64,000 nt of DNA from Thioalkalivibrio sp. ALJ21 (GTDB taxonomy: Bacteria > Pseudomonadota > Gammaproteobacteria > Ectothiorhodospirales > Ectothiorhodospiraceae). A program made the position numbers and the translations under genes. Below the pieces are notes generated by a model, which ran no database searches, was not told the DNA's origin, and saw nothing but the letters and a program-made list of their open reading frames with translations. The stretch is from positions 434,001 through 498,000 of the forward strand of contig NZ_KB905155.1 in NCBI RefSeq assembly GCF_000378605.1. The letters run 5' to 3'. Below, in pieces: positions 1 through 64,000 of this stretch. How positions within the stretch are numbered: the stretch's first letter is position 1; the number at the start of each line of letters is the position of its first letter.

Positions 1-580
1 AGCGGGTCTGGCGCGTGTACTGCGCCCTGAAGCTGAACCTGCGGCGTAAGGGCAAGCGCCGCTTGCCACCACGGGAGCCACGACCTCTGGCATCGACCGA
101 AGCTCCGAACGCGCGCTGGTCAGCGGACTTTATGTCGGATGCGCTGTGGGACGGACGGCGCTTTCGCACCTTCAGCGTCGTGGATGACTTCAACCGGGAA
201 GCGCTGGCGGTGGAGACCGATCTGAATCTGCCCGCACCCCGTGTGATCCGGGTGCTAGAGCGTATTGCGGCCTGGCGGGGCTATCCCCAGCAACTCCGCC
301 TCGACAATGGTCCCGAGTTCGTTTCGGCCGCGATCGCCGACTGGGCCGAGCAGAGGAGCGTGGAACTGAGCTTCATCCAGCCAGGCCAGCCCATGCAGAA
401 CGGCTTCATCGAACGGTTCAACGGCGGCTACCGCCGCGGCGTGCTGGACCTCTACGTCTTCCGAACGCCGACCGGAGACCGGTACAACGAGCGCCGAAGG
501 TACTCGACTTTGGGATACCTGTCGCCCAACGCCTACGAGCGAAAAAAGGGACAGCCGAAACACCCATCGAGGTGTCAGAA
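1..580 (+). pseudogene. IS3-family transposase OrfB, 5'-truncated by window edge and internally broken
   Basis: The frame is open from the window edge and reads as the integrase core of an IS3-family transposase. The DDE triad is visible: D in WSADFMSDAL, D in LRLDNGPEF, E in FIERFNG. After the glutamate the usual C-terminal arm is missing. The frame instead jumps to NERRRYSTLGYLSP, a tail typical of a different IS3 subgroup, so this looks like an internally deleted or chimeric copy. The 5' part lies outside the window. No intact orfA or terminal repeats are visible, so mobility is unlikely. Confidence 0.8.
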
Positions 581-664
581 ATCACTTGACCACTACACTT
601 GGCGCGCGCGGCCTCGGCCCTGGCGTGCCGCGCCCGCCAGCGGGCGCCAGGTCCCATCGTAGGA

Positions 665-815
665 TGCGGGTGAGCGCAGCGAATCGCATCAGGGTTGCCC
701 CGGCGTTGGCATGGGGTCTTTCGCTGCGCCCGGAAGGCGTGACCGTGGGCCGCTGCCGGGTCTGGCGCCTGATGCGGGAGCAGGGGTGCGGCCACAAAGC
801 CTACGCTTATCGAAT
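665..815 (+). mobile_element. Short IS3-type remnant
   Basis: Translation gives VGRCRVWRLMREQGCG. This resembles the helical segment before the catalytic core of IS3 OrfB proteins; the intact copy at 1570-2454 has VGRYRVRTLMRERGL at the same place. The preceding bases (about 665-712) resemble the sequence flanking the end of that intact copy at about 1521-1566, so the remnant probably includes IS-end sequence. It is too short to function. Confidence 0.5.
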
Positions 816-961
816 GATGTCGGTACTCATAAGCCGGAATAAACATCCTCCAGTTCCAGTCTATTCTTCTAACGGTCCTCCAGCTAGTGAGGAGTGGCCC
901 TTTAGTGGCGACAATGGGAACCTCCAGTTCCGTTTACACCTAAATAAGTTAGGAGACAGGC

Positions 962-1411
962 ATGAGAACAATATTCTTTATTCCATTGCTGTTGATTACT
1001 ACGGCGTTGATATTTTCGGGGAATGCGTCTGCCGTTACTTACGACTATGGAGAAGATAAGGCGGTCTACGACGTGAACTATGATGACAGTGACCGGCATA
1101 CGATGGTCCTGCGGAACATACAGAACCACGTCAATGCATTAGGTGTCGACAATATTCAGGTAAAAGTCGTTCTGAGTGGAGACGGACTAAGCCTCCTTAA
1201 CAAGGCGAAAGATGACGATGATCTTCGAGCGAACATCGACAATCTAAAGATGCAGAATGTCCGGTTCTTGGTTTGCAATAATACCTTGGAAGGTAGACAA
1301 ATTAGCCTGCATGACGACCTGTACGACGCGTCGGAAGAGGACGTCGTAGTCAGCGGTAATGCTCATATTTCGTATCTGCAACGAAAAGGATACACTTTCT
1401 TGAAACCATAG
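962..1411 (+). CDS. Exported DsrE/DsrF-like family protein
   Basis: 149 residues. A hydrophobic N-terminal signal peptide (residues about 1-24, ending near GNASA) indicates export. The rest matches the pattern of small periplasmic DsrE-like proteins: KAVYDVNYDD near the start, VLRNIQNHVNALG, VKVVLSGDGLSLL, then NVRFLVCNNTL with one conserved cysteine, and a LQRKGYTFLKP end. Proteins of this group are common in sulfur-oxidising bacteria, and the DsrE fold is linked to sulfur-carrier functions. A role in sulfur handling is inference. The start is supported by AGGAGA about 6 bases upstream of ATG. The gene is AT-richer than its surroundings, stands alone among IS remnants, and its last six codons are tandemly triplicated just downstream. 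Confidence 0.8.
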   Translation: MRTIFFIPLLLITTALIFSGNASAVTYDYGEDKAVYDVNYDDSDRHTMVLRNIQNHVNALGVDNIQVKVVLSGDGLSLLNKAKDDDDLRANIDNLKMQNVRFLVCNNTLEGRQISLHDDLYDASEEDVVVSGNAHISYLQRKGYTFLKP

Positions 1412-1447
1412 ACTTTCTTGAAACCATAGACTTTCTTGAAACCATAG
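1394..1447. repeat. Tandem triplication of an 18-bp unit at the dsrE-like stop codon
   Basis: Three head-to-tail perfect copies of ACTTTCTTGAAACCATAG. The first copy is exactly the last six codons of the preceding gene (Thr-Phe-Leu-Lys-Pro-stop), so every copy carries an in-frame TAG. This looks like slippage or duplication at the gene end. Confidence 0.95.
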
Positions 1448-1569
1448 ACGTATATCGGAGGAATCAAGGAAGAAGAGGCGACCTTGGGAAACAATCGGGG
1501 GGACGTAGGTAGGATCTCGATGAGCGTTGCGAGTCGCATCAGGGGCAGCCCCGGTGTTGGATTTGGTGG

Positions 1570-2454
1570 TTAAGTCATTCCGGATACCGCGTTAGGTGGA
1601 TTGGCTGCCGTTGGATGCTCATAGTCGCTGGAAGGCAGGTAGCCCAGCGTCGAGTGGATGCGAACGGTGTTGTAGAACCGAGCGATGTCGTCCGCGAAAT
1701 CCCGCCGCGCCTCGCCGTGGTTCGCGTATCGGCGCTGCCAGACGCGTTCCGTCTTGAGGCCCAGGAAGAAGCACTCGATGACGGCATTGTCCCAGCAGTT
1801 ACCCCGGCGGCTCATGCTCGCCTGGATCTGGTGCTGGGCCAGTAGCCGCCGCCAGGCGGCGCTGGTGTATTGGCAGCCCTGGTCGGAGTGCAGCAGCAGT
1901 CCCGGCTCCGGTTGGCGCTGCTCCAGCGCCATGCGCAGGGCCTCGCAGGTCTGGCTCGCCGGCATCTGCCGATCGAGGGCCCAACCGATGACCTTGCGCG
2001 AGTACAGGTCGAGGATGACCGCCAGGTAGCTCCAGCCGGTGGCGGTCGGGATATAGGTAATGTCGGACGCCCACGCCTGGTTCGGTCCGGCCGGGGTGAA
2101 CTTGCGGTTGAGATGGTTCTCGGCGACCGGGACCCGGTCGTCGCGTTGCGTAGTGGCCACGAAGCGCCGCCGCCAGACGGGCCGCAGGCCGCGCTCGCGC
2201 ATCAGCGTCCGCACCCGGTAACGGCCCACGGCTGTGCCATCCGCCTGTAAGGCTTTTGCCAGACGCCGGCTGCCGTAGGTTCGCCCGGAAGCCGCGAACA
2301 CCCGCTCGAGGTGAGCGCCAGCGGCGCAGGGCACGCTTGGGCGTTCGGCCCGCGCCCGCGCCGCGTAATAGCCGGCCCGGTTTTCCTCCAGCAGATCGCA
2401 GACCCGCTGCACCGAAGCCTTCTCCATCAAGGCCCTGATGGAGGGATGCATCAC
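1570..2454 (-). CDS. IS3-family transposase OrfB (full length, orfA missing)
   Basis: 294 residues with the complete IS3-group rve integrase core: D in WASDITYIPT, D in LLLHSDQGCQYTS, E in CWDNAVIECFFLGLK, and the C-terminal NTVRIHSTLGYLPSSDYE. In active IS3 elements OrfB is made as an OrfAB fusion by frameshifting from an upstream orfA. Here the upstream side (beyond 2454) runs straight into an IS30 remnant and no orfA is visible, so the element is probably immobile despite the intact OrfB. Confidence 0.9.
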   Translation of the reverse strand: MMHPSIRALMEKASVQRVCDLLEENRAGYYAARARAERPSVPCAAGAHLERVFAASGRTYGSRRLAKALQADGTAVGRYRVRTLMRERGLRPVWRRRFVATTQRDDRVPVAENHLNRKFTPAGPNQAWASDITYIPTATGWSYLAVILDLYSRKVIGWALDRQMPASQTCEALRMALEQRQPEPGLLLHSDQGCQYTSAAWRRLLAQHQIQASMSRRGNCWDNAVIECFFLGLKTERVWQRRYANHGEARRDFADDIARFYNTVRIHSTLGYLPSSDYEHPTAANPPNAVSGMT

Positions 2455-2487
2455 TTCAGTTCCCGGGCCAACAAGGCGGAGGTGCGC

Positions 2488-2775
2488 TCAGCCGGCCGAC
2501 GCAACAGTGACCGTGAGTTTATCCGCCGGGGAGACCAAGGTTTTCCGCGGTCGCCGATTCAGACGGAGGGCGAGTTCATCCAGGCCGGTCTGTGAGAAGC
2601 CGGCCAGTTCCGTCTCCTTGGGGAAGTACTCGCGCTGCAGGCGGTTGGAATTCTCGTTGGTACCGCGTTGCCAAGGACTCTGCGGGTCATAGAAGTACAC
2701 CTTCACATCCGTTTCGGCGATGAAGATCTTATGTCTGGCCATCTCGCTGCTGCGATCCCAGGTCAGGGTGCGTCA
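2488..2775 (-). pseudogene. IS30-family transposase, 3' fragment
   Basis: The frame contains TLTWDRSSEMARHK (about 2725-2772) and then DPQSPWQRGTNENSNRLQRE, the conserved C-terminal part of IS30 transposases including the last catalytic glutamate, followed by LNRRPRKTL. Everything N-terminal of TLTWDR is missing, so only the last third survives. The DNA continues directly into the IS3 copy on the left and an IS1595-type remnant on the right. Confidence 0.85.
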
Positions 2776-2837
2776 CATGTCGCGAGGGGGGACGCAATAT
2801 GTTCGACCGGATCGCACAGGTGGATGATGGCTATCTG

Positions 2838-3150
2838 TGTGGTGAACGCAGCGCTGGCAGGGCGGCACGCGGGTTCTGAGAAGAAGGTGCACTCGTAGCG
2901 GCGGTATTGCTAAAGGTCGCTGGGCATCCACTACGGGTCAAGCTGTGACCCCGGTAGTCACCTTCAGCGCGGAGGTCATGGGCAAGTGGGACCGCACCTA
3001 GCGGACGCCAGGCAGCACTGTGCAATTCGACGGCTTGGGTTGCTTCGGTGCCACCACGTAGCCACGGTCATCGGTGGCCGAAAGCCCCGGCAAATGCCCG
3101 AGTTCCAGTGGACCAACACCGTGCGCGACAACCTATTGAGAGATCACACC
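2838..3150 (+). pseudogene. IS1595/ISXO2-type transposase, decayed 3' fragment
   Basis: Reading through in-frame stops, the plus strand gives TPVVTFSAEVMGKWDR, then PGSTVQFDGLGCF, then GRKPRQMPEFQWTNTVRDN. These match the conserved end of ISXO2-like DDE transposases: a DGL..F catalytic block followed by PEF-WVNTV-N. TAG stops interrupt it near 2999 and 3058. It is a dead remnant. No further gene is visible up to the metE terminator. Confidence 0.65.
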
Positions 3151-3228
3151 TAGGGAATGCACGCCGTGCGACGCATAGTCGGGACGATCGTCGAGCGAAT
3201 TTGGGATGCATTCGTGCCCGAGTGGCAT

Positions 3229-3258
3229 AAAAAAACCGCCGGATGACCCATCCGGCGG
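3229..3258 (-). terminator. Rho-independent terminator of metE
   Basis: A perfect 10-bp stem (CCGCCGGATG at 3236-3245 and CATCCGGCGG at 3249-3258) with a 3-nt loop is followed on the minus strand by seven U residues (A-run 3229-3235). It lies about 120 bases beyond the metE stop in the same direction. Confidence 0.92.
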
Positions 3259-3375
3259 TAATGCTTAACGGAGGTTGGAGAGACCAAAGGCTGAAAGCCC
3301 ACCTTTCGTCTTGGCGACACACAGCTGTCCGGGCTGTGTAGCTAAATGCGAACCATACGCAAGGGCATTTGCATG

Positions 3376-5694
3376 TCAAGCTTTGGCCTGTGACTTCTTC
3401 TCGGTTGCGGGGTGCTGGTCACGCATGGCGCGCGCGGCCTCAACCATTGCCTCCAGCGCTGGACGGACCTCGTCCCAGCTGCGGGTCTTGAGTCCGCAGT
3501 CGGGATTGACCCACAGCCGCTCGACCGGGATCCCGCGTGCCGCCTTTTCCAGAAGGGTCACCATCTCCTGTACCCTGGGGAGGCGTGGAGAGTGGATGTC
3601 ATAGACACCCGGCCCGATCTCGTTGGGGTAGGTGGATCGCTCGAAGGCATCCAGCAGTTCCATGTCCGAGCGGGCAGTCTCGATGGTGATGACATCGGCA
3701 TCCAGGGATGCGATGGCCTCGATGATGTCGTTGAACTCCGAGTAGCACATGTGGGTATGGATCTGGGTCACGTCGGCCACACCGGAGGTGGCGACGCGAA
3801 AGGCGCGCGCAGCCCATTCCAGGTAGCGATTCCATTCGCCTCGTCGAAGGGGAAGCCCTTCCCGAAGCGCCGGCTCGTCGACCTGGATCACGCCAATTCC
3901 GGCGGCCTCGAGGTCGGTGATCTCGTCGCGCAGCGCCAGGGCGATCTGCAGGGCAGTGGCCTCGCGTGACTGGTCATCGCGCTCGAAGGCCCATTGCAGC
4001 ATGGTCACCGGCCCCGTGAGCATGGCCTTGACCGGCTTGCTTGTGAGGGACTGGGCGTAACGTGTCCAGTCGACGGTCATCGGACTGGGCCGCTGCACAT
4101 CGCCGTAGATGATGGGGGGTTTCACGCAGCGCGATCCGTAGCTCTGAACCCAGCCGTGCCGGGTAAAGGCATACCCGTCGAGTTGCTCGCCGAAATACTC
4201 CACCATGTCGTTGCGTTCGGGCTCACCGTGCACCAGCACGTCCATGCCGATGTCTTCCTGGAAGCGGATTACGCGAGCGATCTCCTGGCGCATGGTGCGC
4301 AGGTAATCATCCCGGGTTAGCTCACCCCGGCGGTAGTCACGGCGCACCCGGCGAATGGTCTGCGTTTGTGGGAACGAACCGATGCTGGTGGTCGGGAATA
4401 ATGGGAGGTCGAGTGAGCGTTGTTGCAACGGTGCACGCTGTTCATAGGCCAGGGCACGGCGGGCGTCATCCGGGGACAGTCCCGCCACCCGTTCCCGAAC
4501 CTGCGGAATGCAAGTACGAACGGCGTTCTGGCGGTTGCTGTGCACGCGCCGACTGTGTTCCAGCTCTTTGGCGACGGCCGCGCGTCCCTCGGTCAAGCCG
4601 CGCTGGAGGATCGCCAGCTCCGCCAGTTTCTGGCGCGCGAAGGCCAGCCAGCTGCGTACCTCCGTGTCCATGCCGGTTTCCTGTTCCACGTCAACGGGCA
4701 CGTGCAGCATCGAGCAGGAGGGCGCGAGCCACAGGCGAGAAATGCCGAGGCTGCTGACGGCGGGCTCCAGAGTGTCCAGGCCGGCCTCCAGATTGGTGGC
4801 CCATATGTTGCGTCCGTCGATGATTCCCAACGACAGAATCTTGTCCTGCGGCAGCCGGGCCACGAGGGTCGAGACCTCCATCGCGCCGCGCACGGCATCC
4901 ACGTGGAGCCCCGCTACCGGTAGTTCCAGTGCCAGGTCGCGCTGGCTGCCAAGGCCACCGAAATAGGTCGTGAGCAAGAGGCGTGGCCCGCCGCGGTGGA
5001 GACGGTCGTAAGCCGCCCTTAGCGCCGACTGCCACTCGACGGGCAGATCCAGTGTGAGGATGGGCTCGTCGATCTGAACCCAAGAAGCTCCCTCTGCGCT
5101 GATCCACTCCAGGAGTTCCTGATAGGCTGGGAGGAGCCGGTCAAGCAGTTCCAGTGGCTCCCCGTCATCCTTCATCTTCGCCAGGTACAGAAAGCTGACC
5201 GGCCCCAGCAGGACAGGCTTGGGCTGCAGACCCATCTCGCGCGCCTCCCGGATCTCCGTTCGTAGTCTGTCCGGAATGGCCGCAAAGGTTTGTTCGAGGG
5301 TCAGCTCCGGGACCAGGTAGTGGTAGTTGGTGTCGAACCACTTGGTCATCTCCAGCGCCGGCACATCGGGCAACGCATCGTTGTGGGAACGACCGCGAGC
5401 CATGTAGAAAGCAAGGTCCAGCGGGTGCTCGGTCGCTGCGGCATGGAAGCGCTCCGGCAGAACGCCCAGCGTCAGCATCATGTCCAGCACGTGGTCGTAG
5501 AAACTGAAGTCGCCGACCGGGACCTGTTGGATGCCAGCTTCGCGTTGCCAGGCCCAATGACGCTGCCGTAACTCGCGGCCCGAGGTTTCCAGTTGATCGC
5601 GGCTGATGTTGCCGCTCCAGTAACGCTCAAGAGCCGTCTTCAGCTCGCGACGGGCGCCAATGCGGGGAAAGCCAAGATTATGGGTGGTGATCAT
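3376..5694 (-). CDS. metE: Cobalamin-independent methionine synthase (5-methyltetrahydropteroyltriglutamate-homocysteine methyltransferase)
   Basis: About 772 residues, the usual length. The enzyme transfers a methyl group from 5-methyltetrahydrofolate polyglutamate to homocysteine in the cytoplasm, the last step of methionine synthesis. The start at 5694 gives [18 protein letters not shown], the canonical MetE N-terminus; the frame stays open a further 72 codons upstream, but that extension has no family match. The C-terminal barrel carries the zinc ligands: His and Cys in [13 protein letters not shown] (near 646), Glu in [10 protein letters not shown] (near 668) and Cys in [11 protein letters not shown] (near 731). 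It is divergent from metR across an 84-bp gap, the classical arrangement in which MetR activates metE. A strong terminator follows. Confidence 0.97.
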
Positions 5695-5734
5695 GGATCT
5701 ATAGACTCCGGGTTGAACACGGCGTCCAGTCTCG

Positions 5735-5751
5735 TCATGCTTGATACATGA
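5735..5751. promoter_or_regulatory. Candidate MetR/LysR-type operator
   Basis: The 84-bp metE-metR intergenic region contains the perfect inverted repeat TCATG-N7-CATGA. It has the T-N11-A form typical of LysR-type regulator sites and sits where MetR would act on both genes. It is not the enteric TGAA-N5-TTCA consensus, so assignment rests on position and symmetry. Confidence 0.5.
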
Positions 5752-5778
5752 GTAAAACGATATTTCTTCACGGACACC

Positions 5779-6726
5779 ATGAATTCCGCTCATGATCTGT
5801 CGGGAGTACTCGAGCTCCGGCATCTGCGGGCGGTTTGCGAGATCGTGCGGTTGGGGAGTGTGACTGCCGCGGCTGATAGCCTTTGCGTAACTCAGTCGGC
5901 ACTGTCGCATCAGTTGCGCCAGCTTGAAGACCGACTGGGTGTGACCCTCTTCGAACGCCGAACGCGTCCGGTGCGGTTATCGGCTGCCGGAGAACGGCTA
6001 CTGCAGGCGGCTGACCGGGTGTTGCCCGAGATCACCGCCGCGCAGCGTGATGTCGTGCAGATCCGCGACGGCGGACGTGGCCGACTGTTTCTGGTGCTGG
6101 AGTGCCACAGCTGCTTTCAGTGGCTGATGCCGGCGGTAGGTGCCTTTCGACGGCACTGGCCGGAGGTGGAGCTGGATCTTACCCTTAGCCATGGATTCAC
6201 GGCACTGGACGCCCTGCGCAACGGTGACGTGGATGTCGCCGTTGCGGTCGACCCTGTGGATGATCCCGAACTCGAGTCGGTACACCTGATGGAGTACGAG
6301 AACCTGCTCGTGGTGCCGGCCGGCCACCGGTTGGCCGAGCGGCCCTGCGTGTTGCCTGAGGATCTGCGCGGGGAGACGCTGATCACCTACCCGGTCAGCG
6401 AGGAGCGTCTGGATATCTATCGGCGCTTTCTGCACCCGGCCGGGGTGACGGTCCCGCGCCGGACGACCGAGGTTAGTGCGATGCTGCTGCAACTGGTAGC
6501 GAGCCGCCGTGGTGTGGCGGTTTTGCCGGATTGGGCCCTGCCCGAGCTGGAGGCGGGGCTCAACGGGGGAGAGAGTGAGCGTGTCGCGACCCGTCGTGTC
6601 CGGCTTGGTCACGACGGTCTGTGGAGCAACCTTGCCATCACGATGCGCCGTGCAGACCGGGAGCGTCCTCACAATCTCGACTTCATCGCGACTGCGCGCG
6701 ACATTTTGCGTGAGGCTCGGGCGTAG
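5779..6726 (+). CDS. metR: LysR-family transcriptional regulator of methionine genes
   Basis: 315 residues. The N-terminal winged helix-turn-helix (residues about 12-70) reads [20 protein letters not shown], then [13 protein letters not shown] and [10 protein letters not shown] LysR substrate-binding domain follows (about 100-300) with the MetR-like segments [11 protein letters not shown] and [11 protein letters not shown]. MetR activates metE with homocysteine as co-inducer in enterics. The divergent orientation with metE and the family match make the same role likely here. A weak hairpin (about 6812-6835) downstream lacks a U-tract. Confidence 0.93.
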
Positions 6727-6931
6727 AACTGTCAACTCGAGTTTCGGATGTGGCGGACGTTCGTGGTGGATAAGCGGGTCTGGGAGGCCGCGAGGCACCA
6801 AAAATAAGTCCCCTGCTGGGGAGCCGACAGGGGGGTACGAGTGCCCGCTAGCGGCTGGAACTAGATGTGATCTCCCAATAGGTCTACGGGACGACTCCGA
6901 AGGATGCTGAGTTTGCCGACTGAGCGATTCC

Positions 6932-7062
6932 AAGGAGGACGCCCCGTGAACCTTCATCAAAATGCCTTAATGGGCCCCCGTGGTCGAGAGCGGAGGATCC
7001 GTTTGGTGGTCGACCATGGCCAGACTGTTCGGGCCACGGCGCGGGTCTGTGGCGTGGATCTA
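6932..7062 (+). pseudogene. IS481-family transposase, 5' fragment
   Basis: An AAGGAGGA ribosome site (6932-6939) precedes GTG at 6946. The reading is MNLHQNALMGPRGRERRIRL followed by VVDHGQTVRATARVCGVD, the conserved N-terminal helix-turn-helix of IS481 transposases. The match stops abruptly near 7062, where sequence homologous to the SprT-like gene begins. Only about 40 codons survive. Confidence 0.75.
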
Positions 7063-7086
7063 ATCCGGGGATGTGGACAGTAGCCC

Positions 7087-7273
7087 CGCTGCCGGCGGGG
7101 GCCGCGCAGCGTGATCAGACAGGCAGCCGTTCGTTGTCGAACAGCTGTTCGTTGAAATGATCGAAGGCCGCTGCAGGACGGAATACATCGACAGGGTGGG
7201 GGAGTCGGTCATTGCGTGTTCTCGGATCGAGCGCTGAGTTCCGGGATTGTATCGCCCCGCTTTTGTCGCGAAT
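7087..7273 (-). pseudogene. Decayed duplicate of the SprT-like gene's 5' end and promoter
   Basis: This stretch aligns by eye with 11334-11522, the first about 43 codons and upstream region of the intact SprT-like gene, at roughly 85% identity and in the same orientation. The start region reads MTDSPTLSMYSVLQR, then frameshifts. The two copies bracket the PLD-helicase gene as direct repeats. Confidence 0.85.
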
Positions 7274-7410
7274 GGGAGTGTCACAGACGAGGGGGCAAGG
7301 GCTTTTACTGTCACGGAAGCTGGCACAGGCTTGGCGCGTCTGAGTGACCTTCTAGCGCATGCCTGATGCGTGTCACGTGCGCTAGTCTTGGAGTTGTCCC
7401 CGAGGTGGTC

Positions 7411-10400
7411 ATGAGCGCAAAAGATCCCTTCCCCGTTGCCAGTAGCACCGCTGACCTCTTCAGCGACTTCCCGGATCAGTCGCGAGAGGTGGATGTGGAG
7501 GTCCTTTGGCCACCGCCGGATCGTTTCCCGCTCAATGTCGACGGGCGGACGGTGCGCGAGCGGGTGATTGCGGACCTGGTGTCTGCGGATTCGCCATTGG
7601 TGGTGGCGGGCTACGGGGCACTGGAAGAGCTCATCCGTCTGGAGGCGGATCTGGGGGAGGTTCGGCCGCTTCGCGTTCTTTTTGGTAACGAGCCGAGTGC
7701 AGGGGAGGGTGGTCACCGCAGTCTTAAGGCGTCGAGTTTTCCCGAAGAGGTCGAGCAGTACTGGCTGGATCGAGGGATCTCCCTGCGCCTGTCAGCCCGG
7801 CTGATTCATTTTCGGGAGCGGCTCCGGGAGGGCGCCGTCGAGGCGCGGTACTGGCCCGACACGCAGCGGCCGCTGCACGCCAAGATCTATCTCGGGGCGA
7901 GGGCGGTAACGCTGGGCTCGAGCAACTTCAGCAAGAACGGGCTGGAGCGTCAGCACGAGGCGAATGCGCGGTTCACTGCAACGGGTGAACCGAGACGTTA
8001 CCGCGAGGCGGCGGCGCTGGCCGAGCAGTTCTGGTCGCTTGGGCATGACTACACCGATGCGCTTCTGGTGCTGCTCGAGCGTCTGCTGCATGTCGTCGGG
8101 TGGCGTGATGCGCTAGCCCGCGCCTGCGGGGAGCTGCTGGAGGGTGACTGGGCGAAGGGTTTTCTGCAGCAGGTCGACCGCGAGGCCTTCCGTGCGCTGT
8201 GGCCGGCCCAGCGTCAGGGGATCGCACAGGCGCTGTATCTGCTGGATCGTCAGGGTGCGGTGCTGATTGCGGATGCGACGGGTTCCGGCAAGACGCGCAT
8301 GGGTGCGCATCTCCTGCGGGCGCAGCAGGCGCGGATCCAGGGGGCGGGCGGGATGCCCCGCTCGGTCATGATTGCACCCTCGACGGTCGTGGAGGAGTGG
8401 GAGCGGGAGGCCTCCCGGGCCGACACCGCGCTGGATGTCTTTTCGGTTGGCCTGCTCAGTCACGGCAGCCGCAAGGCATGGCAGCTGGATGATGCCCTGA
8501 GGCGGGCGCGCCTGCTGGCCGTGGACGAGTGCCACAACTTCCACAATCGCCGCTCGCGCCGGACACGGCGGCTGTTTACCAACCATCTTGCCGATGACGT
8601 GCTGCTGTTTACCGCTACGCCGATCAACCGGAATGTCGATGACCTGGTCCGGATCGCGGATCTCCTCGGCGCCGACAACCTGCAGCCGAGCACGCTGAAA
8701 GCCCTGGAAAGGGTCAATCGTCCCGGTCGCTGGCACGGACTGGGCGACGATGAGGCCGCCCGGCTGCGGGACGAGATCCGTACATTCACCATTCGCCGTA
8801 CCAAGCGCATGTTCAATGCGCTGATTGATCGCGAGCCCGAGGCCTATCGGGATCACTCGGGACGGCCCTGCCGGTATCCGGAGCACCGCTCGTACAGCTA
8901 TTCCCTGGGGGAACCGGCTACCGACCGTGAACGCGCCAGTCGGATCCGGGGGCTTCTCGATCAGCTCTTTGGCGTGGTCCAGATTCCGGTGGTCCTGGAG
9001 CTGAGCGCCGTACAACGGCAGCAGGGGCTCACCGAGGATCAGTATCGTGACAACCTGCTGCTCGGGGCGCACAAGCTGGTCCGCTACCGGGTCATGGCGG
9101 CCCTGCGGTCTTCGCGTGCGGCATTGGTCGAGCACCTGTGCGGAACGACGGTGGCTCGGGCCGAGTTCGGGTTGGAGCATTACGCCAAGTCCGCCGATAC
9201 AGGAGATGTCCTGGGCAAGCTCAAGCAACCCGGGCGTGTGCCCGAGAACCGGCTGGGCGTGCCCTTGCCTGCTTGGCTTACCGATGCGGACGCCTGGGCA
9301 TCAGCCCACGCGCACGATCACCGGATCCTCTCGCAGGTCTTGGACGAGGTGCGCGCCATGAGTCCGGCGCGGGAGCACGCCAAGGTCGCCCATCTGGCCA
9401 GACTGGCGGCGCGCCACGAACGGGTGCTGGCTTTCGACAGCCGTCTGATTACCATCGCGGCCCTGAGCGCCCAGCTCGAAGAGCGGCTGCCGGGCGTCGA
9501 GATCTGGCAGGCCACGGGCAGCGACGAGCGAAGCCGCCAGGCGGTGCTCCGTGCATTTCGGCCGGGTGACGACGAGCAGGCCGGCGTGGCGCTGTGTTCG
9601 GATAGTCTGTCCGAGGGGGTGAACCTGCAGGCGGCCTCGGCGCTGGTCCATCTCGATATGCCCTCGGTGATACGCGTAGCCGAACAGCGAACGGGCCGCG
9701 TCGATCGTCTCGACAGCCCCCATGCCGAGGTCGAAGTCTGGTGGCCTCGGGATGCCGAGGAGTTCGCTCTCAGTGCCGATGCTCGCTTCCTGGACCGGGC
9801 CGATGCGGTGACGGAACTTCTCGGGACCAATCTCCCGTTGCCGGAAGACCTGCAGCAACGGTCACGGGATAGCGTTGACGCTGACACCCTGATCCGCGAA
9901 TACGAGCGTACCGCTCGCTCTATCGAGGAAGCCGAACCGCATGATGCCTTTGCCGCAGTGCGCGGACTGGTGGAAGGCGCGGGTGCGCTGGTCGAGCCCG
10001 ACATCTATGAGTATTACCGTCAGCGGTCCGTGCGAGTGCTCTCAAGAGTCAGTGTGGTGGCCAGCGACACCGTCTGGGCCTTCTTTTGTCTGGCCGGCAG
10101 CGCGGACCGCGCACCGCGCTGGTTTTTCTTCTCCGGCCCGGATTCCGAAGCCACGACCTCACTGGACAAGGTGGCCGCCGCGCTTCGCGAGCGACTGGCG
10201 CCCGATCCACCCAACGGTGAAATCGACGAGCCGGCCGCGAGACGGCTTGCGCACTTTTCCGAGCGCCTCCCGGAGGCCGAGCGGGCGCAGTTGCCGCTGC
10301 GCAAGCAACGGGCCCTGCAGGAGATGGCCGAGGTGCTCAAGGGCTTTTGCTTGGAGGCGGCTCGCCAGAGGGAGCAGACACGACTCGACGCCTACCTCGA

Positions 10401-10683
10401 TCTGCGCAATCTGCTGGCGCGAAAGCCGGAGACGCTGACGGGCGGCGAGCCGGATTGGGAGGCACTGGCCAATCGCTGGCTGGAGTTCATCCGTCCTTAC
10501 TGGTATCGCCGCCTGACCCAGCAGCGCAGGGGTTTTCTGCGCCTGCGGGACCTGCGCAAGGAGCTCATTGAGGCGGAGGCCGAACTGGGACCCGAGGTGC
10601 TGGAAGCGTTTGCCACCCTCCCGCTTCACAGCTCGGCGGAGGAGCGGGTAGTCGCGGCCATTCTCGGCATGCCCGTTCGTTGA
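7411..10683 (+). CDS. Phospholipase D-like nuclease / SNF2-type superfamily 2 helicase fusion
   Basis: About 1090 residues. The start at 7411 is preferred because GAGGTGG lies 3-9 bases upstream; an ATG at 7366 is in frame but lacks such a site. The N-terminal part has a PLD-type HKD motif, LHAKIYLGARAVTLGSSNFS (near residue 155). The helicase core follows: Walker A ATGSGKT (about 289), Walker B/box II VDECHNF (about 370), motif III FTATPIN (about 400), and the C-terminal helicase lobe with SDSLSEGVNLQ (about 730) and EQRTGRVDRLDS (about 760). The C-terminal 250 residues have no recognisable domain. PLD-helicase fusions occur in bacterial defence and DNA-processing islands; a defence role is inference from architecture and neighbours. 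It converges with the SprT-like gene 16 bp away. Confidence 0.85.
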   Translation: MSAKDPFPVASSTADLFSDFPDQSREVDVEVLWPPPDRFPLNVDGRTVRERVIADLVSADSPLVVAGYGALEELIRLEADLGEVRPLRVLFGNEPSAGEGGHRSLKASSFPEEVEQYWLDRGISLRLSARLIHFRERLREGAVEARYWPDTQRPLHAKIYLGARAVTLGSSNFSKNGLERQHEANARFTATGEPRRYREAAALAEQFWSLGHDYTDALLVLLERLLHVVGWRDALARACGELLEGDWAKGFLQQVDREAFRALWPAQRQGIAQALYLLDRQGAVLIADATGSGKTRMGAHLLRAQQARIQGAGGMPRSVMIAPSTVVEEWEREASRADTALDVFSVGLLSHGSRKAWQLDDALRRARLLAVDECHNFHNRRSRRTRRLFTNHLADDVLLFTATPINRNVDDLVRIADLLGADNLQPSTLKALERVNRPGRWHGLGDDEAARLRDEIRTFTIRRTKRMFNALIDREPEAYRDHSGRPCRYPEHRSYSYSLGEPATDRERASRIRGLLDQLFGVVQIPVVLELSAVQRQQGLTEDQYRDNLLLGAHKLVRYRVMAALRSSRAALVEHLCGTTVARAEFGLEHYAKSADTGDVLGKLKQPGRVPENRLGVPLPAWLTDADAWASAHAHDHRILSQVLDEVRAMSPAREHAKVAHLARLAARHERVLAFDSRLITIAALSAQLEERLPGVEIWQATGSDERSRQAVLRAFRPGDDEQAGVALCSDSLSEGVNLQAASALVHLDMPSVIRVAEQRTGRVDRLDSPHAEVEVWWPRDAEEFALSADARFLDRADAVTELLGTNLPLPEDLQQRSRDSVDADTLIREYERTARSIEEAEPHDAFAAVRGLVEGAGALVEPDIYEYYRQRSVRVLSRVSVVASDTVWAFFCLAGSADRAPRWFFFSGPDSEATTSLDKVAAALRERLAPDPPNGEIDEPAARRLAHFSERLPEAERAQLPLRKQRALQEMAEVLKGFCLEAARQREQTRLDAYLDLRNLLARKPETLTGGEPDWEALANRWLEFIRPYWYRRLTQQRRGFLRLRDLRKELIEAEAELGPEVLEAFATLPLHSSAEERVVAAILGMPVR

Positions 10684-10699
10684 TCCGGCGCCAGCCGGG

Positions 10700-11461
10700 T
10701 CAGCCTGCTTCGTCGGAGAGATGGCTCATCGGCTCCATGCACGATCCACAGATAACCTCGGTTTCCGGTCGCGCCCAGACCCGCGCCTCGCAGGTCGGGC
10801 AGTTCATGCGCACACGGGGATCCGGGCGCGGTGCGGGTGGCGTAAACACTGCCGGTTTTTCGGCATCGTCGGGCATCGCGATCGTCTCGGCCGGCGCGGG
10901 AGCGCTGGCCACGGCCAGACCCTGTTCGGCCAGGGCCTCCTGCACCTGGGCAACCGATTCGGGATCGGTGGGGGCATGCCGGTCGAACCAGGGCAGTTCG
11001 AACCCGGTGGCCAGCAGGTCCGCACAGGCTCGGGCGAAGGGCCCGTCCGGCTGGATGTAGTGCGTGACCCGGCGGCCGGTCTGTTTGCCATCCGGCAGGC
11101 CGGTATCGCTCGGCACCAGACCGATCGCTTCCATCTTGCCGGCCCACTCCCGATTGTGGTGGTTCGAACGGCTCGGGCGGCCGAAGCACTCCTGCCAGTG
11201 ATGCACCATTTCGTGTACCAGCGTGGACAGCGCGACCTCCAGCGGATTCAGGGTGAAGTACCCCGGATGAACACCCAACTCGTGGATGATCGTGCCGTCG
11301 CCGGAGATGAAGCGCTCGGCGTGGTGGTAGCCTCGCTGCCGACGGGAGCTGCGCAGCGTGATTAGGCAGGGCGGCAATTCGTTGTCGAACAGCCGTTCGT
11401 TGAAATGATCGAAGGCCCGCTGCAGGGCGGAGTACATCGACAGGGTGGGGGAGTCGGTCAT
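10700..11461 (-). CDS. SprT-like zinc metallopeptidase with C-terminal zinc ribbon
   Basis: 253 residues. A SprT-like domain spans about residues 10-120, with MYSALQRAFDHFNERLFDNE near the start and the HExxH motif in LVHEMVHHWQECFG, a further His in SNHHNREW, and the matrix-like tail GLVPSDTG. The C-terminus carries a two-CxxC zinc ribbon (CPTCEARVWARP and ICGSCMEP). SprT/Spartan proteins cleave DNA-crosslinked proteins. This shorter relative is often found on plasmids and islands, and its substrate is unknown. A proline- and alanine-rich linker joins the domains. The first 43 codons are duplicated, decayed, at 7087-7273. Confidence 0.87.
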   Translation of the reverse strand: MTDSPTLSMYSALQRAFDHFNERLFDNELPPCLITLRSSRRQRGYHHAERFISGDGTIIHELGVHPGYFTLNPLEVALSTLVHEMVHHWQECFGRPSRSNHHNREWAGKMEAIGLVPSDTGLPDGKQTGRRVTHYIQPDGPFARACADLLATGFELPWFDRHAPTDPESVAQVQEALAEQGLAVASAPAPAETIAMPDDAEKPAVFTPPAPRPDPRVRMNCPTCEARVWARPETEVICGSCMEPMSHLSDEAG

Positions 11462-11682
11462 GGTGCGTTCCCGGGATCGAGTCTTGAGTCCCGAGATTGT
11501 ATCGCCCCGTTTTTGTCACAAATCCGGTCACAAACTGGGCGAGCCGAGACCTGTCCCGTCCAGGATCTGGTTCGTCCATAGAATCGTTTCACCAAATGCT
11601 TGGGATAGAAATCGAAGGGTTATATATCAGACCTTTAATGATGTAGTATCTTCTCAATAATCATTTCAATTGGAAGGTTCGG

Positions 11683-13077
11683 ATGAGGAGCAAGCGAGAG
11701 GCAGCGCATCAGCAGCTCGGCTTGGCGCTTGCCAGACTCGCCCCGGTGCGTGCAGCCGATCTTGCCCGCGAGCTGGGGCTGTCGGTCCCCACCCTTCACC
11801 GACTGCTGCAGGAGACGCCCGAGCCCGTGCTTGCGGCCGGGCGGGCCCGGCGTACTCGCTACGCTCTGCGCAGAGCGCTGCGAGGCGACTTCGCGCCCAC
11901 TCCCATCCGTGTGATTGATGAAGCCGGCCAGCCGCACGAGCTCACGGAGCTCTCGCCCATCCAGCCGCAGGGCTGCCATGCCGACTTCGGTGGCTCGGAT
12001 TGGCCTTTGGAAGATGACGACGAGACCCCCGAAGGATGGTGGGCCGGTCTGCCATACCCTTTGTACGATATGCGCCCCCAGGGCTACCTCGGGCGCCAGC
12101 TGGCGCATCGCTTGCAAGACACGCTCGAGGTGTCACCCAATCCGGATACCTGGAGTGACGACGATATCCTCTGGGTTCTGAGTCGTGTGGGGTCCGATCT
12201 CCCCGGCAACCTGGTCGTTGGTGATGCCGCATTCAAGGGCTGGCAGAAGGCCCGCCTGGATCCCCCTCCGATTCTCGGGCTGGACGAGATCGAAGGGATG
12301 TATGTGAAAGCGGCGGAGGAGGCCATCTCGCTGGGCCTTGCGGGTTCCAGTGCTGCGGGTGAGTTCCCGAAGTTCACCGCCCTTCGGGACCTGCAGGGCA
12401 GTCGTAGTCCCCACGTCATCGTGAAGTTTTCGGGTGCGGACGAGTCCGCAACCGTGCAGCGCTGGTCCGATCTGCTGGTGGCGGAGCATCTGGCTCTGGA
12501 GGCGGTCGCGGCGCTCCCCGGCGTGCAGAGTCCGCCCAGCCGAATCCTCCAGCAACAGGGCCGCACGTTCCTGGAGGTCGAGCGCTTCGATCGTAACGGA
12601 CTGTTCGGCCGCAGCCCGGTGGTGACGCTGGAGACCGTGAACGCGGCCTTGCTTGGCCATGCGCCTTCGGCATGGGACACCCTTGCCAAGGGTCTCGCCG
12701 ACAAGCGTCTGCTGGCGCCGGAGGCGGTTGCAGCCATCCGTCACATCACCTGGTTCGGAAGACTGATTGCCAATAACGACATGCACCTGGGCAATCTCGC
12801 CTTTCGACCGGAGGGCGGCCGGCTTGTCCTGTGCCCGGTCTACGACATGCTCCCGATGGCCTACGCGCCGCTCCCGGGTGGTGAACTGCCGCGCGTGACG
12901 TTCGAGCCCGCCCTGCCATTACCCCGTGAACATGGTGCGTGGGTCACCACTTGTCACGCCGCGATCGGGTACTGGCAAACCGTGTCGGATGACACCCGCA
13001 TCCGTTCCACGTTTCGCAGGATTGCATCCGAAAACGCCCTCGAGCTGCAAAGGCGCATGGCACTCGTTGTGCCCTGA
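11683..13077 (+). CDS. yjjJ: YjjJ-type HipA-family serine/threonine kinase (toxin-like)
   Basis: 464 residues. An N-terminal winged helix (about 10-55: VRAADLARELGLSVPTLHRLLQ) is fused to a HipA-like kinase, as in E. coli YjjJ, so DNA-binding and kinase parts are in one chain and no separate hipB is needed. Kinase signatures are the glycine-rich SSAAGEFPKFTA, the lysine in VIVKFSG (about 250), the catalytic loop IANNDMHLGNLAF (about 365) and the metal-binding aspartate in CPVYDMLPM. YjjJ-type proteins are growth-inhibiting kinases in the HipA toxin family; the target here is unknown. It is followed by the Fic gene, another post-translational modifier. The upstream 60 bp are AT-rich, consistent with a promoter. 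Confidence 0.85.
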   Translation: MRSKREAAHQQLGLALARLAPVRAADLARELGLSVPTLHRLLQETPEPVLAAGRARRTRYALRRALRGDFAPTPIRVIDEAGQPHELTELSPIQPQGCHADFGGSDWPLEDDDETPEGWWAGLPYPLYDMRPQGYLGRQLAHRLQDTLEVSPNPDTWSDDDILWVLSRVGSDLPGNLVVGDAAFKGWQKARLDPPPILGLDEIEGMYVKAAEEAISLGLAGSSAAGEFPKFTALRDLQGSRSPHVIVKFSGADESATVQRWSDLLVAEHLALEAVAALPGVQSPPSRILQQQGRTFLEVERFDRNGLFGRSPVVTLETVNAALLGHAPSAWDTLAKGLADKRLLAPEAVAAIRHITWFGRLIANNDMHLGNLAFRPEGGRLVLCPVYDMLPMAYAPLPGGELPRVTFEPALPLPREHGAWVTTCHAAIGYWQTVSDDTRIRSTFRRIASENALELQRRMALVVP

Positions 13078-13182
13078 TCACTCGCCGTGCGGTGCCCATT
13101 GGGCGCGGGCATCCATCTAGCGACAATTACTCTGGCCGTCCGAGAAGACCTACAGCGTCAGATGCGCTCGGCATCCGCCGCA

Positions 13183-13245
13183 CTCCGCATACGCTTGGAA
13201 ATGCGGAGAAAGATCCGCATAATCTCCGCATATTATGCGGAGATT
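13183..13245. promoter_or_regulatory. Inverted-repeat operator array upstream of fic
   Basis: Five copies of the CTCCGCAT/ATGCGGAG half-site lie in alternating orientation: CTCCGCAT 13183-13190, ATGCGGAG 13201-13208, ATCCGCAT 13213-13220, CTCCGCATA 13224-13232 and TATGCGGAG 13234-13242. The last pair forms a palindrome with 12-bp perfect arms (13221-13232 and 13234-13245, one base between) that covers the fic Shine-Dalgarno sequence. Binding there would block transcription or translation of fic. Autoregulation by the Fic protein's C-terminal winged helix is inference. Confidence 0.75.
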
Positions 13246-13248
13246 GGC

Positions 13249-14361
13249 GTGCTATATATCTGGGAGTTGACCGGTTGGCCCCACTGGCAGTGGGACGCGG
13301 AACATATCGCGCCGATGGTGGCCGCGGCCGCGCGCGAGCAGGGTCGGTTGCTCGGGCGGATGCAAGGGTTGGGTTTCGCGCTGCGCGAGGAAGCGTCGCT
13401 TCGGATGCTGTCGGAGGATATCGTGGATTCCGGCGCGATCGAGGGCGAACGGCTCCCCCTCGATCAGGTGCGCTCTTCCCTGGCACGTCGCCTCGGGCTG
13501 GAGGCCGGGGGACTGGTCGCTTCAGGGCGGGATGTCGACGGCATGGTCGAACTGATGCTGGATGCGACGAAGGCCTTTGACCGTGAACTGACAGTGGATC
13601 GGCTGTTCGACTGGCATGCGGCCCTGTTTCCGACGGGGCGCAGCGGAATGACGCGGATTCCCGTCGCGCGCTGGCGGGATGACGATCAAGGGCCGATGGA
13701 TGTGGTGTCGGGCCCCGTTGGCCGGGAGACGGTGCACTTCTCCGCGCCACCGGCCGAACGCATCCCGGGGGAGGTCGACGCCTTCCTCGGCTGGTTCAAG
13801 GCGCCCGGCCCGTTGGATCCGCTATTGGTGGCGGGGCTGGCCCACCTCTGGTTCGTGACGATTCACCCGTTCGCGGATGGGAACGGGCGTATCGCGCGGG
13901 CGATCGCCGATATGGTGCTGGCACGAGCGGATGGTTCTGCGGAACGTTTCTACAGCATGTCCGGGCAGATCCTTCGGGAACGCAGTGACTATTACGCGAT
14001 TCTGGAGCGGACTCAGAAACAGGGGGACCTGGACATCACCCTGTGGCTGGAATGGTTCCTGGGCTGCCTGCAGCGTTCGCTGGACAGCGCTCAGGATGCA
14101 CTCGAGCACGTGCTGTTCAAGGCCCAATTCTGGGAGCGCTTCGCCACGGAGCCGCTGAATGCCCGACAGATCAAGGTTCTCAATCGCCTGCTGGACGGAT
14201 TCGAAGGTGGGATGACCTCTTCACGTTGGGCCCGGATGGCCAAGTGTTCGCAGGACACGGCGCAGCGGGATATTGCGGACCTGGTGGGTCGGGGCGCGTT
14301 GAAGAAGAACCCGGGCGGTGGACGCAGCACGAGTTACTCTTTGCCAGAAACGCTTGCATGA
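13249..14361 (+). CDS. fic: Class II Fic-family AMPylase with DUF4172 N-terminus and C-terminal winged helix
   Basis: About 370 residues from GTG 13249. This start gives the DUF4172 beginning VLYIWELTGWPHWQWD and has GGAG six bases upstream; an earlier in-frame ATG at 13087 has no family match. The inhibitory helix motif [S/T]xxxE[G/N] is SGAIEG (about residue 66), placing it in the N-terminally inhibited class II. The catalytic motif HPFADGNGRIAR (about 207) is complete, so AMP transfer from ATP to a target hydroxyl is expected. The C-terminal 60 residues (NARQIKVLNRLLDGFEGGMT, then a SQDTAQRDIADLVGRGAL helix) form a DeoR-like winged helix. The palindrome array upstream suggests self-repression. 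The target is unknown. Confidence 0.9.
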   Translation: MLYIWELTGWPHWQWDAEHIAPMVAAAAREQGRLLGRMQGLGFALREEASLRMLSEDIVDSGAIEGERLPLDQVRSSLARRLGLEAGGLVASGRDVDGMVELMLDATKAFDRELTVDRLFDWHAALFPTGRSGMTRIPVARWRDDDQGPMDVVSGPVGRETVHFSAPPAERIPGEVDAFLGWFKAPGPLDPLLVAGLAHLWFVTIHPFADGNGRIARAIADMVLARADGSAERFYSMSGQILRERSDYYAILERTQKQGDLDITLWLEWFLGCLQRSLDSAQDALEHVLFKAQFWERFATEPLNARQIKVLNRLLDGFEGGMTSSRWARMAKCSQDTAQRDIADLVGRGALKKNPGGGRSTSYSLPETLA

Positions 14362-14487
14362 CCCCGATCAGGGCGCCGAGCTGTCAAGCAATGCTGATCG
14401 CTACCAACCACGTCATCGCGGTAAACCATTTTGATGAAGGTCCACCCGTCTCCCGCAAGAATGACGTAATCGCCGATCCCTACATGG

Positions 14488-14871
14488 TTATCCGTCGTCT
14501 TCAAAACCAGCTGTTGCGAGATCACGCCTAAGTTCCTGCAGACGCAGATCAAGCGCCGCCAGGAGAGCCTCTAGCACCTGCACCTCATCTCTCGGCTGTA
14601 GCCAATCCAGTTTCTTTCCTCCACCTTGTGAAACACCGAAAGGCAGTTCGGCCGCGCATCCTTCTACCTCTGTATCGATGCTTCGAGCGTGGGGAAGGGG
14701 AAGCGATCGTCTGGGGAAAAGACTAGCACTGATCTTGAATCGTACTTTCGGATCCTCAACCTTTAGAGTGGCGGGTCCTCCCTCAGGCTTCGGTTTAAAT
14801 GGGGTAGAACCCGTCCGTTCAACGCCACTACTAGTGGTCCGGTGGCTGGGTCTGCTCCTTACGCAGGTCAA
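14488..14871 (-). CDS. Unknown protein, paralogue of the C-terminal half of the upstream gene
   Basis: About 127 residues as the open frame from ATG 14871, overlapping the previous gene by 41 bp; the true start could lie inside. The region VEDPKVRFKISASLFP, then AELPFGVSQGGGKKLDWLQP and DEVQVLEALLAAL, is clearly homologous to the C-terminal half of the gene at 14831-15493 (VEDPKIRFSIKANLIP, AELPFGIAPNGRRTLEWLMP, EEIQVLESVRDAL). I recognise no known family. Overlap and orientation suggest cotranscription with its paralogue, and the homology suggests duplication followed by divergence, possibly giving two subunits. Confidence 0.7.
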   Translation of the reverse strand: MTCVRSRPSHRTTSSGVERTGSTPFKPKPEGGPATLKVEDPKVRFKISASLFPRRSLPLPHARSIDTEVEGCAAELPFGVSQGGGKKLDWLQPRDEVQVLEALLAALDLRLQELRRDLATAGFEDDG

Positions 14872-15493
14872 TCAGTACATCGTTTAGCGCATCCCTGACG
14901 GACTCAAGTACCTGTATCTCTTCCGCCGGCATGAGCCATTCCAGCGTCCTACGGCCATTTGGCGCGATGCCGAAGGGCAGTTCCGCCTGCAGGCCTGTCA
15001 CAGTCGTACGAATATTGCGCGCACTGGCAAGTGGCAGCATTCGGCTGCTGGGTATCAGATTTGCCTTGATGCTGAAGCGAATCTTGGGGTCTTCGACATT
15101 TACGCTTTTTCGTGCGTTTTGGGGCTTTGGGGAAAAGGGTTGGTCCATTATGTAATCCTTGCCGGGCGAAAGACCATCAATGGTCATGTTTTTCAGAGAT
15201 CTCCTGATCTGTTTCTTTTTTGACGAACTTGCAGACGCCAGTTGGTTTCGCAGCAATGCGCTTTGCAGGGAGAGCTGCTTTTTAAAATTATCAACATGGG
15301 AGCGATCGCGGAAATGAAAGATAATCGCGATATGATCGCCATCGCGCTTGATCCTTATTTCAGCGGGCTCCTCGCCAACAGGGACCTGTATCGGCTGGAG
15401 ATCGTGTAGGAACTGTGCGCCTAGCGAATCGGCGGTTCGTTTCTCGACTGCCTCGAGTAGGACTTCGATCGTGTGTCTGGAAGATACATCCAT
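14831..15493 (-). CDS. Unknown two-part protein
   Basis: 220 residues. The N-terminal part (1-120) begins MDVSSRHTIEVLLEAVEKRT and contains VGEEPAEIRIKRDGDHIAII and a Lys/Ser-rich helix (SSSKKKQIRRSLKNM). The C-terminal part (125-215) is the domain shared with the next gene: VNVEDPKIRFSIKAN, GLQAELPFGIAPNG, LEWLMPAEEIQVLE. No catalytic motif, signal peptide or membrane segment is visible. It is separated by 300 bp from the giant recombinase on the same strand, so the three could form one unit. Function unknown. Confidence 0.75.
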   Translation of the reverse strand: MDVSSRHTIEVLLEAVEKRTADSLGAQFLHDLQPIQVPVGEEPAEIRIKRDGDHIAIIFHFRDRSHVDNFKKQLSLQSALLRNQLASASSSKKKQIRRSLKNMTIDGLSPGKDYIMDQPFSPKPQNARKSVNVEDPKIRFSIKANLIPSSRMLPLASARNIRTTVTGLQAELPFGIAPNGRRTLEWLMPAEEIQVLESVRDALNDVLIDLRKEQTQPPDH

Positions 15494-15793
15494 GTATGCG
15501 CTCCTTTAAGCCTTGGAATGACAGTACCAATATACACCCTCGTGCTTGGGTCGTTTTTGCGTGCGAATAGGGCGCGAGGTTTCGGTGGATGCTTTCTGGG
15601 AAAGCAGTCGAAGCGCCAGGGAGAAACGACAATGGACGGCTCTCCGATGTCGATTGGTTGTGAGACGGATGCTCGACAATCCCCTGTCCTGAATCACCCA
15701 CTTGCGTGCCAAACCACTACCCGCTGAATATCTTGCCTTGTCTGGTATCACCGGGAGTTCGAATACGAGATCTCTCTTTCGCCAGACTCTTAG

Positions 15794-18700
15794 TTAGCCA
15801 TCGGTCAAATAAGCCTGTATGGCAAGAATTAGGAGATGATGTCTGGTGCGTCCAATAGGCGGTATTGTCTGAGCGGTGGGAAGGTATTTTCGGACGATAT
15901 CGGCGGCCTGCGCATGGGATGAAATGGCGATCAGCTCGAGTCCCAGCGCATGTAGGTCTTTGCGTGGTAGTTGTGCGATGGGGCGGGCGAGGTCGATGAG
16001 TGGTTCGGTTCGACTCCTCCGCTTCTGTGGGGCGCCTCTAAGAAATTGGAGTGTCAACAGCTGTTCGAGCCATTGAAGGTAGCTCCGGTCATGCGATATC
16101 TGGCCGATGGTACGATCTTGCGCGCGCGCGATCTCTTCGATTGACCAGCCTTCTCGGATGCTTATCGCTGTAGTGAGATACTGGACGAGGCGTTCGTCGG
16201 CCTGGTTTGGATCTGGCGATGGGGTAGTAGATAGGCCTATGTGTGAAGGGTCTCCATCGGTTGGGGCCGGGTAGTCACTCACGCGGTGATCAGCATCTAA
16301 GGGTGCCAAGGCAAGGGTATCGATGATCGCGGCATCCTCAGGCTGATGAGCACGGCGCTTGCGCAAGGCGGCTTGTGAGAGCGCACCCGGGCTTCGTTTG
16401 ACCAAGGCGGCGAGACAGCGGCGGGTTGGCCCGGTCCACCCATGGGACACGTCGGTCATCAGGGGGATGGAATGGTCGTAGTGCATGAGGGTGGTGGAGG
16501 GGTGTCCATGCCCCAGTTGACGGGAAATGTATCGGTAGCGTGCGCGAAGTGACAGACGGGTCACTGTAGCGGTCGGTGATGTTTTGTAAGGTAGATCCAG
16601 CGTTAAGCTAGGAAAATGGTCGCAATGGACGTCGTAGCCTGCCTGCGTCGCGTAGGCATGCCGATAACTGTGCAGTCGGAATGGGGCTAAACAGTCGGAT
16701 TGGAATAATTGTTGGACGGCTTCAGCGAAATGCGCGTGATAGTTCCGTTGCCAGTCCAAGGAGTTCCCATGAGGGGGAACCGGTAAGAGGTCCTGTGCAG
16801 CAAGCGATTGTGTTTTCTTGGTGACGTGGATGCACTCGTGCGTCCGGGTTATTTCTCTGCGCGCTTCGCGCTCTTGGATTGTGGTAACGAGTCGTTTAGA
16901 GGCCAAGGACTTTAGCCGTGCTTGACGTCGAGGATGTATCCAGAGAGCGGAGCGATGGTGGCCGATGAGATGGGCGTCGGCGGTCAGGGTCGGCAGTTCC
17001 CCGGTTCGCAGTTTGTACAAAAATTGGAGGAGGAGGGCGTAATGGATAACCCGATCAGGCGGGCTAGGTCGAGCGGGTAGCTGTGGGGATGGATTGGGGG
17101 CGAGGAATCGCAGGAGCCATTCTGACTCGCCGCCTGTGATGGGGTCGCCCGCACGAGGAAACGCAACCCCTAACTCGTCTGCTTCGGTCAACTGAGCGTG
17201 AACTTCCCGCGGTATGTCTTCCGGGTGGTCGCGGTTGTGCCTCAAAACCCATGCGACGGGCTTTTGCTTCTTTGGGTCGGCACAGATTTCGCTGAGGATC
17301 AGCTCGGCGGCCTCCCGCGGGTCTTCGCCCGCGTGGCCGGAGAGAGCGAGTTCCACCGCGTGGGTCAGCTGTGTCACGTATTGGTACGTTGTGGATGGGC
17401 GAATCTTTTTCCTGTGCTTGGGGGCCGTCATGTGATGACGGATTGCGCGGGCGAGAAGTAAAGGCACCGACCCTGCAAGGGATTCGGAAGCGAGGCGGTC
17501 TGCTGCGTTGATGACGGCTGTTGCGCGGTGGGGCACGCAATCCGAGCGCCAGCGACCGATGGCTTTTCGCATCGCCTCATAGTGGCTCAACGCAACAGAC
17601 TGGGTCTGCATCCTTGTCTCGGTAGTGGATGCGGCTTCTGTCGGCCCAGATGCGGCCTGAGGAGCCACGCGACGCCCCGTCACCAAGGCGAGTAGTCGGT
17701 CGCAGCGTGGGCCGGTCGCTTCGAGGTCTCCGCGCTCCCACGCGGCCCGTGTGGCTGGTGTCGTGAGTCTGCGTGCCATGCTCACGGTGCGGCATACACC
17801 TTTCAGTGTGATTCCTCGCCCAAGGACTTTCCGGGCTGGGGGGTGAGTAAGGAGAGCCTTTAACGCGACTTCGCCGGATGGATGTAGGACGCCCCCTTCG
17901 TGAGCAACGCGGAACGCAGTGGCTTGGGCCGCAGACAAGAGTTGGATGCCATGGATATGGTCCGACCGGGGTAGGAAAAGAGCCGCCACATGGGTGGCAT
18001 TCGGTACACGGCGCAATTCACCCTCCGAGAGGAGTTTCTTGATCCGTACGGGGTCTGTGCTCACACCCCATATCACACTGAGCACGAGCGCGGCCTGATG
18101 GATCTGGCTTGCTGCCGCATCATCCAGCCCCGAAAGCGGCCCGAGATCCTCGACCAGTCGCAGGAGCACCGTTTCGAGCGATCGTGTGAGGCGATATGCC
18201 TCCAGGTGCGTGGGCTGGATGACCGATACCGGGACGTTGTTGTCGGGATCCTCGTCATTCGTGTCGGAGGTGCGAGGGTCCGGGGCGTGCTCCTTGGAGG
18301 CGCACTCGCGAGCGAGCTGCGCGACCGTGGAATATGGGTTATCGCGGTCCGACGGGCGTTCTTCATCGTAGCCGGCTACTGGGCAGAGGTTCAGGTCCTC
18401 TAAATAACTCTCGATAAAAGGCGCGAGCCGCTGGGCCAGCGAGTATGGAGAATCGGGATCAGTCACGTCATAGGGCTCGCCGAGATGACGGTGCCCCATG
18501 TGCTGCTGGATGTCACAGCCCGGTGCGCCGAGTTCCTCGATTCGAGTGGCGAACCAGTGGCGTAGGCGGTGAATATCGACAGGGATCTGCGTGTGTGCGA
18601 CCAAGTCCTCCGGGCGTAGCGTCCGGGGACTGAAATCGATTGGATCGAGCGAGAAAAATAGCGGCGCATCGCCGGAAAGGGCCCGTTCAAGATGCTGGAT

Positions 18701-20566
18701 AGCTGAACGTGCCTGCTCAGATAGATGTACCCGTAGCTCATCCCTAATCCGTCTCATTAACGCTGCCATGGACTGGATCTGAGCGAGGACCGATTGTGGA
18801 AGAACGACTATCCGGTCGTCGCCCCGACGTCGTTTATCCGACAGGTACGCGATGCCCGGGCCGGAATCCGAAAACTCGACGAGATGAGCGAGGGAGAACA
18901 GGGAAAGGCTGAATCCCATGCGGTGGGCGGTTGCGGCCGCGAACATTAGCGCGGTGTGACGCATGAGGTCGCCGTGCCATTTAAGCGCACCCTGCAGGGA
19001 CCAGCGCTTTGGGCGGCCATTCACGACCCGGCGCTGGGCCTGCGACATGAGGTCTCGGAGTGATTCGATGTTCAGCGCGCCCCGTGGGGCGCCCACACGG
19101 GTCCCGTCATACTGATGATCGACGTGGACCGTGATATCCGCAAGGTCCAGCGCGTCCTTGTATTGCGACGCCACTGTGCTGAGTCGAGGTGCGTAATAGC
19201 TCAGGGGCGCGGCGGACGCAAAACCATTTGTACCGACAACGATTTGGGCCGTCCTGGGGTGCCCGGTGACCTGGTAGAGCAGTACCGGAAGTACGCGTTG
19301 TAGGCGAACCTGACTTAATCGCGGAACGACTTGAGCGTGGTGCCTGAGCCGCTTCTCGAAGTCCGTTTTCTTGATGGCCGAGGGAATGGCGGGCGAGTGC
19401 AGGAAGGCCGGTATGCTCGTCTGTAGGGCTGCAGGGTAAGGCAAAAATAGTTGATCCTGATGAGCCGCTTGCCAGTCCCCCTCGCAGTCTGCTTGTGAGT
19501 ACTCGATCTCACGGTCCCTTAAGGATATCCAATAGTAGCCGGTGAGTTGGAGGTGGATGCTGTCATCATACTGTTGGCCGTCTTGATCCACCCGGAAGTT
19601 CTGCAGTGCGCGTATCACCGTCGACGCACTTCGCGCCGTGGTCAACATTAGCGCGAGGACGAGGTCGATGAGGCCATCCTGATCTATGACTCTGCGACTG
19701 AGGTTGTTGGTGAGCTCCGCAAACAGCAGCCGCGCCTCGTCTGCGGAGAGACTAGCCTCGGTATCAGGTACCAGATAAGCACCGAACCGTAAGCGGCTGT
19801 CGGGTGCAGCCAATTCTCTCGTAACGAGAGCGTCGGGCTGGTGATCCGCTGGCTGAAAGTCGTCTTGCTGCAGTGTGTTCGTGGGGCGATCCGGCGCTCG
19901 GTTGGCTTGCGAGGGCTTTTGATCGGGGCGCGTCGCCCGGTTTCGAGGCGAGATCGCCTCAAGTGATCGGATGGCGAGCGAGCGGGCAGGGTTTCTCGTA
20001 AAACCTGCCGTATCCGCCAGGAGGTTGGCGGTTTCTCGGGTAATCTTGCTGTCGCCCGCTAGCGCTTCTTCAAATTGGTCAACCGCCGGAATCGGTTCAT
20101 TGATCGAACTGATGTAGTTTGATAAGCGCTCAATATACCGCTGGACACCGCGTACTTCGGGAGATGCGCCATAGGTGTAGAGCGCAGCGAAGAGCCAGAG
20201 CCTTAGCGCATCCACGCCCGGCGGTTGATCGACACGATCGTGTAGGGCCGCGAATACGGTGCCTGACGGCCCAAAGCCGTGATAGGGGCAGCGTGGGTCA
20301 TGGGACACATACCGTTCGTGGAGCTCCCGGATGTCGTCGCACAAGCTGCGCAGAAGGTCGTGGTACGTCAGTGTGAGGCGATCCCCGAAGCGATGAAGTA
20401 TGCGCTCGATGGCTTGCGCCACGACCGCCCCGTGAGCGACTTGCCCGGTGGCGGTGGCTGGGATTGGGAAGAGTACATACCCGGCCAACTGGGCCCTGCC
20501 GTCGATGTGCTCGGGGGGCGATTCGATGGCTCGGTACTGAGCCCACGGGTCTGGAGACGAAATCAA
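15794..20566 (-). CDS. Giant protein with two tyrosine-recombinase catalytic domains
   Basis: 1590 residues from a TTG codon preceded by GGGAGGG with 5-base spacing. Two separate tyrosine-recombinase signatures are visible. First (residues about 540-720): box I Arg in AATAHRMGFSLSLF (about 548), Lys in YLSDKRRRGDDRIVV (about 578), HRLRHWFATRI (about 665) and QQHMGHRHLGEPYDV, with candidate Tyr just after. Second (about 1180-1370): Arg in LYKLRTGELPTL (about 1188), Lys in RQARLKSLASKRL, HSYRHAYATQ (about 1298), and RQLGHGHPSTTLMHYDHS with Tyr near 1363. The rest shows no known domain except a possible helix-turn-helix near 1500 (WSIEEIARAQDRTIGQ). Most recombinases are 300-450 residues with one catalytic set; a double set in one chain is unusual. 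The frame is uninterrupted for 4.8 kb, arguing for selection. Two small paralogous genes follow on the same strand. Confidence 0.85.
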   Translation of the reverse strand: MISSPDPWAQYRAIESPPEHIDGRAQLAGYVLFPIPATATGQVAHGAVVAQAIERILHRFGDRLTLTYHDLLRSLCDDIRELHERYVSHDPRCPYHGFGPSGTVFAALHDRVDQPPGVDALRLWLFAALYTYGASPEVRGVQRYIERLSNYISSINEPIPAVDQFEEALAGDSKITRETANLLADTAGFTRNPARSLAIRSLEAISPRNRATRPDQKPSQANRAPDRPTNTLQQDDFQPADHQPDALVTRELAAPDSRLRFGAYLVPDTEASLSADEARLLFAELTNNLSRRVIDQDGLIDLVLALMLTTARSASTVIRALQNFRVDQDGQQYDDSIHLQLTGYYWISLRDREIEYSQADCEGDWQAAHQDQLFLPYPAALQTSIPAFLHSPAIPSAIKKTDFEKRLRHHAQVVPRLSQVRLQRVLPVLLYQVTGHPRTAQIVVGTNGFASAAPLSYYAPRLSTVASQYKDALDLADITVHVDHQYDGTRVGAPRGALNIESLRDLMSQAQRRVVNGRPKRWSLQGALKWHGDLMRHTALMFAAATAHRMGFSLSLFSLAHLVEFSDSGPGIAYLSDKRRRGDDRIVVLPQSVLAQIQSMAALMRRIRDELRVHLSEQARSAIQHLERALSGDAPLFFSLDPIDFSPRTLRPEDLVAHTQIPVDIHRLRHWFATRIEELGAPGCDIQQHMGHRHLGEPYDVTDPDSPYSLAQRLAPFIESYLEDLNLCPVAGYDEERPSDRDNPYSTVAQLARECASKEHAPDPRTSDTNDEDPDNNVPVSVIQPTHLEAYRLTRSLETVLLRLVEDLGPLSGLDDAAASQIHQAALVLSVIWGVSTDPVRIKKLLSEGELRRVPNATHVAALFLPRSDHIHGIQLLSAAQATAFRVAHEGGVLHPSGEVALKALLTHPPARKVLGRGITLKGVCRTVSMARRLTTPATRAAWERGDLEATGPRCDRLLALVTGRRVAPQAASGPTEAASTTETRMQTQSVALSHYEAMRKAIGRWRSDCVPHRATAVINAADRLASESLAGSVPLLLARAIRHHMTAPKHRKKIRPSTTYQYVTQLTHAVELALSGHAGEDPREAAELILSEICADPKKQKPVAWVLRHNRDHPEDIPREVHAQLTEADELGVAFPRAGDPITGGESEWLLRFLAPNPSPQLPARPSPPDRVIHYALLLQFLYKLRTGELPTLTADAHLIGHHRSALWIHPRRQARLKSLASKRLVTTIQEREARREITRTHECIHVTKKTQSLAAQDLLPVPPHGNSLDWQRNYHAHFAEAVQQLFQSDCLAPFRLHSYRHAYATQAGYDVHCDHFPSLTLDLPYKTSPTATVTRLSLRARYRYISRQLGHGHPSTTLMHYDHSIPLMTDVSHGWTGPTRRCLAALVKRSPGALSQAALRKRRAHQPEDAAIIDTLALAPLDADHRVSDYPAPTDGDPSHIGLSTTPSPDPNQADERLVQYLTTAISIREGWSIEEIARAQDRTIGQISHDRSYLQWLEQLLTLQFLRGAPQKRRSRTEPLIDLARPIAQLPRKDLHALGLELIAISSHAQAADIVRKYLPTAQTIPPIGRTRHHLLILAIQAYLTDG

Positions 20567-20589
20567 CGGGACCCTCCCGGGATGGTGTG

Positions 20590-20956
20590 ATCGCCTCCTG
20601 TGCCGGGTAGGTACGCCCCAAGATAGGCTTGATGAGTTGGTGGTCTAAAGTCGCTGCTAGGAAAAGGCGCGTCCATGCGTCCTCTCTGTTACGGGATGGC
20701 TTGGGGCACGATGATATCGAGCCTTCGGGATTCCATGCATTGCTCACTGGCGGACGTTAGCGGATCGGGACTTGGATGTCACAGGTCGTTTTAGGCGCGG
20801 GAGTGGAATGAGATTTCGAAGGCTGGAGCGCTTCGTGCGCAAGCGGAACGACCATCGGTTCATGCCTCGGTGCTTCGATCATCCCCTCGGCATTTTCGGA
20901 GTGCAATTTGCTGTTGGGGAGGAGTAAGTGTCAGGTCTCGCGTGGTCATATACACG
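20590..20956. other. Gene-free stretch upstream of the giant recombinase
   Basis: About 370 bp between the recombinase start and an IS481 remnant. I see no convincing gene, RNA or repeat. The minus-strand promoter of the recombinase should be here. A minus-strand frame reaching 20747 overlaps the recombinase start in another frame and shows no family match. Confidence 0.5.
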
Positions 20957-21380
20957 TTATTGGAAATAAATCGGGACGTTCATGCTGGCAGGCCTTGAGG
21001 GTTTCCACCGGTGTCCGATGCCCAAGCGCCTTCTACCGGATGTGATGGTTGTACAGCCTCTGGTAGTGCCGCAGAGGGCGTCGTCCAGGTGCAGACCGGA
21101 GTCGAAGTGGCGGGTGCGCAGCAGGTCGGCGATGCGCCCGTTGGAGCGTTCGGCCATACCGTTGGTCTGGGGCTGTTTGGGCCGGATCATCAGAGTGGTA
21201 TGCAGTCGCTTCGGGCAATGGGACCGGCTTCCACGTCCCGGCGGTAGCGCCGCTTACGCTCGGTTACGCGGGTAATCCCGTAGCGCCGGGCCAGTTCGGG
21301 CTCGTTCACGCTCGGCCGCGCTTCTGCAGCGCTCGCTGGATCTCGGGTGTGGTGCACGCGTTCGAATGGATCGTACTCGC
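20957..21380 (-). pseudogene. IS481-family transposase, internally deleted
   Basis: The right end (from ATG at 21380) reads a short IS481-like N-terminus (TTPEIQRALQK, then ARRYGIT after a frameshift). The left end reads RPKQPQTNGMAERSNGRIAD then LRTRHFDSG, the C-terminal catalytic-Glu region of IS481 transposases. The middle two thirds, including both aspartates, are missing. It is a different remnant from the one at 6932. Confidence 0.75.
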
Positions 21381-21504
21381 CATGCTATTCGTCCTGCGTG
21401 GGCCCACCGTACACGGTATTCAGCTACTCCCGGGCACGAAACAGGGGAACCTGCTCGTGCGATATAGAATCATCCGTTATCTAACACCTAGGGTCTGGAG
21501 CCAC

Positions 21505-21741
21505 ATGAAAGAGATTGACGTCCGCGACGCGCGAGAACAGCTGTCCAGCATTCTGAAAGAAGTGGAGCGGGGCGAGGAGGTATGCATCCTGCGTCGAGGT
21601 CGGCCCGTCGCGCGCGTGGTTCAACCTGCCGGGGATCCCCCGAGATTTCGTTCACGTGCCGACTTGCGACAGAGCTTGCCGGCCATGCGGGAAACCGCCG
21701 TTGATACGGTTCGTACAGTGCGGGATACCGAACGTTACTGA
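21505..21741 (+). CDS. Phd/YefM-family antitoxin, apparently orphan
   Basis: 78 residues starting MKEIDVRDAREQLSSILKEV, followed by GEEVCILRRGRPVARVVQP. This is the standard Phd/YefM fold that binds the promoter and neutralises a RelE, Doc or VapC toxin. GGAG lies four bases before ATG. The longer in-frame start at 21349 lies within IS sequence and is rejected. No toxin gene follows in the next 400 bp, so the partner is lost or elsewhere. The IS481 remnant directly upstream suggests rearrangement. Confidence 0.85.
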   Translation: MKEIDVRDAREQLSSILKEVERGEEVCILRRGRPVARVVQPAGDPPRFRSRADLRQSLPAMRETAVDTVRTVRDTERY

Positions 21742-22165
21742 CGTGCTTCGCGGGCACCAGTGCTGTGCTGCCGTTTTGCCGCAGTGCCCCCCAAACGATG
21801 TCGTCGAGCCGCTCTTCCTCGGGCAGCGTTAGCCGAACTCGTAGTTGAGGGGGACATCAAACATCCTGATGTAGTAATGACAATGGGGCTGCCTCCTCGC
21901 GGTCATGCTTGAGGCGAGCGACACGGCTTGCCGTCAAGGGCGAGTCTGGTCAAGGAAACGCTTGGGATGCCCAAAGCTGCGAAGTCCCTCGGCCGGTGAG
22001 GGTTACGCTTGCGTACGAGATCAAATGCCATAGGTGAATGTTCTCCGCTTCACGGAAAACTGTTCCTAGTGCCAGTCAGTTTGAACGAATAGCGGCATTA
22101 AGGAAGACGGTCGGATGCAAAGAGGCAATGCCAAAGGGCATGCCCTTTCGATAGGAAGCGACTTG
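21742..22165. other. Gene-free stretch after the orphan antitoxin
   Basis: About 420 bp with no open frame that I can tie to a family on either strand. It may hold a decayed toxin or IS sequence, but no motif is readable. The SRAP promoter must lie near its right end. Confidence 0.4.
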
Positions 22166-22831
22166 ATGTGCGGACGTATGACGCGCTACAGCGCGACGAG
22201 TGAACTCGGTAGGCGGTACTTCCAGGTTCCGGTCGACAAAGCTTTCGATGCGCCTCGGTACAACGTTGCACCCGGCACGGACCTCGAAGCAGCATTCCGC
22301 GCCGGCGACGAAACACCCGCTGCCTTCCAGCCGATGTTCTGGGGCTTTCGGCCGAAATGGGTGGAGGCTGGCCCTCGCCCGATCAACGCCCGCGCCGAAA
22401 AGATCGCCACGAGTCCTTACTTTCGGTCCGCATTCGCCCGCCGGCGCTGCATCGTGCTGGCCGATGGTTGGTACGAGTGGCGCAAGACCAATGACGGCAA
22501 GCAGCCGTACTACATCACCCTTGCCGAGGACGCACCGCAGGACATCCTGATGATGGCGGGCATCTGGGAGCCAACAAGCGACGGTGGCGCCTGCTGCGCG
22601 ATCATCACCGAACCCGCGTCAGAGCGTCTGGCACACATTCACGACCGCAAGCCGCTGGTACTGGATGCCGAGTGTCGCTGGGACTGGCTCGATCCCGAAC
22701 AGACGGAGCGTGAGGCGATCCGAGCCGGGACCGTCCGTCTGAACCCGGATGCCTTGGTCTATCACCCCGTTTCAACGCGCGTGAACCGCCCAACCGAAGA
22801 CGACCCCGGATTGATCGAAGCGATCGCCTGA
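22166..22831 (+). CDS. yedK: SRAP-domain protein (YedK/HMCES family)
   Basis: 221 residues. SRAP proteins form a DNA-protein crosslink with abasic sites in single-stranded DNA through Cys2, after removal of Met1. The start at 22166 puts MCGRMTRYS at the N-terminus, exposing Cys2, with AGGAAG seven bases upstream; the in-frame start at 22115 would bury that cysteine. Other family residues are visible: Asn in PRYNVAPG, the INARAEKIATSPYFR block with the catalytic Glu, CIVLADGWYEWRK, and the histidine in LAHIHDRKPLVL. It is followed by antitoxin-domain genes with no obvious functional link. Confidence 0.95.
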   Translation: MCGRMTRYSATSELGRRYFQVPVDKAFDAPRYNVAPGTDLEAAFRAGDETPAAFQPMFWGFRPKWVEAGPRPINARAEKIATSPYFRSAFARRRCIVLADGWYEWRKTNDGKQPYYITLAEDAPQDILMMAGIWEPTSDGGACCAIITEPASERLAHIHDRKPLVLDAECRWDWLDPEQTEREAIRAGTVRLNPDALVYHPVSTRVNRPTEDDPGLIEAIA

Positions 22832-22903
22832 AGGGCTTCAGGCCGTGGGGTAGTGCTACCTTGGTGAATAAGCCCGGAACGGGTACTCAGGCAGGTGGTA
22901 GCG

Positions 22904-23113
22904 ATGGCCAAGCAGAGCGAAGTTGAAGCGCGCATCACCCGGATCCGCGAGAAAGCCGCATCGGTTTTCGACACCCAGGAAATCGTCGATGACTGGATGT
23001 GCACAGAGAACCTTGTGCTCGGCGATGCACCGATCAATCTTCTGGAGACGGAGGAGGGCGCCGACAGGGTCGAGGCCATCCTGGGCCGGATCGAGCATGG
23101 CGTGTATTCGTAA
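22904..23113 (+). CDS. Short MbcA/ParS-type (DUF2384) domain protein 1
   Basis: 69 residues: MAKQSEVEARITRIREKAAS, then FDTQEIVDDWM, APINLLETEEGADRVEAIL and a GRIEHGVYS end. This is the toxin-binding DUF2384 domain of MbcA/ParS/Xre antitoxins, which normally follows a helix-turn-helix; here that part is missing. AGGTGG sits five bases before ATG 22904. It is a tandem paralogue of the gene at 23260. No RES-type toxin is nearby. It could be an accessory anti-toxin or a decayed remnant. Confidence 0.8.
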   Translation: MAKQSEVEARITRIREKAASVFDTQEIVDDWMCTENLVLGDAPINLLETEEGADRVEAILGRIEHGVYS

Positions 23114-23259
23114 AGGAGAAGGTGCACGTGGAGGCATCGGAGCCAAGCCGCGGCGGAGGCGCCAGGTGGCTCCGGTGGGCGGATCGTTGGGAGCGTATGC
23201 CTACTGGTTGGTGCTACCTTCAAGGAAACCCGAGTCATCACGAGCATAGGAACGGAGCC

Positions 23260-23469
23260 GTGGCAGAGAAAAGCGAGTTTGAGGCACGCGTCGCCCGCAT
23301 CCGGGAGAAGGCAGCGGCGATCTTTGAGAATCCGGAAAAAGCGCAACGCTGGATGCGGGCAAGGAACCGGGTTCTTGAGTCGGCGCCAATCGATCTGCTG
23401 GACTCGGATGAGGGGGCAGAGATGGTCGAAACGGTTCTCCACCGGATCGAGTACGGGGTGTTTTCGTAA
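23260..23469 (+). CDS. Short MbcA/ParS-type (DUF2384) domain protein 2
   Basis: 69 residues from GTG 23260: AEKSEFEARVARIREKAAAI, then RNRVLESAPIDLLDSDEGAE and a HRIEYGVFS end. It is closely similar to the protein at 22904-23113 over its full length. The leaders are also alike: GTGCTACCTT occurs at 22853-22862 and at 23211-23220, so promoter and gene were probably duplicated together. GGAAC/GGAG lies just upstream. No helix-turn-helix and no toxin partner. Confidence 0.8.
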   Translation: MAEKSEFEARVARIREKAAAIFENPEKAQRWMRARNRVLESAPIDLLDSDEGAEMVETVLHRIEYGVFS

Positions 23470-23505
23470 CAGGCGAGATGGGCTGCAGAAGGAGTCGGAG
23501 GCTGC

Positions 23506-23895
23506 ATGACGGATTCAGCATACTCAGAGGTATCGGCCCATGACCGAAGCGCCCTGGCGCGAATGGTGATGCAGGCGTTCGATCACTGGGGCCTTGAAAC
23601 GGACGAAGCCCTCGCGATGCTGGGCCATGCGCCGGGCGACTTGGACGCGCTTTCGCACTATTGCGGAGGAGAGCCACTGCCGGATGAGCGCGATGCTCTG
23701 GATCGTGCGGGCCACATCCTGGGGATCCACAAGGACCTGCGCCTGTTGTTTCCGGATGAGCGGGATAAGGCCTATCGCTGGATGAAGACGCACAACCGTG
23801 CGTTCGATGGCTGCACCCCGGTCGCAGTCGTCAGTCGTGAGGGATTGCAGGGCCTGTTGCGCATCAGAGGCTATTTGGGCCGGGCCGTCGCGTAG
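23506..23895 (+). CDS. MbcA/ParS/Xre-family antitoxin-like protein
   Basis: 129 residues. The N-terminal half (ALARMVMQAFDHWGLETDEA then LAMLGHAPGDLDAL) looks like the helix-turn-helix of Xre-MbcA antitoxins. The C-terminal half (LGIHKDLRLLFPDERDKAYR, then WMKTHNRAFDGCTPVAVVS) is the DUF2384 toxin-binding domain. GGAG lies 6 bases before ATG. It is third in a row of DUF2384 genes. The normal RES-family NADase toxin downstream is missing: the next gene is on the opposite strand and unrelated. Confidence 0.82.
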   Translation: MTDSAYSEVSAHDRSALARMVMQAFDHWGLETDEALAMLGHAPGDLDALSHYCGGEPLPDERDALDRAGHILGIHKDLRLLFPDERDKAYRWMKTHNRAFDGCTPVAVVSREGLQGLLRIRGYLGRAVA

Positions 23896-23946
23896 CGGCT
23901 GTGCGGGAATGGCCCGGTTGCTGCTGAGGCTCTTGGGACCCCGGGA

Positions 23947-24699
23947 TTACCCCAGGGACGTTATCGGGTCCGCAGGAGACCGAGGCCGGTGAAAGGCTTT
24001 TGTACCGGCCTCGAGAACGCCGTTTTGGCTTACTAGAAGAGCCATTTCTAGCGCGCGCTCCAGCGGTACCTGGAGGCGCTCTCGGCCATTGTCCGTCAGC
24101 CGGATGAACCCCATCCGGTGCAGGGCATCGTTCATGGCGGTGTCCCGTTCGAGCGTGCCGGTCTCGGCCACAGTACGAACCAGCGACAGCATCAGTTCCG
24201 AGTCGTGGACGTGGTCGAGCTGGCGCAACGCATCCGGCAGGTTGCTCCAGTCCCGCAGGCAGGGCACCGCGAACTGTTCCGGGCGCCCGGAGAACTCACC
24301 GTCCAGTCGGATCAAACCCTGCGCGCCCAGCCGGGCCCGAGCCTCGTGGATGCGCGCCTGGATTCGGGAGCCGGCCCGGGAAAATCCAGCGGCCTCCAGC
24401 AGTCGCCGGGTGAGGATGACGAGGTGAACCGGTCCTTCGGTATCGACAATCTGCAGCACCGCCTCGTCCAGCGCCTCCTGTGGGATGTCGTCGAACCGGT
24501 CGCGCCCGGGCAGCGAGAGTTCGTCTGGGTTCGTTTCCCGGTAGGGTTCGGTATCCCAGGTCGTGACCCATTCGCAGCGATGCTCGCGGCAGTACGCCCG
24601 CCACGCGGCACAGGTCTCGGTGGATCCAGGGTTCCGGATCAGGTGTTGATGCACTTGGACCAGCGCATCGAGCGTGCCGGGGCGTGCTGCGCTCATCAC
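23947..24699 (-). CDS. Unknown protein with a DUF3320-like segment
   Basis: 250 residues. The middle (about 72-140), DDIPQEALDEAVLQIVDTEG then VHLVILTRRLLEAAGFSRAG and SRIQARI, resembles the winged-helix DUF3320 module found at the end of some large helicase-nuclease proteins. The N-terminus contains two cysteines near 30-38 (ETCAAWRAYCREHRCEW). It overlaps the preceding gene by four bases (ATGA at 24696-24699), so the two are translationally coupled. Function unknown. Confidence 0.7.
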   Translation of the reverse strand: MMSAARPGTLDALVQVHQHLIRNPGSTETCAAWRAYCREHRCEWVTTWDTEPYRETNPDELSLPGRDRFDDIPQEALDEAVLQIVDTEGPVHLVILTRRLLEAAGFSRAGSRIQARIHEARARLGAQGLIRLDGEFSGRPEQFAVPCLRDWSNLPDALRQLDHVHDSELMLSLVRTVAETGTLERDTAMNDALHRMGFIRLTDNGRERLQVPLERALEMALLVSQNGVLEAGTKAFHRPRSPADPITSLG

Positions 24700-25688
24700 T
24701 CGCCCTCCAGGACCAGCTCTACGCCCATGGCCTCGGCGGTGAGATCGATCATCGCTTCCTGGAGCAGGGTCTTGGGGCCATCGCGCAGGCAGGCGTCATC
24801 CAGTGCCAGCAGCGTCTCGCCTCGCCACTCGGGAGACTCGGCGTTGGCCAGGTTCCGGGCCAGAACCACCAGGATGCCCATGGCCGGTTCGATATCTTCT
24901 GGCGGTAACGCACCCAGCCAAGCTTTCCAGCGCTCACGAGCGGTCTGGAGATCTTCGAGCAGGGCGTTCTCGGCAGCGGAGGTGGATCCATCGGCGACCG
25001 TCAGTGGCGGGGCGCTCGCCGCGCCGCGACCGATCACCAGAAAAGCAAAGGCCACGGCGGCGAGCTGATCCCGTGCCGCCCAGGCAGAAGGGTCGTCGCC
25101 ATTCGCGGCGAGCACCTGCTCACCAAGCGCCTCGATTGCCTCCAATACAAACGTCGGGCGCGCGGCTTCCTCTTGTGCGAGTTCGCGTCGGGCCCGGGCG
25201 GCGCCGGCCAACCGGACCATTCCGCCGATGATCCCGGTGAACAAGCGAAGGATGCCCCGAACAAGCAAGAAAACAGCGGCGACCAGCGCGAAGATCCCCT
25301 GAATGGCCCCTGCGTTGTGCCCGCGAAGCTGCACGCCCGCGATCTTTGCCGACGAACGCCCGGGCCGGATCCAGTTGAACGAGCCGATCGGGGTTTTGGT
25401 AGAGACGGTGACGCCGGACTTGGACAGGTTGAACTTGGCGGCATCCGAACCGTACCGCCCTCGAAGAATGAAGCGACCGTTCTGGAAGGCCACCTGCGTA
25501 TTCTTGGCCAGACGGGTGGAAACGCGCACCCCTCGGTTGGTGTTGCCCGTCAGGTTGATGCCGGCGGCACGGGTCTGCGCCCGCAGGGCAAGGCCACCCG
25601 TGCGACTGGCGCGCAGATAGCGCCCGGTGTGTTCGATGCGCTTCTGGCGACCGTCGCGGTCCTTTTCGCCAACCTTCAGCAATGCCAT
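24696..25688 (-). CDS. Membrane-associated protein of unknown function (DUF4236-like N-terminus)
   Basis: 330 residues. The N-terminal 120 residues contain RYGSDAAKFNLSKSGVTVST then KTPIGSFNWIRPGRSS, similar to DUF4236-type proteins (FNLSKSG-S--G). One hydrophobic segment (about 133-160: IFALVAAVFLLVRGILRLF) is followed by a cytoplasm-like helical region rich in Ala and Glu. It forms a coupled pair with the gene at 23947. No catalytic motif is visible. Confidence 0.7.
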   Translation of the reverse strand: MALLKVGEKDRDGRQKRIEHTGRYLRASRTGGLALRAQTRAAGINLTGNTNRGVRVSTRLAKNTQVAFQNGRFILRGRYGSDAAKFNLSKSGVTVSTKTPIGSFNWIRPGRSSAKIAGVQLRGHNAGAIQGIFALVAAVFLLVRGILRLFTGIIGGMVRLAGAARARRELAQEEAARPTFVLEAIEALGEQVLAANGDDPSAWAARDQLAAVAFAFLVIGRGAASAPPLTVADGSTSAAENALLEDLQTARERWKAWLGALPPEDIEPAMGILVVLARNLANAESPEWRGETLLALDDACLRDGPKTLLQEAMIDLTAEAMGVELVLEGE

Positions 25689-25763
25689 GGCTTGAGCGTA
25701 TCACCCGCGCCGAGTGCCAGCGCTCGCGAGGGACCCCCCAGGGTTTCCGCAGAGTCGTCGGGT

Positions 25764-26051
25764 TCAGTTGCACAGGATCAGAATAACTTCAGGGCCCTGT
25801 CCAGGGAGATTGCCGCGAACCAAGCCGGGAAGCTCCAGTATCGCCGCGTGTTCTATGCTGTCCAGCATCGCGTGCGATAGGTCGATGTAGCGACCACATT
25901 TTGGGCAGACAAGTTGTTGGGCTCCAGTGACAGGGTGGGTATAGATCCGCATGCGAACGTGGCAGGGAGCGTGCGTGATACGCAGATTGCATGGGCCGAG
26001 TTCTCCCATGTCCGGCAATGGGTCCAGGTACAGATCGATCGGTGCGGCCAT
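25764..26051 (-). CDS. Small protein with a CxxC pair, unknown
   Basis: 95 residues from ATG 26051, with AGGGA about eight bases upstream. GPCNLRITHAPCHVRMRIY is followed by QQLVCPKCGRYIDLSHAMLD, suggesting a metal-binding knuckle made of the two cysteine/histidine groups. The C-terminus is hydrophobic. I do not recognise the family. It lies head-to-head with hsdM across 212 bp. Confidence 0.55.
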   Translation of the reverse strand: MAAPIDLYLDPLPDMGELGPCNLRITHAPCHVRMRIYTHPVTGAQQLVCPKCGRYIDLSHAMLDSIEHAAILELPGLVRGNLPGQGPEVILILCN

Positions 26052-26263
26052 GATGGCATCCCTCGTCCCTTATGAATTGAAGATGCAAGGATGTTCCGCA
26101 AGGAGTGGGGCTGCGACTTTGCCGCTAACCGGCTGGGGAGCTTCGTCGTGGCGGGCTGGGTCGGGGCTCGTTAGCATGAGGCACGGCGCGCGCGACGGCT
26201 GTCGTCGCAGCGAGCTCCAAGACTGTCCCATTACCTGAACCGATCGAAGGACCGATTTCCTCC

Positions 26264-28684
26264 ATGATCCTGACCCTGAACCAGCTTGAGCGCCACCTGT
26301 TCGCGGCGGCGGACATCCTCCGAGGGCGCATGGACGCCTCGGAGTTCAAGGAATACATCTTCGGCATGTTGTTCCTGAAGCGCTGTTCGGACGTTTTCGA
26401 GCAGCGGCGGGACGAGGTGCGTGACAACCTGCGCGCCAGCGGCAAGAGCGAGGAAGAGATCGCGAAGCTCGTCGAGATGCCCAGCTGGTACAAGTCGGAC
26501 TTCTACGTGCCGCCCAAGGCGCGCTGGGAGTACCTGCTGAACGAAGCCCACCAGGGCGTGGGCAACGAGCTGAACAAGGCGCTGGCCGGACTGGAGGAGC
26601 ACAACCCCAGCCTGGCCGGGGTGCTGGAGCACATCGACTTCACCCGCAAGGTGGGTTCCACCACGCTGCCGGACAAGAAGCTGCGCGATCTGATCGTCCA
26701 CTTCAGCGAGTACCGCCTGCGCAACGAGGACTTCGAGTTCCCCGACCTGCTGGGGGCCGCCTACGAGTACCTGATCCGCGACTTTGCCGACTCCGCCGGC
26801 AAGAAGGGTGGCGAGTTCTACACCCCGCGCCCGGTGGTCCGCATGATGGTGCGGCTGATGGATCCGCAGGAGGGCCACAGCGTCTACGACCCGTGCATGG
26901 GGTCGGGCGGGATGCTGGTGATGTCCAAGGAGTACCTGGAAGAGCAGGGCGGTGATCCGCGCAAGGTCAACCTGTTCGGCCAGGAGGCCTCCGGCTCGGT
27001 CTGGGCCATCGCCAAGATGAACATGCTGCTGCACGGGATCAGCAGCGCTGACCTGCGCAACGAGGACACCCTCACCGACCCGCAGCACGTCGAAGGCGGC
27101 GAGCTCAAGCGCTTCGACCGCATCCTCACCAACCCGCCGTTCTCCATCGGCTACACCCCCAGCCCGCACTTCCCCGAGCGCTTCCACTACGGCAGCGTGC
27201 CCGAGGGTGCCAAGAAGGCCGACCTGATGTTCCTGCAGCACATGGTCGCCAGCCTGAACGCCAACGGCCGCCTGGCCACCGTGATGCCGCATGGTGTGCT
27301 GTTCCGTGGCGGCGACGAGAAGCGCATCCGCGCCGGCCTGCTGGAAGACGACCTGGTGGAGGCGGTGATCGGCCTGGCGCCCAACCTGTTCTACGGCACC
27401 GGCATCCCGGCCAGCATCCTCGTGCTGCGCGCGAAAGGCGCCAAGCCCGAGGCGCGCAAGGGCCGCGTCCTGTTCATCAACGCCGACCGCGAATACCACG
27501 AGGGCCGCGCCCAGAACCACCTGCTGCCGGAACACATCGAGAAGATCGTCAGCACCTGGGATGCCTTCGAGGATGTGCCCGGCTTCGCCCGGGTCGTGCC
27601 CCTCGAGGAGCTGCGCGAGAACGACTACAACCTGAACATCCGCCGCTACGCCGACAACACCCCGCCGCCCGAGCCCCAGGACGTGCGCGCCCACCTCAAG
27701 GGCGGCGTGCCGGTGAAGGAGATCGAGGCCCGGCGCCCCCTGTTCGACGCCCAGGGCCTCGAACCCATGCACCTGTTCACGCCCCGACCGGACGATCCCG
27801 ACTACGTGGACTTCGCCGAACACCTGAACGAGAAGCGCGACCTCAAGCCCGCCATCGAGGCCGACACCGGCCTGCAGGAGCGCGAGGCCCGTGTGCTGGC
27901 CGCCTTCGAGGCCTGGTGGGCCGAGCACGGCGCCAGCATTACCGCACTCTCCGGCAATGGCGGGCGCCTGACCCAGCTGCGAGACGAGCTGCTGGGCAGC
28001 TTCTCCGCCGCTCTGGAGCCCACCGGCATGCTCGACCGCTTCGCGGTGCGCGGGATCATTGCCGGCTTCTGGTTCGACAACAAGAACGAGTTCCGCACCC
28101 TGCAGACCCGTGGCTGTCTCGGCGTGGTGGACGCCTGGCGCACCACCATCATCAGCCAGCTGGAAGACGACCAGAACAAGGCCAACCCGCTGGACCACCG
28201 CCTGGTGCACTTCCTGCTGCAGGACTACGTGGCCGAACTCGAAGACCTGGCCGCCCGTAAGGCCGAACTGGACGCCCGCATCAAGGCCGCCGAGGCCCAA
28301 CCCGAAGGCGACGACGACGGCGAGGGCGAAGCCACCAGCGAGGACGAAGACGCCCCGACCCCGGCCGAGATCAGGGCGTGGAAGAGCGAACGCACCCAGG
28401 TGAAGAAACAGCACAAGGCCAAGGTCGCCAGCTTCGAGACCCACCTGAACACCGCCGTGGACGTCCTGGACGAGCCCGCCGCCGCCCAGTTGGTCGGCAC
28501 CATCCTGCACAACGATCTCAAAGGGATCCTCGAACGCCACATCCGCCAGCAACGCCAGCAGGTGATCGCCGCCTTCGAGACCTGGTGGGAGAAGTACCGG
28601 GTGACCCTGGCCGACATCGAGGCCGAGCGCGACACCGCTGCCCGGGAGCTGCAGCAGTATCTGGAGGGGCTGGGTTATGTCTGA
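26264..28684 (+). CDS. hsdM: Type I restriction-modification DNA methyltransferase subunit M
   Basis: 806 residues. It methylates adenine at the recognition site as M2S and, with HsdR, restricts unmodified DNA. The N-terminal helical domain starts [23 protein letters not shown]-binding motif I is [10 protein letters not shown] (about 205), preceded by [15 protein letters not shown]. The N6-adenine catalytic motif NPPF is in [11 protein letters not shown] (about 289). The chain is longer than the usual 500-550 residues: a C-terminal extension includes an acidic low-complexity linker (about 680-700) and coiled-coil-like helices to the end. The last 8 bp overlap hsdS. Confidence 0.95.
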
Positions 28685-29999
28685 TTACCAGCAGCTGCTC
28701 GCGGAATTGCCGAGTGACTGGAGCACCCTTCCCATCAATGAGGTTGGAGAGGTCATAAGCGGGGGCACCCCGAGTCGAAATAACCCCAGTTACTGGGGAG
28801 GGGGTATCCCTTGGGTGACCCCAAGTGAGGTGACAGGTCTCGCACAGAAGCACTTGGAGTACACCGAGGAAAAGATCACAACCGAAGGCCTTGCGCAAAG
28901 TGGTGCGAAGCTCCTGCCGGTGAATAGCCTTCTGATTACAACACGTGCCTCGCTCGGTGCGGCAGCTCTAAACTCGGTTCCGGCAACCACAAACCAGGGT
29001 TTCAAGAGCATCGCCTTCGGCAATCACTTCAGTCCGCATTACTATTACCACTGGTCTGCGAAACTGAAAAGCGAGCTGGTTCGTCTCGCTTCTGGAACCA
29101 CATTCCTGGAGATCTCGGGTTCCGAATTTCGAAAGGTCTCCGTCCCGGTGCCACCGTGGACTGAACAGACACACATCGCCCGCATACTCGACACCGTCGA
29201 CACCCAGATCCAGAAGACCGAGGCGCTGATCGCCAAGCTGGAGAAGGTCAAGGAGGGCCTGCTCCACGACCTGCTGACCCGCGGCATCGACGAGAACGGC
29301 CAGCTCCGTCCCAGCCCCGAGCAGGCGCCGGAACTCTACAAGGACTCGCCGCTGGGGCTCATTCCGAGGGAGTGGGTATGTGATCAGCTGAAATGGTTTG
29401 TGCCAACAGCTGATTATGGGATTTCATCCAGCTTGAGTGATTCAGGAGAGGTTCCTGTACTTAGGATGAATAACTTTCAGGACGGAGAAGCCTCTCTTGG
29501 AAGCCTCAAGTTCTCACCAGCATCCTCAATCAGTGGTCTGACCCTTCAGTATGGTGACGTGCTCTTCAACAGAACCAACAGTATAGATCATGTTGGGAGA
29601 ACAGGAATATGGCGAGGCCAGCTTCCCAGAGTGAGCTTTGCCTCTTACTTGGTTCGACTAAACCCTGATCAAGAAAAGCTAAGTCCGGAGTATCTCAATT
29701 TTTGGCTTAATCTTAACAGCACAAAGAATATGGTCAAGAGATATGCCACGCCCGGGGTTCATCAAGTAAATGTCAATCCTACGAATCTCAGAAAAGTCTA
29801 TATGGCTGCGCCAAGCAGTATAAGGGAGCAGCTCAAGGTTGTTGATGCATTGCTCGGTTTGAATAAAAAAATAAATAAAGAACAGCATGCGGCAGCAAAG
29901 CTCAAATCTGAGAAAACCGCACTGATGGACGACCTCCTTACCGGCCGCGTCCGCGTCACCCCGCTGCTCGAACAGGGCCAACCCACCACCTCGGCATAG
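28677..29999 (+). CDS. hsdS: Type I restriction-modification specificity subunit S
   Basis: 440 residues with two target-recognition domains: TRD1 (about 5-155, [20 protein letters not shown]) and TRD2 (about 220-390, [20 protein letters not shown]). They are separated by the conserved helix [20 protein letters not shown]; a matching helix closes the protein. TRD2 DNA (about 29370-29900) is visibly AT-richer than the conserved helices, as expected if the domain was swapped in by recombination. It determines the sequence recognised by the complex. It overlaps hsdM by 8 bp. Confidence 0.95.
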
Positions 30000-30044
30000 A
30001 CCGGGCCATTAAATTACCCGCACGACAGCGCACAAGGAACCGCC

Positions 30045-31883
30045 ATGACGACATTCGACAGCACCAAACGCTCACTGCCCGAACTCCTCAAGGACATCAC
30101 CACGGGCAAGATCCAGCTGCCGGACTTCCAGCGCGGGTGGGTGTGGGACGACGACCACGTGCAGAGCCTGCTGGTCAGCATCGCGCGGTCGTTCCCGGTG
30201 GGGGCGGTTATGCTGATGGAAACCGGGGGCGAGGTGCAGTTCCAGACGCGGCCGGTGGAGGGGATCGATCCGAAGGGTGTGGGCGGGGAACCCGACCAGT
30301 TGATCCTGGACGGTCAGCAGCGGTTGACCAGCCTGACCCAGGCGGTGGGGCTGGAGAGCCCGGTGGATACCCGGACCTCCAAGGGCAAGCCGATCAAGCG
30401 CCACTACTACTTCGATGTGCGCATGGCGCTGGAAGGGGAGGATCGGCTGGAAGACGCGGTGTTCGCGGTAGACGAGAACCGCCAGACGCGCACCAACTTC
30501 GGGCGCGACGTGGAAATCGATCTGTCCACGCGGCAGCTGGAGTGCGAGCGGCTGTGCTTCCCGTGCGACAGGATCCTTGACGCCTCCGAATGGCTGCAGG
30601 ACCTGTTCCGCTACAACCAAGAGGCCATGGGTGAGTTTCTGGAGTTCCAGAAGCAGATCATCAGCGCCTTTTCCTCCTATCAGCTGCCGGTAATCGAGCT
30701 GAAGAAGGAGACTTCCAAGGAGGCGGTCTGCCTGGTGTTTGAGAAGGTCAACACGGGCGGGGTGCAGCTCTCGGTGTTCGAGTTGATCACTGCCAGCTAC
30801 GCCGCAGAGGGCTACAACCTGCGCGACGACTGGTACGGCTCCGACATTCGCGACGTTCCCTCGCGGCAGGCCCGCCTGGCGCAGCACGAACTGCTGGCCG
30901 ACGTGGAGAACACGGACCTGCTGCAGGCGGTCACCCTGCTGCACACGCGCGAGCGCAAGCAGGAGGACATCGCCGCCGGAAAGCAGGGCAAGCAGGTACG
31001 TCCGGTGAGCGCGAAGCGGGCCTCGGTGCTGGACTTGCCACTTCCGGCCTACCAGCGCTGGGCCGACGCGGTGGAGCAGGGCTTCGTCGAGGCGGCATAC
31101 TTCCTCAAGGGCGAGTGCTTTTACAGTCGGCGCGAGCTGCCCTACGCCACGCAGCTGGTGCCGCTGGCCGCGGTCATGACCCTGCTGGGGAACCGCTGGC
31201 GCGAGCCGCGCATCCACAACAAGCTCTCCCGCTGGTTCTGGAGCGGCGTGCTGGGCGAACTCTACGGCGGCGCCGTGGAGACCCGCATCGCCCTGGACCT
31301 GGACGAGCTGATGCACTGGTTCGAGGACGACGCCGAACTGCCCCGCACCGTGGTGGATGCCTCGTTCGACCCGGCGCGCCTCGATACCCTGCGCACCCGC
31401 CTGAGTGCGGCCTACAAGGGCATCAACGTGCTGATCCTGCGCGAAGGCGCCAGGGACTTCTTCTGGAAGGGGGATATCCAGGCCCTCGACCAGCAGGGCG
31501 TCGAGCTGGATATCCACCACATCTTCCCCCGCGCCTGGTGCGATGCCCGGGACATCCCGCCCCGGGTGTACGACTCGATCGTCAACAAGACCCCGATCTC
31601 GTACAAGGCCAACCGGATGATTGGCGGCGACGCGCCCTCGGAGTATCTGCAGCGCCTGCAAAACCACGAACAGGTCCAGCTCGGCAACGCGAAGATGGAC
31701 GCCATCCTCGAAGGCCACCGCATCCCGGTGGAGGCCCTGCGCGCGGACGACTTCGACGCCTTCTACCAGCAGCGCAAGCGCCGCCTGCTGGAGATTATCG
31801 AAAAGGCGATGGGCAAGAAGGTACTCATGGGTGGCACTGATGAAGGGACCCCCGAGACGCAGGACGGCGTGCCTGCCTCGTAG
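30045..31883 (+). CDS. DUF262-domain protein (GmrSD/Rlo-like) with HNH-like C-terminus
   Basis: 612 residues. The DUF262 ParB-like domain shows LPDFQRGWVWDDDHVQSLL (about 25-45) and the signature LILDGQQRLTSL (about 88). The C-terminal region has DIHHIFPRAWC and NKTPISYKANRMIGG (about 489-530), the His-Me-finger arrangement of DUF1524 nuclease domains in GmrSD-type modification-dependent restriction proteins. DUF262 genes are frequent companions of type I restriction operons. AAGGA lies just before ATG, 45 bp after hsdS, so cotranscription is likely. A second restriction or regulatory activity is inference. Confidence 0.85.
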   Translation: MTTFDSTKRSLPELLKDITTGKIQLPDFQRGWVWDDDHVQSLLVSIARSFPVGAVMLMETGGEVQFQTRPVEGIDPKGVGGEPDQLILDGQQRLTSLTQAVGLESPVDTRTSKGKPIKRHYYFDVRMALEGEDRLEDAVFAVDENRQTRTNFGRDVEIDLSTRQLECERLCFPCDRILDASEWLQDLFRYNQEAMGEFLEFQKQIISAFSSYQLPVIELKKETSKEAVCLVFEKVNTGGVQLSVFELITASYAAEGYNLRDDWYGSDIRDVPSRQARLAQHELLADVENTDLLQAVTLLHTRERKQEDIAAGKQGKQVRPVSAKRASVLDLPLPAYQRWADAVEQGFVEAAYFLKGECFYSRRELPYATQLVPLAAVMTLLGNRWREPRIHNKLSRWFWSGVLGELYGGAVETRIALDLDELMHWFEDDAELPRTVVDASFDPARLDTLRTRLSAAYKGINVLILREGARDFFWKGDIQALDQQGVELDIHHIFPRAWCDARDIPPRVYDSIVNKTPISYKANRMIGGDAPSEYLQRLQNHEQVQLGNAKMDAILEGHRIPVEALRADDFDAFYQQRKRRLLEIIEKAMGKKVLMGGTDEGTPETQDGVPAS

Positions 31884-32202
31884 CCGTCTTCTTGACGGCG
31901 CCCCCGCCGGCCGAAAACGCGTGCCATGGGGACATGCAGTCCATCGAGGCCGAGGTCCGAATCTCGCCAGAAACCCCGGAAGAGAGTCCCGGCTCTCAGG
32001 CGACACCCGCGACTCTCTCGCCGGCCAGGAATGGAGGCCGGGATGATACCACCCGCAAGCGCCCCTGGATTTCGTATTGGCCCAACACGCCGCTCCAGTC
32101 GACGTCAGGCCGCGACGCGGCCTTCCTCGGCTGAGCTTGGCGTTAAGCTCGCTCGGGTTCTCACCACTCCCTGAGCCTGTCGACCCGAGCATTTCCATCG
32201 CG
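31884..32202. other. Gene-free stretch between the DUF262 gene and higB
   Basis: About 320 bp with short open frames only, none matching a family. Base composition changes here from GC-rich (restriction operon) to AT-richer (toxin-antitoxin cassette), so the left junction of the inserted cassette probably lies near 32150-32200. Confidence 0.5.
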
Positions 32203-32226
32203 TATACTCTTCACCCCAAGGGTGAA
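32203..32226 (+). promoter_or_regulatory. Promoter -10 element and palindromic operator of higBA
   Basis: A TATACT -10-like hexamer (32203-32208) is followed at once by the perfect inverted repeat TTCACCCCAAGGGTGAA (32210-32226). A further AGGGTG half-site lies at 32254-32259 before higB. Autorepression by HigA through this palindrome is inferred from family behaviour. Confidence 0.6.
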
Positions 32227-32268
32227 CGATTCTCCTCCGAATTTGTCTACACTTAGGGTGCGCCGACT

Positions 32269-32571
32269 TTGAAAGTCGAATTTCGCAAGAAAAAGCTAGA
32301 AAAGTGCTTTAAGCACCAGAAACACGCAGTTAAAGAATTCGGCGATCAGGTCGCTCGAAAATACATACAGCGTATCGAAATCATCAAGTCGGTGGCGAAC
32401 CTTGATGACCTTATGGGATTACCAGGCCTGAGGTGCCATCCCCTAAAAGGAAAATGCCAAGGCCAATATGCGGTCAATCTCACGGGATTTTACAGGTTGA
32501 TATTCACTGCTGATGGCGACTGCTTGAACATTGTGATGATTGAAGAAGTGAGTAAGCACTATGATGACTGA
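32269..32571 (+). CDS. higB: HigB-type toxin (RelE/ParE superfamily mRNA interferase)
   Basis: 100 residues from a TTG codon: MKVEFRKKKLEKCFKHQKHA, then LDDLMGLPGLRCHPLKGK and YAVNLTGFYRLIF, ending VSKHYDD. This is the HigB/RelE pattern (the G-R-H-L-G block and the N-LTG-YRLIF strand). HigB toxins cut mRNA at the ribosome. The toxin precedes the antitoxin, the usual higBA order, and the two overlap by 11 bp. AGGGTG upstream is the likely ribosome site. Confidence 0.9.
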   Translation: MKVEFRKKKLEKCFKHQKHAVKEFGDQVARKYIQRIEIIKSVANLDDLMGLPGLRCHPLKGKCQGQYAVNLTGFYRLIFTADGDCLNIVMIEEVSKHYDD

Positions 32572-33649
32572 ACAAGCACATATGTCAGATTTAGCTGTGC
32601 CACCGGGAGAGTATCTGGAAGAAGTGCTTGAAGAGATGGGCGTCAGTCAGGCGGAATTGGCCCGTCGAATGGGGCGTCCCTCTCAAGCAATCAACGAGAT
32701 ATTGAAAGGTGAGAAAGCGATAACACCAGAGACCGCACTACAGCTAGAGCAAGTGGTAGGTGTGCCCGCATATTTCTGGAGCAATTTGGAAGCCAGTTAT
32801 CGATTGATTCTTGCTAAAGAAGTAGATGAGAAAAAGGCTAAAGGGGAGGTGGATGTTGCTTCGTCTTATCCATATTTGGAACTCTCCAAGTTGGGCTTGG
32901 TGGAGAAAACCAGAAATAAAATATCTAAGGTCAGAGAGCTCAGAAAGTTTTTTGGTGTTTCCTCGCTTTTTAATATATGTGAGGTAAAGGAGTATTCGCC
33001 CGCATTTAGGCAGGTTGAAAAGGACAGTGTTTCTCATGAAGCCCTTGCTGCGTGGTTGAGAGCTGGCCACATTTTGGCGTCCGGTAAAAATACAAGAGAA
33101 TTTAATCCCGAGCGACTAAATGACTGCTTATATGATATTAGAGGCCTTACCTTTGAAACTGATCCCAATATTCTAATTGAAAACCTTGGGAAGCTATTGG
33201 CAAGCTGTGGTGTTGCTTTAGTCTTGATCCCTCATTTTCCTAAGACCTACACAACGGGTGCGACCTTTTGGGTAGACAAAAATAAAGCAGTAATAATGAT
33301 GTCGCTTAGAGGTAGTTGGTCCGACATCTTTTGGTTCAGTTTAATGCATGAAATAGGGCATATTTTGTTGCACGATAAAAGAGCCACATTTTTAGAAAAT
33401 GGTCAAAGCGACCCGCGATATCGCAAACAAGAAAAAGAGGCTGATCTTTTTGCTCAAAGGACATTAATTCCTGAAAAAGAGTACAAACAGTTTGTGAGCA
33501 AACGTGATTTTTCTGCGAGTTCTATTGAGAGCTTTGCAAACAAAATTGGGATTTTTCCTGGAGTCGTGACTGGTCGCTTACAGTTTGATGGGTTTCTGCC
33601 CCATACAGTGCATCACCACAGAATTAGGTTTAAGTGGAAGAAAGCTTAG
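32561..33649 (+). CDS. higA: HigA-type antitoxin fused to an ImmA/IrrE zinc peptidase domain
   Basis: 362 residues, much longer than a plain HigA (about 100). The N-terminal XRE helix-turn-helix (about 12-75) reads VPPGEYLEEVLEEMGVSQAE, then LARRMGRPSQAINEIL and VGVPAYFWSNLEASYR, as in HigA. A helical linker follows, then an ImmA/IrrE domain with HExxH in SLMHEIGHILLHDKR (about 263) and the downstream EKEADLFAQRTLIP acidic ligand. Such fusions could couple DNA binding to proteolytic release. Its codons are AT-rich, unlike the flanking restriction genes, indicating separate acquisition. Confidence 0.9.
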   Translation: MMTEQAHMSDLAVPPGEYLEEVLEEMGVSQAELARRMGRPSQAINEILKGEKAITPETALQLEQVVGVPAYFWSNLEASYRLILAKEVDEKKAKGEVDVASSYPYLELSKLGLVEKTRNKISKVRELRKFFGVSSLFNICEVKEYSPAFRQVEKDSVSHEALAAWLRAGHILASGKNTREFNPERLNDCLYDIRGLTFETDPNILIENLGKLLASCGVALVLIPHFPKTYTTGATFWVDKNKAVIMMSLRGSWSDIFWFSLMHEIGHILLHDKRATFLENGQSDPRYRKQEKEADLFAQRTLIPEKEYKQFVSKRDFSASSIESFANKIGIFPGVVTGRLQFDGFLPHTVHHHRIRFKWKKA

Positions 33650-33728
33650 CAAATGTCTCGAGTCGACCCGTTTGCGCTGGCGCTCCAGCCGGCGGCTTAG
33701 CCTGGCGTAAAAGTAGAAGGAATGAAAG

Positions 33729-33935
33729 ATGATCGATTGGGTAAATGTAAGATCTTCAGCGATAAGGAAGATTGGCTACGACGCTTCGACAAGCCAAATG
33801 TATATCGATTTCGAGGACAGCGACCCATATTACACTTTCTGCCGGGTACCAGAGCACGTATTCAGAGAGTTTATCAATGCCCGGTCAGTAGGGCGGCACT
33901 ATCATCAGTACATCAAGGATAGATATGACTGCTAG
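33729..33935 (+). CDS. KTSC-domain small protein
   Basis: 68 residues: MIDWVNVRSSAIRKIGYDAS, then MYIDFEDSDPYYTFCRVPEH and ARSVGRHYHQYIKDRY. This is the KTSC domain pattern (SSAI..IGYD, F..G..Y.Y..VP, SxGxx..xxI), seen alone or in phage and defence contexts; its molecular function is not established. AGAAGG lies nine bases upstream. It belongs to the AT-richer cassette with higBA. Confidence 0.85.
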   Translation: MIDWVNVRSSAIRKIGYDASTSQMYIDFEDSDPYYTFCRVPEHVFREFINARSVGRHYHQYIKDRYDC

Positions 33936-33944
33936 GGAAATAGT

Positions 33945-34080
33945 AAGATAACGGGGCCGGACCACGGTAACTGTCGGAAAAAACGGGAGAAATTCGGCAA
34001 ACGGACGCGTAATTCGGGCTTATTGGGGTGATTTTGGCGAGCAAATGGGACTTCTACCGAGGGAATCCACGGGATAGTCG
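33945..34080. repeat. Degenerate RAYT leader (type B) remnant
   Basis: The sequence begins GATAACGGGGCCGGACCACG and continues along the same path as the leader of the RAYT gene at 60481-60596 (cgtaattcgggcttat, gccattttggc-like, gggacttctaccgaggga), ending where a RAYT start would be. No transposase follows. It marks the right side of the higBA-KTSC cassette. Confidence 0.75.
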
Positions 34081-34151
34081 CGTTTGCGCTGGGTAGATCA
34101 AAACGAGCCACGCCGGAGTGGGCGGCGATTACCGTCCGTTGGTCGAGGAGT

Positions 34152-34316
34152 TCAGCCGAGTTTTAGCGACCTGAGGCGGGGGTTGGGCTTGCGCAGGCGT
34201 GCCTCGATGGTCTTGCTGGATTCGCCGGTTTCCAAGGCCGTGGAGGTTGCGACCGCTCGGATAATGGCTTCGCGGCTTACGGGCTTGCGGGTCTTCTTGC
34301 CGGACGGTGGTTTCAT
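34152..34316 (-). CDS. Small basic protein, unknown
   Basis: 54 residues from the second of two adjacent ATGs, which has AGGAG six bases upstream: MKPPSGKKTRKPVSREAIIR, then AVATSTALETGESSKTIEAR. It is short and basic, and lies opposite to the restriction operon just before hsdR. The good ribosome site and even codon quality suggest it is real. I cannot name a family. Confidence 0.45.
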   Translation of the reverse strand: MKPPSGKKTRKPVSREAIIRAVATSTALETGESSKTIEARLRKPNPRLRSLKLG

Positions 34317-34432
34317 CATGCGCTCCTGCCGTTTGCCCTCCATTATGCGCTCAACGCGCCCTCGCTGCTGTGTTTGCGCTAGGCCGACCGGGAGAATTGC
34401 TATCCTGACCCTACAGATCTCTGGAGCATGGT

Positions 34433-37400
34433 ATGGCCGGATCCGAGTACACGGACGTTGAGAAGCCGCTGATCGATCAGCTCGTCGGGTTGGGGTGGAC
34501 GCACCTCGCCGGGTCGGTCGAGGATCCGGGCGTGACCCACCGCGAGAGCTTCGCGCAGGTGGTGATGGAGCCGGTGCTGCGCGAGCGGGTGCGGGCGATC
34601 AACCTGCGGGCGGGCGAGCCCTGGCTGGACGAGAAGCGCCTGGATCAGGCGGTGTCCGCGGTTACGCGCATCCCGGCCAGCAAGGTGATGGAGGCGAACC
34701 GGCAGGCGACCGAGCTGCTGCTGGGCGGCCTGAGCGTGGAGGGCCTGCCGGACTGGGACGGCGGCCGGGGGCAGACCATTCGGCTGATCGACTGGGACGA
34801 ACCGGCGAACAACCACTTTCTGGTGGTGAACCAGTTCAAGGTGAAGTGCCCGCCCGGGTTCGATGTCGGCAAGGGCCACATCATCCCGGATCTGGTGCTG
34901 TTCGTGAACGGCATCCCGCTGGTGGTGGTGGAGTGCAAGAGCCGCACGGTGCCGGAGGGCATCAGCCAGGCGGTGGACCAGCTGCGGCGGTATCACGACC
35001 AGCGCTTCCAGGATTTCGAGGTCGAGGAGCACGAGGGCGCGCCGGCGCTGTTCGCGACCAGTCAGCTGCTGGTCGCCAGCAACTTCGACGAGGCGCGCGC
35101 GGGCACCGTGGGGGCCGCGTTTGCCCACTACCTGAGCTGGAAGACGGTGGTGCCGCGGCGCGAGTCGGAGGTGGCCGAGGCGCTGGGCGTGGCGGAGCTC
35201 TCCGCCCAGCAGCGCCTGGCGGCGGGGATGCTGGCGCCGGATACGCTGCTGGACATCGTGCGCCATTACACGCTGTTCATGAACGCGGGCGGGCAGACGA
35301 TCAAGCTGGTGTGTCGTTATCAGCAGTATCGCGGGGTGACCCGTGCGATCGAACGGCTGAAGACCGGCCAGACGCGACGCGAAGACGGGGAGGTGGACCG
35401 GCGCGGCGGGATCATCTGGCACACCCAGGGCAGCGGCAAGAGCCTGTCGATGGTGTTTCTGGTGCGCAAGCTGCGCACCGACCCGAAGCTGCGCCGCTTC
35501 AAGGTGGTGGTCATCACCGACCGCAAGGATCTGCAGACCCAGCTCTCGGAGACGGCCGCGTTGACCGGGGAGACGGTGGCGACCGCGGCGAATACCGGGC
35601 GCCTGAAGCTGCTGCTGGCCCGGGAGGGGCCGGGGCTGGTGTTCGGCACCATCCAGAAGTATCGCGACCCCGACATCGAGGGGGAGGGCGGCGCCGGCGA
35701 GGCGCCGGGAGACGCGGCGCAGGATGATCTGCGCGAGGTGGCGGAACCACCCAGCGAGTATGCGACCCCGGCGGCCCCGAAGCGCAGCGAGCCCTTCGAG
35801 GTGCTGAACACCAGCGAGGACATCCTGGTGCTGGTGGACGAGGCGCACCGGACCCAGGCCGGCGACCTGCACGCCAACATGATGCGCGCGCTGCCCAACG
35901 CGGCCCGCATCGGCTTCACCGGTACGCCCATCATCATGGGCGAGAAGAAGCGCACGCACGATATCTTCGGCGACTACATCGACCGCTACACGATCAAGGA
36001 GGCGGAGCAGGACGGCGCCACCGTGCCGATCCTGTACGAGGGGCGCACGGTGAAGGGCGCGATCAAGGATGGGGCCAGCCTGGATGGCCTGTTCGAGGAC
36101 CTGTTCCGCAGTTACAGCAAGGAAGAGCTGGAGGCGATCAAGAAGAAATACGCCACCAAGGGGCAGATCTTCGAGGCGCCGCAGCTCATCCGCGAGAAGG
36201 CCGCGGACATGCTACGCCACTACGTGACCCATATCCTGCCGAATGGCTACAAGGCGCAGCTGGTCGCCTACAGCCGGCGGGCGGCCGTGCGCTATTTCGA
36301 GGCACTGAACGAGGCCCGGGACGAGCTGCTGCAGGAGGCGATGGCGCTGTCCGTGGAGGACAAGCAGCTCGACGATGCGCAGCTGGTGGCCCGGCCGGAG
36401 CGGGTGAAGGCGGCGATCCAGGCCTGGCGCTATCGGGATCTGCTCCGGCGTCTGGAGTTTGCCGTGGTGATCAGCAGCCGCAACAACGAAGATGCGGCCT
36501 GGGCGCGCTGGACCGACCGCGCCGCGGTGGAGAACCACATCCAGCGCTTCAAGAAGCCGCTGACGCACGACGACCCCGAGAAGGCCGATCCGCTGGCCTT
36601 CCTGATCGTGAAGTCCATGCTGCTCACGGGCTTCGATGCGCCCATCGAGGGGGTGATGTATCTGGATCGTTCGATCCGCGAGGCGGAGCTGCTGCAGGCC
36701 ATCGCGCGCGTGAACCGCACCGGCCACCGCAAGACCCACGGCATCGTGGTGGACTACTTCGGCGTGGCCAATCACCTCAAGGAGGCCCTGGCGGCCTACA
36801 GCGAGGAGGACATCGAGGGCGCCCTGCAAAGCCTGAAGGACGAGATCCCGCTGCTGCGCGATCGTCATCTGCGCACGGTGGACGTGCTGCGCCAGCAGGG
36901 CGTGGAGCGCCTGGAGGACGTCGAAGAGGCCGTGCAGGCCTTGGCGGACGAGCGGGTGCGGGCCGAGTTCACCGTGAAGCTCAAGGAGTTCAGCCAGAGC
37001 CTGGATGACGTGCTGCCGCGACCGGAAGGGCTGGAGTTCGTCAACGACGCCAAGCAGTTGGCCTACATCCACGCCCTGGCCCGCAACCGCTTTAAAGATG
37101 TGCCGTCGCTTGGGAAAGATGTGGGTAACAAGGTGCGCAAGCTGATCGACGATTATGTGATCTCGCTCGGCGTGGACCCGCGTATTCCGCCGGTGCAGCT
37201 CACCGATGCCGATTTCGAGCGGCACCTGAACCGTCAGGTGGGCGATCGCGCCAAGGCCTCCGAGATGGAGCACGCGGTCCGTTCCCACATCCGCAAGCAT
37301 CTGGACGAAGACCCGGTGAAGTATGGGCGGCTGAGCGATCGGCTGGAGGAACTACTGCAGCAACTGGATGGCCAGTGGGCAGAGCAGGTCGATGCGCTGG

Positions 37401-37771
37401 GAGGTCTGACCCAGCAGCTGCGGGACGATGCGGCCGTGGACGGCGAGGAGCTGCCCGATCTGCCGGCCCACGCCGTCCCGTTCTGGCGTGAGCTGGTGCA
37501 GAGCACCGGTGCGGAGGGCGAGCCGACCGGGGAGACCGAAGCGGTCCAGTTGATCGATGTCACCGAAGAGCTGCTCGGGGTGATCCAGGACGAGATCGAC
37601 GTGCCTGATTTCTGGAAGCCTTCCCACGTTCCGGATCAGGAGCGGCTGAAGGGGCAGCTGTTCCAGCACCTGGTGCAGCGGGACGTGGTGCCGGTGGACG
37701 AAGTCGAGCCGCTGGTCGAGCGCCTGTTCGATCTGGCGCGGGCCAACCACGACCGTCTGGTCAACGCATGA
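34433..37771 (+). CDS. hsdR: Type I restriction enzyme subunit R (endonuclease/translocase)
   Basis: 1112 residues. The N-terminal PD-(D/E)xK nuclease is visible as DLVLFVNGIPLVVVECKSR (about 155-172). The DEAH-type motor follows: Walker A IIWHTQGSGKSLSM (about 333), LVDEAHRTQ (about 469), IGFTGTPI (about 496), and the second RecA lobe with KSMLLTGFDAPI and AIARVNRTGHRKTHG. The C-terminus is the helical assembly domain. GGAG lies six bases before ATG. It is separated from hsdMS by the DUF262 gene and the inserted higBA-KTSC cassette. It overlaps the next gene by four bases. Confidence 0.95.
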   Translation: MAGSEYTDVEKPLIDQLVGLGWTHLAGSVEDPGVTHRESFAQVVMEPVLRERVRAINLRAGEPWLDEKRLDQAVSAVTRIPASKVMEANRQATELLLGGLSVEGLPDWDGGRGQTIRLIDWDEPANNHFLVVNQFKVKCPPGFDVGKGHIIPDLVLFVNGIPLVVVECKSRTVPEGISQAVDQLRRYHDQRFQDFEVEEHEGAPALFATSQLLVASNFDEARAGTVGAAFAHYLSWKTVVPRRESEVAEALGVAELSAQQRLAAGMLAPDTLLDIVRHYTLFMNAGGQTIKLVCRYQQYRGVTRAIERLKTGQTRREDGEVDRRGGIIWHTQGSGKSLSMVFLVRKLRTDPKLRRFKVVVITDRKDLQTQLSETAALTGETVATAANTGRLKLLLAREGPGLVFGTIQKYRDPDIEGEGGAGEAPGDAAQDDLREVAEPPSEYATPAAPKRSEPFEVLNTSEDILVLVDEAHRTQAGDLHANMMRALPNAARIGFTGTPIIMGEKKRTHDIFGDYIDRYTIKEAEQDGATVPILYEGRTVKGAIKDGASLDGLFEDLFRSYSKEELEAIKKKYATKGQIFEAPQLIREKAADMLRHYVTHILPNGYKAQLVAYSRRAAVRYFEALNEARDELLQEAMALSVEDKQLDDAQLVARPERVKAAIQAWRYRDLLRRLEFAVVISSRNNEDAAWARWTDRAAVENHIQRFKKPLTHDDPEKADPLAFLIVKSMLLTGFDAPIEGVMYLDRSIREAELLQAIARVNRTGHRKTHGIVVDYFGVANHLKEALAAYSEEDIEGALQSLKDEIPLLRDRHLRTVDVLRQQGVERLEDVEEAVQALADERVRAEFTVKLKEFSQSLDDVLPRPEGLEFVNDAKQLAYIHALARNRFKDVPSLGKDVGNKVRKLIDDYVISLGVDPRIPPVQLTDADFERHLNRQVGDRAKASEMEHAVRSHIRKHLDEDPVKYGRLSDRLEELLQQLDGQWAEQVDALGGLTQQLRDDAAVDGEELPDLPAHAVPFWRELVQSTGAEGEPTGETEAVQLIDVTEELLGVIQDEIDVPDFWKPSHVPDQERLKGQLFQHLVQRDVVPVDEVEPLVERLFDLARANHDRLVNA

Positions 37772-38469
37772 CAGAGCTACGGGTCGAAGACCTGACCTTC
37801 CAGGTGCGCGAGAGTCGGCGCCGCAAGACGCTGGAGATCACCGTGGACCGGGAGGGTGAGCTTTTCATCGCGGCCCCGGCGGGCATCGACCCGGAGCAGA
37901 TGCGCACCTTCGTGGTCGAGAAGCGCGGCTGGATCTACCGGAAACTGGCGGAAAAGGCTCGGCGTCACCGGCCACTACCGAAGAAAGAATACGTGGACGG
38001 CGAGGGGTTCCTGTACCTTGGGCGCAGCCATCGCCTGAAGACGGTCCCCACGACTGGGCAGGCCGTTCCCCTGAAGCTTGATGGTGGGCGTTTTCTCATC
38101 CGCCAGGATGCCCTGAACGACGCCCGGCAGCATTTCATCCAGTGGTACACCGCACGCGCGAATGACTGGCTGGGCCGCCAGGTGGATGCCCACGCGCAGC
38201 GCCTCGGCCTGTCGCCCGCGGGCGTTCGGGTGCAGGACCTCGGGTTCCGCTGGGGCTCCTGCGGCCGGGGCGACTGGCTCTACTTCCACTGGAAGACCAT
38301 CCTGCTGCCCCGCAACATCGCCGAATACGTCGCGGTCCACGAGCTGATCCACCTGCACGAGCCCCACCACACCCCCGAGTTCTGGCGCCGCCTCGAACGC
38401 GCTATGCCTGACTACGACCTGCGCAAGCGCTGGCTGGCGGAGCACGGGATCGAGGTGGAGGGCATCTGA
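37768..38469 (+). CDS. YgjP-like M48-type zinc metallopeptidase linked to hsdR
   Basis: 233 residues. The N-terminal strand-rich part (LTFQVRESRRRKTLEITVDR, then LFIAAPAG) is followed by the YgjP/WLM-like domain: FRWGSCGRGDWLYFHWK, LLPRNIAEYVAVHELIHLHE, and HHTPEFWRRLERAMPDY. The HELIH zinc site is complete. ATG overlaps the hsdR stop (ATGA, 37768-37771), so it is translationally coupled. Such peptidase genes often close type I restriction operons; whether they act on HsdR is not known. Confidence 0.9.
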   Translation: MTELRVEDLTFQVRESRRRKTLEITVDREGELFIAAPAGIDPEQMRTFVVEKRGWIYRKLAEKARRHRPLPKKEYVDGEGFLYLGRSHRLKTVPTTGQAVPLKLDGGRFLIRQDALNDARQHFIQWYTARANDWLGRQVDAHAQRLGLSPAGVRVQDLGFRWGSCGRGDWLYFHWKTILLPRNIAEYVAVHELIHLHEPHHTPEFWRRLERAMPDYDLRKRWLAEHGIEVEGI

Positions 38470-38538
38470 AACGCCCAGACCGGGGTTAAGGGCCACAACA
38501 ACACCAAGTGGTACAAATCCGGGTACACAAACGAAATA

Positions 38539-38558
38539 GGCCAACCGAGAGGTTGGCC
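38539..38558. terminator. Hairpin between convergent operons
   Basis: Perfect 8-bp arms GGCCAACC/GGTTGGCC with GAGA loop lie between the restriction operon and the integration module, which converge. No U-tract follows on either strand, so termination is uncertain. Confidence 0.35.
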
Positions 38559-38734
38559 CGCGTCGTGGATTATTAGGCCCCCGGGATCCGCTCGAATCAC
38601 CGACATGGTTAGTAATCGGCCGGTATGTGGGGGCTGTCTTCCCGTTTTGCAGGCCAACCAGCTGGATGGGGCCAGGAGAGGCCCCAGAACCCCGTATAGA
38701 TGGAGCAGGGGTCTCTGGGGGCCAGTTGTGAACG

Positions 38735-39706
38735 TTATTCGGCGCGGCGACGGGTGTCCTGGCTGAAAAGGGGCGGAATCCAGACTTTTCGACCTCCGCA
38801 GGGAGATTGCCAGTACCGGTGCATCGGCGCCTGTGATGAGCTCTGGAAGGCCGCATCCGTTTGGGCGCTGCAGCCATCCAGGCCACGCACCACGGTTGCC
38901 ATTGGTGCTGAATAGCTGTCGCCGTTGCGGTAGGCCACTATGAGCGCCCACAGCGTGTGATAGGCGTCTGAGTCCATCTGTTTTAGGGAAAGCAGCGGTT
39001 CCTGGAGAGCGTATTCGATGAGCTCTTCATGCGAGCGAGTGGGTACCCGTTCGGCAAATTCCGAAGCAAGGACGATCTTGCCGATGTCATGCATCAGGGC
39101 CAGGAGCATGCCGGCTTCCGTTTGCAGCGTTGGCAATGCCATGGCCCGACCCACCGCATGTACCGCTTCTGCCAGTTCGAGGCTGTGGGCGATCAGCCCG
39201 CCAGTCTTGGCATGGTGGCATCGCCTGGAGGCCGGGAGCGTGAGGTACTGGATGGCGAATTCCTGATCCGAGAAGGCCTCACTGACGAATTCTCGGTAGG
39301 GCTCAACGGAAAGGTTCTGCACCACATTGACCAGGCGCTGCAGGCTGCCAGGGTCGGGTGCGCGGTGGACGGGGAGAAGATCCAGCGGCCCCTTCTCGGG
39401 CAGTGCCGACCCGACTTCTGGATAAGCCACAACGTGTCGCTGTCCACGCTCCGTTTCGATGGTGTGGAGGGCCAGGGATCGGAACTGACCTCCTCCCAAG
39501 GGATGTCCCTCCCAGTCTCGAATCCTTGCGAAGGCCGTGAAATAACCGGTCGAATCGTAGACCCGAAGTCGGTAGTAGGGTTCTCCGCTAGGAGCTCGGC
39601 CTTCGCACTGGATTTCGACCCGTGCGGCGAAAATGACGGGCTCATAGCATGCGATGTCATCCATCCCGACCATTCGCTGCAGTTCTTGAACGTCCTTAGC
39701 CTTCAT
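38735..39706 (-). CDS. HD-domain protein with N-terminal OB-like region (YhaM-like)
   Basis: 323 residues from ATG 39706, chosen because GGAGGTG lies six bases upstream. The first 100 residues read like an OB-fold (EPVIFAARVEIQCEGRAPSG, then YYRLRVYDSTGYFTAFARI). The HD phosphohydrolase domain follows with HHAKTGGLIAHSLELAE (about 165-182) and the diagnostic LLALMHDIGKIVLA (about 205-218). OB-HD proteins of the YhaM type are 3'-5' nucleases; HD proteins of similar layout are also carried by integrative elements. It starts inside the integrase gene (11-bp overlap), so it is element cargo expressed with the integrase. Confidence 0.8.
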   Translation of the reverse strand: MKAKDVQELQRMVGMDDIACYEPVIFAARVEIQCEGRAPSGEPYYRLRVYDSTGYFTAFARIRDWEGHPLGGGQFRSLALHTIETERGQRHVVAYPEVGSALPEKGPLDLLPVHRAPDPGSLQRLVNVVQNLSVEPYREFVSEAFSDQEFAIQYLTLPASRRCHHAKTGGLIAHSLELAEAVHAVGRAMALPTLQTEAGMLLALMHDIGKIVLASEFAERVPTRSHEELIEYALQEPLLSLKQMDSDAYHTLWALIVAYRNGDSYSAPMATVVRGLDGCSAQTDAAFQSSSQAPMHRYWQSPCGGRKVWIPPLFSQDTRRRAE

Positions 39707-40913
39707 TGCGCACCTCCGTATGCTCTTCGGCGTTCCCTTGGAGAGAACGCAGGAGACGATCCATGGCGGAACCATCCTGGCGTGTCAGGTTCGGGACGTA
39801 CCGCGAATACACGCGGAACAACATCTCGGTCGTGGTATGGCCCAGTTGCCTGGCGATCCACTCCGGGTTCTCTCCAGACGCCAACCAAAGTGTGGCGGCG
39901 GTATGCCGGCACTGGTAGGGCTGGCGAGGCTCAAGCCCGAGATGGCGGAGTAATGGGTACCAGACCCGCTGAGTGACGTTCTTGGTGTCCAGTGGCCGGC
40001 CGGCCTTCGTGACGAAGACGTATTCCTGTTTGCCAGTGGCTCGGAACTGTCGTTGCAGGGCCTCTGCGACCACGGAAGACATGGCGACCTCACGCTGTGA
40101 GCCGTCGTTCTTGGTGTATTCCGTCCGGCCCTGGTTGTAAGTCTCGCGAATCAGAATCTGGCCCTTCTCGAAGTCCACGTACTTCCACTTCAAGCCGTGC
40201 ACTTCCCCGGTTCTCAGCCCAGTGAAAAGTCGCACGATGAAGTAGTCGCGGTAGTCGGCTCGGACCGTATTGATGATCTGCTGCGTTTCCTCCCACGTGA
40301 ACGGCATGATCTCCTTACGTGGTTGCTTGAGCCGTTTCAGATTGTTCATCGGGAACGTAAACTGGAAGCGGTCAGCGGCTTCGGCCAGGATCATCGAGAG
40401 CACCCCGAGGGTGTGGTTGATGGTCTTTGGGGACAGGGTCGCGTTGCCTTTCCGGCCTGGAACTTTGGCGAGCTCGGACCGGAAGGCAAGGATGTCCGCT
40501 TTGCTGATGTCGCTGACCCTTTGATCACCGAAGTAGGGCAGCAGGTGTCGTCGCAGGGAGCCGCGGTTGGTCTCCAGCGTCTTGAAGCGCCAGGCGACCT
40601 CGTTTTCTTGCAGCCACTGTTCGGCGAAATCGCGAAACAGTGGGGTGCTGGCCGTTTCGTCGTCCGCTTCGGTCGGGGCGGCGCCTTCCAGCTCGGCGGA
40701 GAACCTGACCGCTCGGCTGCTGTTGGGGAAGTACCGACTGTATTCGAAGGTGCCAAGAGTGATCTCGGCTTCGATCTTCTTCGCGACTTTCTCCATGCTT
40801 CGCCGGTTGGCCGGGGTGTCATCCAGCTTCGTTGTTTCACGACACCGCTGTCCTCGATAGCGAAAATCAAAGACGAGTTTTCCGGTTTCCCTTCTACGTC
40901 GAACGTTAACCAT
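39696..40913 (-). CDS. int: Tyrosine-recombinase integrase of an integrative element
   Basis: 405 residues from ATG 40913: MVNVRRRRETGKLVFDFRYRG, an arm-binding Arm-DNA-bind_3 type start; the longer frame to 41045 overlaps the excisionase and is rejected. The SAM-like core-binding domain spans about 95-190. Catalytic residues are visible: Arg in RLFTGLRTGEVHGLKW (about 240), Lys in TYNQGRTEYTKNDGSQREV, His and Arg in PYQCRHTAATLWL, RQLGHTTTEMLFRVYSRY with the Tyr nucleophile. It lies close to tRNA-Arg(ACG), the probable attachment site. An excisionase precedes it and an HD gene follows. Confidence 0.93.
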   Translation of the reverse strand: MVNVRRRRETGKLVFDFRYRGQRCRETTKLDDTPANRRSMEKVAKKIEAEITLGTFEYSRYFPNSSRAVRFSAELEGAAPTEADDETASTPLFRDFAEQWLQENEVAWRFKTLETNRGSLRRHLLPYFGDQRVSDISKADILAFRSELAKVPGRKGNATLSPKTINHTLGVLSMILAEAADRFQFTFPMNNLKRLKQPRKEIMPFTWEETQQIINTVRADYRDYFIVRLFTGLRTGEVHGLKWKYVDFEKGQILIRETYNQGRTEYTKNDGSQREVAMSSVVAEALQRQFRATGKQEYVFVTKAGRPLDTKNVTQRVWYPLLRHLGLEPRQPYQCRHTAATLWLASGENPEWIARQLGHTTTEMLFRVYSRYVPNLTRQDGSAMDRLLRSLQGNAEEHTEVRNEG

Positions 40914-41145
40914 GGCAGGTGCCCCCCGACGCCATGGGGATGGCGATTTCGTCATCGGTGGAGCCGAGCATGTCCCGTTCGATTGTTTCCCAGATGAACA
41001 GGATCTTGCGGCCACCAAAGGGCCGGAAATAGTGGATGCCTTCAATCAGGACGCTGTCTTTGAGGCGCTCGCGGATGGTTCGCGCGTCGTAGTGAATCCG
41101 TTCGGCGAGCCCTTCGGTGGTGAGGTATGTACGTTCTTGTGCCAT
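40906..41145 (-). CDS. xis: Excisionase-like DNA-binding protein
   Basis: 79 residues: MAQERTYLTTEGLAERIHYD, then RTIRERLKDSVLIEGIHYFR and GGRKILFIWETIERDML. This is a short helix-turn-helix/winged protein of the AlpA/excisionase type that bends DNA at attachment sites and controls recombination direction. It overlaps the integrase start by 8 bp and sits just upstream of it. Confidence 0.75.
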   Translation of the reverse strand: MAQERTYLTTEGLAERIHYDARTIRERLKDSVLIEGIHYFRPFGGRKILFIWETIERDMLGSTDDEIAIPMASGGTCHG

Positions 41146-41172
41146 CTTCTGCTCCTAGTGGACAATGTTGAT

Positions 41173-41273
41173 TTCAGGATCGCGTAACAGCGCGCAGTAG
41201 CTGTTTTTGCCATCCTGGATAAAATCCTAGGACGCAGAATGTCGTTCGTCAACTAAAAATACGATTCAGGATC
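41173..41273. promoter_or_regulatory. Repeated operator-like sites between xis and the XRE regulator
   Basis: The 147-bp divergent gap holds TTCAGGATC at 41173-41181 and 41265-41273, plus ATCCTGGAT at 41212-41220 and ATCCTAGGA at 41224-41232. Direct and inverted copies of one motif between xis-int and a Cro/C1-like gene suggest binding sites for that regulator. Confidence 0.5.
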
Positions 41274-41292
41274 AAATTAAGTCGGGGAGAAT

Positions 41293-41514
41293 ATGATTCG
41301 TTGCCATCTATCGAGGATGATGGGCGAGCAGAAGCTGAAGATCGCCGATGTCGCTCGAGCTACTGGACTAAACCGCAACACGGTTACGCTGCTCTATCAG
41401 GAAACGGCGACGCGAGTGGAGCTCCCAGCCGTAGATGCCCTCTGCACCTACTTCAATTGCCAAGTGGGTGACCTCTTTGAACATGTACCTGAAGGTGGTC
41501 AGGCGCCGGAGTAG
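41293..41514 (+). CDS. Cro/C1-type XRE regulator
   Basis: 73 residues: MIRCHLSRMMGEQKLKIADV, then ARATGLNRNTVTLLYQE and DALCTYFNCQVGDLFEHVPE. This is a single small helix-turn-helix of the HTH_26 kind that often controls integrative elements. It is divergent from xis-int, so it probably decides between maintenance and excision. Confidence 0.88.
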   Translation: MIRCHLSRMMGEQKLKIADVARATGLNRNTVTLLYQETATRVELPAVDALCTYFNCQVGDLFEHVPEGGQAPE

Positions 41515-41635
41515 GGTAGGGATTTGGACACAGCGCCAGGAGGTCATCCCGTTGTCTCGTCCGAGGGGCCGATCGCGCGATGCGGCACAGGTTGGTCACA
41601 GAATTGGTCACAGGACTTCTGAAGCCACAAAAGAA

Positions 41636-41670
41636 AAAGGGACCAGCGACTGTAAGTCACTGATCCCTTT
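41636..41670 (-). terminator. Terminator downstream of tRNA-Arg
   Basis: Fifteen-base arms (41636-41650 and 41656-41670) pair completely if two G-U pairs are allowed, with loop TGTAA. On the minus strand the stem is followed by TTTCTTTT-like sequence. It lies just beyond the 3' end of the tRNA gene. Confidence 0.8.
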
Positions 41671-41680
41671 CTCTGGAATA

Positions 41681-41757
41681 TGGCGCGCCCGGAAGGATTC
41701 GAACCTCCGACCACCTGGTTCGTAGCCAGGTACTCTATCCAGCTGAGCTACGGGCGC
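41681..41757 (-). tRNA. tRNA-Arg (anticodon ACG)
   Basis: 77 nt with all four arms readable on the minus strand: acceptor GCGCCCG/CGGGCGC, D arm GCTCAGCTGGATAGAGT, anticodon stem CCTGG/CCAGG with loop CTACGAA (anticodon ACG, read as inosine-CG), T arm with GGTTCGAATCC, and an encoded CCA. The integrase module begins about 170 bp beyond its 3' end, so this gene is the likely integration target. Confidence 0.97.
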
Positions 41758-41822
41758 ATCGACTGAAGGCGCGCATTATCGCGATTGGTCCCGAGGGATG
41801 CAAGCGCCATGAGCGATTTGCC

Positions 41823-42530
41823 TCAGCCGCGCGGGATGGGATGGTAGGGCGTGGAGCGCACCCGGTCGTGTTCGTGCATGCGGTAGTGGACGAATTCGTC
41901 CTGGTCGTGGAAGTGCAGAAACGGGTTGCCCTCGTCCTGTTCCGCCAGGGTGGATTCGGCCTTCTCCGCATAGTTGTGGCCCGGGTGGATGCAGGTATGC
42001 GCCGGGAGCCCGTCGCGCAGGCCGTTCAGCGTATGGAACATCTGCTCCGGGTCGCCCCCGGACAGGTCGCAGCGGCCACAACCGAACACAAACAGCGTGT
42101 CACCGGTGATCAGGTCGTCGCCGGCTGGCATGTGGAAGCAGGCGGAGCCGGGGGTGTGGCCGGGCGTGTGCAGGAAGCGGATTTCGGTATCGCCCAGCTT
42201 CATCGTGTCGCCGCCGTGGTGGAGTTCAGGGCGCTCCAGCTCCTTGCCCCAGAACTCGGCCTCGGGCTTGAGGATATGCAGTCGGGCATTGGGGTACTGC
42301 TCCAGGATCGCCTCGACGCCGTTGATGTGGTCGTGGTGGCTGTGGGTCAGCAGGATGTCGGAGATGGTCACGTCCTGCTCGCGCGCCTGGTTGAGGATCG
42401 CGTCCGGCTCCCAGGCCGGGTCCACCACCGCCGCGCGGCGGCTCGCCATGTCCTCGATCAGGTAGACGAAGTTCTCCATCGGCCCGAGTTCCTGGCGGTG
42501 GATGCGGTAGGGCAGGTCGTTGCGGTCCAT
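41823..42530 (-). CDS. MBL-fold metallo-hydrolase (glyoxalase II-like)
   Basis: 235 residues from ATG 42530, which has GGAGG five bases upstream; longer frames run into the neighbouring methyltransferase region. The beta-lactamase fold metal site is complete: LLTHSHHDHINGVEAIL (HxHxDH), HTPGHTPGSACF, GDTLFVFGCGRCDL, and the final HPGHNYAEKAEST histidine. The family hydrolyses thioesters such as S-lactoylglutathione. A glyoxalase I gene lies 4 kb away, but the exact substrate cannot be read. It is divergent from the TPMT gene. Confidence 0.88.
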   Translation of the reverse strand: MDRNDLPYRIHRQELGPMENFVYLIEDMASRRAAVVDPAWEPDAILNQAREQDVTISDILLTHSHHDHINGVEAILEQYPNARLHILKPEAEFWGKELERPELHHGGDTMKLGDTEIRFLHTPGHTPGSACFHMPAGDDLITGDTLFVFGCGRCDLSGGDPEQMFHTLNGLRDGLPAHTCIHPGHNYAEKAESTLAEQDEGNPFLHFHDQDEFVHYRMHEHDRVRSTPYHPIPRG

Positions 42531-42608
42531 TGCGGCCTCCATTGAGTCGTTTCCAGTTTGGTAGGGTCCGTTCATTACTGGTTCCATCGTCCGCAGGGAA
42601 GGAGAGAG

Positions 42609-43229
42609 ATGCAAAATTCCGAAGAGTCGTCGGCCGTTAATGCCGCCCTGGATGCGGAGGCCGACTGGGAGTCCCGCTATCAGGAGGGCTCCACGCGCTG
42701 GGATCGCGGTGGCCCCAGCCCGTCGCTGGAGGCCTGGCTGGCGATCACCGACCTGGCGAAAGGCGCACGGATCGTGGTGCCGGGCTGCGGTTTCGGACAC
42801 GAGGTCCCGGCCCTGGCGCGCCTTGGGTATTACCCGATTGGTCTGGATGTGGCCCCCACACCGGTGCGCCATCTGCGCGAACAGCTGGAGCGGGAGGGAC
42901 TTTCGGCGGAGGTCGTCCAGGCCGACATGCTGGCATGGCAGCCGGAGACGCCGGTGGATGGCGTCTATGAGCAGACCTCCCTGTGCGCGATCCCGCCCGA
43001 GCAGTGGGCGGCCTACGAGCGGCAGCTGCACGCCTGGCTGCGCCCGGGCGGCGAGCTGTTCGCGTGCTTCATGCAGACCGGGCGCGAGGGTGGGCCGCCG
43101 TTTCACTGCGAGATGGCGGACATGCGGGCGTTGTTCCCGGGCAGCCGCTGGGAGTGGCGCAACGATGCCGGGCGCACCGAACACACCAACGGCAAGTTCG
43201 AGTTGCTTCATCGCCTGATTCGGCGTTGA
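42609..43229 (+). CDS. TPMT-family SAM-dependent methyltransferase
   Basis: 206 residues. YQEGSTRWDRGGPSPSLEAW (about 22-42) and IVVPGCGFGHEVPALARLGY (SAM motif I, about 55-75) are diagnostic of the thiopurine S-methyltransferase family, with DGVYEQTSLCAIPPEQWAAY further on. Bacterial members methylate thiols, selenium or tellurium compounds; the substrate here is unknown. AAGGAG lies just before ATG 42609. Confidence 0.88.
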   Translation: MQNSEESSAVNAALDAEADWESRYQEGSTRWDRGGPSPSLEAWLAITDLAKGARIVVPGCGFGHEVPALARLGYYPIGLDVAPTPVRHLREQLEREGLSAEVVQADMLAWQPETPVDGVYEQTSLCAIPPEQWAAYERQLHAWLRPGGELFACFMQTGREGGPPFHCEMADMRALFPGSRWEWRNDAGRTEHTNGKFELLHRLIRR

Positions 43230-43319
43230 ATCGGGTGAAGGGGTACATCTGTGCCCCGGGCCGGGACACACGGATTCCGGCCGGATACCGCGTGACGTAC
43301 CGCGGCAAGGGGAGTAGCG

Positions 43320-44105
43320 ATGCTTGAATCAAACCCGCAGGGGATGGAGCAGGTCCGCGCGCTGTTGCTGGACCTCTCCGGTGTGCTCTACGTGGGCGAC
43401 GAGGCTCTCCCGGGCGCCATCGAGGCCGTGCAGCGGGCACAGGCCGCCGGGCTCCCGATCCGCCTGATCACCAACACCACGCGCGAGCCACGCGCGGCCA
43501 TCATCGACAAGCTGGCCGGCCTCGGCTTCGCGTTCGAGTCCGCGCAGCTGACGACGGTCCCCTCCGCGATCCGCGCGCGGCTCGAGTCCGAGTCACGCAC
43601 GCCGCTGCTGCTGGTACACCCGGCGCTGGAACGCGAGTTCGAGGGCGTGCCCACGGGCGAGCCGGATGTGGTCGTGCTGGGCGACATGGGTGCCGCGTTT
43701 GACTACGCGGTGCTCAACCGTGCGTTTCGCGTGCTGATGGGGGGCGCACCGCTATGGGTGATGGGGACTAACCGCTACTTTCGCGAGGCGGATGGCCTGT
43801 CGCTGGATATCGGCCCGTTCGTACGCGCACTGGAGTATGCGGCCGATTTGGAGGCCGAGAACTTCGGCAAGCCGGATGCCCGGCTGTTCCAGGCGGCGAT
43901 TGCGGATCTGGATCTGCCACCGGGGCAGGTGCTGATGGTGGGCGACGATGTGTCGGGGGATGTGGACGGCGCGCGCGCCGCGGGTCTGGCGGCCTGCCTG
44001 GTGCGCACCGGCAAGTATCAGGACGGCGACGAACAGCGGGCACAACACGCCGGTGCCGGCCTGGCGGATAGCCTGGCCGACATCGTCGATGCGCTACTGA
44101 GTTGA
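43320..44105 (+). CDS. HAD-IIA hydrolase, LHPP-like phosphatase
   Basis: 261 residues. The nucleophile motif is LLLDLSGVLYVGDEALPGA: the second Asp of the usual DxDG is replaced by Ser, as in the LHPP-like subgroup (TIGR01458 type). Motif II is LITNTTRE, motif III lysine in NFGKPDARLF, motif IV VLMVGDDVSGDVDGARAAG. Subgroup members act on phospholysine, phosphohistidine or pyrophosphate. It is probably a free-standing housekeeping gene; GGGGAG lies seven bases upstream of ATG. Confidence 0.87.
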   Translation: MLESNPQGMEQVRALLLDLSGVLYVGDEALPGAIEAVQRAQAAGLPIRLITNTTREPRAAIIDKLAGLGFAFESAQLTTVPSAIRARLESESRTPLLLVHPALEREFEGVPTGEPDVVVLGDMGAAFDYAVLNRAFRVLMGGAPLWVMGTNRYFREADGLSLDIGPFVRALEYAADLEAENFGKPDARLFQAAIADLDLPPGQVLMVGDDVSGDVDGARAAGLAACLVRTGKYQDGDEQRAQHAGAGLADSLADIVDALLS

Positions 44106-44155
44106 GGTAATCGCACGCCGGTCATCAACGGCCGGCGCGCGGGTCCTGGCCGGGG

Positions 44156-46039
44156 TCAGGCCGATCGGCGCTTGACCGACAGGGTCCCGTCACCGCGGCT
44201 GGCGTTGGCCTTGCGGCCCGGCGCCTTGCGCGGCTTTCCGGCGGCCGCATAGGCCGGGCGCTTGCCGTTGGCCGGGGCCGGGCCACGCCGCTTGGCGGCA
44301 GGCTTGCCGGGGCCGTGGGGCTTGCGCGCAGCCGGGGCGTGGCGCTCGGTCGCACGCGAGTCGCGAGTCGGGACAGAGCGCGCCATTTCCAGGCGACGGT
44401 TGGCGATATGGATATTGCCCAGGCGGCGCACCGCCGCCTCGTCCAGCGCGGCCGGCAGGTCCACATGGCTGTGGTCGTCCTGCAGGCCGATCCGGCCGAT
44501 GTCGCGGCCGTTCAGGCCACCCTCGTTGGCCAGCGCGCCGACAATCGCGCCGGGGGCGATGCCGTGATTGCGCCCGACCGGCATGTAGTAGCGCACCATG
44601 TCCGCTTCCGGCCCGCGGTCCTTGCCGCGGCTGGGGCGGGGGGCGCGGTCACGGTTGCGATCCGCACGATGACTGTCGCGCTCGGGTCGGCTGGTGGCCG
44701 CCGTCACGGGATCGTGCGCATTGGACGTGCCATCCAGCGGCGTGCCCTGGGTCGCCAGGGCGAGCAGGGCGCGGGCGAGATCGCGTTCGCCCATCTGGCC
44801 GTTGGCCAGCAGCCGGTCCAGCAGGGCGTCGAGCTGCGGCGACGCTTCGCCGGCCAGCTCGGCCTGCAGGCGCTCGGCCAGGCGCTCCTCGCGTCGGGCG
44901 ATTACGGCGGCGCGATCCGGGACCTTCTGCTCGCGCACGGGCTTGCCGGTCAGGCGTTCGATATCGCGCAGCATGCGCCGCTTGCGCGGCTCCAGGAACA
45001 GGATTGCGCGGCCCTTGCGTCCGGCACGGCCGGTACGGCCGATGCGGTGCACGTACACCTCGGCATCGCCCGGGGCGTCGTAGTTGAAGACATGGGTGAT
45101 GCGCGGGACATCGATGCCGCGGGCGGCGACGTCGGTAGCCACGATCACATCCAGGCGGCCATCGCGCAGGTCGGCGACCACGCGCTCGCGCTCGCCCTGT
45201 TCCATGTCGCCATTAAGCGGGGAGGACTGCACGCCCTGGGCATTCAGGGCCTCGGCGATCTCGGCGGTCGCGGCCTTGGTACGGGCAAACACGATCGCTG
45301 CGTCCAGTCCCGCTTCCACCTCGATCATCCGGCCCAGGGCCTCGGTCTTGTGGCGCTGGTCGACCAGGCAGTAGCTCTGGTCGATGTCGGTGCCGGCCTC
45401 GTTGCCCTCGCCAATGCGGATCTCCTGCGGCTCGCGCATGTGGCGGTGCGCGATACGGCGGATCGGTGCCGGCATGGTCGCGGAGAACAGCGTGGTCTGG
45501 CGCTCGGCCGGGGTCTGTTCGAGGATCCATTCGATCTCCTCGACAAAGCCCATGCGCAGCATCTCGTCAGCCTCGTCCAGCACCACCATGCGCAGCGCAT
45601 CCAGTGTCAGCGTGCCGCGCTTGATGTGGTCGACCACGCGGCCGGGCGTTCCGACCACGACCTGCGCACCATCGCGCAGGGCGCGGATCTGCACGCCCAT
45701 CGGCTGGCCGCCGTAGACCGGCAGGATCTCGAGCCCGTCGATGCTGGCCGCGAAGCCCTCCAGGGCGGTGGCGACCTGACCAGCCAGCTCGCGGGTCGGC
45801 GCGAGGATTAGCGCCTGCACGCGACGCTGTGCGGGATCGATCGAGTCGATCAGCGGCAGGCCGAAGGCGCCGGTCTTGCCGGTGCCGGTCTGGGCCTCGC
45901 CCAGCACGTCGTCGCCGGCCAGCAGGGCCGGGATGCACGCGGCCTGGACCGGGGTCGGGGTGGTAAAGCCCAGTTGCAACAGGGCACGGGCCAACGACTC
46001 GGACAGGCCGAGTTCGGCGAAGGAGGGGGATTCGGACAT
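44156..46039 (-). CDS. deaD: DEAD-box RNA helicase, DeaD/CsdA type
   Basis: 627 residues. The Q motif (FAELGLSESLARALLQLGF, FTTPTPVQ) is followed by Walker A AQTGTGKTGAF (about 50), PTRELAGQV, LDEADEMLRMGF (about 155), SATMPAP, and the second lobe with ATDVAARGIDVPRI and HRIGRTGRAGR. A DbpA-type RNA-binding domain lies at about 475-555 (MVRYYMPVGRNHGIAPGAIV, then RIGLQDDHSHVDLP). The tail is a basic Arg/Lys/Ala/Pro-rich disordered region. CsdA-type helicases unwind rRNA during ribosome assembly and cold adaptation. The 160 bp upstream gap to gloA could hold a cold-shock leader. Confidence 0.94.
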   Translation of the reverse strand: MSESPSFAELGLSESLARALLQLGFTTPTPVQAACIPALLAGDDVLGEAQTGTGKTGAFGLPLIDSIDPAQRRVQALILAPTRELAGQVATALEGFAASIDGLEILPVYGGQPMGVQIRALRDGAQVVVGTPGRVVDHIKRGTLTLDALRMVVLDEADEMLRMGFVEEIEWILEQTPAERQTTLFSATMPAPIRRIAHRHMREPQEIRIGEGNEAGTDIDQSYCLVDQRHKTEALGRMIEVEAGLDAAIVFARTKAATAEIAEALNAQGVQSSPLNGDMEQGERERVVADLRDGRLDVIVATDVAARGIDVPRITHVFNYDAPGDAEVYVHRIGRTGRAGRKGRAILFLEPRKRRMLRDIERLTGKPVREQKVPDRAAVIARREERLAERLQAELAGEASPQLDALLDRLLANGQMGERDLARALLALATQGTPLDGTSNAHDPVTAATSRPERDSHRADRNRDRAPRPSRGKDRGPEADMVRYYMPVGRNHGIAPGAIVGALANEGGLNGRDIGRIGLQDDHSHVDLPAALDEAAVRRLGNIHIANRRLEMARSVPTRDSRATERHAPAARKPHGPGKPAAKRRGPAPANGKRPAYAAAGKPRKAPGRKANASRGDGTLSVKRRSA

Positions 46040-46200
46040 GCTGGGGGTACTCGGGCGGGCCGGAACAAAGGCCCGGCGAAAATCGGATGAATCTACTCAG
46101 CGCGCATCATACACGAATTGCGGAACAAAATACGTCTGCGCATATGCAATAAAACTCTTGCCCGCGCACAAACACGGGCATTACGTGGGCTTGGGGTCTG

Positions 46201-46701
46201 CTACTGCCCCAGCCCGGTCAGCCGGGCCGGCTCCAGGATCTCGATCCAGTAGCCGTCCACGTCCTTCACGAAGGCGATGTCCTTCAGTCCCCCCTCGTCC
46301 GGACGCTTCACGAACTCGACATTATTCTCATCGAACCAGCGCACGGCCGCGTCCAGATCCGGTACCGAAAAGCAGATATGGCCGAAGCCCTGCGGCTCCT
46401 CGTTGCCGTCGTGGTAGTGAAAGTCGGCGTCTTTCTCCGTGCCGTAGTTGTAGGTCAGCTCCAGGATGCCGCGCTGGCTGAACATCCAGCGGGTGGCCTC
46501 GCCGCCATCCTTGGGCGGATGCGGTTCGTCCTCGCCGATTTGCGCCAGGAAGTAGAGCGTGAATTCGAAATCCGGGAAGTCCAGCGTCTTGACCAGCTGC
46601 ATGCCGAACACCCGCTGGTAGAAGTCCAGCGCCTTCTGCGGATCCTTCACGCGCAGCATGGTGTGGTTCAAGCGAAAGCCTGCGGTGGGATTGTCGCTCA
46701 T
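46201..46701 (-). CDS. gloA: Lactoylglutathione lyase (glyoxalase I)
   Basis: 166 residues from ATG 46701: MSDNPTAGFRLNHTMLRVKD, then FYQRVFGMQLVKTLDFPDF, RGILELTYNYGTEKD, GFGHICFSVPDL and DGYWIEILEP. This is the two-repeat VOC fold; metal ligands are His in NHTMLRV, Glu in ILELTYN, His in FGHICF and Glu in WIEIL. It converts the methylglyoxal-glutathione hemithioacetal to S-lactoylglutathione. The extra segment with HPPKDGGEATRWMF marks the long, eukaryote-like Zn-type form. Confidence 0.95.
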   Translation of the reverse strand: MSDNPTAGFRLNHTMLRVKDPQKALDFYQRVFGMQLVKTLDFPDFEFTLYFLAQIGEDEPHPPKDGGEATRWMFSQRGILELTYNYGTEKDADFHYHDGNEEPQGFGHICFSVPDLDAAVRWFDENNVEFVKRPDEGGLKDIAFVKDVDGYWIEILEPARLTGLGQ

Positions 46702-46867
46702 GGTGCGTCCTTGTCGGCTAAAGGAGGGGTGTCCCGGAAGACTGGAACACAGGGCCCGAGGTTCCCTCAAGTGATGGCTTCTGCGCCTGGGCGGGAGATC
46801 CAGGCTCTCCGCTGCGCTGTGGCCGGAATGACCGACCGCGCCCGAGCGATTGTGTCCTCTCGGGTCA

Positions 46868-46897
46868 TCCCGGAAACCGCAAAGCGGTTATCCGGGA
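46868..46897. repeat. Imperfect palindrome, REP-like hairpin
   Basis: TCCCGGA-AACCGC-AAA-GCGGTT-A-TCCGGGA folds into a 13-bp stem with one bulge. It sits between gloA and the lytic transglycosylase gene, upstream of gloA. It resembles scattered intergenic repeats of gammaproteobacteria; a single copy was found here. Confidence 0.55.
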
Positions 46898-46933
46898 TCT
46901 CGCGGATGGATGCCCGGGCCCGGGCAGAACCGG

Positions 46934-47575
46934 CTACTGCCGGCAGAACGGACCGAACTGGTAGAAGCGGCGGCAGCGGAATTCGGACTCGCAGCTCGCC
47001 AGCTGCGACTCGTAGCGGTCGGCGCGCTGGGCAACCTGGCGCGCCGCGGCCTGGACCTGCGGCTTGCTGCGGTAGCTGCCGCGGTTATAGCCGCCCTGGC
47101 CCTCGTGGTAGGCCAGGTACAGGTGCTCGCTATTGTGCAGGGAGACCCCGGTGATGCGCTGGGTGCGCGCGTTGTACCAGCCGATAAAGTCGGTCGCGTG
47201 CTTCATGTGCGTGCGCCGCGCCATCCGGCTTCCGGCATCCTCGCGGTACTCGCCCCAGACCGGGTCCTGCGCCTGGGCATAGCCGTAGGCAGAGGAGGGC
47301 CGGCGCCACGGGATGAACCCGAGCAGGCGCTCGCGATCCGGGCGCACATGGCTGCGGAACGAGGACTCCTGCTGGATGAACGACATCTGGGTGGCGATGG
47401 GGGTGCCCCATTCGCGTTCGGAGTCGCGGGCGTAGTCGTACCAGCGCGGCTGCTCGCGGAAGATCTCACAGATATTGCTCTGGTCCGATGGCGGCGACGG
47501 CGCGAGCGTCGCGCAGCCCGCGGTGATCGCAGCCAGCGCCAGCAGAAGGCCCGCGCGCAGCCCATTGAGCGCCAT
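46934..47575 (-). CDS. Lipoprotein lytic transglycosylase (SLT domain)
   Basis: 213 residues. The N-terminus MALNGLRAGLLLALAAITAGCATL is a lipoprotein signal with lipobox ITAGC, so it is anchored in the outer or inner membrane. The catalytic Glu is in MSFIQQESSFRSHVRP; GYAQAQDPVWGEYRE, DFIGWYNARTQRITG and YLAYHEGQGGYNRGSY complete the SLT/goose-lysozyme-like fold. It cleaves peptidoglycan between MurNAc and GlcNAc. The frame stays open upstream to 47833 through REP sequence; that extension is rejected because it would bury the lipobox. Confidence 0.9.
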   Translation of the reverse strand: MALNGLRAGLLLALAAITAGCATLAPSPPSDQSNICEIFREQPRWYDYARDSEREWGTPIATQMSFIQQESSFRSHVRPDRERLLGFIPWRRPSSAYGYAQAQDPVWGEYREDAGSRMARRTHMKHATDFIGWYNARTQRITGVSLHNSEHLYLAYHEGQGGYNRGSYRSKPQVQAAARQVAQRADRYESQLASCESEFRCRRFYQFGPFCRQ

Positions 47576-47702
47576 GGCCCGCCATTCCCCCTGATATGCC
47601 TTGCCCACCCGAATCTCCCGTTCGGTTCCCCAATGGCCGGCAGTATAAAGCACCCTCGGTCGGCGCAAAGGGCGGGTGGCGAGGGGACTCTGTGGCAGGG
47701 GC

Positions 47703-47828
47703 TGTGGGAGTGGACTTGCTTGTGGGAGAGGTCTGTGGGTTCGGGTCTGTGGGAGCGGGCTTGCCCGCGAAGCCCCCGCCCGCGTCGAACTTTGGCAAGT
47801 TCCATTCGCGGGCAAGCCCGCTCCCACA
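47703..47828. repeat. REP/BIME inverted pair (TGTGGGAGCGGG family)
   Basis: A 24-bp REP starting TGTGGGAGCGGGCTTGCC (47748-47771) and its exact reverse complement (47805-47828) face each other across 33 bp, a typical BIME. Three partial TGTGGG copies precede it (from 47703). Each REP is itself a hairpin (GCGGGC-TT-GCCCGC). It lies between the transglycosylase and aat genes. Confidence 0.9.
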
Positions 47829-47867
47829 AGCAAGCACCTGCCACAAGGAGCACTCCCACCGCTTGTG

Positions 47868-48623
47868 CTACGGGGCGGTGTTCCAGTCAGGGTCGAGTGG
47901 GCTCAGGCCGGGATCGACCCGCCAGGGCCCGGGTGCTTCGGGCGCGTGCGCGATTTCGCGGATGCGTGCGATGAACTCGCGCCGGGGGAGGGTGATCGCG
48001 CCGAGGTTGCGCAGGTGCTCGGTCTCCATCTGCACATCCACCAGGGGCCAGTCCCAGGCGACCAGGTGGCGGCACAGCCAGGCCAGCGCGATCTTGGAGG
48101 CATCGCGCTCGCGCGAGAACATCGACTCGCCGCAGAACAGCCGACCCACGGCCACGCCGTAGAGCCCGCCGATCAGGCGCGGACCGTCCCAGACCTCCAC
48201 CGAATGCGCGTGCCCCGTGCGGTGCATGGCGATGTAGGCCTGCTGCATGCTTGCGGTAATCCAGGTGCCCTCGGCGTACTCGCGCGGCCCGGCGCAGGCC
48301 TGGATCACGGCCTCGAACGCGCGGTCGAAGCTGACGGTGTAGCCGCGATTGCGGATCGCCTTTTTCAGACTGCGGTGCAGCCTGAAATGGCCCGGTTCCA
48401 GCACCGCGCGCGGGTCCGGGCTCCACCACAGGATCGGCTGCCCGGCCTCGAACCAGGGAAACACGCCGGAACGATAGGCGTTCAGCAGCCGCGGCACGGA
48501 GAGATCGCCACCCGCCGCGAGCAGGCCGTTCGGGTCGCGCAGGGCATGCCCCGGGTCCGGGAACGGCGCCTCCGGGTGCTCCGGGTCCAGCCACGGCAGC
48601 GTGATCTGCGGGCCGCCGGTCAT
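47868..48623 (-). CDS. aat: Leucyl/phenylalanyl-tRNA-protein transferase
   Basis: 251 residues. It adds Leu or Phe from charged tRNA to proteins with N-terminal Arg or Lys, marking them for ClpAP. Family landmarks in order: [111 protein letters not shown]. The start could be ATG 48623 or ATG 48638; GGAG lies nine bases before 48623. The 96-bp tandem REP array begins at 48636, right at its 5' end. Confidence 0.95.
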
Positions 48624-48635
48624 GGGGTGGCGCTC

Positions 48636-48854
48636 CATCGGCCAGAGGGCTGGCCTCCTACCGGCTGGGTCCGGCGTGCGGGGTGTTGTAGGAGCGCAGC
48701 CCTCTGCGCGATCGGGCGCGGGGATAGCCCCCATCGGCCAGAGGGCTGGCCTCCTACCGGTTGGGTCCGGCGTGTGGGGTGATGTAGGAGCGCAGCCCCC
48801 TGCGCGATCGGGCGTGTGGATAGCCCCCATCGGCCAGGTGGCTGGCCTCCTACA
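48636..48854. repeat. Tandem 96-bp REP-containing repeat
   Basis: Units start at 48636, 48732 and 48828 (exact 96-bp period): two full copies and a partial third. Each unit holds two oppositely oriented REPs with the 5'-GTAG signature, one starting GTAGGAGCGCAGCCCTCTG and the other reading CAGAGGGCTGGCCTCCTAC, so it is a tandem BIME. It fills the gap between aat and the upstream gene, where aat's promoter or 5' leader would be. Confidence 0.93.
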
Positions 48855-48863
48855 ATGGGTGGT

Positions 48864-50084
48864 TCAGGGGCGGTCATCGTCGGGTTCGACGTGGCGGTAG
48901 GGCGAGTGTTCGTGCAGGCGTTTGCACTGGGTGCGCATCAGCTGGGCCTCGCGTTCGCAGAAGTCGCGCACGGGCTGGTCGAAGCCCTCGGTCAGGATCA
49001 TGTGGGCGGAGTAGGTGGGCGTGGGCAGGAAGCCGCGCGGGATCTTGTGCTCGCCCTGGGCGCCGGGCTCGAAGCGAGCCAGGCCTTCGCGGATGCAGAA
49101 CTCGATGCCCTGGTAGTAGCAGGTCTCGAAGTGCAGATCGGCCAGATCCTCGGTGCAGCCCCAGAAGCGCCCGTACAGGGTGTCGTGGCTGCGGTAGCAA
49201 AGGGCCGCGGCGATGGTCTCGTCGTCCCCCGCCTCGCCTGGGCGCCTTGCCTCGAACAGCACCACCTGGTCGCCCAGCGCCGCGGCCGTCTCCACAAAAA
49301 AGGCCTCCGACAGCGTCGGGATGCCCATGTGCTTCTCGAAGGTGTCGACGTAGAAGCGGTGAAAGCGCGCCCAGTCCTCGGGCGATCCGGTGGCTCCCGT
49401 CAGTGTGCGGAACTCGATGCCGGCCTCGTTGACGCGACGGCGTTCGCGCTTGATGTTCTTGCGCTTTTTCGAGCTGAGCGCAGCCAGGAAGTCGTCAAAG
49501 CTTTCGTAGTCGGCGTTCGTCCAGTGGTACTGGCAGCCCATGCGTTCGGCCAGCCCCATCTCGCGGGTCACGTCGAGATCATCCGCGTTCGGGAACAGGA
49601 TATTCACGCCCGAGGCGTTCAGTTCGCGCCCGCGGGTGACCAGGGCGCGCACGAGCAGGGTGCGCAGGTGATCGAAGTCCGGCGCCTCCGGGTGCACCAG
49701 CAGGCGCGGGCCAGTGGCCGGGGTGTAGGGCACGGAGACGACCAGCTTGGGGTAGTAGTTGAGCCCGTGGCGGCTCCACGCGCTCTCCCAGGCGAAGTCG
49801 AATACGAACTCGCCGTAGTTGTTGGTTTTGGCGTAGGCCGGCGCGGCCGCGACCAGCTCGTCTTCGCGGAAGATCAGCACATGCTGCGGAAACCACCCGA
49901 ACTGCCGCCCCAGGCAGCCGTGGCGTTCCAGGCCCTCCAGGAAGGCATGGCGCAGGAACGGCTCGGTGCCGCCGGTCAGGGCGTCCCAGGCGGCCGGGTC
50001 CACGTCGGCCAGGCCGTCGCGCAGCTCGATGCGCTCGGCGTGTTCTTCCGGCGGGGTTGCCTGGGTGTCGCCCTCGGCGCTCAC
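48864..50084 (-). CDS. FemAB-like GNAT-fold acyltransferase (DUF482)
   Basis: 406 residues. LGRQFGWFPQHVLIFRED, then AYAKTNNYGEFVFDFAWE, LSSKKRKNIKRERRRVNEAG and CYYQGIEFCIREGLARFEPG with AQGEHKIPRGFLP are hallmarks of the DUF482/FemAB-like family, often annotated as peptidogalycan biosynthesis protein. These are double GNAT-fold proteins thought to transfer an aminoacyl or acyl group; no substrate is established. It starts 3 bp after the trxB stop and is probably cotranscribed with trxB; aat follows beyond the REP array. Confidence 0.88.
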   Translation of the reverse strand: MSAEGDTQATPPEEHAERIELRDGLADVDPAAWDALTGGTEPFLRHAFLEGLERHGCLGRQFGWFPQHVLIFREDELVAAAPAYAKTNNYGEFVFDFAWESAWSRHGLNYYPKLVVSVPYTPATGPRLLVHPEAPDFDHLRTLLVRALVTRGRELNASGVNILFPNADDLDVTREMGLAERMGCQYHWTNADYESFDDFLAALSSKKRKNIKRERRRVNEAGIEFRTLTGATGSPEDWARFHRFYVDTFEKHMGIPTLSEAFFVETAAALGDQVVLFEARRPGEAGDDETIAAALCYRSHDTLYGRFWGCTEDLADLHFETCYYQGIEFCIREGLARFEPGAQGEHKIPRGFLPTPTYSAHMILTEGFDQPVRDFCEREAQLMRTQCKRLHEHSPYRHVEPDDDRP

Positions 50085-50087
50085 GAC

Positions 50088-51263
<1,176 letters not shown>

Positions 51264-51457
51264 TCAGGTTCGATAAGGCGGGGATTATTGGTACCCGTGG
51301 TGGCTTTGTCCAACACCGCCACCGCGCGCGAGGGTCCACCCGGATTCGACCTTGGGAAGACCCATCGACGGATACCGATTCGGTAATCGCGGGCCATAAA
51401 ACATTTTCATGTTCGAGTTTGCTGATGATTGGCCCGAACGATCACAACAAGGCCGAT

Positions 51458-51523
51458 TTATCCACCAGCGAGCGAATGCGCAAAGAATGGCGGCAGAGTG
51501 CCGGATTAGGGTTTTTATCCACA
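51458..51523. promoter_or_regulatory. Two DnaA boxes in the nrdA promoter region
   Basis: TTATCCACC at 51458-51466 (one mismatch) and TTATCCACA at 51515-51523 (perfect DnaA box), both in the same orientation, 57 bp apart. In E. coli, DnaA binds the nrdAB promoter and ties dNTP supply to replication; the same arrangement is inferred here. Confidence 0.7.
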
Positions 51524-51563
51524 GCTTGCCCACGGGTTGTGCGAGGGGTTATTCGCCTGGGAG

Positions 51564-51579
51564 ACACAAGATATTGTGT
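51564..51579. promoter_or_regulatory. NrdR box upstream of nrdA
   Basis: ACACAAGATATTGTGT is a 16-bp near-perfect palindrome matching the NrdR-box consensus (acaCwAtATaTwGtgt), 72 bp before the nrdA start. NrdR represses ribonucleotide reductase genes when dATP is plentiful. A second, weaker box about 31 bp away was not clear. Confidence 0.85.
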
Positions 51580-51651
51580 CTATGCACTTCCCGATCCCCG
51601 ATCTATAGTACTTCACGTCCATTACCCATAGTTACGCGTGAGGCCGCCACC

Positions 51652-54546
51652 ATGTACAGCGACACCCAGACCGCCGAAGCCCAAGAGGGCATCCAGTACC
51701 CGCCGCAAGCCGAGCCGTCGGCCGAGGTCCTGGCGACCAGCCCGGGCCAGCACCAGGTGATCCGCCGCAACGGCAAGGTCACCGGCTTCGACGCCTCGAA
51801 GATCGAGGTTGCGGTCACCAAGGCCTTCCTGGCGGTAGAGGGCGGCAGTGCCGCGGCCAGCCGTCGCATCCACGACATCTCCAAGGAAGTCGCCGGGCAG
51901 GTGGTCGACAGCCTGTTCCGCCGCGCCGGCACCCAGGGCATGACGGTGCACATCGAGGACATCCAGGACCAGGTGGAACTGGCCCTGATGCGTGGTGGCC
52001 ACCACAAGGTCGCGCGGGCCTATGTGATCTACCGCGAACAGCAGGCGCAAAAGCGCGCCGCCGAGGCCGCGGAGCAGGGCGTGGACGAGCAGGAGATTGC
52101 TCCGGCCGTGAACGTGACCCGCGCCGACGGCACCCAGGCCCCGCTGGACGAGGCACGCCTGCAGGCGGTGGTGGACGAGGCCTGCGCCGGCATCGAGCAG
52201 GTCGACGGCCAGAAGATCCTGACCGAGGCGCGCCGCAACCTGTTCGACGGTGTGGCCGAGAAGGACGTCTCCACCGCGCTGGTGATGGCCGCCCGTGTGA
52301 TGATCGAGCAGGAGCCGAACTACTCGCAGGTCACCGCGCGGCTGCTGATGGACGCGCTGCGCCGCGAGGCCCTGAGCTTCGTGCACGGCCGCCCGGAAGA
52401 GGCCACCCAGGCCCAGCTGGCCGAGCGCTACGCCGAGTACTTCGGCGCCTACATCAAGCGCGCCGCTGACCTGGAGCTGGTCGACAGCGAGCTGACCCGC
52501 TACAACCTCGACAAGCTGGGCGCGGCGATCAAGCCCGAGCGCGACCTGCAGTTTACCTACCTCGGCCTGCAGACCCTGTACGACCGCTACTTCATCCATT
52601 CTGACGGCACCCGCTTCGAGCTGCCGCAGGCGTTCTTCATGCGCGTGGCGATGGGCCTGGCGATCAACGAGATCGACCGCGAGGCGCGTGCGATCGAGTT
52701 CTACAACCTGCTGAGCTCGTTCGACTTCATGAGCTCCACGCCGACGCTGTTCAATTCCGGCACCCTGCGCCCGCAGCTCTCCAGCTGCTACCTGACCAGC
52801 GTCCCGGACGACCTGGACGGCATCTACAGCGCCATCCGCGACAACGCGCTGCTGTCCAAGTTTGCCGGCGGGCTCGGCAACGACTGGACCCGCGTGCGCG
52901 GCATGGGCGCCCACATCAAGGGCACCAACGGCAAGTCGCAGGGCGTGGTCCCGTTCCTGAAGGTCGCCAACGACACCGCCGTGGCCGTGAACCAGGGCGG
53001 CAAGCGCAAGGGTGCGGTGTGCGCCTACCTCGAGACCTGGCACATCGATGTCGAGGAGTTCATCGAGCTGCGCAAGAACACCGGCGACGACCGCCGCCGC
53101 ACCCACGACATGAACAGCGCCAACTGGATCCCGGACCTGTTCATGAAGCGCGTGGCCGAGGACGGCGACTGGACCCTGTTCTCCCCGAACGAGACCCCGG
53201 ACCTGCACGACCTGGTCGGCGCCGAGTTCGAGAAGCGCTACTGCGAATACGAAGAGAAGGCCGCGCGCGGCGAACTGCGTGTGCACAAGACCATGAAGGC
53301 CGTGGACCTGTGGCGGAAGATGCTCGGCATGCTGTTCGAGACCGGCCATCCGTGGATGACCTTCAAGGACCCGTGCAACCTGCGCAGCCCGCAGCAACAC
53401 ACCGGCGTGGTCCACAGCTCGAACCTGTGCACCGAGATCACCCTGAACACCTCGGACGACGAGATCGCGGTGTGCAACCTGGGCTCGATCAACCTGGCCG
53501 CGCATGTGAACGAGGCCGGCGAGCTGGACCAGGACAAGCTCGAGCAGACCGTGAACACCGCCATGCGCATGCTCGACAACGTGATCGACTACAACTACTA
53601 CTCCGTGCCGCAGGCGCGGCGCTCCAACCTGCGCCACCGCCCGGTGGGGCTGGGGGTCATGGGCTTCCAGGACGCGCTGTACAAGCTGCGCGTGCCGTAT
53701 GCCTCCGAGGCGGCGGTGGAGTTTGCCGACACCTCCATGGAGGCGGTGTCCTACTACGCCATCAAGGCCTCGACCGATCTGGCCGAGGAACGCGGGCGCT
53801 ACGAGAGCTTCCCCGGCAGCCTGTGGAGCCAGGGCATCCTGCCGATCGACTCGATCGACAAGCTGGCCGAGACCCGCGGCGACTACCTGCAGATGGACAC
53901 CACCCAGCGCCTGGAGTGGGACAAGCTGCGCAAGCGGGTGAAGAAGGTCGGCATGCGCAACTCCAACACCATGGCGATCGCGCCGACCGCGACCATCTCC
54001 AACATCTGCGGGGTCAGCCAGTCGATCGAGCCGACCTACCAGAACCTGTTCGTCAAATCGAACCTGTCCGGCGAGTTCACCGTGATCAACCCGTACCTGG
54101 TGCGCGACCTGAAAGACCGCGAGCTGTGGGACGAGGTGATGGTCAACGACCTCAAGTACTACGACGGCTCCGTGCAGCCGCTGGACCGCGTGCCGGAGGA
54201 CATCAAGGCCCTGTACGCCACCGCGTTCGAGCTGGACACCCGCTGGCTGGTCGAGGCCGCCTCGCGCCGGCAGAAGTGGATCGACCAGGCGCAGAGCCTG
54301 AACCTCTACATGGCCGAGCCCTCCGGGCCCAAGCTGGACGCCCTGTACAAGCTGGCCTGGGTGCGCGGGCTGAAGACGACCTACTACCTGCGCTCCATGG
54401 GCGCGACCCACGTGGAAAAGAGCACCGTGGCCGACTCCTCGCGCGCCAACAAGCTGAACGCCGTCTCCGGCGGCCAGCAGGCGGCCGAGCCCGAGGCCCC
54501 GAAGGCCTGCTCCATCCTCGACCCGGACTGCGAGGCCTGCCAGTAA
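51652..54546 (+). CDS. nrdA: Class Ia ribonucleoside-diphosphate reductase, alpha subunit
   Basis: 964 residues from ATG 51652 (GTGAGG eight bases upstream); the open frame further upstream crosses the promoter sites and is rejected. Two ATP-cone regions are visible: [20 protein letters not shown] (about 40-120) and INVTRADG-like [20 protein letters not shown] (about 155-240). Catalytic cysteines: [11 protein letters not shown] (about 379), NLCTEITLN with its Glu (about 593), CNLGSINLA (about 608). [21 protein letters not shown] forms the substrate loop. The C-terminus DPDCEACQ carries the swinging CxxC. The longer size reflects the second ATP cone. nrdB follows 109 bp downstream. Confidence 0.96.
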
Positions 54547-54608
54547 GGCGGCCCCGCCCACGGGCACCGAATACGCACCACAGACCGATCACAACGCACT
54601 GAACAAAA

Positions 54609-54630
54609 GGCCCGGCCACCGCGCCGGGCC
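54609..54630. promoter_or_regulatory. GC-rich hairpin between nrdA and nrdB
   Basis: GGCCCGGC (54609-54616) pairs with GCCGGGCC (54623-54630). No U-tract follows, so it is more likely an mRNA-stabilising or processing hairpin than a terminator, and may set the nrdA:nrdB ratio. Confidence 0.5.
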
Positions 54631-54655
54631 GCCACCGAAAAGAAGAGGGGACACT

Positions 54656-55894
54656 ATGCTTTCCTGGGACGATCCGATCGCAGCCATCAAAGGCGAAGGC
54701 CAGAAAGAACCCGCCGTCCGCCCCGGCATGGGCTTTCAGGAGAACGAAGCCCTGATGAGCACCGCCGGCGCCGCACCCAGCGTGCCGCCGGAGCCGGAAA
54801 ACGCCGGCCAGCCGCTGGCCGAGCCGAACGAAGACGCCCTGACCGGCACCGGTCTGGAAGACCTGGAGATGGGTGCCGAGCGCATCCGCGTCGATGACAA
54901 GAAGATCATCAACTGCCACGCGGACCTCAACCAGCTCGTGCCCTTCAAGTACAAGTGGGCCTGGCAGAAGTACCTGGACGGCTGCGCCAACCACTGGATG
55001 CCGCAGGAAATCAACATGAACGCGGACATCGCCCTGTGGAAGGACCCGAATGGTCTGACCGAGGACGAGCGCACCATCGTCAAGCGCAACCTCGGCTTCT
55101 TCTCCACCGCCGACTCGCTGGTGGCGAACAACCTGGTGCTGGCCGTGTACCGCCACATCACCAACCCCGAGTGCCGCCAGTACCTGCTGCGTCAGGCTTT
55201 CGAGGAGGCGCTGCACACCCACGCCTACCAGTACTGCGTCGAGTCTCTGGGCCTGGACGAGGGCGAGATCTTCAACATGTACCGCGAGGTGCCCTCCGTG
55301 GCCACCAAGGCGGAGTGGGCGCTGCCGTTCACCAAGCACCTGGCGGACCCGAACTTCCGCACCGGTACGCCGGAGGCGGACCAGAAGCTGCTGCGCGAGC
55401 TGATCGCCTTCTACGTCGTGTTCGAGGGCATCTTCTTCTACGTCGGCTTCGTGCAGATCCTCTCCATGGGCCGGCGCAACAAGATGACCGGTGTGGCCGA
55501 ACAGTTCCAGTACATCCTGCGCGACGAGTCCATGCACATGAACTTCGGCATCGACGTGATCAACCAGATCAAGCTCGAAAACCCGCACCTGTGGACCGAA
55601 GACTTCAAGAACGAGATGCGCACCCTGATCTCGGATGCCGTCGAGCTGGAGGCGCAGTACGCCCGCGACACCATGCCCCGCGGCGTGCTCGGCATGAATG
55701 CCCAGATGTTCGAGGAATACCTGCACTTCATCGCCAACCGCCGCTGCGCCCAGATCGGCCTGGCCGAGCTGTACCCGGGGGCCGACAACCCGTTCCCGTG
55801 GATGAGCGAGGTGCTCGATCTGAAGAAGGAGAAAAACTTCTTTGAGACGCGGGTTACGGAGTATCAGACGGGTGGGGCGTTGAGCTGGGATTGA
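54656..55894 (+). CDS. nrdB: Class Ia ribonucleoside-diphosphate reductase, beta subunit
   Basis: 412 residues. It holds the diferric-tyrosyl radical: metal ligands Asp in [10 protein letters not shown] (about 125), Glu and His in [12 protein letters not shown] (about 182-187) with the radical Tyr four residues after the His, Glu in VVFEGIFFY, and Glu and His in [10 protein letters not shown]. The N-terminus MLSWDDP and the C-terminal GGALSWD are typical; the tail binds NrdA. The first 75 residues are a Pro/Glu/Ala-rich extension. GAGGGG lies upstream of ATG. A terminator follows. Confidence 0.96.
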
Positions 55895-55954
55895 GGCTGG
55901 GAAGCCGAGCCCTAACGAAGCGGAGCCAGGGAAATGGCCTTGCAGGAACAGAAG

Positions 55955-55985
55955 AGGGCGCCGGGAGACGGCGCCCTTTCTGTTT
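55955..55985 (+). terminator. Rho-independent terminator of nrdAB
   Basis: AGGGCGCC (55955-55962) and GGCGCCCT (55970-55977) form a perfect stem with a 7-nt loop, followed by TTCTGTTTG. It is 60 bp after the nrdB stop. Confidence 0.85.
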
Positions 55986-56012
55986 GTTCGCTTTGGATAT
56001 GAGGGGGAAACC

Positions 56013-56090
56013 ATGAACTCGCCCCCCCCCCCCCCCCCCCCCTCTGGCCCGGAGTTGGCTAGAACTCAAAACAGTTGGATCGACCACTGA
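56013..56090 (+). other. Possible 25-residue leader ORF carrying a 21-C tract
   Basis: GAGGGG at 56001-56006 precedes ATG 56013, which reads MNS, seven Pro codons, then SGPELARTQNSWIDH and TGA. The proline run is the homopolymer 56022-56042 (21 C). Expression is unproven; length changes in the tract would shift the frame. The rest of the 322-bp gap to 56217 shows only the nrdAB terminator. Confidence 0.3.
56022..56042. repeat. Poly-C homopolymer, 21 bases
   Basis: An uninterrupted run of 21 C residues in an otherwise mixed sequence. Such tracts are hotspots for slippage (phase variation) and also for sequencing or assembly error. Confidence 0.9.
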
Positions 56091-56216
56091 GGCACGTCAT
56101 GGAGGGTGACACGCAGGGAGAGTGGATGGCGCTGGAAGGGTCCTGATGTCGGGACCACCGCAGATGAATGGAAGAGGTCGCACGTGGGTTTCGTTTGTGA
56201 AATGGATTGACTAAAG

Positions 56217-56693
56217 ATGAACATCTATCGGTTTTTGCACGTTTCTCCGATTCCGGAAGGTATTCGCCTGCGTCTGCGACGATATTTTATGGATCGGGAG
56301 CTATACCGGGAGCGTTTTCGCGTCATGAAGGCAGGCGGAAACGTGGATGATATCTGGGAGGATGGTACCTGGCGGTTTGAGTATCAGCTACTTGAAGAAG
56401 ACGAAGCTAGTTTTCATTCACAACAGCTCTTGAGGCGCGCTCGAGTCCTGCGAATTCCACCACCCCCGATATTTGAGGGTGATGTTTTGTCCGAGGACTA
56501 TGAGCGGAGTGGATTGGATGGACGCCGCTATTATTTGTCGCTCTTAGGGGAGCAGAAGGTTCGATCGGCGATCCGTGAAGAAGAAAAATATCGGTCGGAA
56601 CGTTGGGCAAGGCGTATTCCTTATATTACTGCAATTAGTGGGCTCGTTGGAATGTTCACTGGTCTTGTTGCGGTCTTGGTCAATTGGGCGTAA
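56217..56693 (+). CDS. Small tail-anchored membrane protein, unknown
   Basis: 158 residues. A charged cytoplasmic-type region (MNIYRFLHVSPIPEGIRLRL and further Arg/Glu-rich stretches) is followed by a single C-terminal membrane segment (about 137-157: ITAISGLVGMFTGLVAVLV). The family is not recognised. Base composition is AT-richer than nrdAB. The next gene follows after 250 bp on the same strand. Confidence 0.65.
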   Translation: MNIYRFLHVSPIPEGIRLRLRRYFMDRELYRERFRVMKAGGNVDDIWEDGTWRFEYQLLEEDEASFHSQQLLRRARVLRIPPPPIFEGDVLSEDYERSGLDGRRYYLSLLGEQKVRSAIREEEKYRSERWARRIPYITAISGLVGMFTGLVAVLVNWA

Positions 56694-56940
56694 ACCCACC
56701 GAAATAACGGATTGCGCCAAAAGAGACCCCTCGATTGCGAGAGCGCATGAGGTCGATTGTCTCGGGTTAAAAGGGAGGGACTGGGATCGCTCCGGACATG
56801 GCGCGAGTCAAGAAAACACCGGCCTAGGTTTTGGCGACGGGAGGCGGGTCATGCGCGGGCTACCGCTTGTATGTGTGAGGTCCGGTCCCTGTTGGGGTCA
56901 AAATCTCGGGATCCGAGTGTCGTGGGGAACAGGTGCTGTA

Positions 56941-58263
56941 ATGACTTTCGAAACATTACAAGATACGTTTATTTCTTATGGTAGGCTTCTCGAGGCAGAC
57001 ACTTTAGGTTCGTTTGATTTTTTTACCTGTATCATTTGCCTAGATAGCATTGATTCTGGTTGTTTTGAAAATATGATGGAAGCTCGGAAAAATGAAGATT
57101 ATCTTTATTTGTCAAAGCTAGTTCCTTTATTGGTTCACGAGTTTACGCATTTTATTGATTCGACTTCTACAGTTTGGGGTATGAATCATCTGCGGAAAAT
57201 GAATGATGCGTATTGCTCAAATGACGGTAAAGGAGGCTCGGAAAACGACTTCTATAAAGCCAAATTGTTTTTAGATCACGTTAGATCATTGCGCCTACCC
57301 AGTTACTACACGTTGGTGGAGGAAAACAACAGATCATCCCGGCCGTGGCAGTCGAATATAACAATGGGTAAGCAGTTCGACTTAGATGGTAAAGTATCGG
57401 AAGTTCCCATTCTGTTTTCGCGCTTTACAAATCATCGGGGAGAATTGTTGGCCAGATCCCCCGTTTCGACGGTATCACTTCTTGAAGCTTCAGCAATGTC
57501 GGTGGAGATGGTCGCTCGCTTGGGGTTGATAAATGAACTGGGCGATGATGCGCGAATAGTAGAGCAGGCGAGGTTTGAAAAAGAGGCACTTGATTATATC
57601 TATAATAAAAACATAACAGAGTATTCGGTTTGTGTGCACATAGTAGCGAATCAGCTTCAATGTAAAGATCTATTTGTCGCTTTCGGTATTTGCTCGACAA
57701 TTAGCCGTTTAGTGTTGAACTTCCCCAAGGCGTTAATTCCCAGAATACTAGAAGTCGCGAAACTACACGATATTCTTGGTGTTCCCGGCTCGCATGAGCT
57801 CGCGGGTCGGGCGAAGGTTGGAGTGGAGAGCCATGACCTTGGTATTTTATACTATTTGATCTGTTGCGCTCTTCCCAAAGACTCCGCGGATACGAAGGAG
57901 AAGTTTATCTCGGGCTTGGAAATCGCGCTGAGTGAACTTGGCGTCTCCGTGGCGCTGCTTATCGAGGAAGCAACGCGGGAGGTTGAGCAAATAAATGAAG
58001 AGCTACAAGTGAGCGGGCTGGATGTCATAAAGGTGTTGTCGCAAGCAGGAATTTATAATTTTCGGGAAATTCCATTTTTTGATGCGGGCTTGGATCTTTC
58101 AAACCTAGCACTTCCGTCTGTTTATCTGGGAGATGGTGCCGAGGTGAGAGTGTTTGGTCGGGAGGGGCTCCGTTTGAATGATTTGGGTCTCGACGAGATA
58201 TTCGGAGAGTTATATGAAGGACAAGAATGGGTGGAAAGATTTTCGGAGGCTTGCATCGCGTAA
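56941..58263 (+). CDS. Unknown protein with HExxH zinc-peptidase motif
   Basis: 440 residues from ATG 56941 with AGGTG about five bases upstream; an in-frame extension to 56575 overlaps the previous gene and is rejected. Near the N-terminus, LVPLLVHEFTHFIDSTSTVW (about 60-78) gives HEFTH followed by an Asp, a gluzincin-like zinc site; SLLEASAMSVEMVARLGLI (about 180-198) may provide a third ligand Glu. The remainder is helical with no known domain. The gene is markedly AT-rich, stands alone among RAYT repeats, and looks horizontally acquired. A peptidase role, perhaps in defence, is inference. Confidence 0.7.
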   Translation: MTFETLQDTFISYGRLLEADTLGSFDFFTCIICLDSIDSGCFENMMEARKNEDYLYLSKLVPLLVHEFTHFIDSTSTVWGMNHLRKMNDAYCSNDGKGGSENDFYKAKLFLDHVRSLRLPSYYTLVEENNRSSRPWQSNITMGKQFDLDGKVSEVPILFSRFTNHRGELLARSPVSTVSLLEASAMSVEMVARLGLINELGDDARIVEQARFEKEALDYIYNKNITEYSVCVHIVANQLQCKDLFVAFGICSTISRLVLNFPKALIPRILEVAKLHDILGVPGSHELAGRAKVGVESHDLGILYYLICCALPKDSADTKEKFISGLEIALSELGVSVALLIEEATREVEQINEELQVSGLDVIKVLSQAGIYNFREIPFFDAGLDLSNLALPSVYLGDGAEVRVFGREGLRLNDLGLDEIFGELYEGQEWVERFSEACIA

Positions 58264-58290
58264 CGAAGGAACAAATGAGCGCGGCGGCAA

Positions 58291-58465
58291 GAAGGGGACA
58301 CCCATGATTTCTTGCAGCATGGACTAAGTGCCAAGGGAAGGTTGGAAGAAGAAGATGGCACCCATGGTTTATTGACGGCCCGAGGTGGGCTGTCTACAGG
58401 GTTCAGGGGGCGGGGCTCGGAGGGTGCGAGGATGACACTAGCCAGGATGGAGCTCGCCTCGGGAA
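58291..58465. repeat. Decayed RAYT type-A leader and start
   Basis: GGGGACACCCATGATTTCTT (58294-58313) and a second degenerate copy (58351-58378) are followed by CGAGGTGGGCTGTCTA and a decayed RAYT start (atgacactagccaggatgg, 58432-58450), parallel to the intact leader before 59240. No transposase frame survives. Confidence 0.75.
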
Positions 58466-58475
58466 ACGCGAGTTG

Positions 58476-58504
58476 GCCCCGATGAATGTTCATCGGGGCT
58501 TTCT
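58476..58504 (+). terminator. Strong hairpin with short U-tract
   Basis: GCCCCGATGA (58476-58485) and TCATCGGGGC (58490-58499) form a perfect 10-bp stem with loop ATGT, followed by TTTCT on the plus strand. It lies between convergent genes and could serve both; the plus-strand gene ends 213 bp before it, and the minus-strand gene ends 4 bp beyond it. Confidence 0.75.
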
Positions 58505-58507
58505 GGC

Positions 58508-59044
58508 CTAAAACTGATCGGATAGTTCAGCTTTATCCCGATTAAGTTGCCATTCCACGTATTTGGGGGTGCGATAGGCTATAGACGGCATGAGGGTCCC
58601 GGTAGGCTGGACAGGACTCCGCTGTGCGCGGATGTGGATACCACTTTCCGACATGTACTCGAGATGGTTGTCGTCGATGCGTCTTGGTTCTCCGTAGAGA
58701 TTGTTCAAGGCGCGCTTGATAGGGATCCAACTTTCTTGAGTGTAAGCGGCGGTTGCAGAAACCAAGAGACCGTCACTGCTGAAGGAAGTCGCGATCATTG
58801 TGAGGTTCTCGATGCCTGCCAGGCCGCCAAGGGGGCTCAATGCAACGTATCCGGGATGATCGGAATATGCCCGATCCGGATTCACGCCCACTTCAGTAAG
58901 ATTCATGTGAGGGCTCAGGTGCTCGTGTACATCCGAAAAAGTCATCTTACCGACTTCTAGGTTCAGCGGGCCCGTCGCGTGAGTCGTTAATGGAAAAAAC
59001 AGGGTGAATGCTATCGCTAATCCCTTAAGGGTAGTATGTCTCAT
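58508..59044 (-). CDS. Exported protein of unknown function
   Basis: 178 residues with a clear signal peptide (MRHTTLKGLAIAFTLFFPLT then THATG). The mature part contains LNLEVGKMTFSDVHEHLSPH, GGLAGIENLTMIATSF and RALNNLYGEPRRIDDNHLEY, suggesting a small periplasmic domain like those that gauge residue pairs in BamE-like or lipoprotein folds, but no family is recognised. It ends right at a strong hairpin. RAYT repeats flank it on both sides. Confidence 0.7.
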   Translation of the reverse strand: MRHTTLKGLAIAFTLFFPLTTHATGPLNLEVGKMTFSDVHEHLSPHMNLTEVGVNPDRAYSDHPGYVALSPLGGLAGIENLTMIATSFSSDGLLVSATAAYTQESWIPIKRALNNLYGEPRRIDDNHLEYMSESGIHIRAQRSPVQPTGTLMPSIAYRTPKYVEWQLNRDKAELSDQF

Positions 59045-59114
59045 CGCCTTTTGGCTCCTTGGTTTTAGGTGGGTTTTAGCTGTGAAAGTCGAGTATGTTA
59101 GCCGAAACAGAAGA

Positions 59115-59239
59115 AGAGGACACCGACGATTGCTTGACGGTCTGATAGGTCAAAGAAGAGGACACCCATGATTTCTTGACGGTCTGATGCGGGCTGTCTA
59201 GGTTTGTGGGGGAGTGCATGGACTAGGGAGGGTCCGGAG
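59115..59239. repeat. RAYT type-A leader
   Basis: It contains two copies of the GGACACCCATGATTTCTTG motif (one degenerate at 59117, one at about 59159), the segment GGTCTGATGCGGGCTGTCTA, and GGGAGGGTCCGGAG directly before the truncated transposase start. The same leader recurs at 58349, 59706 and 60421. Confidence 0.85.
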
Positions 59240-59530
59240 ATGACGCGAGCCAGGAAGGAGCTCGTCTCGGTCGAGACGACGCCGTATTACCACTGTATTT
59301 GTCGCTGTGTTCGCCGCGCGTTCCTGTGCGGCGAGGATTCCTATTCGGGCAAGAACTACGAGCACCGGCGCGGCTGGGTGCTGGAGCGCCTGCGCGTGCT
59401 GCAGGGCGTGTTCGCGGTGGACGTGTGCGCGTACGCGGTGATGTCGAACCATTATCACCTGGTGGTGCGGCTGGATTCGGATCGGGCGGCGGGATGGAGC
59501 GAAGACGAGGTGATGGAGCGCTGGAAATAG
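59240..59530 (+). pseudogene. REP-associated tyrosine transposase type A, 3'-truncated
   Basis: 96 residues starting MTRARKELVSVETTPYYHCI, then CRCVRRAFLCGEDSYSG and AYAVMSNHYHLVVRLDSD with the HUH motif (HYH). Full RAYT proteins of this group are over 200-300 residues and carry a catalytic Tyr further on. The frame here ends with GERWK-like DEVMERWK and a TAG that belongs to the boundary of an inserted type-B element (AAATAG-CGGGGTCGG), so it has lost its catalytic Tyr. Confidence 0.85.
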
Positions 59531-59702
59531 CGGGGTCGGACCACGGTAAGCCTCGGAAAGATCCGAGGAAAATGGTCTATAAAGGGTGTAATTCGAGCTT
59601 ATAGGGGCCATTTTGGCCAGCAAAAAGGGCCTTCTAGGGAGGGAAGCCATAACACGGACGAATCGCTATCACTTGCCGGGCCATGTCTGACATATCACAC
59701 AC
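59531..59702 (+). pseudogene. RAYT type-B leader and decayed start
   Basis: It begins CGGGGTCGGACCACGGTAA and parallels 60481-60653. The start codon has become ATA, the next codons match (RTNRYHLPGHV against PRANRHHLPGHV), and the Trp codon is now TGA. The copy breaks off near 59702, where a type-A leader begins. Confidence 0.85.
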
Positions 59703-59705
59703 CGA

Positions 59706-59835
59706 AAGAAGGGACACCCATTATTTCTTGACGGTCTTAGGCGGGCTGTCTAGGTTTCAGGGGGAGTGCATGGACCAGGGAGGGTCCGGAGATGACGCGA
59801 GCCAGGAGACAAAGAAGAGGACACCCATGATATCG
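59706..59835. repeat. Second RAYT type-A leader with first codons
   Basis: GGGACACCCATTATTTCTTG, then GCGGGCTGTCTAGGTTTCAG, AGGGAGGGTCCGGAG and ATGACGCGAGCCAGGAG, the first codons of RAYT type A, after which the sequence diverts into another GAGGACACCCATGATATC copy (59817-59834). It is a leader without transposase. Confidence 0.8.
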
Positions 59836-59908
59836 GGTGTGTCTCGTACTAGAGAGACAAATAGATAAGAATTAGGACGTTGGTGCACTGGTATCGCGGG
59901 GATTGGTA

Positions 59909-60400
59909 ATGGACTTCTGGCAAACGATTCTCGCCACTTTGATCGGCGGCTCAATCAGTCTTGTGGCTGTGACGTTGACAAATAAACATCAGTGGCGCGT
60001 CGAGAGTTCAAGGAAGAGGCTTGAGAAAATCGAGCAAGCCCACGTGCTTACTATTAAGATAGGCGATCTCTACCGAAGGATGTGTGGGGAGCATCTCGCG
60101 AGTTTGGTCTTGCGTGAGAGCAAGCCGGTTGATGCGCTTGGTGAAAAAGTGCCGTTTGAAGAACTCAAGATGCTCGTAGACTTCTATGCGCCAGAGTTGT
60201 CATGGCGATATGAAGAAGTGCTGCAGGCGACTCAGAAGGATTACGGGAAGATCCATGTTCAGATGATTTCTATTAACAAGTTGAGTGATGAAGAACGTAG
60301 TCAGTTGAAGTCATCAATTATGGATCGTCAAAGTGATATAGAAGAGAAGGTTAAGCAATTGCAAGACGGGCTGGTGGATATGGGCCGGAGGTATGTTTAG
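59909..60400 (+). CDS. Membrane-anchored coiled-coil protein, unknown
   Basis: 163 residues from ATG 59909 (the open frame extends two codons earlier to a TTG). One N-terminal membrane segment (MDFWQTILATLIGGSISLVA) is followed by a basic stretch (KHQWRVESSRKRLEKIEQAH) and predicted helices with heptad-like spacing to the end (IMDRQSDIEEKVKQLQDGLV). It is AT-richer than the core genes and lies between two RAYT leaders, so it is probably carried cargo. The family is unknown. Confidence 0.6.
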   Translation: MDFWQTILATLIGGSISLVAVTLTNKHQWRVESSRKRLEKIEQAHVLTIKIGDLYRRMCGEHLASLVLRESKPVDALGEKVPFEELKMLVDFYAPELSWRYEEVLQATQKDYGKIHVQMISINKLSDEERSQLKSSIMDRQSDIEEKVKQLQDGLVDMGRRYV

Positions 60401-60420
60401 AAGGGGCGCGCCTGCTGCGA

Positions 60421-60596
60421 AAGAAGGGGACACCCATGATTTCTTGACGGTCTGAGGCGGGCTGTCTAGGTTAAAATAACGGGGTCGGACCACGGTAACC
60501 CTCGGAAAGATCGATGGAAAACGGTTTAGAAAGGGTGTAATTCGAGCTTATCGCGGCCATTTGGGCCAGGAAATGGGCCTTCCAGGGAGGGAAGCC
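60421..60596. repeat. Type-A leader interrupted by type-B leader
   Basis: GGGGACACCCATGATTTCTT and GCGGGCTGTCTAGGTT (60426-60473) are a type-A leader cut off at CTAGGTT. At 60474-60480 the boundary AAAATAA joins the type-B leader CGGGGTCGGACCACGGTAA (60481-60499), which runs to GGGAGGGAAGCC before the RAYT start at 60597. Confidence 0.85.
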
Positions 60597-61334
60597 ATGC
60601 CACGGGCGAATCGCCATCACTTGCCGGGCCATGTCTGGCATATCACCCACCGGTGCCATAAGCAGGAGTTTCTGCTGAAGTTCGCGCGCGACCGCCGGTT
60701 GTGGCGCTACTGGTTATATCAAGCGCGGCGACGCTACGGGCTGTGTGCGTTGAATTACATCGTCACGTCCAACCACGTGCACCTGCTGGTGCGTGATGAG
60801 GGCCGTGGCGAGATCCCGCGGGCCATGCAGTTGATCGCGGGGCGGGTCGGCCAGGCCTACAACCGGCGCAAGGGCCGGAAGGGCGCGTTCTGGGAGGACC
60901 GCTACCACGCCACGGCGGTAGAGACCGGCACCCATCTGGCGCGTTGTCTGGTGTACATCGACCTGAATATGGTGCGGGCGGGGGTGGTGCAGCATCCGCG
61001 CGAATGGCAAGCCAGCGGTTATCGAGAGATCCAGGACCCTCCGGATCGGTACCGCGTGATTGACCAGCAAGCGCTACAGGAGTCACTGGAGATCGGTTCA
61101 TTGCCAGAGCTGAGGCAATGTCATCGAATGTGGGTAGACGATGCGCTAGCGTCGGATCGTGCCAGTCGGGACGATCGTTGGACGACGTGCGTGGCCGTGG
61201 GTAGTCGGCCGTATGTGGACGAAGTTCAGAAGGCATTGGGGATACGCTCGCCGGGGCGCGAGGTAGAAGAGTTGGGGGATACGGCGTGCGTTCGTGAGGA
61301 TGCTGCGGGTTATGCCATGGACGGGCGGTTTTGA
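60597..61334 (+). CDS. REP-associated tyrosine transposase (RAYT, Y1 HUH family), type B
   Basis: 245 residues: MPRANRHHLPGHVWHITHRC, HKQEFLLKFARDRRLWRYW, then the HUH motif in LNYIVTSNHVHLLV (about 64-70), KGAFWEDRYHATAVE and the catalytic Tyr in RCLVYIDLNMVRAGV (about 121). The Y1_Tnp domain is complete and intact. RAYTs recognise and cleave REP hairpins and are thought to spread them. The window has two REP families (47.7 and 48.6 kb) that could be substrates. GGGAGGG lies about six bases before ATG. The C-terminal 90 residues are less conserved. Confidence 0.92.
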   Translation: MPRANRHHLPGHVWHITHRCHKQEFLLKFARDRRLWRYWLYQARRRYGLCALNYIVTSNHVHLLVRDEGRGEIPRAMQLIAGRVGQAYNRRKGRKGAFWEDRYHATAVETGTHLARCLVYIDLNMVRAGVVQHPREWQASGYREIQDPPDRYRVIDQQALQESLEIGSLPELRQCHRMWVDDALASDRASRDDRWTTCVAVGSRPYVDEVQKALGIRSPGREVEELGDTACVREDAAGYAMDGRF

Positions 61335-61421
61335 CCATGAAAATGGCGGATAAGGCATTCATGGACGGGCTCTGGACTGAAAATGCGATTTGAAACAGTC
61401 AGGTAGCGAGGTCCGACCCCG

Positions 61422-61583
61422 ATCTTTCGCCTGGAGTGGTACCCACGCCTCGCGCACGCAACGCCCGCGCAGCTGCGTATCTGGGAGATCTCCGCCGGAG
61501 GCTACGGAATTCACTGGCCAAAGCTCGACGAAGACCTGAGCACTGAAGGGCTGCTGCGAGGCGCACCTGCGCCTGCTCGGTAG
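61422..61583 (+). pseudogene. DUF2442 antitoxin-like gene, 3' fragment
   Basis: 54 codons without a start: IFRLEWYPRLAHATPAQLRI, then ISAGGYGIHWPKLDEDLSTE and GLLRGAPAPAR before TAG. This is the conserved end of DUF2442 proteins (WYPRL..A, GIHWP-LDEDIS-EGLL). The 5' part is missing and the RAYT region ends just upstream, so the gene was truncated by that insertion or rearrangement. It is 7 bp before the CopG-like gene. Confidence 0.75.
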
Positions 61584-61590
61584 AATACTT

Positions 61591-61866
61591 ATGAGCAACA
61601 CCAAGACGAGTCCTGAGTTCCAGGACGAGGCGGAAGAACGAGCGTTCTGGGAAAGCCATGATTCCAGCGACGATGTCGATTGGGGCCGAGCCAAGGCCGT
61701 CGAGCTCCCGAACCTCAAGCCCTCCACCAAGACGATCTCGCTGCGCTTACCGGAGTCGCTTCTTGACCACATCATGATCGAGGCCAACAAGCGCGATATG
61801 CCGTATCAGTCCCTGATCAAGGCGTGGCTCGCGGACGATGTAAAGCAGGCTCGCAAGAAGGGCTAG
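61591..61866 (+). CDS. BrnA/CopG-type ribbon-helix-helix antitoxin-like protein
   Basis: 91 residues: SPEFQDEAEERAFWESHDSS, VDWGRAKAVELPNLKPSTKT, then ISLRLPESLLDHIMIEANKR and MPYQSLIKAWLADDV. The second half is a ribbon-helix-helix DNA-binding domain of the BrnA/CopG type. It normally pairs with a toxin such as BrnT; the gene upstream here is only a DUF2442 fragment, so the toxin is absent. It may be an orphan regulator. Confidence 0.82.
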   Translation: MSNTKTSPEFQDEAEERAFWESHDSSDDVDWGRAKAVELPNLKPSTKTISLRLPESLLDHIMIEANKRDMPYQSLIKAWLADDVKQARKKG

Positions 61867-61959
61867 CGGTTGGGTTGAGGGGCTGAGTTCTGTACGTGGA
61901 TGGGTAAGCCTGATCGGACTCGGGCCAATAGTAGTGATAAGCGACGCAAGGAGGCGCGC

Positions 61960-62610
61960 ATGGTTTTACTGATTTTGTATATCCCCGCAGTGCTGGTCGC
62001 ACTGGGAATCCTGTTTATGGCCAGGCGGGCCGCACTGGGGCCTCGGGTGCGGTACGCCCTCGCAACGCTGATTCTGCCCGTTGTCGTGCTCTTTGCAGGC
62101 TGGGCTATCGCCGGTGGCGACCCGTCGATGGGGCTGGCGCTGACGGTCTTGTTTCTGGGGTTTGTGGTCGTTCCCGCCGGTTTTGGTCGGATGTTCCTGC
62201 GGCGATACCCGTCCGTATCGCCAACGCAGGAGATGAATGTGAACCCGAAGCGGGACCCTTCGGTGACCGACGTGGCGGGGCAGGAGTCTGATGGCGCTGG
62301 GCACGAGTCCGATTCGGGGCATGGACACGATGTGGCGCCGAGGCAGGATGACCGGGCGCGGGCGATGCGGCTTGCCTTCATGGTGCATACGCCCGGAGCG
62401 ATGTTGCTGGGACTCGGCCTGGCAGAACGACTCGGAAACTCGGATCCGATCCTGCCGTGGTTCGAAAACGGCTGGGTGGTCGATGGCATGTTGCTTTTGG
62501 GGGTGGTGCTGATCGCGATCTCCACGCGGATAATTCTCGCCACGGTGTTCGGCCCGTCCTCCAAGGCGCGAGATTCGGGGAGCCTGGGCCGCCGGAACCC
62601 ACGCCTCTGA
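61960..62610 (+). CDS. Multi-pass membrane protein, unknown
   Basis: 216 residues with about five hydrophobic segments (VLLILYIPAVLVALGILFMA, VRYALATLILPVVVLFAGWA, SMGLALTVLFLGFVVVPAGF, then LAFMVHTPGAMLLGLGLA and VDGMLLLGVVLIAIS). A soluble acidic and His-rich loop lies between segments three and four (GHESDSGHGHDVAPRQDD). AAGGAGG lies six bases before ATG 61960. The family is not recognised; GC content is like the core. Confidence 0.7.
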   Translation: MVLLILYIPAVLVALGILFMARRAALGPRVRYALATLILPVVVLFAGWAIAGGDPSMGLALTVLFLGFVVVPAGFGRMFLRRYPSVSPTQEMNVNPKRDPSVTDVAGQESDGAGHESDSGHGHDVAPRQDDRARAMRLAFMVHTPGAMLLGLGLAERLGNSDPILPWFENGWVVDGMLLLGVVLIAISTRIILATVFGPSSKARDSGSLGRRNPRL

Positions 62611-62650
62611 CTCGCTGCGAAAGCAGAAAGACGAGTCATGGGGGGCGAGA

Positions 62651-62677
62651 AAGCGAAAAGAGGACACCCATGGTTTC
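62651..62677. repeat. RAYT type-A leader fragment
   Basis: AAAGAGGACACCCATGGTTT, matching the start of the type-A leaders upstream, joined directly to a truncated acetyltransferase gene. Confidence 0.7.
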
Positions 62678-62848
62678 TTGGAGCTCGTGCTGGCCGACCC
62701 GGACGTGCCGTATGTGATGGGCTGTGTGCGAGTGGGCAACCGGGCCTCCCAGCGCGCGTTTGCCAAGGCGGGTTTTCGCGTGGACCGGGGGTTCGATGAC
62801 GTGCCGTACGGGCCACACCTGCTGATGCTGCACTGCTGCGCGGGATAG
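62678..62848 (+). pseudogene. GNAT acetyltransferase, 3' fragment
   Basis: 57 codons: LELVLADPDVPYVMGCVRVG, then NRASQRAFAKAGFRVDRGFD and GPHLLMLHCC before TAG. N-x-x-S-x-R-x-F-x-K-x-G-F is the conserved C-terminal half of GNAT N-acetyltransferases, as in the AacA4-like group. The N-terminal two thirds are missing, replaced by the RAYT leader fragment. Confidence 0.75.
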
Positions 62849-62890
62849 CGCGGTCGGGCGCTGGGTTTCCGCCCGCGCTGGTTGTTGGGG

Positions 62891-64000
62891 TCAGGCGTGG
62901 TCCAGCTGGTTTCGGACGATGGCACCGCCCTTCATGATCAGGTGCAGGTGGTCGGCGGGCGCATCCAGCCAGTCCAGGCCGGCAGCCGGGTCGGCATCGA
63001 CCACGAGTAGGTCGGCCAGGGCTCCTTCGGCGATGACGCCGAGGCGGCCGGGGTAGGGGGCGCGGCCGCCGGACAGGGCGAGCAGTTGGCCGGCCGCGCC
63101 GGTGGCCATGTGCAGGGCCTCCAGCGGGGACATGAAGCGAGTCAGCTTGGCCAGCTGGCGGCCCTGGCTGGCGGCGCCCTCGGGGCTGAACAGGATGTCG
63201 GTCCCGAAGGCCATGGGCACGCCGTACTGGCGGCCCAGTTCGAAGGCGCGCTCGGTGCCCGCGCTCACCTGGAGCTGCTTGGCCCGGGAGACGGGGTCCG
63301 TTTTCGGGTTGGCGTCCTCGTCGTCCAGGAAGGGCTGGATGCTCCACCACACGTTGGCGTCCGCCATCATGCGCACCGTGTCCTCGTCGGCCAGCTGGCC
63401 GTGCTCGATGGAGCGAACCCCGGCGCGGATCGCGCGCTGGATGCCCTGCGGCGTGTAGACATGGGCGCATACGTAGGTGCCCCAGTCAGCAGCGGCGCGC
63501 ACGGCGGCACGCATCTCCTCTTCCAGGTACTGGGCGGTATCCAGTGGGTCGTACAGGCTGGAGACGCCGCCCCCGGCCATGATCTTGATCTGGCTGGCGC
63601 CTTGCATCAGCTGTTCCCGGGTGCGCCGCAGCACCTCGTCCACGCCGTCCGCAATCGCGGCGACGCCGCTGCTCTCGATGTAATTCGGCGGGGTGCTCGG
63701 CATACGTGGCAACTCGTGGCGCTGGCGAAAATCGCCGTGCCCGGAGGTCTGGGAGATCATCGCGCCGCAGGGGAAGATGCGCGGGCCGGCCACCGCGCCG
63801 CGGTCGATGGCCATCTTCAGGCCGAAGGCCGGGCCGCCGAGATCGCGCACGGTGGTGAAGCCGCGCATCAGGGTCGCGCCGGCCTCGCGCCCGGCCATCA
63901 GGTGCAGGAAGCCGATGTCCGCGGTCATGGCGGTCATCTGGCTGACCCCGACCAGCGTGCTGTGCCAGTGGGCGTCGATCAGGCCGGGGATGACCGCGCG
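62891..64000 (-). CDS. Amidohydrolase (imidazolonepropionase-like), 5' end beyond window
   Basis: At least 370 residues; the frame runs to the window edge with RAVIPGLIDAHWHSTLVGVS, where the first metal-binding HxH lies in DAHWH. Other landmarks: GFTTVRDLGGPAFGL, GPRIFPCGAMISQTSGHGD, IKIMAGGGVSSLYDP with the carbamylated-Lys position, VCAHVYTPQGIQRAI, SIEHGQLADE, FGTDILFSPEG, and GRLGVIAEGALADLLVVDAD. This is the metal-dependent amidohydrolase superfamily (prolidase/imidazolonepropionase-like group). Substrate unknown. No signal peptide can be judged because the start is missing. Confidence 0.9.
   Translation of the reverse strand, partial: RAVIPGLIDAHWHSTLVGVSQMTAMTADIGFLHLMAGREAGATLMRGFTTVRDLGGPAFGLKMAIDRGAVAGPRIFPCGAMISQTSGHGDFRQRHELPRMPSTPPNYIESSGVAAIADGVDEVLRRTREQLMQGASQIKIMAGGGVSSLYDPLDTAQYLEEEMRAAVRAAADWGTYVCAHVYTPQGIQRAIRAGVRSIEHGQLADEDTVRMMADANVWWSIQPFLDDEDANPKTDPVSRAKQLQVSAGTERAFELGRQYGVPMAFGTDILFSPEGAASQGRQLAKLTRFMSPLEALHMATGAAGQLLALSGGRAPYPGRLGVIAEGALADLLVVDADPAAGLDWLDAPADHLHLIMKGGAIVRNQLDHA

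Follow-up and report, generated by a model that had tools for sequence, protein, structure and literature searches.

The elements analysed here are best compared with a few described systems. RAYT-like genes that lie between terminal inverted repeats (TIRs) were named TIRtrons, or TIRYTs, in 2013 (Di Nocera et al. 2013, PMC3733652). As far as the accessible text of that paper describes them, they resemble our elements in this arrangement and in the additional occurrence of solitary left-end (LE) copies, and the GGGG-led end motif here comes near the published GGGGWSAS. An earlier sequence-only reading of the DNA studied here remarked that a mobile unit of leader plus gene is not well described for RAYTs, which the 2013 naming does not support. 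One-way arrays, a 3' truncation bias and deletions at LE edges, all of which are seen here, go unmentioned in the same accessible text, and we found no paper in the open-access literature on shingled or one-way RAYT or TIRYT arrays or on LE-edge deletions.

In the accessible sections of the TnpA-Y1 classification (Quentin et al. 2018, PMC6006769), most TIRYTs belong to subclass 2.1, which has a C-terminal extension. Subclass 2.3 is frequent in Chromatiales, occurs in more than five copies and lacks a REP-like structure, and its proteins carry two core insertions and a long tail. Type A, one of the two families described below, resembles subclass 2.3 when the published descriptions, rather than trees, are compared.

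The RAYT/REPtron systems, such as E. coli TnpA-REP, share with our elements the protein fold, inverted repeats around the gene and, for the cleavage proposed below, a position beside a short end sequence (PMC2817692, PMC8266576, in the sections available). RAYTs with REPs were reported, in the available portion of PMC2817692, without signs of IS-like mobility of their own genes, whereas the present loci include near-identical copies at different places. The LEs here lack a strong hairpin. The IS200/IS605 transposases (IS608, ISDra2) have the HUH/Y1 core in common with our elements, at structural Z scores of about 6 to 7. Insertion of the IS608 type is precise at a tetranucleotide, according to the accessible part of PMC8266576. 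No tetranucleotide target, however, was seen at the junctions described here.

One-ended events of IS91 and Helitron elements, IS26 arrays and integron cassette arrays offer a further comparison, in that they combine a constant with a variable end, or place same-direction units in series with cargo between them. The likeness is one of working and not of membership; the enzymes are unrelated or only distantly related.

Two element families in an array beside nrdAB

The window, by which we mean the whole 64,000-nucleotide stretch of Thioalkalivibrio DNA analysed, holds a repeat array just after nrdAB. The gene for the ribonucleotide reductase large chain, nrdA (51466..54546, + strand; Pfam Ribonuc_red_lgC, lgN and ATP-cone), flanks the hotspot, and the array starts downstream of the small-chain gene, nrdB (54656..55894, + strand; Pfam Ribonuc_red_sm). 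In 10 sister loci, alignments stop shortly past nrdB.

Leaders of both families recur, as had been noticed earlier, although eight type-A LEs rather than about six are present, together with three of type B. All eight type-A LEs are on the + strand and start at the first coordinates given for them below; a shorter type-A pattern yields seven matches in the window against 0 expected. The type-B search pattern, CGGGGTCGGACCACGGTAA with up to 3 mismatches tolerated, matches the + strand at 33952, 59531 and 60480 (0 expected in shuffles), so that of the start positions read before, 59531 stands and 33951 and 60481 are each off by one. The similar bases reported ahead of CGGGG are indeed found at the three copies, as GATAA, AATAG and AATAA.

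Unless stated otherwise, the following features lie on the + strand. A lone type-B left-end fragment of about 126 nt, with 74% identity, is located outside the array at 33944..34069. The array itself contains a solo type-A LE (58289..58314) and two degenerate type-A LEs, one with 4/26 mismatches (58349..58396) and one with 3 mismatches (59111..59146) that is cut by the next type-A LE. That LE, with 0 mismatches, begins a fragment (59153..59525) consisting of the LE, the leader and roughly 92 N-terminal transposase codons; its gene portion, from about 59252, is cut at about 59526-59527 by a type-B LE. The resulting type-B fragment (59526..59704; the LE and about 180 nt) is cut by the LE of a type-A fragment of about 105 nt (59705..59811; 5 LE mismatches), which is in turn cut by a solo type-A LE with 3 mismatches (59812..59837). 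Unrelated DNA with a small ORF (59903-60400) follows, and then 53 nt of type-A LE and leader (60421..60473; 1 mismatch), cut at 60474 by a full type-B element. Two type-B copies thus sit inside type-A sequence, as the sequence-only reading had it, and nesting also runs in reverse, with the type-A copy at 59705 cutting a type-B copy and type-A copies cutting one another. Beyond the full element lies the tail of a DUF2442 gene (61428..61583; Pfam DUF2442), a gene that comes after the type-A transposase in sister genomes. The last type-A LE (62655..62680; 3 mismatches) is joined to the 3' part of another ORF, for which no Pfam match was found.

The two-ended type-B element and its type-A counterpart

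The full type-B element (60474..61428) begins with a left terminal repeat (60474..60498) and ends in an inverted copy of the LE (61403..61428, - strand), which makes it a two-ended unit. The fourth match to the type-B pattern, at 61403-61421 on the - strand with 3 mismatches, is this inverted right end. Full-length relatives with identical end positions occur in the genomes G007, G008 and G009. The unit is of the published TIRtron/TIRYT kind (PMC3733652, as far as its accessible text goes), and the proposal that it moves as a unit is right but not new.

Between the repeats lies a gene for a 245-aa transposase (60597..61334) with an HVH motif and a conserved Y120, an assignment that draws on Pfam Y1_Tnp, an alignment and a structural model. 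As noted before, it is the single intact transposase, the only transposase ORF in which the Y1 domain is complete and the end is uncut. It scores 32.2 bits for Y1_Tnp against a cut-off of 23, and H60, H62 and Y120 are invariant in an alignment of 24 sequences. The type-A protein reaches 21.6 bits, under the same cut-off, and its H71-Y72-H73 and Y183 are invariant in nine close sequences. For the RAYT/TnpA-REP family NF047646 of NCBIfam, the scores are 67.8 (type B) and 45 (type A), both below the curated cut-off of 80. Judged by sequence, both types appear to be RAYT/TnpA-REP relatives that score below that cut-off.

The type-A structural model is poor (pLDDT 42). The best structural match of the type-B model is E. 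coli TnpA-REP (4ER8; Z 14.2, rmsd 2.9, 157 aligned), followed by IS608 (Z 7.4), and the predicted type-B fold is therefore nearer to TnpA-REP than to IS200 transposases. Sequence searches of the PDB with a single type-B or type-A sequence returned no match, and the type-B profile returned weak matches only (ISDra2, E 0.05; 4ER8, E 0.21).

The ends do not look like REPs. Neither the LE nor the right end of type B reads GTAG, and a stable hairpin is missing as well: none of five stretches folded better than shuffled sequence, and an LE that acts as a REP hairpin was rejected on this basis. The type-B core, GGGGTCGG, differs by one base from the published GGGGWSAS, and type-A LE variants read GGGGACAC or GAGGACAC. 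A type-A right end was sought and not found, such that the right repeat is demonstrated for type B only.

One-way arrays and loss of 3' sides

Eighteen nrdB places were located in Thioalkalivibrio genomes, of which 16 were examined (the contigs of G006 and G011 end there, and the G001 flank covers 5.2 kb only), and an array follows nrdB in 12 of these 16. All 132 LEs point away from nrdB. The 40 regions were picked partly by LE matches, which may affect LE counts but not LE direction. Replication-strand bias as a general cause of the single orientation was rejected on GC skew. In G005, the skew was sampled at 20 chromosomal places and switches sign somewhere from 1.22 to 1.34 Mb. At the nrdB hotspot (1.53 Mb) the strand that carries the LEs is the G-rich one, but at 1.167 and 1.75 Mb they are on its complement; among 31 regions that contain two or more LEs, 17 have them on the G-rich strand.

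Truncated copies, counted by hand at 65% identity or more, comprise 14 N-terminal-only and one C-terminal-only fragment in type B, and the same numbers, 14 and one, in type A. The 5' side was thus kept rather than lost by 28:2 (two-sided binomial 8.7e-7 if fragments are independent; they are not all so, as those in G009:C5 and G014:C15, from the syntenic loci L195 and L213, probably reflect one common event). Excluded beforehand were matches below 65% identity, two type-B matches at contig ends (G019:C148 and G018:C185), two internal type-A fragments (G011 and G006:C7:13761) and one split type-A copy (G014). The usual cutter of a truncated copy is the next LE. Locus L199 holds the opposite product, in which a full type-B element precedes the right portion of a second one. 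Across the genus, few right ends match exactly; at one mismatch the right-end pattern also matches inverted LEs, and so yields no clean left-to-right ratio. The sequence-only reading mentions neither the inverted right end of type B nor the bias towards 3' truncation nor the one-way arrays at a common hotspot.

Breakpoints at left ends

We collected 37 junctions between a truncated copy and the next LE, 17 of them mixed between families and 20 within one. No missing right remainder was found within 8 kb downstream of any of them, the one flagged match being another LE-bearing copy. Of 33 scored junctions, 24 are at type-A LEs and join 0-13 nt upstream of the motif, and nine are at type-B LEs and join 2-8 nt upstream of it. 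The 5' end earlier described as fixed is so only in part, being constant in LE sequence but variable in join point. By eye rather than by a statistical motif search, the junctions show no common motif or dinucleotide, no target tetranucleotide and no C|T join; instead of precise IS200/IS605-like insertion at a fixed tetranucleotide, the 37 junctions carry variable filler.

Insertion/deletion differences between sister loci, called as one or the other from whichever version retains an open gene, break at an LE edge in seven of 21 cases (mean 0.82 and maximum 4 over 2000 shuffles); the other 14, like the majority of cargo boundaries, lie away from LEs. For example, L212 is missing 1020 nt, and a gene there leads directly into an LE; in L204 a stretch of 1124 nt is absent, which reaches from 14 nt ahead of an LE to the interior of a gene; and in L216 and L232 gene or cargo DNA is joined just after an LE. 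Of 46 cargo block ends, 13 fall no more than 30 nt ahead of an LE (1.9 expected), and of 59 block starts, 11 fall no more than 60 nt past the start of an LE (2.8 expected). These values were obtained with the elements removed, and replace a first count (starts 51/104, ends 24/170) that was inflated by the elements' own ends. In L189, and similarly in L216 and L186, tandem copies carry the donor's left flank.

Related elements in other phyla

From other phyla, 80 loci were fetched and 44 examined. A GGGTC[GA]G[AG]CC-like inverted pair is the best inverted repeat around the gene in 34 of the 44, mostly 100-135 nt upstream and 84-110 nt downstream of it. Within-genome pairs of up to 99% identity start and stop at the inverted repeats, as in Pelotalea (99.1% over 953 bp) and Desulfosarcina (99.1% over 967 columns). 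Terminal repeats, relatives with the same ends and near-identical copies bounded by repeats together bear out the earlier view of leader plus gene as a defined mobile unit. Desulfosarcina alkanivorans carries three E2 pieces that are 100% identical from the LE on and end at 638, 424 and 286, with a complete E1 next in two cases and another E2 in one. This shingling is similar to that of the nrdB arrays.

How the arrays might arise

The explanation that we prefer, at about even odds, takes both types to be TIRYTs, members of a RAYT branch in which an HUH/Y1 transposase that acts on single strands is encoded between terminal inverted repeats, and proposes that the left end of such elements also recombines alone, imprecisely, to give one-way shingled arrays. 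Complete type-B units would move as two-ended elements, as their conserved ends and near-identical copies at different places suggest, and the left end alone would serve as a recombination site. DNA would break beside the LE, either a few bases upstream of the motif or, in type A, just past its approximately 26 nt, and would be joined to DNA that need not have a matching end. Joining to an upstream point would delete the intervening DNA, whereas joining between sister copies to a downstream point would create a tandem repeat. Repeated rounds beside nrdB could then build a one-way shingled array in which copies keep their left part and are cut by the next LE.

The data show terminal repeats, LEs in a single orientation, a bias towards 3' truncation, joins that are imprecise, right halves that are missing and indel breakpoints at LE edges, and we infer that the transposase performs the cuts and strand transfer. 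The accessible portion of PMC8266576 reports that TnpA-REP can cut on the 5' or the 3' side of a REP and can link the 5' end to supplied oligonucleotides that end in a 3' C and whose upstream sequence is of less importance, and that the characterised enzymes cut at CT or CA. Against recombination at the LE stand the lack of a junction motif apparent by eye, LEs that fold no better than shuffled sequence, the 14 of 21 indels and the many cargo boundaries away from LEs, locus L199, the recurrent type-B ends described below and the type-A right end, which was not found.

Alternatively, two-ended insertions into each other might each have lost one half by homologous (RecA-type) recombination between direct repeats, with arrays exchanged between strains at LE repeats; a copy nested in a relative of its own family would in this way be reduced to the left part and one full copy. 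The 20 same-family junctions would fit such a collapse, and L199 would be its mirror product. In addition, G005 and G010 share 3.05 kb downstream of nrdB at 99.7% identity and another 466 nt at 99.1%; this second stretch stops exactly where a type-A LE ends, and the two genomes differ beyond it, as expected of an imported tract that ends in a repeat. However, the 17 A-to-B junctions offer no common DNA homology to collapse through, left and right remnants should be equal rather than 28:2, and in L212 and L204 the flank of an LE meets gene sequence where no second LE is present. We regard this explanation as rather doubtful.

It is also unlikely, in our judgement, that the truncated pieces are newcomers, each an LE plus a variable stretch with secondary right ends that inserted before an existing LE and sometimes left short direct repeats. 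Such repeats do surround some pieces (L216, GCATGCCG; L186, 14 nt), many type-A pieces stop right after the 26-nt LE, and some type-B ends recur: six fragments share an end at reference 149, with the same DNA after it, and five, drawn from four genomes, have ends no more than 10 nt apart (reference 215-225) and are followed by different DNA. Such recurrence hints that some secondary ends may be specific, or that some pieces may be short units without autonomy. The remaining 3' ends, however, vary widely, from 24 to 1297, the joining of an LE to a gene interior with loss of the other gene part would be left unexplained, and the repeated piece in L189 looks identical to its neighbour, as in local duplication. 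Plain decay of old insertion sequences, in which the ends play no role, would account for the broken state of most copies and for some degenerate LEs but is very improbable in view of the 28:2 bias, the 132 LEs in one direction, the LE edges at seven of 21 indels and the 100% identical pieces in Desulfosarcina.

Recombination at the left end can be extended to a more tentative proposal, possible but on balance doubtful, in which TIRYT left ends are autonomous one-ended sites that build directional, integron-like arrays at fixed hotspots of the chromosome, with cargo captured, deleted and exchanged under the action of RAYT-type transposases instead of an integrase. The hotspot after nrdB provides a natural and comparable set of arrays in many species for testing such proposals. 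TIR-bounded RAYT relatives look recently mobile, and one of their ends bears a directional signature. Should the left end recombine by itself, RAYT-like enzymes would delete, duplicate and fuse DNA and so reshape chromosomes, and if the one-ended-site reading is true, RAYT relatives would be a source of genome remodelling in at least two phyla.

The type-B element and its transposase

The recurring leaders noticed in the sequence-only reading are left ends (LEs) of two families of HUH/Y1 RAYT-like transposase elements, and the window holds eight of type A and three of type B, all on the plus strand. Type-B copies interrupt type-A sequence, as that reading had also claimed, at two sites (59526 and 60474), and the converse cut is present at 59705, where a type-B copy is broken by a type-A copy. 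An inverted version of the type-B left end (61403-61428) closes the intact type-B copy, and full-length type-B relatives in three other genomes (G007, G008 and G009) match a span from 60474/60475 to 61426/61428. Because of this inverted right end and these same limits, type B is a two-ended unit of ~955 bp. In five pairs of copies from the same genome (84 to 99% identity), the similarity starts 0-20 nt upstream of the left core and stops at the right core or 0-20 nt past it. In a survey of other groups (80 loci fetched, 44 examined, from named genomes), a GGGTC[GA]G[AG]CC-like pair was the top-ranking inverted repeat flanking the homologous gene in 34 of the 44 loci, and a different one ranked first in the remaining 10.

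Six type-B pieces (loci L185 and L235) share one end point (reference position 149) and the same DNA beyond it, and probably constitute a short non-autonomous element. Five pieces (L183, L189, L191, L210 and L213) end at most 10 nt apart (reference 215-225) with differing DNA beyond; by eye, their end site, CGACCGCCG, is like the right-end core, CGACCCCG.

The type-B protein contains a Y1_Tnp domain, and its structure was modelled with good confidence (pLDDT 84); the best solved match is the Escherichia coli classic RAYT, TnpA-REP (4ER8; Z 14.2, next 7.4). Both proteins score below the NCBIfam RAYT cut-off of 80 (type B 67.8, type A 45). The type-A protein, with 341 aa in the copy analysed, is longer and carries H71-Y72-H73 and Y183. 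In sister genomes its gene is followed by an ORF, which we take to be DUF4160-like, and then by DUF2442.

Arrays and truncated copies beside nrdB

The array is preceded on its left by nrdA and nrdB, and the window was assigned to Thioalkalivibrio via relatives of its type-B protein. In ten fetched regions, similarity to the window's locus stops shortly past nrdB. A search for nrdB gave 18 places in 17 of 30 genomes, 16 of which were examined; arrays are present at 12 of these, and LEs of both types are absent from the other four (G002, G003, G001, represented by only 5.2 kb, and a second nrdB copy in the window's own genome, G000). This second copy (G000:C4:111239-111827) is 92% identical over the query, and the 20 kb after it contain no such LE. 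Array cargo in the window includes a DUF2442 tail (61431-61583) and a CopG/BrnA-type antitoxin gene (61591-61866), and the other small ORFs (56217, 56899, 58508 onward, 59903 and 61900) have no Pfam match. The nrdB hotspots of G000, G012 and G014 also carry GGGGTCAGACCTTGCCTTTTG repeats, in REPIN-like inverted pairs ~62-64 nt apart. Elsewhere in G000 (L001, C1 near 1011737), a different RAYT-like gene lies amid GTAGGAGGCCAGCCCTCTGGCC-type repeats, apparently a classic REP system.

Truncation is polar in both families. Protein searches of 30 genomes, which favour neither end, gave 14 N-terminal-only fragments versus one C-terminal-only fragment for type B, and the same numbers for type A (counted by hand at an identity of at least 65%, with contig-end, internal and split cases dropped). 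Another LE follows directly on a truncated copy at 37 junctions, of which 17 join A to A, 10 B to A, seven A to B and three B to B. If one copy had simply inserted into another, the right half of the older one should lie beyond the newcomer; no such half was found within 8 kb of these junctions, and the one flagged match belongs to a further copy that has an LE itself. The joins are inexact: 0-13 nt separate the cut from the next LE where this is of type A (24 cases), and 2-8 nt where it is of type B (nine cases). At L189, these additional bases duplicate the sequence to the left of the adjacent copy. That the truncated pieces are themselves the newcomers is a live alternative, favoured by the recurrence of certain 3' ends.

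Breakpoints between sister loci

LEs also lie at breakpoints that distinguish sister loci. Among 21 indels of 40-6000 nt outside the type-A and type-B elements, duplicates removed, seven have an LE at a breakpoint (mean 0.82 and maximum 4 in 2000 shifted controls) and the remaining 14 have none there. Four were inspected at nucleotide level: at L212, gene sequence is fused to an LE through 3 additional bases, and L192 is longer by 1020 nt at this point; L204 lacks 1124 nt, from 14 nt before an LE into a gene interior; and at L216 and L232 the far side of an LE is fused to cargo or gene sequence. Of 46 ends of shared cargo blocks, 13 lie no more than 30 nt ahead of an LE (1.9 expected), and of 59 block starts, 11 lie no more than 60 nt past the start of an LE (2.8 expected); the majority of block boundaries are not at LEs.

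The nrdB flanks of G005 and G010 are 99.7% identical over 3.05 kb, in loci that are otherwise more diverged, and this tract, likely a recent transfer, stops at a type-A LE. Homologous recombination explains some of the observations, this tract above all, but leaves the 17 A/B junctions unexplained.

Single orientation and a candidate mechanism

All 132 LEs in the nrdB arrays are directed away from nrdB, and the lone reverse match lies at the right end of the full type-B copy of G009. A looser pattern yields eight reverse type-B matches; we interpret seven of them as right ends and the eighth, which lies 29 kb away in G015, as an isolated match in reverse orientation. Across the first 40 fetched regions, 229 LEs are co-directed within their region and one, the G009 right end, is opposite; LEs at unrelated hotspots elsewhere are likewise co-directed. 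Because IS200/IS605 elements favour one replication strand, such a bias was tested for LEs, and it is ruled out as a general cause by G005, where GC skew changes sign between 1.22 and 1.34 Mb and the LEs of the nrdB hotspot are on the replication strand opposite to that of the LEs at two other hotspots. Fixed-orientation insertion into existing copies, or array growth through local duplications and deletions, would fit better.

Mechanistically, the transposase might nick beside the LE, and the nicked end might then be handed over to another 3' end. Such nicking and transfer are plausible because, in a published TnpA-REP assay (PMC8266576), cleaved REP DNA was joined to added oligonucleotides, with the sequence upstream of their 3' C being less important. 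Counting against transposase nicking, no cleavage dinucleotide is apparent by eye at the junctions and folding found no hairpin in the LEs.

Related elements

The elements are TIRYTs (PMC3733652), in which a RAYT-like gene lies between terminal inverted repeats; placed by description only, they are near TnpA-Y1 subclasses 2.1 and 2.3 of PMC6006769. We found no paper in the open-access literature that reports shingled arrays running one way or deletions at LE edges. A third RAYT-like family, with the LE GGGGACAGATTTATTTTC, forms four tandem co-directed units on the reverse strand of L205 (G005:C1:1645000-1664900, positions 7698-12788), spaced ~1463 nt apart, with neighbours up to 97% identical.

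Desulfosarcina alkanivorans carries a full element, E1, in two copies that are 100% identical over 951 bp, with pieces of another element, E2, ahead of them. Starting at the LE, three of the E2 pieces show 100% identity to one another; they stop at 638, 424 and 286, and the other six E2 matches in the same record are 73-76% identical. Shingling similar to that of Thioalkalivibrio thus exists in another phylum and is recent there.
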